64,000 bases of DNA, taken from NCBI GenBank assembly GCA_030737835.1, contig CM060850.1, positions 30,731,716-30,795,715 on the forward strand, read 5' to 3'. Position 1 is the stretch's first letter; each line of letters begins with the position of its first letter. Below the pieces are notes generated by a model. It worked only from the letters and a program-made list of their open reading frames with translations. It searched no databases and had not been told where the DNA came from. Shown piece by piece: positions 1 through 64,000 of this stretch. The translations under genes and the position numbers were made by a program. Origin of the DNA: Acorus gramineus (Eukaryota > Streptophyta > Magnoliopsida > Acorales > Acoraceae).

Positions 1-310
1 CTTTTTATTATTATTTTATTTTATTTTTATGATGCTAGGCCAAATGAGTTGAATTTCTTTGAAAACCCCTTTATGTAACTGAATATTTTGCCTTATAAAA
101 AAGAAAGTCCTTTCCATATATATTGGTTATCCCTTTGTTGAATTCCCTTGGAGTCATTTAATAACCTTGGACCATTATGATTGCCAATCATAATTCACGG
201 ACCTTTTCCTATCAGGATATAGTATTTGGATAACATGCTTCTGTTCTTCTTATTTATGGCAGGCATTTGCTATTTATCATAATTACTTCTCAAGATTCTT
301 CTCTTCTCAG

Positions 311-3295
311 GGTGGAGCATGGTGCAACAATGCAGCAACTTGTTTGGCTCGCAGTGATACTGGACTTGGTTCTTCTAAGCAGATGTTCCCGCAAATTCCT
401 TTTTCTGGAATATTAGGCAATGAACAGCTTTTTAACCCAGGTAGGGTCTGAAATTGTCATTTATTTGATATCATATTTTAATACGTTAATCGTAGTATTT
501 GGTGACCATAAAAGCATAAGTTGTGGGCTGATATATACTGGTGTAACTTTAGCTGTTGCTTAAATCATATCTGTTCATTTAAGAAATAAAATAGAATTCT
601 GTGAGGTTTGCTGATATGTGCCTCTGGTTTATGAGGCCAATCATACAACTTTGAGTGTATGTATTGCCCTGATTCTGATGTAAGGCAGGATCTTCTTGAG
701 CACTAAATTCCCAACCCATCTTGAAACTTCAAGGCTGAACTTTATAGTTAGACCACCCAATGCGAACAAAAAAGTTAGGCATAGTGGTTTCCTTGGCATG
801 CATCATCAACTGACTATATCACGTTGACTCTTTAATTTCTAGACTTCTACAACTGGAATAGAGTTGAGATACGATACTGTGATGGTTCATCATTTACTGG
901 AGATGTCGAGGCAGTTGACCCCGTAAGCCATCCACAGCTATGTTTGCTTCTACATTATTGGTTTCAGCTGGCCTAACCTTACTCCTGGAACTATATATAA
1001 TAGCTTGATTTCACTGCAAGATTAATGTAAATATTGGTATTGGTAATGTGACCAGGCCACAAATCTTCACTATAGAGGAGCAAGGATTTGGCGGGCTGTT
1101 ATTGAGGATCTAATGGAAAAGGGGATGAAAAATGCTGAAAATGTATGTCATTTGAAAATGGTCTCGGCATGTTATGTAGCATTAAAATTGTGCTCAACAA
1201 CTTTGGAATTGCTATAGGCACTTCTTACGGGTTGTTCAGCTGGCGGGTTGGCAGCAATATTGCACTGTGATGGCTTTCGTTCATTAATGCCAATGCATAC
1301 TAAGGTTAAATGCCTCGCAGATGCTGGTTACTTCATTAATGTGTAAGTCATCATTAGATTCATGCTGTGATTCAACTAATTAAAAATATGCATTTACTTG
1401 GTCTTTCTGTTTTTCATAACAGGAATGATATAAATGGAAAGCCAACCATCCAGGGTTATTATGGTGATGTGGTGAATACTCATGTATGTACATTTTTCAA
1501 TTTGGCTCTTCAAACAATCATCTGTTATGATATCTCTATCTCTTCCCAAATTTTGTTTTTCGCCTTACACGTAAATATACATGAAGGAGACTTAATTTGC
1601 TTGTCAATGTATAGGGATCAGCAAAGAATTTGCCTTCATCATGCACTTCACGAATGAATTCAAGCATGGTAAGTAGCTTTCCTCCAATCCTCTAAATTCT
1701 TCATTGCAATTTGGAATCGTCAGTTTGTTGGGAACATTTATCAAAATCCAATCTGTATGCAGTGCTTCTTCCCACAGTACTCAGCTCTGCAGATCAAAAC
1801 TCCAATTTTTATATTGAATGCTGCATATGATTCATGGCAGGTAATAGGAAGACTGTTCTTCTCAATATCCATGTAATTTCTAAATTTTGTAACCCTTGTC
1901 ATTCATCTACTTTCGTTTCCACCTTTTTTTTTTTTTTTTTTTGCTTGGTAAATTCTGTTTCCATTTTGAAATTGCCATAGAAATGAAACGCTATATCAAT
2001 CAATTTATTCTCTCCTCTGGTTCTTCTTTTTTCTCAAAAATGATGTTTGTTGGCACTTTCAGAGTCCAGACCAACACCCTTCAGTAAATATTTGTTTAAG
2101 TGAACACACAACATGAATGTTTAACAGTTGAAAAAATTATTAAACAAATATTTATCGTACCAGCAAACAGGGTTCCAGTGAAAATGTAGAATCTAATGGT
2201 GTTTTACTTTAAATCAATGCCCATGCAGATAAACAATATTTTGGCACCTGTAGATGCCGACCTAGACAACAAGTGGTATGAATGCAAGGCTAACATTGAA
2301 CATTGTTCTCCAAACGAAATGCAGACCATGCAAGGTACTATTCAAACTGCTATACCCTGAATTTTCCACGCAGGATCCATATTCACTGGATATTTGCCAA
2401 TCGGTATTTGTTTCCTATTGAAACGGTTTGGTTCCAGTTTCTGTTGTACCATATCTTATTGAGCCAATGCAACTTACATGCACCTGTAGGAAAATGGAAC
2501 ATGAGGTAGAACTGTAGAAGCTAAAAATTATCCTTGTGTTTTGTATTTGTTAGATCAGAATGCATTAGTTTGTTGGCTAATTGACTCTCAAAATGTCATC
2601 CATAACTATCGATTATATCAATACAATCCAAGCTAGAATGGATTTTCTTTAGTTCAACCTAGTGAATTTTGAATTACCTGTCGGTCTACAATTTTTGTTA
2701 TGGAACATCTTAGAGCACATCAGGCATGTACAGTGCCTTATATATGTGCATGAATAATATGGTATTGTTGTGGAAATACAGATGAGGATTCTCATTGTGG
2801 TTACTTTATATCTTCCATTAATGATGAATGTTCCCCACCCTCACAAATTTTCTTGGTCCTGGATTATGATTATGAAAAGAAAAAAAAAAACGTTCTCCAT
2901 GACAGATTTCAGGAACGACTTTTTGAAGGCAATAGCAGGAGTTCAGAGCTCTATGGAAAGTGGCCTATTCATAAATTCATGCTATTCCCACTGCCAGTCA
3001 TTGACGCAGGAGACATGGCTAAGGGCTGACTCTCCAGTGCTCGACAAGATTGTATGTGCTTCATTCGTTCAAATCATTCAATTATTTGGATTATTCTGCA
3101 TATTTGTAAGCTTAAGTATTTCAGTGTATAGTTGGATGGTTTTTAAAAAAACTGTACGTTTTGCAGCCAATCGCAAAGGCTGTTGGTGACTGGTACTATG
3201 ACAGAAGTCCATTCCAAAAGATTGATTGCCCTTACCCCTGTGACTCAAGCTGCCACAACGACATCTACGAATTCAAGGGACACTCTGAAGCATAG
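311..3295 (+). CDS. Pectin acetylesterase (CE13 family), 5' end outside window
   Basis: Secreted cell-wall enzyme that removes acetyl esters from pectin. Ten exons are visible: 311-440, 843-922, 1056-1142, 1218-1342, 1423-1483, 1615-1668, 1763-1840, 2229-2334, 2906-3051, 3167-3295. They join in one frame and give 331 residues ending HSEA. Family proteins are near 400 residues, so roughly 60-70 N-terminal residues with the signal peptide and the start of the LEGGGWCN block lie upstream of base 1. The first visible exon begins [11 protein letters not shown]. The nucleophile motif GCSAGG is in exon 4. The probable catalytic Asp is in NAAYDSW (exon 7) and the His in CYSHCQ (exon 9). The Cys-rich tail is typical. 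A polyadenylation-like AATAAAT lies near 3482. The enzyme family is certain; the isoform is not. Confidence 0.95.
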
Positions 3296-3779
3296 CAATT
3301 ACAGTCCTCGAATTACATATTCCTATTCTCCATTCTATACACATTGTTCTTCTGAATTGCAAACTCGAGTAAAAAGAGCAACCAATCTCACAGCATATAT
3401 TACCTTTGTAAAAAGACACCAAACATTTCTGGTGCCAGCATTTCACCTTCTATCAATATGTACTTGAAACATTGTTCAGTGAAATAAATGTAAAACAATT
3501 CTATTGCATATAAGACAGTTTGGAATATATTCAGATTGTAATTTTTTACAACATGGTAAACATAATCATAAGTGTAAATGACTTTGTAGGGAGAGGAGAT
3601 CTAAAGTTTTCAGGTCAGGCCAACCAGACCTAGTTTTAGATGGGATGCCCCTTAATCAGTCTTCACTAAACAACCAAAATTACAAAAGATTAGCATATAT
3701 AGATTTTGTTGGCTGTGACTTGTGAGACAATAATATCTCCGAAGCAATTGGTGGGATGTGAATCTTGATGTAGCAAAAA

Positions 3780-6700
3780 CTAAGAAGAGCACAAAGAAGC
3801 CCTCTGCTTCACCAACAACTGCTTTAGCTTTCTGATCATCTGGGAGTCACCACAGACGTGATCCTCGAAGGTCTCTCGCAAGCTCTGCAGCACCACTGGA
3901 TTATTGCCATGGGAGCTGCTGTTTAACAATGTTGAAAATAGATTCTTCCAAAGGTCAACCTTCCAATACCTGAAAACAGGCACAAGGGAACTCATTAAAC
4001 ATTTCAATTTCATAGTATCATCAAGAATAAAGTTATGGGGGTTTCATACCGTTTTAGAGATGATTTTGGTTGATAATGGTAGCTCCCATCTGATGAAGGC
4101 TTCTTTTCAATTTCCATGTATGTTCCATGCAGCATCATATGCGTGATGACACAGAGACAGTACGTGTCAACCTGGTAGGAATTTTATGTAAGCTTTAGAT
4201 TGAATCCAGTTATATGATGCCTAATCATTTACTAGGGGCAAAAAGGACTGGCCTGAAATGTCCATGGCATGTTCTCTTGCATCTCGATACAACTGAAGCT
4301 AGAAGTTCGGCAATCCCCCTTGAACCCTGTTTTGACTGGAAAGAGATTTAAATCTATCCCTCTTCCCCAGTCCACAAGGCAAAGTCCCTGGATAATGAAA
4401 AGTGGCGATAATCACAGACTTCTATTTCAACTTGATGCTGATATCCAATCTACCCATGATAAACTCACCTGATCATGCCAAGCTCCCTTTCGGCCAATAA
4501 ATTCTTCCTCAGTTAAATCACCCCTTCCAAAATAAATAAGACGTCATTCTTGGGATCCAAGATAAACAATGTCTAGTTGTAAACAAACTAAATTATATTA
4601 TTACATCAAGTTCCATCACAGGTCTAAGAGATTTAGCAAATCCAAGAGGACTTCATAGCATCAGAATGCCAACAAGACCCACTAATAATATGCCCAACAA
4701 GATGGATATGCCTCAATTTGGTGGACACAAATAATGAAACTCAGAAACTAAACAATTATCCATTTGGCTGTTCAGCAAGCTTATGCGGATGTCCAAAATG
4801 TTTTCCAGTCTGCTTAAAGCAGACTTTTGGCCTTCCCAAAATTAAATCAGAGAGGCAGAGCATATTCAATAAGCATGTACAGGCATGTCATTCAAAAACA
4901 TCATGTGGATATTCTGGGTTCATATAAGATTCCGACGGATAAAACAACAGAATGCAATAGACCAGTTTATATTTTCAATATAACAGATCCAGACTAACAT
5001 GTGTATGAAACTACATACAGTGATTCTCTGAAATAAACATGACCCATACCTGGCATAACGGACAAGTAAATTGTCAGGCTTAAAATCGCCATGAATGATA
5101 CCAACGCTATGTAAAGTCTCCAGCATGTGCAGCATCTCCAAGGTGTAATAAATGCATAATTCTTCTTCCATGCAATGACCAGTCACCAGATACGAGTTTA
5201 TAGCATCCTGCACAAGGGAAAAACATGAAGATGAATATGGCAATTTAATGCATCTCAAGCAGTTAAACTAAGATGATCATTCTATAGCCACCTGAAGTGT
5301 TCCATGAGCTTTAAAGTCACAGACAAGTATGCTCCAATCAGCATATGCATGCAATCGATGAGCAACCCCAAAACTTGATCTCTGGCAAGATTACAAAGTG
5401 TCAACAACACCCATAAGATTAATTTGGTGAGTTGATTACTTCTGCTTGTACAAAAGTCCATGAAAAATGACATACTTTGTCATCGGAGATGCGCATGTCT
5501 AGTTGACGGTACATATAAAATTCCCAGGGGAAAGGTGGAGTTTGAATCTGCCTTAAGATTATAGGATAAGATGGTGAAACAAAGGCCAAAACATACAAAG
5601 ATGAACAATAGTCAATATAAATAAATAAATGGCAGCACCTTTAGGGCAACAACATCATCAGGATTGCTGTTCTCAAAGGCTTTGTATACTCGAGCAAATG
5701 CACCCTGGCCTGAGCAGCCTTTGATCTGGTATTTTCTTCCACCTTCCAATATCATATAAAAGCTTATATTTCTATAATCAAGCCATTAATTATTTCAATG
5801 TCAAATTTAAATTAGCTGAATTCATGGAATGAGGGTTCACACCCACAACTATTTTTTTATTGACATGATATTTTTATATAACAGATAATTAACAGAGTAA
5901 AGGGACAACCTAGCTCAATGACTTTATTTCTTGATGAGGTATGTAGAGAATTCAAAGGTACTTTTCCTGCATATTTCTTTAAACTCCTGTGAAAACCCTG
6001 AAATAAATGTACAATAAAAATCATAAAGAAGAGAAAAGGTCCAACACTGAAAATTTAATGACCTTGAGATATCTCACATCATATTTAAGGATGTTTTTGT
6101 CTATCTTCTGGAGAATATCTTGAATTGTTGAAGTTGCCCATGGGTTTATATAGCTCTGTCCATGTGAGTAAAATACTCAATTAGAAATCCAACTACAGGA
6201 AAGAGTAAAGAAAATCAAATGCATATCAGTCATAAGATCACATTTCTCTGTAGATTCTTGTCAAAGCATAACTCAACATCTCTCAAGCACATAACAAAGC
6301 CTCTATTACCTAGGATGAGGCGATCAAATTCAAAATATGCACAGAGTTCCAACATAATAAAGCAATCTAAATAGACACAGAGAAGCTACCAACATAAAGA
6401 GACCATGAAACCGGTGGTTATAAGAATAATTGGATAATGAAACCAATTTTTTTTTTTGGAATACTAATTTACCAAACTAGTGAAACAAACAGTGAGAAAA
6501 GAGAAGAATAACAGAAACCAAATTAAGTACTTTGATAATTTTCCTCTTCAGGGACCCAAACCATGTCTTATAAAAAACATAGCTTTGCTACATATATTTA
6601 AACAAATGGAAAGCAAACATTACCTTCTGATTCTTATTTGAACAAGAATCCACAAAATCTGAAATCCGATTTAGGAACAATTTGTGCATCTTCTTCAGCC

Positions 6701-7419
6701 TTTCAAGCGGCTCTGCCTTCCTTTTGCGAGTTACCAACCGAAAAGGAAGAAAAAAACAAACCAAGCAATCAAAAGGAAAGACGACAATAGATAGAACAAC
6801 CCCAACAAACACAATAAGGAATCCATGGTAAATTCAAATATATGTACATTTTTTTTTAAAAAAGAAGAGAATACGAAACAAAAGGACACCTTGAAATGCC
6901 GAGTTGATAGAAACTGAGGGCTTCCACCAAATCCCCCTTCGACTCCATTAAGAAAGCGAAAGCCTCATACAGCAACGAATGAGAGATCCCAATCTGCTTG
7001 TCCTCCATTTCCAAGTAAACTTTCTCAACATCTTGAGTTACATCCGCCTATGAAAATTAACATAAATCTTTATTAATTAATTAAAATGGAATCTAATTCG
7101 ATAACAATTGAAGCATTTCCACGAAATCTCGCTCGGCCACTCACATAGAGGATCCAGATCTTGAGGAACCGGACATCATCCTGATACAAGTCACTGTCCA
7201 TGAAGGTCCTGATGCAGTCCCCGAGGAGCTCTTCGAGGCGCGAGAAGGAGGATTCCGCGCCACTGTGGAATTCCTCGAGCACCGTCTCGATCGATCTGCA
7301 TCGGAAACAATCGATGAATGCGAAGATGAGTGGGGAAAGACAGTATTCGTGTGAGGTGGAGAGTGAGAGATGAACCTCAGCCATGGCAAGATGGGATCTT
7401 TGGCGGAGATCGAATCCAT
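3780..7419 (-). CDS. BUB1: BUB1 spindle-assembly checkpoint kinase
   Basis: Kinetochore checkpoint serine/threonine kinase. Exons on the minus strand: 7419-7376, 7295-7145, 7047-6890, 6720-6624, 6155-6063, 5997-5910, 5742-5639, 5547-5476, 5381-5292, 5207-5050, 4523-4469, 4387-4253, 4171-4050, 3969-3780. They give 518 residues, close to other plant BUB1 proteins. The N-terminal Mad3/BUB1 TPR-like region covers about residues 10-150 (KDPILPWLR, RFLKIWILY, GISRKAEPLERLKK). The kinase domain follows from about residue 210, with glycine loop GCSGQGAFARV, lysine in VVALK, catalytic loop HGDFKPDN and DWG in place of DFG, as is usual in BUB1. The start ATG precedes DSISAKDPILPWL. The intron after PWTFQ has a GC rather than GT donor (see findings). 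The kinase domain separates it from BUBR1/Mad3. Confidence 0.95.
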
Positions 7420-7891
7420 GAGAGCTCGAGCAAGTCCAAACTCGAAGAAACGTAGACGCAAAAGCGAGAATTTTCAAAGAGATTTGAATGGTTTGGGACT
7501 TTTAGGTCTGTGAGAAGGGGGTGTGTTTTGGGGGGAAAACTTTAATGTGAGAATGGTAAGATAATCCGCGGTGTATATATTTTTCGAATATTACATTTTT
7601 TTATGGTTTCCGCTCGAGTTATATATAGAAGATCTGAACCGCCAATTGGATACACTCCTACAGTCATTTAATAATCCGCCGGAATATTATATCAAAACCT
7701 ACCGCTGAGTGGGGGGGTCCGTCGGATGTTGTGGCGGAACCTTAAAACGGTGTTGGTTTCCGTGCAGTCATGGTTAAATCTCGACCGTTGAAATGCAGGG
7801 GTTCCTTTCATCGCAAGCCACCGACGCGACATCATAAAAAGGCGAGAATCTTCGAAACCCGTTCACCATTTCAAAATAGCGAGGAGGAGAG
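7420..7891. promoter_or_regulatory. Shared divergent promoter of BUB1 and POLD4
   Basis: These 472 bp separate the two divergent start codons and contain no ORF of interest. Two AACGG cores are visible: one on the plus strand at 7746-7750 and one on the minus strand at 7785-7789 (CCGTT on plus). AACGG is the core of the plant mitosis-specific activator element bound by MYB3R factors. The minus-strand copy, TTCAACGGTC, is close to the full consensus and faces BUB1. No clear E2F site was seen. The functional role is inference. Confidence 0.45.
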
Positions 7892-8394
7892 ATGGCGACG
7901 AAGGGACTGGAGAATTTCTACCGGCAGAGGAAGAGCAGTAGCTCCTCCGTCGTCGGCGGGAAATCGAAGCCTTCTCCGGCTTCGAAGAGGTCTCCGAACA
8001 TCGGCGTCAGCTTCGGCTCCGACCACGCTCAGCCGGCCGCGCTCGTCTCCCACGGATCGCTCGATCTTCGCAGTAACGGCTCTGATCATCTCCACTACTC
8101 TCTTAATAAATCGGATCGTATTTGATTTTTGGTGTAACAAATCGAACTAAGGTTTCACATCCATCCCCAAATTGTGCAGATGATTGTGGAGAAGAGGAGG
8201 AGATGCTGAGGCAGTTCGACATGGACATGACGTACGGACCGTGCCTCGGTATGACACGTCTGCAACGGTGGGAGCGAGCGCGCAATATGGGCTTGAACCC
8301 TCCCAAAGACGTCGAATGCCTCCTCCAAGGAGACGGTGGTGACGGCGGCGATGGCCGTGTTGGGGTGGGGTGCCTTTGGGAAGGCCGTGTTTAG
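7892..8394 (+). CDS. POLD4: DNA polymerase delta subunit 4 (p12)
   Basis: Smallest accessory subunit of replicative DNA polymerase delta. Two exons, 7892-8072 and 8180-8394, join with phase continuity across the GTAACG donor and GTGCAG acceptor and give 131 residues. The C-terminal block FDMDMTYGPCLGMTRLQRW followed by ERARNMGLNPP is the conserved POLD4 core that contacts the catalytic subunit. The N-terminus ATKGLENFYRQRK resembles a degenerate PCNA-interacting motif, followed by a low-complexity Ser/Lys linker. The first exon is GC-rich. The last 25 residues after the core are Gly/Asp-rich and poorly conserved. Other ORFs over exon 1 in both strands are shadows. Confidence 0.92.
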
Positions 8395-8964
8395 GGTGTC
8401 TGTGAATGGCCTTCGGGTATGTTTTAAGGGTATCTCACAAAAAGATGGAATTTCAAGTGGGGGAAATGTAATTTTTGTTTTTGGTTGGGGGGGCTACAAC
8501 CCCTGCTGTATGTGAAGTTTTATGTGGAATGGTGTATGATTTTGGATGGATATGTCTGTTGTTCCAGTTATATTAGTAGCCTTGATTTTGGAATTACATG
8601 GATGTGTATCTTGAATTACCATTTGAAATTTCTGCTAGTTGGTGCATTTTAAAAACATACACCTTGACAGGGGCTGTTTGGAAACCATTTGAAAAATTAA
8701 ACATGTTTTGTTGGCTCACACACCGTTAGTGTGAACCCTTCACCATACACTCATCAGGATTGTCCACTCTAAATGGGGAAAATCTTGTGCGTCCGTAAGT
8801 GGGAAAAACTCTTGTAAAAGTAGTACCTACTGTGTAGAGAATATCAAGGACAATAGCAGTTGTGAACTTGCAGTCCATGCCTTGGTTTTTAACTTTTGAC
8901 CCTTCAGAGATGGTGGTTATAAGTGGAGAGCTTCTGCTGTTTGTTGAAGCATTGTGTTCTTGAG
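8395..8964. other. POLD4 3' UTR and spacer before MIR2275 cluster
   Basis: No gene was recognised. The first few hundred bases are presumably POLD4 3' UTR. The remainder must contain any independent promoter for the hairpin array, but no convincing TATA box could be assigned. Confidence 0.4.
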
Positions 8965-9048
8965 GTTTTGAATGTGATGATTGGAGGGAGCTAAACTATT
9001 CTTTCCTTGTGAGAAGCAATTAACTGGTTTGGATCTCACCTTCAAAAG
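8965..9048 (+). ncRNA. MIR2275-like hairpin 1, eroded
   Basis: The 5' arm (TTTTGAATGTGATGATTGG then AGGGAG) is intact and resembles the star strand of miR2275. The 3' arm keeps only the ends, CTGGTTTGG and ATCTCACCTTCAAAAG, and lacks the central CCTCCAAT of the mature sequence. It is probably a dead copy of the neighbouring precursors. The upstream flank ATTGTGTTCTTGAGG (8951-8965) is repeated in front of hairpin 5, showing that the units arose by duplication. Confidence 0.5.
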
Positions 9049-9081
9049 TTTTCAGTCTCTTGTTCTCATACTTTTTTGAGT

Positions 9082-9165
9082 CTTGATAGTGAGAATTACA
9101 GGAAGTCGAACACTTGTGGATGATAGAAAATATTGTTTGATTTCCTCTGATATCTCACCTTCAAA
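9082..9165 (+). ncRNA. MIR2275: MIR2275-like precursor, hairpin 2
   Basis: The arms 9082-9113 and 9134-9165 pair along about 30 bp with a loop near 20 nt. The predicted mature 22-nt RNA is 9136-9157 on the 3' arm (starts TTTGATTTCCTC, ends TATCTCA). From memory, grass miR2275 reads TTTGGTTTCCTCC and ends AATATCTCA, so the ends and the CTC core agree. In grasses 22-nt miR2275 sets the phase of 24-nt phasiRNAs in anthers. Expression is not visible from sequence. Confidence 0.75.
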
Positions 9166-9203
9166 TGCATTGCTCCAAACATTGGTAGCCATTCAATGAG
9201 GAG

Positions 9204-9284
9204 TTTGAATGTGAGAATTGTAGGAAATCAAACCAGTTTCACAGTCAAAAGTGGTTCAAATTGTTAACTCTGACGCGCTCTCAT
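9204..9284 (+). ncRNA. MIR2275-like hairpin 3, eroded
   Basis: The 5' arm TTTGAATGTGAGAATTGTAG followed by GAAATCAAACCA (9204-9234) is nearly identical to the 5' arm of hairpin 4. The expected 3' arm at 9251-9284 (GTGGTTCAAATTG then TCTGACGCGCTCTC) keeps only weak complementarity and no recognisable mature sequence. It is likely a decayed unit of the array. Confidence 0.45.
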
Positions 9285-9303
9285 CATGGTATCTTCAGCG
9301 GGG

Positions 9304-9395
9304 TTTTGAATGTGAGAATTGTAGGAAACTGAATCAATGAGATCCTTTGATTGGGAGACAAATGGTTCGATTTTCTCCAATATCTCACATTCACT
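9304..9395 (+). ncRNA. MIR2275: MIR2275-like precursor, hairpin 4
   Basis: This is the best-conserved unit. The arms 9304-9336 and 9364-9395 pair with 11 contiguous base pairs (TGAATGTGAGA) at the base and further pairing above it. The predicted mature RNA at 9366-9387 begins TTCGATTTTCTCC and ends AATATCTCA. Its last 13 nt, CTCCAATATCTCA, are identical to the miR2275 sequence as I remember it. The loop is about 27 nt. The star strand lies near 9313-9334. Confidence 0.8.
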
Positions 9396-9449
9396 GGCTC
9401 AGTCAACTGAAACAGGTACACCGTTCTTGTGTGTACATGTGGTATTGTG

Positions 9450-9535
9450 TTCTTGAGGAGAATTGGAGGGAATCGAAGAATTTTGTTTTTGATGGTTAAA
9501 TAGCTCAATTTCCTCCGACATCTCACCTTCAAAAC
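9450..9535 (+). ncRNA. MIR2275: MIR2275-like precursor, hairpin 5
   Basis: The arms 9450-9480 and 9501-9535 pair. The 5' arm AGAATTGGAGGGAATCGAA closely resembles the known miR2275 star strand (AGAGTTGGAGGAAAG in maize, from memory). The predicted mature RNA is 9504-9525, starting CTCAATTTCCTCC and ending GACATCTCA. The minus-strand ORF spanning hairpins 4-5 is a by-product and not a gene. Confidence 0.75.
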
Positions 9536-9639
9536 ATTATTTACACATTAAAGCAACCTGTTTTAAGGTAAATTCATTACTCAAGATGACCTTGTCCTCA
9601 GGGTACTCTTCTTTCTTTATGCATGCTATCTTAGTGGTT

Positions 9640-10180
9640 TGTTTTTTTTTAGTCGAATATAAGCATATCTATTTCAAGAAACAGACAATGTCTGAAAGTG
9701 GGGTTACATGGAGATGATGAAAATGAAAGAAAAAAGCATAAAAGAGGGGGGTGGGGTGGATGACCCTCATCAACACCCCAAAGAAAGAGAAGGTGCGGAG
9801 ATAAGGGTTCTACCCAAACTCACAATCAATCCTCCTAATCTCTGATACTCAAGACAATTTTTGTCCACGTGAACGCGAGCGACCCTACCATTCCCGTCTC
9901 TCATTCTTTGATGCATGAGATCACTCTCTCTCATGCATTCTCTAAAGTAAAAAGTGGCCCCATTGAACACCACTTCATTTCTCACTCGCCAAATCGCCCA
10001 AGTGCATACAGGGACAATCGAAAGCATTATTTTGCCCGAATTGTTTTTGTCGCCCTTTCTCTTCATGCGGGTTGCCATCTCCCAGAAATCCTGTAGTGAA
10101 CGGAGGCCAAAATGCACGTTTGTGATGCATTCTACCCATTGCCACATGGTGGTTTGTTTTATGACTCTCAATAAATTTTG
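9640..10180 (-). mobile_element. LINE (non-LTR retrotransposon) 3' end, truncated
   Basis: A minus-strand ORF at 10171-9770 contains PVCTWAIWRVRNEVVFNG, the Trp-rich segment found after the zf-RVT region at the C-terminus of plant LINE polyproteins. It runs to a stop and a 3' tail ending in an A-run (T-run on plus near 9640-9650). No reverse transcriptase core is present, so this is a 5'-truncated copy. It lies about 100 bp past the MIR2275 array. Confidence 0.7.
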
Positions 10181-10265
10181 GTGGAATATAACATTTTGTA
10201 GATCAGGTAAACATGATGGTTTAACAAGTTAAAACTCATGCTGTTTCTAATAACATCATGATGGT

Positions 10266-10379
10266 TAACTAACATCACATAGTCCCCAACCCCTTGCCTG
10301 GTGAGGTGGTACAACGGGCATCACCCTTAAACCCTGCCATCATCCCACGTGAGAGGTTAAAAAAAAAAAAAAAAAAAAT
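10266..10379 (+). repeat. Possible truncated SINE with poly(A)
   Basis: GGTGAGGTGGTACAACGG resembles a tRNA-type A box. The segment ends GTGAGAGGTT followed by about 22 A, at the point where a B box would begin. No clear target-site duplication was seen. It could be a 3'-truncated SINE or chance. Confidence 0.3.
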
Positions 10380-12069
10380 CGATACTCAATCATTTTTACG
10401 ATCTTAAATACAGTCTTATATACTTCATATCCATATATATTTACTGTAACAAGGTATATATCTTGTTAGAATTTTAGTGCGTAACAAACAAATATTAGGC
10501 TAAACACAAATTCTTATAATTATCATATCAAGAATATAAACATCAAACATGAAATAAAAGAGTAGGGGATTAGAAAAGTGTATCCAGAAATGTAGAAGCG
10601 AGTGAAGACACTCTGTCCTCGATGAATAAGCCCCCCTCATGCACAGGGTTGAATGGTTCCTACCACTGAGAGATACGACCACAACTGGTTTTGTTCTTCC
10701 GGGGTGCGAGCTACGGAAGAACCACGGTGAATTGACTACGATCCTTTCAGACGCCCAGATAGATCAATGAAGAAGAGAAGGAAAGAGTTGCATCCAGAAT
10801 TATTACACACTAGAAGAGTTTTGAGCATGGTTTTGATAGACAATCACACATATATTTTCCTCAGTATTTTTCTCTCACAAGTGGTGAATGTATGTATATT
10901 AAGCACACCTCACTATCCAGGAGGATGGCCTTTTTATATGCACCAAGAAATTAATAAGTTATATTTGATAAGTCAAAATGTATGCAACATAACGTCATTT
11001 GAATTATCAAAAGATGAAACGCATGTATTGGTAACAATCCATTTAAACCTCTTTCAATGTAGCTGACTGTTTCATTTCGGTTTCATTTTTCTATCAAACG
11101 CATGCAAAGAGAGATATAATTTGTAAAAGGTAATATACAATTTTGATCACTTAAAATTCCAATATATCCTAATATACCTCATTCAAAATTTTTCATATTT
11201 TACTAAATTCATTAGAATATATTTCATCTTTTATAAAAATAGAAGATACGTGATTTTAAAAAAAAAATATCTAAAATTTGTATTTTAGATTATAAAATAA
11301 ATTAAGTGTAATATTTTTCTATTAAGAGGACGTTTGACAATGCTTAACATTATGTCTTTAATTAAGCTAAAAACTAAAAAATATTGTTAAACGTATTTTA
11401 AAAAATAGATTTAATTAAAAAATTATGTACAACTTTTAATACAAAAGATTGATTTTTAAAATGCATAAAAATTGTGTTTTCTACATAATCTTATTTCGTG
11501 TTTTCAAACGATGCGCGTATAAAAAAAAAAAAAGTACAAGAAAAAAAAGAAGAGGGAAACATTTCTAATAAATCAATATGGTCGTTTATATTTGTTTTTC
11601 AAACTGATAATCGCATCATTTTTGTGAGAAACAGACACGTGTCCCAAAAATGGTTTACCATCTCCGCCAACAAGCAATTCTTGTTTGTTGGTTTTGAAAA
11701 ACGTGGTTGTACGGCACGATCACGTGGTCCTCGGATCCAAGCCATTGGTACAGCGAAACCGCACCCATTTCCAAACATTTCCCTTTTATATTTCCCAATT
11801 TGCCCCTTTAAATGAATTTCTATCCAAATAAATTGCTGGAGATTTCGAACATTAAAAGGCACATCGCATTTAATGCTTGTTTAATTATTTCTTTTTTTTT
11901 TAAAAAAAAAAAAGTTATATTTTGTTCGAAATGCGCCTTTTTTTTATGCACGACCATTTAAATAGGGTTTTCAGGGCGATGTTTATGGCATTCGTCGAGC
12001 GATTTCGAGGAAAACTATAGTGATTGTTATTGAAGGCCGGTCTCGTCTGAGGGAGGGGGAGTGAGAGAG
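10380..12069. other. AT-rich spacer and RING gene upstream region
   Basis: No gene was recognised. Contents are AT-rich and homopolymer-rich, especially 11,150-11,530. The last 100-150 bases are probably promoter and 5' UTR of the RING gene at 12,070. Confidence 0.4.
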
Positions 12070-15000
12070 ATGGGGTCGAGTGGCAGCAAGGACTCCTCGG
12101 TTTCGGCGACGGCGGCCTCGTCTTGTGCTTCTTCTTCGTTGTCGACCGTCGCCAGAGTTGTTCGATGGAGAGGGCCTAAGGTCTTCCACTCTTCGTGTCT
12201 CGGGAGACCCCCAGTGCCGTCCTTGTCATCGGACAACGACGATGAGCAAGTACTCTCTCTCTCTCTCTCTCTGACTATATTTTTCTCTCGTTCGCACATT
12301 TTGGACCTTTCGCCAAGCACCATGAGTTGATCTTGATTCGTAGTGACAGTATCGTATTAATTTGGGGAAGTTGAAGAATATTTTGATTCAATAAAAAATA
12401 TATTTGGAATAGATAGAAATCAATTTATGTAGAGTAGTAAAGCATACAATATATGAGGACAAGCATGTGAAACACATAATTAATATTTAAATTATTGCAC
12501 AAGACAATTTGGCAAAGGTACCGGTCATGTAAGAAAAGTTTGCTCCAAAGTGTAATTTTTCCGGGGAAAGGAACAGTTTTTGGTTTTTTTTTTTAAACCG
12601 TCTGTGGCATATTATATTTTCATTTACAGTTTGTGTGATATGTACGCATATTTGGTTAAGTTTCAACTAATTTGGTTTTACAAAATAATCTGGAATTAAA
12701 GGAACTGGTGAGATTCATGACATTTTGGAAACTTTTTCCTGAATTTGGACAGTTCTGTCAATTTGGTTTGTTTTGTGTTCAAGTTGACATTTTGTCATTT
12801 AAATTTATGGACTGAACAACATCATACCCTGCTCATTTGGAGTGCATGTGATGCGCAGTTATCAGAAATTCTGAAGTGTTTTTTTTAGTTTAGCAGAGTT
12901 AAGTAGCTGCAGAAGTTCTAACGTAGTAACACGCCTATAGACTATAGTAGTGAGTTTTCCCAATTATTTTATTCAGGAACCCCGTACTCAAGATGAGAAT
13001 GGAAGGACAAAGGGTGAGATGCATTTGGAGAAGCCAGAAACCGATTCCTTCAAAGAAAAGAACAAGAGGCAAAAGAAGATCAAGGTCCCTTATGACGCAT
13101 GTAATGAAGAGGGCACCTCCCACAATGACACTGCTGCCAGCAGCAGCATCATCTGTAACCAAGAAGTTGTGGATAGATTTTCAAACCCTTTGAAGCGCTC
13201 ACGTTCACGCTTTAGGTTCATTCCTGACAGGATTGGGTTTAAGCTCGGGAGGTCCGCCAGTTTAGGGTCCTCGTCAGGTGGACGTCCATTCTTTTCAGAA
13301 AATCACTTCATCTCGAATTCTGATGAAAATTCTAATCATATCGATTCCACTGCTGGAGTGTCTGATGACAATCCTTCCATTAATGTGGATAGCACTGGAG
13401 CTGATGCCATTCTAGATGAGTACACGAACCATATAGGATATGAAAGCATCGAACCAAGGCGTCAGGGTAGGCGATCTGGTGTGCAAGAGACATTGGAAGG
13501 TAGCATTCGGTTTAGCAGAACATTGAGCGTCGGACGGCTTCGTGATAGAGTTCTTCGCAGGACATCATTTTCTGAGGGGCCGTTTGGTTCCATGTTAGAA
13601 GATGGGTCAATCTTGTACAACGGGCGCAGCAGTGGTAGACAGATGATGGGTGGCCTTACAAGAAATGACGCCTTTTCTGATCGGGATAGTGAAATGACAC
13701 CAACTTATACTGTGTATGGTTCGGCCAATGGAATTCATGACCAAGAGTTAGATATTACGCCGTCCAGAGAGGCCCGTATGCACGAGTTCACAGAACAGAG
13801 GTCTGCTTTCCTTGAAAGAAGAAGGAGAATAAGATCTCAGGTCTGAAAATATGAGGTATTTTGTTTCTTATTTTGATGTTTTTCCAAAAAAACTGACGCC
13901 TTTGATTTCTTTAATATCACAGGTGAGAGCACTTCAGCGCTTGGGTAGCCGGTTTGAGAATCAATCCGGACATGAGAGGTCATGTATATTGTCCGATCTA
14001 CATCAAGTGGGTCGTTGTACATGCAGGAGTAATCGTTTGGCCAATCCTGAAGATGACACGAGTGCCCGGGCTAGTATATCAAGGATTGTTATGCTAGCAG
14101 AAGCATTATTTGAGGTTTCATATATTTGTGACTCTCCCTTATTCTTTTGCTTGACAGTACCATTGTCTCAATATCTTATAACTATTGTATATTAGGTTCT
14201 GGATGAAATTCACCAGCAATCTGTGGTTTTGTCTTCCCAACCCTCTGTGTCTTCCATTGGATCCACACCTGCACCCAAGGAGGTTGTTGAATGCATGCCT
14301 GTGAAGATATATACAAAACCACATAAAAATCAGAGTGAGGAGTCTGCACGGTAAGTTCTCTCTTCATTATCATATGTTATAGCCCCTGATGTAAATGATC
14401 ATAAATAAATTTATTAGAACCAATGATGTCCTTATCATGTAACATTTAATTTCTGCCTGTTATATGTTGTGTCTACTGCTTTTTTTGAAGAGGTGTAAAC
14501 AGTAACTGTGTATTTGAATTTTAGCTTTAACCTTTAGAGAACTTTTTTGGAGAATAGAAAATTGAGTCTTGCATTATGGTTGTCTTGTATATGTCCTCTG
14601 AAAAGCATCTTTAAGTGTTTAGCAAAGCAGCCTTTTTTTTCCTCTCTTTTTCTTTCTTTTTTGGCTGATGCTGTGATGCAATGGGGACTTCGATTTGTTG
14701 GATCAACACGTTTAAACTCATGTCCTAATCTGCTTTTCGTTTATGCATATGGGTGGACAGATGTTATATTTGCCTTGTGGAATACGAGGAAAGAGATTTG
14801 ATGCGTATTTTGCCCTGCCATCATGAATTTCATAGAACATGTATCGATAAGTGGCTGAAAGAGTTTCACAGGTACACGTTGATTTGGAGCAATGTTTCTC
14901 AGCATTACTTGCATTTTATATACTTTGCGTGGATAAGACTTTTTGTACCACTGACATATATAGAAAATTAGCAAGCGGTTGCCAACACAGTTGCTTTATC

Positions 15001-15341
15001 ATGTCTATTCTTTGTTGATGATATACTTTATCTCAGCCCCAATTGTTGGGGAAGATTTTTGTTGTTGAACAGACATGGAAGTCATTTGCATGACATAGTT
15101 ACAGCCGAAGGGGGAATAATAATCATATTTTTGCAGCGCATGGTTGTCGTTAATGTTTCTAGCAGTAATTGTATTCCATGAAGCCAACACTATACCATCG
15201 CGTTATAGTGTGCATTTTCATTTTCATGCATCAACTGTAGGATCTGTGGATGGAAAGGCTAACTGATTCACAATCGCTTCTTTTTCTCTATGTAGGGTCT
15301 GCCCACTTTGTCGTGGAGATGTATGCAGATCCGATCTATGA
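12070..15341 (+). CDS. RING-H2 E3 ubiquitin-protein ligase
   Basis: Predicted ubiquitin ligase of 515 residues from six exons: 12070-12249, 12977-13840, 13923-14114, 14196-14350, 14761-14871, 15296-15341. All junctions keep phase. The C-terminal RING-H2 domain covers about residues 465-509: CYIC, then [15 protein letters not shown], then VCPLCRGD, split by an intron between FHR and VCP. The rest is Ser/Arg-rich and disordered-looking, with basic blocks KRSRSRFRF and RRTSFSEG and a helical segment [22 protein letters not shown] at exon 2-3. No membrane segment was seen. The ATG at 12070 was chosen over an upstream GTG in frame. Intron 1 begins with a CT repeat. The substrate and subfamily are unknown. 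Confidence 0.9.
12251..12271 (+). repeat. (CT)n microsatellite in RING gene intron 1
   Basis: About ten CT units directly after the intron 1 donor. Confidence 0.8.
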
Positions 15342-16854
15342 TGGAGCTGAAATCAGACCAATTTAACAGTATGGTTGCCTTTCCCTGTATTTTCCTAGTC
15401 AGGCAATGTGAACCTGTCTGTGATCAGGCCAATTCCACAACCTCCCCCTCCCCACTGTTTTATTCAATGGGAGGCTCTCGCGGCATTCAGCAGCAACAAG
15501 CTTTTCTTCTTTTCTTTCTTCCAGGCACTGAAAGTTGGTTCATGGTTTTCAACTTTTTGGAGCGAGTGAATTTGAGTTTGGTGTGTTTTTTGAGTTCACA
15601 ATCCAATTTGTGTGTTGTATTCATGATTTAATTGATCATAAAGGTATGGTCAGAATGAAAAAAAAATTTCTTTATATAGCTGTGCTTAGTGACACAATTG
15701 CAAATTAATTTTAGACAAAAGTTGAGTCATATCTTATAGAAAACTCAGGTTTTAGATACTTTTTCATACAAATCCATCTACAGTTTTTTATTTTTTCTAT
15801 TTAAAAATATTTTTATAAAAAACAGCTTTCTACCAACTCAAAAACTGTTCAAACTCTTTTGTAATCCTAGAAAACAAAACAATTTTTGATCCATTAAATT
15901 TAAAAATGGTGGACAAAGAGAGAATGAAAGAGACGTCGGTTTCCCTTTGAATGGTCTCCACTCTTCCCCTCCAATTCCCTCAACATGTACTGCTTTTAGA
16001 AGGAAATGCATTAACTATGTGATTATGGATTTGTAATTGAAGATGTGCTTTAGTTTTATAGCGTTTCACCTAATCTGCCAATCACATTACATATTCATTT
16101 CATACATTGTCAAACATCATAAAACATCATACCACAGTTTGGGCAATCTGACTTATAATGAACAAGTCAAGAAAGCACAGTAGATTATGAGTGCATCCAG
16201 AAATTCAATGAACCAAGCTTACTCCAAGCAGTTTTTGAAACAAAAAATTTCATAAAAACAACTAACACGCACATGTGAGCCACGTTCAAAGAAAGCTCAC
16301 CATGTGACCAAATCCAGCTGATGCGAGAATGCCATATAACAAAGGAAGTGAACACACTAGAACCAACAGTCTTTAGTGTTTCCTGTACCTCAGTCAACAA
16401 TAATTGGAATTTGAGTGGCGGTTATAATGTGTAGCTGATGTCCTTAAGGCGATTAGTTCCGCTAACTATTTTTCAAACATGTAATTGTAAAAGGCAAAGG
16501 ATGTGCAATGTCTGTTTCCAACTTCCCCAATAACATCAAGAATGATTGACAATAAAACAAAAATATGATAATCAAATTAGTCAAGAATCTATCACACGGA
16601 ACTGTAACTAGACCGCTCCCTCTTTCGCATTTCCTGCAACATAATTGCATGTGATTAAGATGAATCACCGATTTTCTCACAATTGGAAAAAGTCTACCAA
16701 CATGCTGAACTCATGTTGAAACCAAGAAAGAAACCATATATAGTCTTCAGAGGACTAGTCTGATTTACGTTTCCAGACAAACATGTATAGTGAAAAACAT
16801 GCAATGGGTGCCTTGAATTCTTCTTGAAGGATTATCTTTCTTCCACCATATTGA
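15342..16854. other. Convergent 3' region of RING and ALKBH8 genes
   Basis: No gene was recognised. It should contain the 3' UTRs of the RING gene (+) and ALKBH8 (-). Short ORFs here, including one at 16400-16185 minus, show no family similarity. Confidence 0.4.
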
Positions 16855-19605
16855 TCACTTCTTTCTGCGAATCGCAATACTGAGGAAATTCACAGTAGCA
16901 GGGTCCAGTTCTGACCTGTGAGCCAAAAAAATATATATATTGTAACAAAAACAAAACAATGTGTATCTAATCAGATAATTAACATCCATTCCGTACACAG
17001 CATATCTGTATATATGGCTCTTCACAAGTGGAACTTGATTTCATCTTTATGTGGAAAGAAAAGAAGCATTTTATAAAGGAGAACCATCAGGAAATCCCAT
17101 AAAGTTTACTTTTGTACGAAACATGCTACCAATTGTCCCCAGTGGTCATAGCACAACGGTTTAGGGCTTAGCGGTGTTACCGATAGGTCCTAGGTTCGAG
17201 TCTTGGCGCTGACTTACCCACTGTTTGTTAGCGATTATTCAAAAGAATTTTCCGTGGGACCGGGGTAAACAGACGGAGATAGCTTTCCCAGCTTGACTGT
17301 AAGATCAGCCACGAGGGTCCCTCCGATATCAAAAAAAAAAAAAAAAACATGCTACCAATTTTTAATATCATGCATGATGCTCTAAGAGTAATTATTCATA
17401 GAAAAAGTAAAAAAAAAACATTCAAAGTGTATTTATAACACAGGGACTTCAATGATGCTCAACATAAGAGTCACCATCTGCAAAGGACAGGATTTGATTC
17501 CCATCAACTGTTCTACATCCTATCTTTAAGAAGACGTATTAAGGGAGTGAGGGTATAAATGTATAATGCACTTTCAACAGCAGAGGTAAAATTATTAAAA
17601 ATCAAACAAACCTTACGAAACGTAAAGGAAACCCTCCTTTGAGCTCTTTGGATCAAGTCATCACCCACCTTATCTACCTGTCAAGAAAAAATATGAACAG
17701 CAGGGTCATCAGGCAAAAATTTTGAAAAAAGAAGCTGAAAGTTTGAACAACCAAATGTACCTTATGATGTGGAATGTAGTGATGCCAAGCATATCGTGCA
17801 TCCCCAGCCATCAAAAGCATGGACCTTGGGGGGAGAAAGATGGCTTTCTTGATGTAATTCGAAACATCACCAGAGTTTTCTGCTTCCAAATTAGAACTTG
17901 TGGCTAACACAGAACACCAAGTACCTTTGGAGTATTTTCTAAATTCCATAATGCATGGTCCAGCTAATGAAAGGCTGAAGATATATTCATCGAACGCTGA
18001 ATGAGTGTCTATATGCGGGGACAAGCCTACTCCAGGAGGGTATTCATTGACCTGCAGCAAATCATTGAGGTTCATTCATACAACCAACAATTGAGCAACA
18101 TCAGGACATCAGGAAAACATTCATTTAATAAGCATATAAAATAGAATATATAATCAATAGCTTGATAAGGTGATGTGACAGTAGCAGTCAACATAGGGTA
18201 CACCAAAGTCAAAATGAGATTGAATGCGGGACACATGATTTAGACATAGAATCACTCAGTGTGACACAGACACAAGCATATGAATTACACTACCACAGAT
18301 CCACACCGTCAACTGGTTAATGATCCTCCTTTCGCTGTTGCCAGGATCAGGGAACAAGGATATTTTCTTCAGAATAGGATAAACAAAAGATGGCAATTCA
18401 CCTAGGAATTGCCGGGAATCAACATTCCTGATCTGCAAAAAGGTGGAAACAGAGTGTACAGGCATCAATAAGTATAAATCTAAATGCCATTCAAAAATAA
18501 ATGCCAGCAAGTCTAAAGAAAAACAAAAGAAACATAAGCTGCAAGAATTTAAAGAGCCACAACAAGAGCAAACATTTGAAATTTTCAGCCAAAAGCCCCA
18601 ATCCTCAATCAGGATACATGTTTCAAAAGTATAAAATGTATACTGCCAACAAAAAGGCAAAAAGAATGCGAGTCTGAAGCTTGACCCAGAACCTCATCAC
18701 AGACGCAGTGTGACCATTTTCTCTTATCAGAAGTAAACATCAAACTCTACTCAAATGAATACTTAATATCATTAGCTTTTCATGGATGCGCCTAACTAAA
18801 GTTCTCTCTAATAAATATTTGGCATCACAAGCTTTTGACAGTTTACATGTATCTAGCTAGAGTACTTGCCAAAGCATTATAAGCAAAAGATTAATTAAGA
18901 ACTCCAGTAATCATGAGAGAAAAAAATCACAATTGCAAATATAACTCACATTGTATAGAAACTCATAACCATAGTGTTGAACCCTTCTTTTCGACAGACT
19001 CTTCCATGGCCTTCCATCTACTGCCTCCAGAAGCTCCTAAACTCAACCAAAAAAATATAAATTGAAATCAGTTGAAGAAACCCTAAAACAACATCATTCA
19101 ACATATTCATCAACAACAAATCCTTGAAAAGACAACCTTTTCTTCTTCAATAGTGACAAATTCATGCAAGATGTATAAGCCGTCAATCCCCAACTCCGAA
19201 GCCGTTCGAGCTACCGAGACCGAGTCTTCTGGAAACCCTAATTGATCAAAACACGTTCACACTGGTTTCGAAGATATTGTTTTAAGGTTTGTGATTCTTA
19301 CAGGACGGCCGGAGCATCTTCGAAGGCCGGATGTGGAGGACTCGACCGCCGAGACGGGGGCACGGACGTCCGTCAAGGGCATCCATGGCCGAACGGGCGG
19401 ATGGAGCGGAGTCGAAGCAGACGACGACGCGGGCGCCGGTGTCGTCGGCAGGGTGGACGGCGGTGACATCGCCGAAGACGGAGAAGGCGGAGGAGATGGC
19501 GTCGAAGGAGAGGCCGACGGAGGGGCCGCAGTTCGCCACGTACAGGTTGGAACTCGCTTCGGAGACCGAGCCCCCGTTCGGACGGCCGAACCGAGGCTGA
19601 ACCAT
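16855..19605 (-). CDS. ALKBH8: ALKBH8-type tRNA-modifying 2OG-Fe(II) oxygenase with RRM
   Basis: AlkB-family dioxygenase of 345 residues, expected to hydroxylate wobble uridine side chains in tRNA. Exons: 19605-19302, 19237-19137, 19036-18950, 18432-18307, 18051-17761, 17677-17612, 16917-16855. The N-terminal RRM is in exon 1 (NLYVANCGPSVG, then GARVVVCFDS). The oxygenase shows VNEYPPGVGLSPHID with iron ligands H219 and D221, a distal His in AWHHYIPHH near residue 296-297, and 2-oxoglutarate-binding Arg in SFTFRKVR. It ends with the Cys-rich tail CYCEFPQYCDSQKEK, which probably binds zinc. The start at 19605 was chosen over an in-frame GTG. There is no methyltransferase domain, as in the Arabidopsis homologue, where TRM9 activity is a separate protein. 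Exon 1 is strongly GC-rich. Confidence 0.93.
17135..17346 (+). mobile_element. tRNA-derived SINE with target-site duplication
   Basis: The 5' end has an A-box-like TGGTCATAGCACAACGG and a B box GGTTCGAGTCT, then a unique body and a 3' A-run. It is flanked by perfect 14-bp duplications ACATGCTACCAATT at 17121-17134 and 17347-17360. It is inserted antisense in the last intron of ALKBH8. The perfect duplication suggests a recent insertion. A truncated relative lies at 39.77 kb. Confidence 0.92.
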
Positions 19606-20860
19606 TCCCCTCACTTTTTTTTTTTTTTTTTTAATTCTCGGGTCAGAAATATTAATAGTTTTAAGCCTGCGTTTAGATGGATTTTAAAATTTTAATATTC
19701 ATATAATATTGTGTTTTACACTCAACTAAACGCGTGTATTTGGATCAGTGTTTAAAAACTTCTAATTTTTCAAACGTATTTAAACGCATACAGAGGGGAC
19801 CATATTAGGCGAAGGTGTCGAGGGAAGTCAAGGAACGCGGAGGAAAAATGGATACAAGGGTTTTTTTGGGTTGTTGATGTGAACGCGGGAAGCGTTATTT
19901 GTGTGCCTGACCGTGTCCGTCAACGCCCACCACCAACATCGCTACAAAATCACTCTACTAAACGGACCCTTATATTCAAATACGACCTTAGAGATAGCTC
20001 GTGTACTGTGTATGTATGTTTTGATTTTTTAAAATAAAATAATTATATATATATTTTAATATTATATATATATTAATATATATATTATTCTATAATTAAT
20101 TAAATAATTTTATTTTTAACAAATAGATCGTTGGATTATCCACGTGAACTGCATGTAATAAAGCTCTTAACGGACGGCTTAGCCCGTGGTCCAATTGATC
20201 CAACACGCCTTTATCTGTTGTGGTTGCTGATACACTCAGATCATTGGTGTTAATTTGATATATACTTTCTCTAATTTAATATATGTTATGTTACATTTAA
20301 GCCTATGGAGTAATTAAAGATATTATCCATTTTGAATATGTGTAAAATAATAAAAAAATATTTATTTATTCTACAACCTTTAACATGTTCAGATTTTTTT
20401 CAATATATATTCAAAATACATATTTTTCATAAAAAAATAGACCATATACTTGAATGTATTGAATACTTTTGTTTCACTAAAAAAAAAGCGAATTAGTTAA
20501 ACTAACTTATAATAGATCAAGAAAAACTATAACGTACAGAGTCCTGTTGTTTTTTATCTAAGAATTGTTAAATTAGATGAAATATGTGATTTTCTTATTT
20601 CTTAATTAATAAGAAAATAGTTCATTAAAATACATATTTCATTTTAAAGGTCGCTTAATATTATTCATTATTTATTTGTGAAACGAGTCTAGGAAATCCA
20701 TGATTAGATTCTCCAGGACCTATCATACGATTGAATGTATTTATTTGTGAAAAAAAAAATGATATGAATCAAAATAGGTACACGAACAAAAAGCAGCCGT
20801 GAACAATCTAACAACATCCTTCACAACTACTGCATCTTCCAATGCTCAGGCTGCATAACT
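19606..20860. other. ALKBH8 upstream region and AT-rich spacer
   Basis: No gene was recognised. The first few hundred bases upstream of 19605 are promoter and 5' UTR. At 20,030-20,110 there is a dense AT/TA alternation able to form hairpins. Confidence 0.4.
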
Positions 20861-21179
20861 TTCTTTTCAACGTAGTTACCAAAGCCTTCTGAAGTGATTA
20901 TAATGAACATATTCAACAGTCATTATAACTGTTTTACATTGGACTAATATTAGACGCAATCCTCCCCAAGCAAAAAACAATGCCCGATGGCAGCAACACA
21001 AATCAATGGTTAAAGCTGCTGATGGAACAGGAAACCATACCACATCCAGAAAAGAATGATGAAACATTTAATGAAATCAATCGCTTACAACAAAAAAAAG
21101 GCTTCAGAGAAGAAAAACTTAAATTATCAAATAATTACTACAATGCATGATGTAAATGGAAAAATATTTTGGATAAATT

Positions 21180-21957
21180 GCAAATGCTACTGCTTTTTCC
21201 TTCATCATTTCTCCACAAATTCGACAGCCCTCATAAATTGTTTTCCAAAGATATATTTGTCTCCCACACTTAGATGGTGGACCTACCTGTCTGCGAGGCA
21301 AGGTCTGGCAAAACCTGCAATGACATTTAAACAAAACAAAATGCTCCAATTCCATATGCACGAGCCTGCATTTCACTGCTTTAGTGATATAGTCAAACAC
21401 GCACGGAAGATTTACATGGTACAGCTATTTGTGAAAAATAATAAAGCATTGATAACCAATGGACTTGCACTGATGTAGCTGTTCAAACACATGCAAGGAG
21501 TTCAACAGTACACTTAAAATGAGGTGGCCCAGTTCATTACCTCTTTTAAACCAGTAGAAACAGTGACTGATTTGTTCCAAACCATCCCGACTATCGACCT
21601 GCAATAATTTTTTTTTAAAAAGCCACATCTGGTAAAAAAAATCTGTTACTTCAGAAGAAGCATAACATAAATGGGGTGGAAAGAGTTCTGATGTTGAGCC
21701 ACGCTCAGAGTCCACTACAATGATTTATGTATCCAGTTAAACCAGGAACACATGGGGCTGAAAGATAGCTTCAACGCATATTTTGGCATCATATTTATGA
21801 TGCACGCCACAATAACAAGAGCTTTAAGGAGCTTTTCTCAGACAAGAACAAGCAATCTAATGAAATATTGGGTACACATTCCATTGCAAATAATGAATAT
21901 TATATACCCCTCCAAGGGGAGAGCTAACCATGATCTTCCTTGTTAGGAGATCCTTCC
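21180..21957 (-). other. Possible spliced 3' UTR of YAK1
   Basis: Downstream of the proposed YAK1 stop, two good splice sites occur: acceptor TTATTGCAG before 21598 with donor GAG/GTAATG after 21541, and acceptor CATTGCAG before 21314. They could define 3' UTR exons. The reading frames across them show no known domain. This rests on splice-site appearance only. Confidence 0.3.
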
Positions 21958-37881
<15,924 letters not shown>

Positions 37882-38160
37882 GGCCGCAGACAATCAAGCT
37901 CGGAATTTCGCATATTCCAACGGTATCATCTCAACCGTTCCAATCAAACGCGGACTTCGAATCGATCAATCGTCACGAAATACCCAATCAAGACCTCCGG
38001 CGTTCTCGATCGAACGGACGATGCTATTCGAAGAGACCTCGATCGGGAGTCCAAGGACGCCACCGACTGAATCCGACCGGAATTTATTGAGGGCGTCAAT
38101 GGCTCCGGTCCTCCGCCTCTCTCTCTCTCTCTCCCTCTAAAAAAATAAAAAGAAAACAAA
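37882..38160 (-). promoter_or_regulatory. YAK1 5' UTR and proximal promoter
   Basis: Immediately upstream of the YAK1 start. It is GC-richer than its surroundings and contains a CT-repeat (GA on the transcribed strand) at about 38117-38137, common in plant 5' UTRs. ORFs here are shadows. Confidence 0.5.
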
Positions 38161-38819
38161 AATGGGTTTGTCGTCTTTTTAGCTCAATTTTTAGGTTTTT
38201 TTTTTTTTTTTAATCTCTCTTCTTAACCATGGTTAAACTTGACCGAACCCCAGTCGCAATGCCCTTGGGGGGGGAGTCGAGGAGTCCACGGTGTTGACAT
38301 ACAAGCTCCATTGATTATAAATTGGACGGTTAGATGAGCCTGTGATGATGTGAGGGATATAAAAACCGAACATATACACATATATCAATTTTCGACAGGT
38401 CACCCTTACTTACGAATGATATGCACCCATTACGCCCACTGCACGTGCAAACCTACTGAAATGACGTACACGTGGCATTCTGACAAACGTTTGGGCCAAA
38501 TATTAATTAACATGGATTTGCTTGCACCGGACGGTGGTGTTAATTGGGTCCTTTCCGTTATAGTTTGGCGTTTTAGACGGGGGCTATCAATCGAGGCCGT
38601 CCATTTAAAATCAACGGTCAGGATTCTCCAATGCATAGACACAAAGTTGCGTATTTGCATTCTGTTTCGTACTTTGTACATCCCAGCCTCAATTTTACAT
38701 CCTACGTGGCCGTGTACTTGACAATTATAACTAATTTGGCGAGGGGTTAAAATTTTAAAAATAAATTATCTTAATTTTGTTCATACAGACTTAAATGTGA
38801 ACTATGTTACGCGTCCTAT

Positions 38820-39340
38820 GTCTTATTCTCCCTCACCCAACAATCATACATGTCTCCCACCTCTCTCAACTGTATAAGCTACACTGGACAATAATTCACA
38901 ACAAAATATAATCAATCAATCAATCAAATCTACATATAAAATTTATAAAAATGTATTATTGATGCACATGATCATTTAAACACCCTATAAAACTTATATA
39001 CATTCAAACCCTGTATAAATGATTATCAACACAAAACTGTTTATAAGTTTTGTATCTTATTATCCGATGAAAAAGATGTCATGTTTGAATAATCTGAGCC
39101 GCAACAATATATGGAATCCTTCTCTTTCCCATCTTCTTTCACGCGTGGCGAAAAGTAAGATGTAAATGTTTTGAGAATGGAGACGTGTAAATAAAAATAA
39201 TAATAAATGGTAGTTGCAAAAAATAGGTAGTGTTTAAATTAGAGCTGCAATTCAAACAAATTAGATTTAAGTCAAAATCCACATAAAAAAGACATACGTA
39301 TAAATTTGAGGGGTACAAATAAAAACACCCTAATAAAAAT
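38820..39340 (-). repeat. Dispersed repeat, copy A
   Basis: Shares with copy B (41.29-41.89 kb) the blocks AAGTTTTGTATCTTATTATC / AAGTTTTGTACCTCATTATT, GATGAAAAAGATGTCATG / GATGAAGAAGATGCCATG, a TCCTTCTCT segment and a final run ending AACACCC / GACACCC. Confidence 0.6.
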
Positions 39341-39767
39341 ATGCAAATATTATATCTTTTATATTTAATATGTCATTAGTATTAAAAAATATGTATTAAA
39401 TACTTTATATTGGATGTAAATAAGGTGACAATAATTATAATTTTTTTATTATGAAAATATTATAAATATATTCTATTTTTAAAATGCGGTAGATACTTTC
39501 GAGCTAGAAAATCTTAATCAACATGATTAATGATTAGAGTAAGTTTTTTTATTACCCTTACTGGGTTATCAAAGAGACTATGAAACGGTGACACGTAGGC
39601 CACAAGGGAGCATTCTAGGTGGTTATTCTGTCATGGATTGGCTCAAAAAAAAATATTTTGGTTTCCAAATAATTTCCAGCATAGAAAAGCAGTGAAATTA
39701 TAGCTTGATATTATTGAATGTTATGCAAAAAAGTCATATTTGTTCAGTGAAATCTGGAAAAAAAAAA

Positions 39768-39850
39768 TTGTGAGACTGGATAAATAGATCAAAAAAGTCT
39801 ACAATCTTGACTGTAAGACTAACCACACAAGGTCCTCTGTTATAAAAAAA
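39768..39850 (+). mobile_element. 5'-truncated copy of the 17.1-kb SINE family
   Basis: TCTTGACTGTAAGACTAACC, then a GGTCCTCTGTTAT segment and an A-run, aligns with the 3' end of the SINE at 17135-17346 (AGCTTGACTGTAAGATCAGC). The tRNA-like head is absent. Confidence 0.75.
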
Positions 39851-41289
39851 AAACAAAAAATGTTATGCACGCATATATGTAATAACATGGTAAGAACCTA
39901 AATTTTATGAAGGAATTATTAAAAATTTATATAGGGAATATACATTGGATCGTTGGAAGATTTTGCATATCCCTTAATTAGAGGGCAAGCTTCTATCACG
40001 AGGAATAGATTACTTTTGAAGCTGCTTCCTAATCATTTCTTAAAAATACTTGTTTATTCTTATACATAATCATCATATTTAAAATGAAGTTAAATGAAGT
40101 TTTACTTATGGCTAATTTAAAATATAATATTATTTATACATAGTCATTCATCGAATATATGAGTCCTTTAGTCAAGTATATGATTCATTGTTATATAGAG
40201 TTACGTATATATTTTCATAAGAAATTTTGAATCCACAAGACATCATTTAATCCACGAGGATAAAATTTTACAATGAAAAATAATTTTATTTAAATAAAAA
40301 ATTGCTATGTAATAACATTTTTTTATAGACCAAACTGTCAATAACTTACTCTATGTCTCTATATAACATACTTTTAGTAACATAATTATTGAAATGTATT
40401 ATATTATATTATATTATACAAAATACCAAGTTTGATAAAATTATGAAAAGTGCAATTAATTAAATTACTAAAAATAATAAAACATTTTAATGAAAATTCT
40501 AAATAAGATACTAAAAACAAAAACACTATATTCACGTTTCACTAATAAATTGTTTATTATGACCCTAAATAAAAAAAAATTGCAAAGAAAAATCAAATAT
40601 TATAATCTCAAGTTCTCATAAAAAAAACCTATATATTGAGGACAGATATGGAATCAAATATCCTCCAATAAGTTTTATTCAAGCATGTTAAACATCAGTT
40701 TCTCAAAAAATCTTAACGCACGTCATCATTTGTATGAAATTGATTTTTTTCCTTTCACATACAGTAAAAGTTATTGTTATGTGCCCAGCTACCTAACAAT
40801 TTTCCTTTCCAATAATATTTTGTTAATGTTATATTCGTTATGTTCTAATTATTTAATACTTTTTATTATATTTCCACCATAACACACAAATGTTGAGGGT
40901 GTTTTAATTTTTATTCACAATAAATAATAGGATTAATGACATATATATCTTGCAACACATGAGTTATCTCATATAAATCATTGTTAAAGTCAGTGCAGAC
41001 ATGCAAACCAAAACACTAAAAAACTAAAATATTATTCATGGATCAAATTTTCATCTAAATTGATAAAATAATTATAAGGTATTCTATCTCCATATGATTA
41101 TGTAGTTATTATAATCCCTCTAAACAGTAATAAATATATATCAGTAAATATAAAAGATCAAATTGGCCCTAAACACTCTTTTGTATATCTATGCGTTTTC
41201 TTCATTCATAAAAGATCTTTATAAAAGATCAAAGATCAAATTGCCTATGAATTGAAAAAATAATTTAGAAGTCCCACATTCTTAAACCA

Positions 41290-41890
41290 CCACTAATTGA
41301 ATTCTTTCGTGCACCATTTTAGTCATTCTCTCGAGGAACGAACCTCACATCTCTTTCACCACTTTCAATAAACAACACCCTAAAAAAAATATCACAAAAT
41401 AATTTATTTTCTTCAAACGAGACAATACAAATTTAAAATTATTACAATAAAAAAGTCACAACTTATTCCAATAAAATAATCAAATGTACATATAAAAATA
41501 AATATAAAATCTAAAAACCCTAGAGAAACCCTAAAAAAAAAATGAACAAATACAATATTTATACAAACCATATCAACATAAATTCTAGCTAGAAAAGTTT
41601 TGTACCTCATTATTTGATGAAGAAGATGCCATGCTTTATTCCTTCTCTCCCTTGTCTTCTTTTTTGGGTTTAACAAAGAATAATATTTAATTGTTTTGAG
41701 ATGAATGGACATACAAATTTATTTATAAAAAGTTTAATAAATGCTAATTCCATAAAAGGAAATAAGACATCTAAATTTGTGATGTGCAAATAAGGAAGAT
41801 TTAAATAGATCTTATATATATCACAATGCATATAAGGAAGGCGTGCACATGAATTTGGAATGCAAATAGGGACACCCCAACTATGTTTAC
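41290..41890 (-). repeat. Dispersed repeat, copy B
   Basis: Partner of copy A. On minus it has an ATG followed by GCATCTTCTTCATC and a possible donor AG/GTACAAAAC, so both copies may derive from a transcribed unit. No longer coding region was found. Confidence 0.55.
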
Positions 41891-42319
41891 ATTGCTTTAT
41901 AACTCCTCCGGATTAAATAAGATCCAATGTGTGTATTAATAAAAGCCTACGATGGAGATTTTATGGGAGCAACCGACCTCTGGTACAAACCCGTGCGTAA
42001 TGATATCTGGTACTTTGGGCTTGTTTATTTAATTATTATTATATATAATGTAAGGTCGGTAATACATTGTCAGATTGGGATGTCTTGCATCATTAAAAGT
42101 AGTTGATAATTCTGCCTGTCAAAATATGTGATCCATTCACTTATAAAATAATAATAATAATATTATTATAATAATAATAAGTGATGTAGGTTTGTTTCAA
42201 TTAACATTAATAGAGAGATATGATAAATGAGATTCATTGTTATTTTAATTAAACAAAAAAATGTGTCATGTCATCACATGTGTAATGCATTATACATATA
42301 ATGACATAACACATATATG

Positions 42320-42490
42320 TGTTAGCGTGTAAAAGGAGTTGGGGTGCATGGTTGATGCACTGGGGTTTGTGCGGAGACCATCGAGCATGTGTGGCCGCAC
42401 ATAGGCCACGGAGAGAGTAGGATTGCATGGAGGGCGTGAGAGAGCGGTCAGTGCGGCAGGGAGATGCGCAGAGGTGTCCAAGGAGGAGGT
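42320..42490. other. GC-rich island without identified gene
   Basis: A sharp rise in GC within AT-rich DNA, with GTGGCCGCAC and GTGCGGCAGG segments. Neither strand gives a recognisable product. Confidence 0.3.
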
Positions 42491-42990
42491 GGGCGTAGAT
42501 GGTTTAAAACTCTATAATTCTAAATTAATTATTTAAAAAAATAATAAAAACAATCAAAAGAACCCTTTTTAATTTCCATCACCGTTACAATGGGTTTGCG
42601 TTTCAAAATAATCCATAATTCATAAGATTATTTTGTGGTTACTTGAGCCTTCAATTTATGTGGAAAGGAATGCATCCTTGAATAAGACCAAATCAACTAT
42701 CATTGAGGATTACTGTGACGTAAAAGTCTTTTAAGAAAATTGTTAGGCTCAGTATTTTTCTCAAGCTCATGTGCAATCCACATATATTTTGTTTTTTAAT
42801 TATACACTTAACTAATAAAATACATTCTTTTATAATAAAATGAATGACATATTCGTATGAATTGAATACTATGATATTTAATTTGTAATAGAATATATAC
42901 GGACATAGTGACTATATATTCTATGTCATGTGATTTCTCTATGACAACATTGACAATTTGAAAAAACAGTGTGTCAATGCCCAAGTCTAA

Positions 42991-43725
42991 GGCGGTGTTT
43001 GGCTAAACAAGTTTTCAGCACTTATTATGCTAAATCTGGAAAATCAGAGCTTTTTTTGTTAAACCATTGTTTGGTTGAGACCTACGATCAGCACTTATAA
43101 AAACCGTGTTCAGCAAAAAACTCAACAAATGTTTAGCACCGATGACCTCGCTTATATTTAAGTACCCGCTTTACGCTATTTGATGACCCCAGCAAAAAGT
43201 CCATATTGCCCATGCCTTATGTTCATTTTTACCATTGTATTAATCACAAACCGAGGTGCCCTTCTCTCTCCTCACCATCGAAATGAATCATGTTCAAATT
43301 GTTGTTCTGATGTTTCTTTCCTGTAGATTGCACATTTACAACTGCATAAATAGACATATGTCCCCTACATTTTTTTTAAATCTGTATAGGCTTGTTATTC
43401 GAACTAATCAAATTGCAGTGGTGTAATACATGTATTTTAATCACTATACCAAATATTTTTTTTATAAATAGAAAAAATAAGTAAATCTTCAAGTTTTTAA
43501 TCAAACATCAAATAACATTCAACACTTATTAAATGGACCAAAATATCATTCTAATAAGCTCTATTATTCAATGGTGAACCAAACACACTTATCTTCATAA
43601 GTGCTTATAATTTCTGCTGAACCAAACAGTTTTTTTCTGAACTAATTAAAATTTATCAGAACTTATATAATCTGCACTTATGAATCAGTACTTAAAATTA
43701 GCATTCCGCTGAACCAAACGGCGCC
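42991..43725 (+). mobile_element. PIF/Harbinger-like non-autonomous element
   Basis: Terminal inverted repeats GGCGGTGTTTGGC at the 5' end and AACCAAACGGCGCC at the 3' end. It is flanked by the 3-bp duplication TAA (42988-42990 and 43726-43728), the expected TWA target of this superfamily. Subterminal repeats resembling AGCACTTAT recur. There is no transposase ORF in the 735 bp. Confidence 0.75.
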
Positions 43726-43728
43726 TAA

Positions 43729-44045
43729 ATCTTTTTTTTTTGAGCAAATGACGGACAAACATCTTATACTAATAAAGAAAGGAACTACCCAAAACATACA
43801 AAAGAAAAAAAAGCAAAAAAGTTACACAAGATTTAGGGAGTAGTATAAGAGAGATACACAAAAGATCCTGAATCCTAATCCCAAAGCCACTCGTTTTCAA
43901 TCAATTAATAAGCGACCACTGGTAAAGCCCTGAGATGCTCCCACACAACGCACTCCCCAAGATTTAATGAGGGTCATAACCATCTCCCATGCATTTTCAA
44001 AATACATTACAAGGCAAGATGCAGTATCACATTTAAAACTGTCAT
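43729..44045 (-). mobile_element. LINE 3' end, truncated
   Basis: On minus it runs to a tail with TTTTGGGTAGTTCC, TTTCTTTATTAGTATAAGATG and a terminal A-run (T-run on plus at 43732-43740), typical of plant LINE 3' UTRs. The short upstream frame is broken by stops. It abuts the Harbinger-like element. Confidence 0.6.
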
Positions 44046-44264
44046 CTCAAAAATATGAAACCAGGGCACCTTTTTCTCATACACTGCATAATACTCATTC
44101 AGAATGGCTATCAAAACTCCGTTTCAAAATTTATATCTGATAAGCATACATACATGGATTATTATCCCCCCAAAATATACCCAGAAAGAGCATTATATTT
44201 CATAAATAGTCATGTGAATCTCTTACAGCAAACCTCATTGAGTGAACTCATTAGTGAAGTTTGT
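44046..44264 (-). other. RopGEF14 3' UTR
   Basis: Sequence just past the RopGEF stop. No other feature was seen. Confidence 0.4.
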
Positions 44265-47200
44265 CTACACCTGCGTGCTTATGGTAATAGTTCCATTATC
44301 AACGAAGCTCTCCTCGAGAGCCTTAGCCTTATCAGGCTTAGAGCGTCCGTCAACCATGTCCATCTGATTTATAAGTGAGCGCCTTATGTGACCAGGAGGA
44401 GTTTCAGATATTCCGGCAAGATACACATCGGAGGATATGTCAAACTTGAGAGTGGCCACTGGGGTGCTGGGCTTGTTCAAGTCATCCTCTTGTAGAATCT
44501 CACCTATCCTAGATAGAATGCTAAATGCCAAGTTTCCTATGACTCTTGAGTAGGCTTCAATGATTGAATGCCCAATGTCCTGAACAGAAAATATGACATA
44601 AGATGTGAATTGCACAATGATGAACATATAACAGCCACTAAATACAAAAGGTGGTTTACCTTATTGGACTTTACTCTAGTAACATCAAGGAAAGTTGGTG
44701 GAATGTTGGGGAATCTGTTTTTCAGCAGCCACAGAAGCACTTCTGCTCGATCCAACAGCTTTCCCATCCTGTCATGCTCTGATCCAACATCCTTTACATA
44801 AGACCATGGGTTACGCAGTGGTGATCTTGCGTTAGCACCATCAGATATCCTCTGTTTCCATGCAAACACAGCGGTCTCCAACCTATTGACAGTTACAAGG
44901 ACAGCGTGTTCACTCTTTAAAGAAAGCAAACCCAGGATCTCCTCCAAGGAGCTCCAACTCGATGTTAAGACCTTGTATATATCTTCACCCAAGCTGGCCT
45001 TGCCTGACTGCAACACTCGTATAATTGCATAGAAAGTCATATAATTGACTGGTGATGAATGAATGACAAATGTGTTTTGAAGTTGATCACTTGCCTTTGG
45101 AAGGGCGTTCCGTATGGCAACTGGGACAGGCATTTGGAGGATGACGTTCTCGTTGATGGATTTGGTGGCCTTAAGGACTTGGTGAACGAATTTGCCCTGG
45201 AAGCCCAACCTCTTCCTTTGGGAGGCTGAGAGGCCTGATGAAGGCACCCTGGGAGATGGAAACCACCATTTCTTTTTTGGCTGAGGCCGTCCTTCGGCCC
45301 TGCTCCCACTCTCTTCATACCAGAACTCAGTATCAACCATTGAGTCAAGCACTTCCTGCAATCAAGACCATCAGTCATCATGAACAATATCCAGACAATG
45401 AGACAATGAGTAATGAAAGATGAATCACATACTATGAGCATTGAGTCTAGCTTCTGGAGAGCGGGGAGATTCATATGGATGTCGGATCGGGCTTTGGGAG
45501 TCATTATCTGCACAGACGAATCAGAATCTCACAAATTGGTCTAGGGAAATATTAATTTTATAAAAAGCTTATATGTACCTCCAGCGTCCTGCCATTGGCA
45601 CCATTTTGCTTGGCGGGGACCAACTCAACCATGTAATTAGTTGGGGAGAGAAGCCAATCCATTTCTCTTCTCCATCTACTCTTCCTATCCTCTGACAATG
45701 GCTCCAACTTCCACAATTCCCCGAAAACGGTTGCTATCAGTGAGCAGCCACATACAATTAACAACTTTAGATTCATAAACATCATATATTTCATGATTGC
45801 GCCCTACTTGATCAGTTATGAAAGCATGTTTTCGGTACCTGAGAGGTTTGTTATTGCATTTGACAAAGTCAATGCTGTGCTGATTCCCTTGCATCCTCCG
45901 GAAATATCATCACCCAACAAAAGCTTTGAAAACTTTTCCTTCATGGCATCAACGTCTGAGACTTGCATGGTGTAAATTGGCCTACTCCTACAAGACGAGA
46001 AACTCTGTCGAGGGCTATAGAAAGTGCTTCCTCCCTCCTCCCAATCGTCCGAGCCCTGATCATCCTGTTTGTTCACCAGCCATTGCGAGGAAAACGAGCC
46101 AAATGCGTCCTTGCTCGAAGAGCAACTCATGCTGTCTTCTTCATCCAATGAATCAGCGGCTTCTCTGCTTGGCCCACTCTCATTCTCGTAAGAGTAGCTG
46201 TTGCGGATGCAGCTCTCAAGGCCACTGTATGTCATCAACTCTGCAAAAAAAAAAAAAGGAGTTTTCATGGCACTCCAGCTGAAAAGCAGAGGAAAGACAG
46301 CCCGTGTTTGCCCGGCCTCACCAGGTGCATGTTCAAGATACCTGAGCCTCTTGCTTTACACATTCATCAAAAAAAAAAAAGTGGACCATCTGTTTTAGTG
46401 GAAATGAAAAACATGCCAGACTTGCTAGTAATCATTAAAGAGCTGACTGAAATTGCCTAGTCTTGTGTATAAACATCAAATGTAAAACCATCAATACCAT
46501 TATTGAATTTCTTTAGACATTACAGTGCAAATGATTTTTTGGCCTTTTTAAAAAACTTTCACTCGTATTAGAAGTCGTCACTGATAAATAGAAACACAAT
46601 TAAGGTTTGTGGAGTGCATCTAAACTTATGCCCATCAAACTAGAACTAGCGTGAAACAAAATGCTATTCCTTCACTTTCTAGGTTGATGAAGGCGTTGTT
46701 CCAACCAATCTTATTTTTAGTATCATTTCTTGTCACAAGAGACATGATATACCTTATACATAAAGTAATATAACAAGAGATAATATTAAAGTAGGATGGG
46801 GTAGAAGATTATCACAAAAGTTCAGCAGGGATTAGTACACAAGCCTGTTTTATGACAGCCATTTATGCTATCAGATTTGACGAAATGCCTATCCTAATAC
46901 AATAACAGTTGGTAGGAAAGTGTTGCTAGTACCAGGTGCATTCAACCAAAAGAAACTGCTATTTGATCTAACAAAGTTGGCTTTATGTGAAAACATCCTC
47001 CTGCAGTAAATAAAGGTGGCCTTGAACTGTTTCAGCTGTCAAAAGCAACATAAAAGCCTCACAAAAAGTGCTCTTTTCCTTTCACTGTGTTCCTTGGTGA
47101 TACAGTGTGGAATAAGTGGGGATAGATTAGTCTCAAATGCGGGTGGGATGAGTGAGCTGTGAGTCACCTCTGAACCCATTCAAGTTCTTGTTTTGGATCT

Positions 47201-48225
47201 AAGTTTCGGCAGATTTCGTATTTAAAATACAGAAAATTCTCAAACGCGGATCTAAACACATTTTCAATGTTTAGTTTTTCAACTCCCCTCGTGATTGAAA
47301 AACTAACAAAAACAACTTTTTTCAAAAGCTGATTTTAAAAACGTGGGATTTTAAGAATCCCAGCGTTTCAACTGCAAATCCAACAGCAACGTAGTTAAGT
47401 TGAAAAATCCATGGAAAACCTCAGTGACCCAGTTCACAAAAAACAAAAAAAGGCATGAAAAACTCATGAGGCAATAAATAAATCACCAGGCACCAAACCT
47501 GCACATGCCCTTGCCGTGAAACAGAACAAACCCACCCTTCCACGTGAAACCATTAACCACCCAGGATAAAACATTTATAATATAACAACACATGAAGCAT
47601 TGTTATCAATTTTTTTCCACCCCACCCATACATCTTAACATTTTATATACACACACAGACTCATCTAATGCCAACCAAATATGATTAATAATTAAGCAAT
47701 ATTAGAGCAACTCAAACTGTAAAGTTATCCAAACGCGAACAATAAAATGGTGGACCTCAACAGGACGGCAGGGTTTTAACCACATAAAAGAAAAAAGAAA
47801 AAAGGATGGCAATGTTGACATGTCCTTCAAAAAATTAGGCAAGTGAAGACTTTTGTCACTTGACAGAGACAAAATGGTGGACCCATCCCTTCTATTTCTT
47901 TAATTTACAAAAAAAAATTTTTTTTTTGAGCTCGCACATTCAAAAAGGTCAATGGGAACAATTTTTTTTTTTTTTTCGGAAATATGATAAACTAAACTGT
48001 GCCGAGGCCAATAAATATTTTTATTTTTCAAGTCACACTCCTTTATTTCGGATGATCTGATCTTCCGAAATTAATAGCTGAGATTTTTTTAGAATAACTT
48101 TCCAAGGATAACGATAGAGAGGTTTGGATATAGTGGTAATGGACGGTTGAGATTGACTTACCATCACTGTTGTCGAAGTCGAGACTGATCTCCTTGTTTC
48201 GGCGACAGCAGATCGGCGTCCGCAT
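44265..48225 (-). CDS. ROPGEF14: RopGEF (PRONE) Rho-of-plants exchange factor, RopGEF14-like
   Basis: Guanine nucleotide exchange factor for ROP GTPases, acting at the plasma membrane in polarity and receptor-kinase signalling. Exons: 48225-48162, 46240-45839, 45733-45579, 45507-45433, 45355-44660, 44579-44265; 568 residues. The PRONE domain covers about residues 108-475: [78 protein letters not shown] and [20 protein letters not shown] are all diagnostic. The N-terminus ([13 protein letters not shown], then [11 protein letters not shown] and a Ser/Asp-rich stretch) matches my memory of Arabidopsis RopGEF14 rather than other members. The C-terminal tail after PRONE is short. The 1.9-kb first intron separates a 21-residue first exon. 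Confidence 0.94.
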
Positions 48226-49260
48226 GATTGGTAAGCCTTCACCTCCTATTCCAATCCTATCGTTCTATTGCTGTTTGGATTACGTTTATGCAGATACATT
48301 GAGAGAGAGAGAGAGAGAGAGAGCACTTGTTAGCGCAATAAAATAAGACAAACAAAAGCTAGCAATGTGAAACGCGTGTTCGCCATTTTGAAAAAACACC
48401 TCTTTTTCATACTGAACGACGTATGATGAATTAATTATTAAGGGGCGGACCTTGGATTCTCAATTATTATTTTTTCAATATCCAATGACTATAACGAGTG
48501 GATATTTATGTAAATAAAAATTATTAAAATTGTAGTCCAAATTTGATTTACAAGGATAACCAGAAGAGAAAAAAAAATGGTGGGGAGGATTCATAGATAA
48601 TACCTCAAAACCCCCCATATAAAATCCAAATTCGTCGCATGAGATAGTTTTGAGAGCAACTTCAGAATGTGTCGAGAGTTGAAAACGAAACGAAAAAATA
48701 AAAAGTCCGACTTTGCTTAAGAAATGATAACGAAGCCCTTACTCGAAATGCAACAAAATCTGGAGGATTAAAGAGTGAAAAAAAAGTAGGAAAAGAGTTT
48801 TTTTTTTTTATTTTTATTTTTTTAAGGAGAAAGGCAGCAGATCCGGCATTGTAAATAAAGGGAAACAAAAAAAGTTAAATCTTTTCAGATTCTGAAATCA
48901 CAACTATCTCATGAGAAAAAAATGGAAGAAGAAGAAGAAATAGAGTATGTGTGTACCTTCAGGTGAAGCTTAGACGTCTAAAGCAACAAAAAAAAAAAAA
49001 AAGTGATTTTTTTTAAAAGTGCTATCTCTCTCTAACGTCGGATGTCCGTCTTTTATCTGTCTGAACCGAGATTTGAAAAAGGGAATGTGAAAACACAGCG
49101 AAAACCATAAATTACTGGAAAAAGAATGGAAGAAAAAAAAAAGGGGGTGTTTGGAGCGTACACGACGGGGGTTGGAAGCGGTGAAATTGGGTCGGGTCAG
49201 ATCAGCAGCCGCAGAGCATATAGAATAGTGAATTGTCTGTTCTGAACGAGATCAGACGGT
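48226..49260 (-). promoter_or_regulatory. RopGEF14 5' UTR and promoter, possible leader intron
   Basis: A (GA)n tract lies at about 48300-48323. A candidate 5' splice donor, AAG/GTACAC, is at 48957/48956 on minus. No strong matching acceptor was found near 48,240, so the leader intron is tentative. Confidence 0.35.
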
Positions 49261-50019
49261 CGACGTTGACGGAGCGTCTCTCTCGGCATCCGCGCCTCTC
49301 ATTTATTTTATTTTTATCTTTATTTTGTTGATGTCAGGTTTTGTTTTCAATTTCAAAATTCTATTTTATTCTCTCTCGAAAGGGTACGGCGACAGTGAAG
49401 TATCCGAGGTGAAATGATCTATTTATTTTGTTTTTGGTTTGCTGAAAATATTTGATTTTTTGAGGTGCGTGTAAATACTGATTTGAAGGCGTTTTGCAAT
49501 GAAAACGGTGCTAATTCTAGATCCAAAAAAATAAGATATAATTAAAAAAGTGATTGAAAAGGAGGAGATGCCTTTCAAAATAGGTTTGGACAAATTTTAA
49601 ATATCTTATCCAAATTTATATCTACAGTTTTTTTTCTTTTTTGTGAAAAAAAAAAACTTGACCCAAATATAACACCCCTACCGTTTACTTCATCAAATTA
49701 GTTAATTCTTTTTAAAATGGATCGAACTCACAATAAAATCTCTACCAAAGAAGCAATTCAAAATTTGTTGTCCATCCTTCCCTCAAAACAGTGTTCAACA
49801 CGTGGTGTGCTCCCTGACTTTCCCGAAATTTGATCTAAATGAGCTTAATATATTACTTAAAAGTTATAACATCAGCTTAGCTGTGTTAAAAAAAAAAAAA
49901 AAAGAGGATCTGAACTCTTTCTTCATAAAGCAATTCAAACAAATCCAACAGAATAATATCTCCTAGAACTTTACATTAAGAAAAACAAATCAAAATAAAA
50001 TGGAAAATGTCTATGCGCA
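49261..50019. other. AT-rich spacer with a direct repeat
   Basis: No gene. The segment at about 49752-49845 (AAGCAATTCAAAATTTG, then CCGAAATTTGATCTAAAT) recurs as a diverged copy at 50528-50607. Confidence 0.5.
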
Positions 50020-50401
50020 CCAACTCTCACATCCTCACTAACCAAATTTTTTTTTGTTGGTGGAGATGGGAAGAAGGAGGGAAGAGAGAGAGAGGCAAAC
50101 GGACGAAAGGGGTTGGTGGTGAGATGACGCCAAAGAGGGGACGGGGGAGAGCAAGAAAAAGAATTCAGGCGGGGGAGAGGGAGATATAGAGGGAGAAAGA
50201 GAGGCCGGGGGGAGGACCGGTCTCCTCCGCCCGCGATCCACATCCACCCCCCTCCTCGGCATCCTTTATCTGCCGCTTCTTCTCCTCCGCCTCCAACTGC
50301 CCTCCCCCACCCTCTCCTCTCTCTCTCTCTTCCCCCTCCCCTCTCCCATCCCTACCAACCAAAATAAAAAAAAATTGATTAGTGGGGATGAAAGAGTTGG
50401 G
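50020..50401. repeat. Large foldback with purine and pyrimidine arms
   Basis: Arms at about 50020-50095 and 50320-50401 are imperfect inverted repeats (CATCCTCACTAACCAA against GATTAGTGGGGATG, then GGAGATGGGAAG against CTCCCATCCC). The left half is polypurine-rich and the right half polypyrimidine-rich. ORFs here are low-complexity artefacts. Confidence 0.7.
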
Positions 50402-50437
50402 TCCAATAAAATATAGTAACACCGGAAGCAATTCAAA

Positions 50438-50529
50438 TTTTTTTTGGTGGGTAAAATCGGGTTCGAACCAGTGACCTTCCCTTTGGGGAGGGTGCATCTT
50501 GACCACCCCGCCAAAGGGGTCTGCTGCAC
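50438..50529 (-). mobile_element. Short tRNA-like SINE fragment
   Basis: On minus: TTTGGCGGGGTGGTCAAG (A box region) and CACTGGTTCGAACCCG (B box), followed by an A-run. It is flanked by CAATTCAAA at 50429-50437 and 50530-50538. It has no full tRNA anticodon arm, so it is a SINE head rather than a tRNA gene. Confidence 0.65.
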
Positions 50530-50606
50530 CAATTCAAAATTTGGTTAGACAGTCCTTCCTTCAAAAGAGCTATACCGAAATTTGATCTAAATTAGTTTAC
50601 CATTAC

Positions 50607-51563
50607 TCGAATAAAAATCAATCACCCATTCCTGAAGAAAGTTAAGCATGGGTTGAGGTTGTACGTAAGTTTTTCTAGTTCTCTGTAGTTTTTCAAGCAT
50701 GGCTCCATCAATGCTGATGCTGATGGGGGTGAGAAAGGGGAGCTTTTCACCATGACTTGCTTCTAACCACGGCAATGGAGCCTGCCCTGCGTCATCAAAT
50801 TACCTCAACCACACGAAAAATTGGAGGACATGAATAAAAGAAAATAAAATTTGCTTAAAATGAGATTGAGATGAATTTGAAAGCATCTACCGACCTACCC
50901 ATTCATGTTTGGCATTCTGGGTGCAACAACAGAGATCATGCTGATGATGCACCATACACTGCAGCAATTAATTTTTGGATGAACCACCTGTATAAACCTG
51001 ATTACTTATGTGGTTATGGGAGACAATGTTGATCGAATTGTGTTGATAACCATATTATGCACCCCTGCAAATAAAGAAATGATATCATATTGTATCATGT
51101 GCGATCCAAAAAACCATCGCAGGTAGCAAGAAAAACTCTGGTTTAATGATAGAATATATAGGCCAGTAACCTTGTGTCATGTTACATAAATATACAATGA
51201 AGGATAGCTACATGGTTTGGATTCCTGAGGCAAATTCCAACCCGGCCCCCCCCCGAAAACACCTCAATAAAGATGGATACCTCTACCAACGTGCCAAGAG
51301 ATGGTTCAGTAAGTAGAACATAATTTTGCATTTTTTTTTCTTATTTAGTTCCTCTTTCTAAGCATGAATAAACATCTAAAAGCAGCATAGTTCGTCAAAG
51401 ATGACCAAGTGATTCCAACCCAATAAATGGCTGAAGCGTGGGGATCTGAGAGGCCCAGAGAATGATCAGGAACAGCTGACTAAACTTCATCACTCCTACA
51501 AATACACCACGAGGACCACGCCCTTTCAAAATTCAGTAATCTATCATCATCATAGCTAGAGCT
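50607..51563. other. PPR gene downstream region
   Basis: No gene was recognised. The part next to 51564 is presumably 3' UTR of the PPR gene. Confidence 0.4.
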
Positions 51564-54424
51564 TCAAGATACAAAGTCCTTAATGAACTCACCTGCACCA
51601 AAAACCCAATCAACCATGAAAGAATTTGCTATAATATCTCTACACAACTCCATGTCATTATTCAGTTCCATTGTTCGGATCGAAGGAAAAAAGGAACAAT
51701 GAAAGAAAATAGAAAATCAGCCATACCACAGTCAAAAGTCAAATTTCATCATTCTCCAATAAATGGTCTAACCAGAACGTGTGAATAAAGATTGCTTATA
51801 TAATGAAGAAAATCACAAACTATCTACCAAAAATTGTATTAGAAAGAAAAGGAAGGGGAGTTCTGATAAAAGATAATCACCTGATCAGAACATTCATTAT
51901 TATTAGAATGCAATCCCAAGCTGGAGAGCATGAGAATATATGGGACTTCAAGTCACAGCATGACCTGTGCACATGCAAGGATAGACTCATAACTTGAGCA
52001 AATGCATGTCATAATGCTGGAAAGGATCGAGTGACACACAATTAAGTACTCACCATCCCTCTGTCCGAGAAACAATGAGGCTGTCTGCAGCATTTGCCTT
52101 GCTTTTCTGTCAGGCGTACATCCAGCAGATTCCATTTCATGATAAATCACCGGAACCTAATGAACACATCTTCCATAAAATTTTAGTAAAAGTAAAAGGA
52201 AAAAACCAAGATGGGCAAAGACACAATGCATAATAAAATTAAAATCTAAAAGATGGACTTCCACGTTTTAAGAGGTTAATCCTCACTGATGCAAGAGAAA
52301 AGGCTGACCTGGTCATACTTTCTTGCCCTGATACATGCTTTCATTAGAGTACTGTAGGTAACTACGTCGGGGCTAATGCCCTTCAGCAGCAAATGAGCAC
52401 AATGTTAGTTATCTCAGAAAATTTACCTAGAAACAAAGTGGAGAAAGAACAAATAAGGTCTGGTTCTGAGAGACACTAGTGTCTTCGATTTTTTTTTCAC
52501 ATGTATAATATTGCAATAAAGAGGCTACTCACACTTTCCTTAATATGTTCAAACACTGACAACGCTTCTAAGTATCTTCCAGCAACACTAAATGCATTAA
52601 TCATTAAATTCAGCATTATAAGGTTTGGCTCAATTCCTTCAGCTTCCATCAATCGAAAAACATTAACAGTTTGTTCACACAATCCCTGCAGAAATAATCA
52701 TGACCATTAAAACACAGCAATAAAACCTATAAACTTGAATAAAACGTGGCATAAAAAAGAACCAAGTTTGCCATAGACCATAACACAAGATTGACAACTC
52801 AAAATCATAACATTCAAGACCACAGCTCTAATGCTCAAAATCACACAACATAGACCTTTCATTGTTTCCTCACAAACATTCTTGTCGACATAATATGCAG
52901 CGAGGCTTTTAATTAATTGTATATGTCTTTTGAAATAAGCAGTGGCTAGCACAGTAATAATAAAGTGAATGGTTATGGAAAGAGAAAAAAAATGGAACAT
53001 TAGGCAAGGATATGGAAAATTGAGAAATTTGGAAAGAATTTATGGTGCAATGGCATTGATAGGTCTGTGATTTTTTTTGTCATATGATGTGCAATTCCAA
53101 TGGAAATTACTGATCAAACTTCCAGCATCTCCAGGTGATGATCATATAAGTCAATGCAACAATTTAATAAGCCACAAAGTTTAATGGACAGTAAGACATT
53201 CAGACGTCTTAAGTATAAAAATGAGACCCCAATAGCCAGAATGGTGGAAAAAAAGAAGAGATCCACCTGTTGAGCATATGCATTAGCCAACGCACAAAAC
53301 ACGCCAGCCGAAGGCCTTACGCCCTCTGCTTTGATGGCCGCTATGCACTCTTCAACGTCCTGAAACATACCATACTGCCCATATATATCCACCAATGCCG
53401 CAAAAACAATCCCACAATTCCTAAGCCCCCTCCGCTTCATCCCTTCAAAAACTCTCCAAATCTCCTCCCACCTGCCCTGCTCACCCAACCCGCTTATGAC
53501 GGAGACGAACACCTTTGGATCAGGATAAAACCCCTCCTCCTGCATCCCCTCAAAGAACCCAATCGCCCTATCGAATTCCCCAGCCTTACAATGCCACCGA
53601 ATCAAAGAATTCCACGTCAAGATATCGGGTCTGATCTCATCTCTCCTCATATTCTCATAAGCTTCAACAGCTTCAACCAACCTCCCGTACTTCCCAAACG
53701 TGTTGATGATGCTGTTGTAAACCTTCCTATCCGGTCTAACCCCGGCGTCCTCCATCTCCCTCATCAGACCGATCGCCTTCTTCCACATCCCATTATCGCT
53801 ATAGATGCCGATGATCTTGCTATAAACACAGGAACCCAATTGGATTCTCTTCTTCTTCATCTCTCCGAGTACCCTCCAAGTGTCCTCCAACCGCCCCGCA
53901 TTGACGCAGTAATCCAGCAAGAGCATGTAAGTCCTTCGATCCCCGACAACCCCGCAACCGTCCATCTCTCGGAAAACCCGATCGGACAGCCCCAAAAGGC
54001 CTTTCCGAAGGAACCCTTTCAAGAGGGCATTGTAAAGCCTCGTGTTCGGTTGGATCCCCCTCATCTTCAACTCCAAGAACAAGGCCTCCGCTTCCGATGT
54101 CCGTCCGGCGGACCCGAGGGCGTCGATGAGGGCCGCGTACGCCGCCACGTCGGGGTGCACCCCCGAGGACTCCATCTGGGCCAGTAATCGCATGGATCCG
54201 TCGACGTCCCGTCGACCGGAGAGAGACTGGATCGAACGGTTGTATGAAGCCGAAGGGGTTTCGAAGTGGTGTTCGAAGATGGGGGAGGCATTGAGGGTGT
54301 TTAGGGGGGGAGAATTCGGGGGTTTGGAGGGTTTGAGGTGTGAAGTGGGGGTAGGGATTGAGTGATTTGGATTTGGGGGGAAAGAAAGCAGGAGGGTTGG
54401 TCTGTACAATCGATCCGTTGCCAT
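51564..54424 (-). CDS. P-class pentatricopeptide repeat protein, CRP1-like
   Basis: Predicted organellar RNA-binding protein. Exons: 54424-53267, 52685-52533, 52380-52309, 52156-52054 and tentatively 51592-51564; 504 residues. Twelve 35-residue PPR motifs run from about residue 58 to 480, starting at SASYNRSIQSLSG and ending AGCTPD. Most end in PD or PN, as in P-class proteins. The Pro/Ser-rich N-terminus with few acidic residues looks like a plastid transit peptide. Motifs such as GRTSEAEALFLELK, YNALLKGF and GISPDVVTYSTLMKA, with DRKARQML at the end, resemble CRP1, but this protein is shorter. ATG 54424 was chosen over an upstream GTG. The last short exon (EFIKDFVS) is uncertain: reading through the donor at 52054 gives another tail. 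Confidence 0.9.
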
Positions 54425-56787
54425 TACTTTCCCTACTATCACAAGTGTCAGTCTTTAGAACACATAGGAGGCTTGGTCTGTACAATCGATCGAGCGATAT
54501 TGTCGAATTGAGAGCTTCGATTGGGGTTTTTTTTTTTTATTATTATTGGTTTAAAGACATTTTCATCTTTGTAAATACGAGTAATCCCTGAAAAAATTAC
54601 AGTAGACATATTGGTCTTTAAAAATTCATAAAAGTCTAATTATCATCTCTAAATTAAATTTTTTTTTAAATTTGATATAATATTTTATATCCATATAATC
54701 ATGTATACATTATAGTCTTTATAAGCAATTACAAAAATAAATTAGTCTATGAAAATATCAAATTATCTTTGTAAAACTTTTTATGTTTCTTTATTTTCAT
54801 TAAAGTATTGTTTGAAAATATTTAAAAATTTAAGGATAATTCAATCATTTCATAGTTATAAGTTAAAATTGAATAGGGTAGGTTGGGTTAGGATTATTTT
54901 TTTTTATTGAAACCATATATATATATATATATATATAGGTTTTTATGAATTTTTAAGGATTTATATGTCTGCCCCCAACTTTTATAAGGACTTTTATGGA
55001 ATTACACATATTTACAAGGACTTGGATATCTTTAATTCATTTTTATAATATAGAGTTGGTTGAGGGGTATATATGTATATATGAAAATAACTCAGTTTTA
55101 GTTGTAGTATATATTTTTTTATATGTAATTTTATAAAATAAATTTATAAACAATTTATTTAATCATTATTAAAAAAATTCTTATATCATTTATATGGTAT
55201 ACTAAATCATATAAATGAATTGAAAAAAATTGCAGGTATTCGTTGTGGTAGCTTTTTTTAAAAAAATTTATTTTTGTTTACACACATGGAGAAAACTAGT
55301 TTATTTTAATCGAAATTGATAGCACAACAAAAGAAAATAAATGAAAAAATAAATAAAACATATCAACGAAACACAATAACACAAAATAAACAAAATCTAA
55401 ATGAACCATTACATTAATAATCTCCTAATCCTTCTTAAAATAGATGAACCATTACATTAATAATCTCCTAATCTTCCTTCGTATAGATCGAAACTGCTGA
55501 AATCACCATGAGTAAAAAATAGATAAGTTGTCGGATATTTGAGAAGCACGAGCTTTTTCTTTATATAATTTCTTCTTTTTTCCTTCAAAAATATTCTCAG
55601 TTAGCGTGATCAACCATGGAATTTAAGTTCACCTCCATAAATTTTCTTTCTTTACGTTCACATTCAAGTTCGAAGGAAAAATGATTGTGTTTTAGGGGAA
55701 AAATACGTGGGGTATGAAACATAAATATAAATATATTAATAATAATAAATAATATTACAATATTATTACACATTAGAGATTTTGAAACAGATATCCATTT
55801 CAAAATAGTGTGGGTGTAGATATTTTAAGCAAATGCGAATACATGTTTTTCAAATACAGATATAATTTTAAAATAACTGATAAGTTTATTGATCACCTGA
55901 TTTGCAACTGTTCATATTAATTTCTACCAATTTTAAATTTTTTAATATTTTTCAATTATGTGTACTACATCAAAAAATAAAAGAAGTATTATAAAAAAAA
56001 TAATATGTAAAAATAGAATAGAAATGAAAATAGAAATTATGGTTAGAGTTGATAAATAAATAATAATACTCAAAAACCACTTTTAATTTTTTTAAAATAC
56101 ATTTTTGCCCTCCATGGCTCCATTGCAGGGATCTCCGTTATTGGAGATGCTCTAGGCCCGGAAAGAAATGATTTTTGCGTTGATGTAATGCGGACGGTCA
56201 GGATCGTCTCAATCAGATGGTGTTGAACACCTTGGATTTTATTGTGTTCAGTGGTTGTGACGGGGTTGTAAATTTAGGCCCAATCGACGACAACTTTATT
56301 GGGCCCAATCCCAACTAATATGCTGATTGACCAGCCCGAAAACTGGCCCAAGGTTGTGGGCTTAGAGAAGCTCTATAAGATAGGAATAGCATTCCGTTTA
56401 TGAAGGAAAATGTTATACTCAAAATCTTTTTCACTTTTCAAAAATATATACGGTATATATTTTTTGTTTTTTTAAATAGTGAACATCATATAATTATATA
56501 TATATTTTGATAAAAAATATATATTTTAAATTGAATGAATCAATTTTTTATAAATATAATTTTTTTTTTTTTAATGATATATATAAGAAAGTGATCTTGT
56601 CGAGTTAGAAGACCGGGACGCTCTCATCAATCGCGGTCAAACAAAAGTCCCACAATAATGGTGGTTCCAAATCAGCCGGCAAAGGCGTCGGTACTGGGTG
56701 GCCTTTGGCATGCACTTTGGCATTGCGAGCCCTGCATGCATATATGGTGTGTATGAAGGTGGGGTGAGCCTCTATAATGCACCCAAT
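54425..56787. other. PPR promoter and AT-rich gene-free region
   Basis: The first 100 bases are the PPR 5' region. The rest has no recognised gene. It includes an (AT)n run at about 54917-54938, a two-copy tandem repeat at 55401-55473 (43-bp period) and a MITE-type end TTGGAGATGCTCTA near 56140. Confidence 0.45.
55401..55473 (+). repeat. Tandem duplication, 43-bp period
   Basis: The block ATGAACCATTACATTAATAA then TCTCCTAATC occurs at 55401 and again at 55444. Confidence 0.85.
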
Positions 56788-56798
56788 TTATGAAGAAG

Positions 56799-57023
56799 TC
56801 CGCACGGCGTTTGGCACAGTGGTGAGGACACCCCTCTTTTGGTGGAGAGGATGGGTTTGACTCCGGCTTCTAGTATGAGACAAAAAAAAAAAAAAAAGTG
56901 GAAACATCCCACTGGGCTGAGTGTTCCAGTAGGGGTCTGCCCACCTAACTCTGTAATCACCCTTCATGGCTTGTAGTATGTAATCACCCTACATTGTCTC
57001 TGTTAAAAAAAAAAAAAAAAAAA
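56799..57023 (+). mobile_element. tRNA-derived SINE with target-site duplication
   Basis: Head with TTTGGCACAGTGGTGAGG (A box) and GGGTTTGACTCC (B box), an internal A-run, a second part ending ACATTGTCTCTGTT, and a 3' A-run. It is flanked by TTATGAAGAAG at 56788-56798 and 57024-57034. The B box and body differ from the 17.1-kb SINE, so it is a different family. Confidence 0.88.
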
Positions 57024-57112
57024 TTATGAAGAAGAATCCCGGATTGATTTTTATTATCATGATTCCATGTTTCAAGTGTGTTATATTTTCTCTACATGGT
57101 GTTAGAACATCT

Positions 57113-57733
57113 CCAATCTTATATCCAAACTTAAATTTAAATTTGAGTAAAAGTCATCTAAAACCTTCTCCAACCATTTACTCATACCCATACTAAATCA
57201 AGCTTTTACTCAAATCTTTAGGCAAATCAAAAGAGACTCAAATCTTTATCCAAATTTTTAACATCTTTTTTTTTTTCTTTATCTTCATATTTTTTTACCA
57301 ATGTGACATTTTTTTTTCCTTCAACTCCACCTTTAATTGAATTATATTAAATGTCTTCCTACCCCCAAAAAATTTTCACCATCTCTTGAAAAAAAAAAAA
57401 ATGGTTTTCTTTCTTAAGTATTCATCTTTGTTTTTTAACTTCTTATTTTTACTTCAATAAAAAAAAAATTACCTTTTTTTTCAAAAAAATTGGATAATAA
57501 TAATTTTTAAATTTAAATATCTTGAAGGAAAGAGAAATTGAGTAGTAAAAATGTTTGGGAAAAAAACTTTGAAAATGTTTATAGAAAATAATTAGAAGAA
57601 GATGTGAATTTTTTAAAAGATTTGAGTAAAACACAAAGTGATGATTGGAGACACATCATATCAAATCAAGCTTTTACTCAAATTTTAAGTAAAATTTGAG
57701 TATAGATTTGAGTAAGAGGTGGAGATGGTCGTT
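57113..57733 (+). mobile_element. Probable MITE with ATCTCCA ends
   Basis: The 5' end ACATCTCCAATCTTA and 3' end TAAGAGGTGGAGATGG are inverted repeats. Internal CAAGCTTTTACTCAAAT blocks recur near both ends. The flanks TGGTGTTAG and TGGTCGTTA are a possible imperfect target-site duplication. There is no transposase. Confidence 0.55.
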
Positions 57734-60476
57734 AATTGGAGAGAGAGACTACTAAACATGGGATATGCCTGGACATCTAAAATCGATTCACCTTATGTTG
57801 ACATCTCATATACCACTTATCTGAAAGACTTGGGAGATGACTCGGCCTTAATTCATCAAGGGGGATGGGAGCTTCAGCCCATTATACAGTTTACCTGCAG
57901 TGGGCTCCCTACCCTTGTAATTGGAAGAGATCTAACAAGTATAATTCAAAACACAACCAAACATAAAATCACTTTATCCTTAATTATACTTATTTATGTC
58001 GATATAACTATATACTCAAGAATAAGTCTTATTCTGTATCCAAATAGGGGTTAGAGGTTGGTTGAAATCCATATACCACTTTATATATATTAGTTTATTC
58101 CAACATAGTTTATCCCTGGATATTCTCGGCATTCAAACAAAAAAAAAAATATTTATTTTACTTTATTCTCATTTATTCCCTGGACTATTCCATATCTAAA
58201 CGGGGGAAAGTTTGGTTAGGCGATTATAGATAATCAATTTATAATCCCCTACGTTGACATATATGCATGTTCTCTTATATGAATTTGATTTGATTACTGT
58301 TCTATGTATGTTAATCAAACCCTCAAAATGTCATTGTGTGGACAAAATGAATAGATTTTAATTAGTTAAAGCATGTTACCAGTTGGTATTATCTGTTTGT
58401 TAAAATGCGTAATTAACATTAATATGTACAAGAGTAGTGTGTAATATTGCATTTTTAGATTCTCAATCTAAAATATTATGCCTAACAACCATCTGGAGAG
58501 AAATTAATATATGAATATCAGGAATAGTTGTTTTGCATGATTGCATTGAATATATCCTAACATGAAGGAGTACATTAATTAATTTATGAAGAGGTTCGTT
58601 AAAGCATCTCACCTGTGACAGAACGAAAAGCCCGGCCCCATATGAGTTTAATTATATGATATGATGATCTTTGAACATTTACAACTATTTGCGAAGACCC
58701 AGTTTGCATGATTAATTCAGCCTGTCTCCATTTGTTGGGGGTTAGGTTATCTCCCTTAAATTAATCCTACTTGCCTGATTATATTAATTATTTCTTTATT
58801 ATTTTTGGTTTACGGGCCAAATTTTATTGTATTAACTTGGTCAGCGTTCAAAAACATGGTTATTATGTACCATGACTTTAGAAAATCTAAAATTTTGAAG
58901 CCCACAGAATAAAAAAAAAAACATTTTGCAGTCAAAAGAAGGGCATTGAAAGGAATAGTTAAGTAATCAATATTTGATATAGTAATAGTTTAATTTGGTT
59001 TACCTAGTAATTAGGAGTTGTTGACCTGTTTCGGTTGGATGAAGTCGATCATGAAGCCGTGACCAACTATATGTACAGGTCAATGGATCCCCATGTTTAA
59101 TATTTTTGAGCAACTAAGCATTGCATGGGGATCCCCGTGACCAACCAAGCAAAAAAATAAAATAAAATTTTGAGCTAGTTTTGTAAGGGGATAAGTAATG
59201 GAAGGATAACTTATTTTTGTTTGATATAAAAAATAATTGAGATAAACTGTCAAAAATTGTCCTAATTTTAAAATAAAAATATTTTATTCATCTAAAGGTT
59301 GGAAAAATATTTATCCCAATTTTTTATCTCAATATTAATAAATATAAATATGAACAAATTTGATAATTTTTTAACCTTTAAAATTAGAATAATTTATCTC
59401 CAAAATCTTAATCTATTGTTAAACTAGCCCAGTGAATGAATCATGAACCATTGAAAATAATTAAAACATACACATCACCAACAAAAAAAATTACACTAAA
59501 ATAAACAAAAGAATTTTTTTTTTTTTTTTTTAAAAAAAAACCAACTCAAGCACTGACAGATAGGTAAATCACCCTGTTCAGTTGTATAATAATTAATGTG
59601 AATATGAATTACTAATATAGCTTATCACTAAGAAATGGTTTGGTGGTTTCTCACTAACCTGTTAGTGTTGGGTCTATTTTGAATGACCCATTCTTTGGTT
59701 GACCAAAAATTGAGTATTCATTTTTCTCTTTCCAACTCTTTAGTCCCACATCGGTTAAAACCACTTCATTGTTTCACCTTATATATAGAGTCAAACCATT
59801 TCATTGTTGAGACTTGTTAAATTAAACTCCTACGCGCGCGCACACACGAGGCCCAACCTATAATTGTTGTTGTTGTTGCATATATTACTTAAATTTTGAA
59901 TCAAATCGACTGATAATGTTTTTTTTTTAAAAAAAAACAAACCAATATGGGGATCGATTATCTATTAAAATGAAAAAAAAATCCATTTATTTTCCTTTTT
60001 TGACCATTTAACGATTTTGCAATCAGTTCATTAAGCTAATTAGAGTGATTATATGTATCATTGTTGGGGTATCTTAGTTTGTTGGTTCTCTCTTCTTTAA
60101 GCATCTCTCTCTAACAACCAGTCCCAGGTCAGCTGCCTCTCCAACCCTCTCAAAGTTGGTAGACATTGACTCTATCTCCCTTCATTTTCAGGCTAGTTTT
60201 CCTTGTTTTTGTTGGCAAAAAAAAAAAAAAAAAAAAATGAAAATGAAAGATTCTCATGAAAAAAATAGTGTGTACATAATCAAATTGATATAACGATTAA
60301 ATAGGATTAATTTACTTTAACCAAATTCAGGATAATAGTTTTTTCTCTAATTTATATATTGAGATCATGTCTCGATCCGGTGTATCACATTGGATGACCA
60401 TGATGAAACCATATTAGGATGAAAAATTTGATCTTAATTAATATCTAAAATGAGAAAATTAGTTGGGGGAGGAAGT
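57734..60476. other. AT-rich gene-free region
   Basis: No gene was recognised. It contains an orphan USE/TATA pair at 59.74-59.79 kb and simple repeats (TTG)n near 59,865 and (CG/CA)n near 59,835. The 111-residue ORF at 57719-58054 has no family match and overlaps a repeat edge. Confidence 0.45.
59743..59788 (+). promoter_or_regulatory. snRNA-type USE plus TATA pair
   Basis: GTCCCACATCG (59743-59753) matches the plant snRNA upstream sequence element RTCCCACATCG. A TATA box, TTATATATAG, lies at 59779-59788, 25 bp downstream, close to the spacing of Pol III-type snRNA promoters. The downstream sequence is not a recognisable U1-U6 or U3 RNA. It may be a decayed or unknown small RNA gene. Confidence 0.5.
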
Positions 60477-62032
60477 CACTACAAGAAAACAGGGCATTAG
60501 CTGCGAAATAATTAATAGCAAAACCTCTAGTTCCGCAGCAGAAGGTGTTACTGCTGATCTAGGAAAACCTTTTGCTGCGAAATTATATATTCATAGCAAA
60601 AGGCCACCTTATGCTATGAAATTATTGTCGTAGCAAAAAGTAAAATTTCATTGCAAACAGTATCCTTTAGCGATAAAATAATTATAGTATGTCTTAATTA
60701 TCATGCTCGTTTATAATTAACACTAAAAAATGAGATTTTGTCATCCAAGTAAATGTACACCAACTAAAAAAAGTTATAGCACATCTAACATATCATATTG
60801 CGATTGATTTTAAATTTTTTCATAAGATCATAACTCTATAATAATACTCGATCCATTGGAGTTGAGAATTTTAGACAACATTTGAACAATAATAATGTAA
60901 TGGGGTGAGTTAGTTAAATTTTAAACATAAAAAAAATAATGCTTGCATAAAAAATAACAACAGCATATATTAACAAAAAAAACATATATAAATTTTTTCA
61001 TTAATATGTACTTAGAAAATAGATTAATATACCTCATCTTATTAATGCTTAATATATACGTCTTACACAATAATCATATTTTCAATTTAGTATAAATAAA
61101 TTTTTATAAATGTAAATTTTCAAAAATGATTTTTGAAAGTCTGACTTTGATGTTTAAGGACACTTGTTCTTTGACAGGAATTTAATATAAAATGTGCATA
61201 TTTTCTTTAAATAATAATTTTTCTAGCTCCTATCTAAATGTATGATATATAAAAAGATATTCAATTCGTTTGAACAGTGGAGATACTGTACGGTGTTTTG
61301 GTGTTGGACGGTGCATTGAATATATGAATGCGATGATGACATCTTGTTCGAAATAGTAGTGCGCATTGGTTATCCTGTAAGCACATGCCACAGAGACATG
61401 AGGTTTATGGATGATGGAATAAATGTCAAAAACAAAGAGAGCAATAATTGAAAATCTAATTTCACATTAGACTTATTAAAGACAAAAACAAGTGAATTGT
61501 ATATAATATCAAAATGAATTTGCTCAAATTTGATAACAACGAATTTCAATCAATTATATTGGCTGAAAAGATAAATGTCATTTGGAAATGAGTTTATCAA
61601 ACACATGATTTACAACAAACACAATTAATATAATTAACCATCTAATTTAATGAAGGATTAGCATGAAAAATAAAATATATATCTAGATTGAATATACTAC
61701 ATTTTTATCTATATATTCTATTTATATATCTGGACAAAGAAAAATATTTATAAAAAAAAGACTCTTAAAAAATGACAGTATAAATGTTTGAAATCAAATT
61801 AAAAGAAAGAATTGACTTATTTACATTTGATAGTTGAAAGGATCTCAATCTGATAATGATGCAATATAGATTTCACATTTTGATCTCGTAAGAAATTAAA
61901 TATATTAAAAGTTTCATCTTTTACTAACTATTGGCTACGAATTAAATTTTTGTCGGTAAAAGCCACATTTAGCTACGACAATAAATTTCGCAGAGAAAAA
62001 GTTTGTAGCTAATAATCCAATTTGTTGTAGTG
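60477..62032 (+). mobile_element. Non-autonomous CACTA (En/Spm) transposon
   Basis: Begins CACTACAAGAAAACAGG and ends with TTGTTGTAGTG, the inverted CACTACAACAA. It is flanked by the 3-bp duplication AGT (60474-60476 and 62033-62035). Subterminal repeats around TAGCTGCGAAA and TAGCTACGA occur at both ends, as in transposase-binding regions of this superfamily. The 1556-bp interior is AT-rich without a transposase ORF. Confidence 0.9.
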
Positions 62033-62035
62033 AGT

Positions 62036-64000
62036 TATTTATTCATGACAAAACTAGACAAGACATGATACAATATAGATATCCTAAAGGAAGGTTGGAA
62101 GAGTTCTAAAATAGGGTAATTTCCTTGAAAGAGTCTGTGGGTTTCTTAATTTATCTCAACTTGGATTCTCTCTTTTAACTCCATTGATGTAGACTTAGAT
62201 TAAACTATCTATATCTTATGTTCTTCGTGTGATATAATGTTTTTTTTTTGTTGGATCTCACGTTTATTTTTTGCTTCAGTGATCGCCTTCTCAACATTAT
62301 AAACATAAAGAAATTAAACAAATGAACTTTCAAGGAAGTTGTTGCTTGATCTTAATGGATTAACAACTTTTTTTTATTTAGTGAAAGAGATGGTACATTG
62401 TACTATTCTTTGTTGGAATTACTTACTGGAAGCGACTTTCAGTCAATTAAATATATATATATATATATCCAAAGGTTGGTTGTTGGCATTGATTTCTTCT
62501 TACATCAGTTATTTAATATTAGAAATATCTATGGATCATTTAAGAGTTATAAATAAAACAGTTAGACCATTCAAAGATTGGGATTGCGATATGTTTGAGG
62601 AATTGATTGTGATGGGTCACCAGTGGCTCAGGTATTGCCGTCACAGCACCGAATGGAGAAGCTCATATCGTGTTGTTGTTTTTTTCCCGGAGAAAATATA
62701 GAATATATATAATAAACAGATCAAAATGATATTATATGATTATGAATTTATCTCAAAAAAACAAGGTCGTGGTAACGTAATTTCATGAAAGAGTGCTACA
62801 ATTGGACTGAGGGTGTGCAAGATTAGTAATTAGGAGTATTAGTCACACATTAATACATAATCCTTCATAAAAATATGTAAGCTGATTGAGATCATCCATC
62901 TGCATTCAAAAAACCATTCACTGACTTCGATCCTAATCAAATTGAGGTTATTTTTTGTTGTTGTAATTAAAAGTGGATTAATTTCATTGATGGGCATCTC
63001 AATCGATGTTGTGTCGAAAGGTTAAATTTATAGACTAATGGAACAGTTGCAATTCAAGTAATATAAGAGAAGGATACGTAGCCTAGCTCTTCAACAATAT
63101 ATATATATATAACTCAATAGTAATGAGCTAATGAATCAAGAACATACAACGCATTATTATGAATGAGAGAAAATGTATTAAAATCATGAATAGAAAAATG
63201 ATACGCCTAACCCTTTATATGAATAACCCTATATAGCTATTTATTGTCCTCATCAGTTTTTTTATTTTTAAATAACATATACATTCACACGTTAATATAA
63301 TATTATTATATAAATAAAATATATATTAAGATATATTAATATATTTTTAAAAATTTTATACGAACAGAAGGCTGACTTCAACATGCACAGTACAAGAAAA
63401 CGTGCATTTAAGTTGCTGGGCTAATGGTGGATTATGGCCAAATTTTTCTATTGTCACGTCATTCAAGTTTCAGTCACTCAAAAAAAAAAAAAAAAATGTA
63501 ATCGAAGTTTTTATTTGGACAGTTGACTTCAATGGAAAACCAAAAATGGAATCTTCAGGAGTGAATTGAAGAAATATTTTGCAGCCTTCATTTTGACTTC
63601 ACCAGCCAGTATACCTACCACCACACGTAAAAGAAACGTTAATATTAAGGAAAAATCCATATAACCCCCTCCAAACTATCTGATATTTATATAACTTTGA
63701 TTTTTTTAAAAATTCATATAACCCCCTACAAACACTTTGAAAATACAAATGGCCCCTGCTGTTAGTCAACTTAACCCATGTTGACTAACCCTTCACCCAA
63801 CATTTGAAATTACATTTTTGTCATGTTTCAAAACAGGTCTTTAAACATTACCACACCCTCCACCGCGAGCGACACCAAAAAATGGCTCGTGCTTGAGCAC
63901 CTGCGCGACGGGCACCAGAAGCCTAACCATAACGTTATGGACATTTGAACACGCTTTGTCAGGATATCCGACCAGCCTCCGGTTCGCAGCTGCCTGTAGA
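62036..64000. other. AT-rich gene-free end of window
   Basis: No gene was recognised. A 120-residue ORF at 62339-62701 has no family similarity. GC content rises in the last 160 bases (from about 63,840), which may be the edge of a gene or element beyond the window. Confidence 0.4.

Follow-up and report, generated by a model that had tools for sequence, protein, structure and literature searches.

Clusters of MIR2275 hairpins are believed to set off the making of small RNAs as pollen develops. The miRNA is expected as 22-nt reads in meiotic anthers, and the Dicer of the pathway is DCL5 in monocots, with DCL3 proposed for eudicots. According to Xia et al. (2019; PMC6367383), MIR2275 occurs in many angiosperms, almost all of which carry at least one polycistronic cluster; one such cluster contains up to six read-supported stem-loops, and 24-PHAS loci share the target motif without other similarity. 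The window studied here, i.e. the whole stretch of 64,000 nt that was analysed, spans C4:30731716-30795715 of the Acorus gramineus genome (398.6 Mb in 137 contigs); positions given without a contig are those of the window. It carries a MIR2275 locus that is ordinary for the family and of a kind already known. As in the angiosperm clusters described in PMC6367383, stem-loops lie tens of bases apart and contain a bulged miRNA/star duplex, and sites similar to the miR2275 target motif are likewise numerous in the genome. Unlike in those clusters, the mature segment is partly or wholly missing from two of the five units in the window. Full-text literature searches returned no paper on miR2275 together with Nymphaea and 24-nt, nor on miR2275 together with Acorus and phasiRNA.

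We propose that the locus is probably a MIR2275 gene with a promoter of its own, a paralogue of clusters on C10 and C6, which is losing function. Its features, with the neighbouring gene upstream, are:

8110..8394, plus strand, C-terminal part of POLD4 (DNA polymerase delta subunit 4), Pfam PF04081, E 1.1e-20
8854..8877, plus strand, 24-nt upstream element, 2 mismatches to the C6 copy
8918..8925, plus strand, TATA-box position by alignment and spacing, TATAAGTG as against TATAAATA in the C6 and C10 plus-strand clusters
8964..8997, plus strand, unit 1, 5' (star-side) arm, 28/32 identical to the C10 plus-strand cluster over 8964-8995
9024..9047, plus strand, unit 1, remnant of the 3' arm, from the alignment
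9080..9167, plus strand, unit 2 hairpin, RF03896 51.6 bits
9092..9112, plus strand, unit 2, inferred 21-nt star, from the 2-nt-overhang rule applied to the fold
9136..9157, plus strand, unit 2, inferred 22-nt mature miR2275 (C4:30740851)
9203..9233, plus strand, unit 3, orphan 5' arm, 27/28 identical to the C10 plus-strand cluster over 9205-9232
9303..9397, plus strand, unit 4 hairpin, RF03896 55.1 bits, the top score in the window
9315..9335, plus strand, unit 4, inferred 21-nt star, from the 2-nt-overhang rule applied to the fold
9366..9387, plus strand, unit 4, inferred 22-nt mature miR2275 (C4:30741081)
9450..9535, plus strand, unit 5 hairpin, weakened, RF03896 31.3 bits
9504..9525, plus strand, unit 5, inferred 22-nt mature miR2275 (C4:30741219)

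The five collinear units follow one another in tandem on the plus strand (8951-9535), behind a single common upstream element. Members of the 5'-arm repeat family are found at 8964, 9079, 9201 and 9302 and those of the 3'-arm family at 9132, 9362 and 9500. Unit 5 is absent from the former, its 5' arm having changed too much. Aligned with the C6 and C10 plus-strand clusters, unit 1 lacks 11 nt within the mature segment. Unit 3 has lost its 3' arm including the mature segment (junction at about 9254/9255 in the alignment), and the 5' arm of unit 5 carries a 3-nt deletion. The three 22-nt segments lie exactly where the initial annotation had placed them (9136-9157, 9366-9387 and 9504-9525), but the CTCC core ascribed to them is not shared by unit 2, which has CTCT. 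Three broken units, namely units 1 and 3 of the window and C6:9007334-9007416, have kept the 5' arm and lost the mature (3') arm to decay; unit 5 is the reverse case, and the numbers are too small for a test.

When the units were folded individually, none of 200 shuffled sequences was as stable as unit 2 (z -4.08) or unit 4 (z -4.33), and 10 of 200 were for unit 5 (z -1.75). Units 1 (z -0.62, 48/200 shuffles) and 3 (z +0.87, 164/200) form no significant hairpin when folded singly. Thus, of the five tandem hairpins announced initially, five units are present and units 2 and 4 are well formed, whereas units 1 and 3 are no longer significant hairpins and unit 5 is weakened. In the folds, 20 of the 22 mature positions are paired in unit 2, 19 in unit 4 and 15 in unit 5. 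Mature position 17 is unpaired in both units 2 and 4, and this 1-nt bulge places a 22-nt mature opposite a 21-nt star, sizes that derive from the fold; the feature is not clearly present in unit 5 and absent from units 1 and 3. The matching star strand had been attributed to hairpin 5, which, with its 3-nt deletion and 15/22 paired positions, has the worst star of the three; the good ones belong to units 2 and 4. Folded as a whole, a 621-nt stretch was more stable than its shuffled versions (z -5.96, 20 shuffles), and its minimum-energy structure paired distant units instead of giving five separate hairpins; the similarity of the 5' arms to the complement of more than one 3' arm accounts for this.

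Membership of the MIR2275 family is, by homology, secure. On the plus strand of a 901-base stretch, the Rfam model RF03896 matched unit 4 with E 9.2e-10, unit 2 with E 7.4e-9 and unit 5 with E 0.0011; minus-strand matches were weaker (unit 4 36.3 bits, unit 2 25.3 bits). All three plus-strand scores (55.1, 51.6 and 31.3 bits) fall short of the 60.5 bits set as curated cut-off, which is a curation rule and not a biological trait, and at curated cut-offs no Rfam family matched anywhere in the window. At genome scale the same hairpins have E values of 9.6e-8, 7.7e-7 and 0.112, so that unit 5 alone is not significant at that scale. The assignment is supported by paralogues with the same units and the same upstream element that do exceed the curated cut-off. 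At unit 4, MIR2275, the family originally suggested, scores 55.1 bits and the family ranked next 25.5.

The genome scan with RF03896 gave 26 matches, corresponding to at least 15 hairpins plus weaker readings of the opposite strand; it is a lower bound, since scoring covered 61 of the 65,981 candidates from the first look. Fourteen of these hairpins are clustered (six on the C10 plus strand, two on the C10 minus strand, three on C6 plus and three in the window), one lies alone on C9, and at least nine in the genome exceed the curated cut-off. The C10 plus-strand cluster (C10:10828013-10828751) consists of six hairpins, all over the cut-off (62.0-75.7 bits). The C6 cluster (C6:9007211-9007547) has three, of which the outer two score 77.7 and 69.6 bits and the middle one, decayed, 45.7 bits. 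Every hairpin of the window is outscored by all six on the C10 plus strand and by both outer ones on C6. The lone C9 hairpin (C9:6441276-6441392, minus strand) is divergent, with 44.5 bits; two sites matching the 22-nt target pattern described below lie 37 and 53 kb from it on the same strand. A genome search for MIR444 yielded one match, at 38.1 bits against a cut-off of 110, and a RuBisCO fragment compared with solved structures had a rice chain as its first match; neither result separates monocots from eudicots for this plant. When the 15 hairpins were aligned, a common helix of 27 pairs was obtained, with 95.3% of 403 cells paired. Two-sided changes occurred in 8 of the 27 pairs (shuffled mean 4.3; 7/500 shuffles as high), and an excess of further pair types was less marked (23 versus 20.5; 29/500 shuffles); this statistic is biased in favour of the helix, since the structure was derived from the same 15 sequences.

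The window cluster is paralogous to those on C10 and C6, and of the pair that it forms with C10 it is the more decayed member. A DNA search with 8700-9600 gave identities to C10 of 72% (8948-9563) and 65% (8748-9164), and to C6 of 78% (8717-9071) and 70% (9135-9416). Window and C10 plus-strand cluster share the order of units, the upstream element, the TATA position, a POLD4 gene upstream and a RING gene downstream; the C10 cluster differs in having unit 1 in two copies and TATAAATA as its TATA sequence. Window units 1-5 correspond in the alignment to C10 units 1/2, 3, 4, 5 and 6. With C6 the window has in common the upstream region and the 5' arm of unit 1 (202 of 258 aligned positions identical) and also a last unit. 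These three related clusters, in different states of decay, illustrate the erosion of such a cluster once it has been duplicated.

Clustering, strand and the DNA polymerase subunit gene upstream, here that of delta subunit 4, are supported (RF03896, Pfam PF04081). POLD4 has one clear paralogue in the genome, at C10:10825996 (68%), between two MIR2275 loci (a C2 match has E 1.43), and the RING-gene exon at 12941-13843 has a single one, at C10:10839998 (69%). As both paralogues stand beside the C10 cluster, we read the window and C10 regions as a duplicated chromosome segment. Neither gene matched a paralogue on C6 in the DNA searches of the genome, and a full-text literature search found no paper combining miR2275 and POLD4. 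On C10, MIR2275 loci occur on both sides of POLD4 (C10:10824692-10828751), with two divergent minus-strand hairpins upstream of the gene and the six plus-strand ones downstream. In the window, a BUB1-like gene (4923-7501, minus strand) is divergent from POLD4; its Mad3/BUB1 region is split over two frames, and a kinase fragment scores slightly below the Pfam cut-off.

The 24-nt upstream element, which contains the palindrome-like TGGACTTGCAGTCCA, is found at 8854-8877 in the window, at C6:9007100-9007123 and at C10:10827892-10827915. With up to 3 mismatches it has four sites in the genome (reversed control: none), three of them the MIR2275 clusters and the fourth on C7 with 3 mismatches; the three cluster matches arise by construction, and the result is the near-absence elsewhere. 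Inspection by eye of 400 bases at the C10 minus-strand locus revealed no copy. The spacing between element and TATA position is 40, 38 and 39 nt in the window, C6 and C10 plus-strand clusters, respectively. Relative to the latter cluster, identity is 67% in the promoter block (8800-8890), 67% in the stretch preceding it and 65% in the TATA region. The block is thus no better conserved than what precedes it, and it is the short element, with its spacing, that speaks for constraint on the promoter. Being nearly exclusive to the three clusters, this element is a concrete lead to what switches miR2275 on.

Suggestive of decay are the loss of units, the changed TATA sequence and the number of unique changes in the promoter region, 31 in the window versus 12 in C6 (Tajima-type statistic 8.4, the C10 plus-strand cluster being taken as outgroup without proof). 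The same observations, together with the damage to unit 5 and hairpin scores below those of the six C10 plus-strand and two outer C6 hairpins, could be explained by a dead pseudogene that has lost promoter strength and three of its five units, with the two good hairpins as untranscribed relics. We regard this as the less likely explanation, though one with a real share of the probability. The C10 plus-strand cluster has six good hairpins and yet 40 unique promoter changes, so that the promoter count alone is no proof of relaxed constraint. Moreover, the three mature segments are 21/22, 20/22 and 19/22 identical to those of that cluster (60/66 in total), and the stars of units 2 and 4 reach 0.86 and 0.95, compared with 0.38-0.67 for spacers and flanks and 0.61 and 0.77 for two loops; units 2 and 4 have also retained their 20 and 19 paired positions. 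From the other genomic matures compared, those of units 2 and 4 differ by at least 1 and 2 bases, respectively. From the preserved matures and the two preserved hairpins we infer activity, and units 2 and 4 are likely still to yield miR2275.

Transcription might instead come from POLD4, the hairpins being processed from a long read-through transcript or 3' UTR without a promoter of their own: the POLD4 frame, which lies outside the miRNA unit, has the same orientation as the cluster and stops at 8394, some 570 nt 5' of unit 1, and the C10 cluster likewise has POLD4 upstream. On C6, however, the element and the TATA position are present and the POLD4 search gave no match, and we consider such an origin improbable. 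Still less credible are a different miRNA family and a repeat, such as a miniature inverted-repeat transposon, that mimics a miRNA cluster. Read on the minus strand, units 4 and 5 do outfold most shuffles (only 7/200 and 3/200 equally stable), and MIR1507 (25.5 bits) and MIR1446 (22.8 bits) match the 901-base stretch weakly; against this, unit 4 scores more than twice as high with MIR2275, and a DNA search of the genome with this stretch, which passes over very common words, gave 5 matches at E up to 0.001, all of them in the MIR2275 clusters of C4, C10 and C6.

If the locus is a decaying gene under its own promoter, RNA polymerase II would start near 8950, about 30 nt past the TATA position. 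The Dicer-like enzyme of plant miRNAs would then cut 22-nt miRNAs from units 2 and 4, and poorly from unit 5. These would cleave non-coding transcripts at complementary sites, leading to 24-nt phasiRNAs in meiotic anthers, mostly together with the clusters on C10 and C6, which are stronger. In units 1 and 3, the orphan 5' arms can pair with the 22-nt miR2275 along most of its length with small bulges (to -24.9 and -21.6 kcal/mol), which raises the idea that they are kept as miR2275 binding sites in a transcript serving as target mimic or self-regulating sponge. We think this quite unlikely; the 27/28 identity of the unit 3 arm despite its lost partner is also explained by a recent deletion.

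Sites resembling the miR2275 target motif are in excess in the genome. A 22-base pattern had 311 sites at up to 3 mismatches, compared with 54 for the reversed, 85 for the scrambled and 102 for the scrambled and reversed pattern. With no more than 2 mismatches allowed, it still had at least 100 sites and the scrambled control 4. It replaced, with the scrambled control added, a 17-base pattern that had given 603 sites versus 213 reversed at up to 2 mismatches. Among the best 100 of the 311 sites, 14 are inside MIR2275 hairpins and 86 outside. By a simple mismatch score made for this analysis, 68 of these 86 fit a variant not found in the window better, 11 a window variant and 7 both equally; the window locus may therefore be redundant. 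Pairs of neighbours less than 60 kb apart among the 86 were on the same strand in 19 cases and on opposite strands in 4, duplicated sites included; several sites have near-identical flanks and so are not independent. Groups of sites are present on C1, C8 and C11. When 27 pattern sites were folded with their upstream flank, 18 and 20 of 22 positions were paired at the two in the C10 minus-strand hairpins, and no more than 14 at any of the remaining 25. Searched at Rfam's gathering cut-off, six of the fetched pattern loci matched no family. An exact 22-nt match to the unit 4 mature, on the opposite strand, is located at C114:41248-41269. The 2,001 bases around it (C114:40250-42250) contain no other match to the window at E below 0.001, and no hairpin forms there in the 160 bases folded. 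We therefore list it as a candidate 24-PHAS target.

The excess of target-like sites is consistent with a retained 24-nt phasiRNA pathway. The initial annotation had taken the cluster to place the plant among the species that keep this pathway; the genome content agrees (better clusters, target-like sites and DCL3-like genes), but this evidence lies outside the locus itself. With MIR2275 in several duplicated clusters, the plant probably retains the trigger of meiotic 24-nt phasiRNAs. The Dicer_dimer domain was found at eight places in the genome, four of which we take, from the translations by eye, to be DCL3-like, a label that does not separate DCL3 from DCL5. They form two pairs, C4:17743772 with C4:17900328 and C5:15329419 with C5:15363897; the members of the C4 pair have identical scores and opposite orientation.
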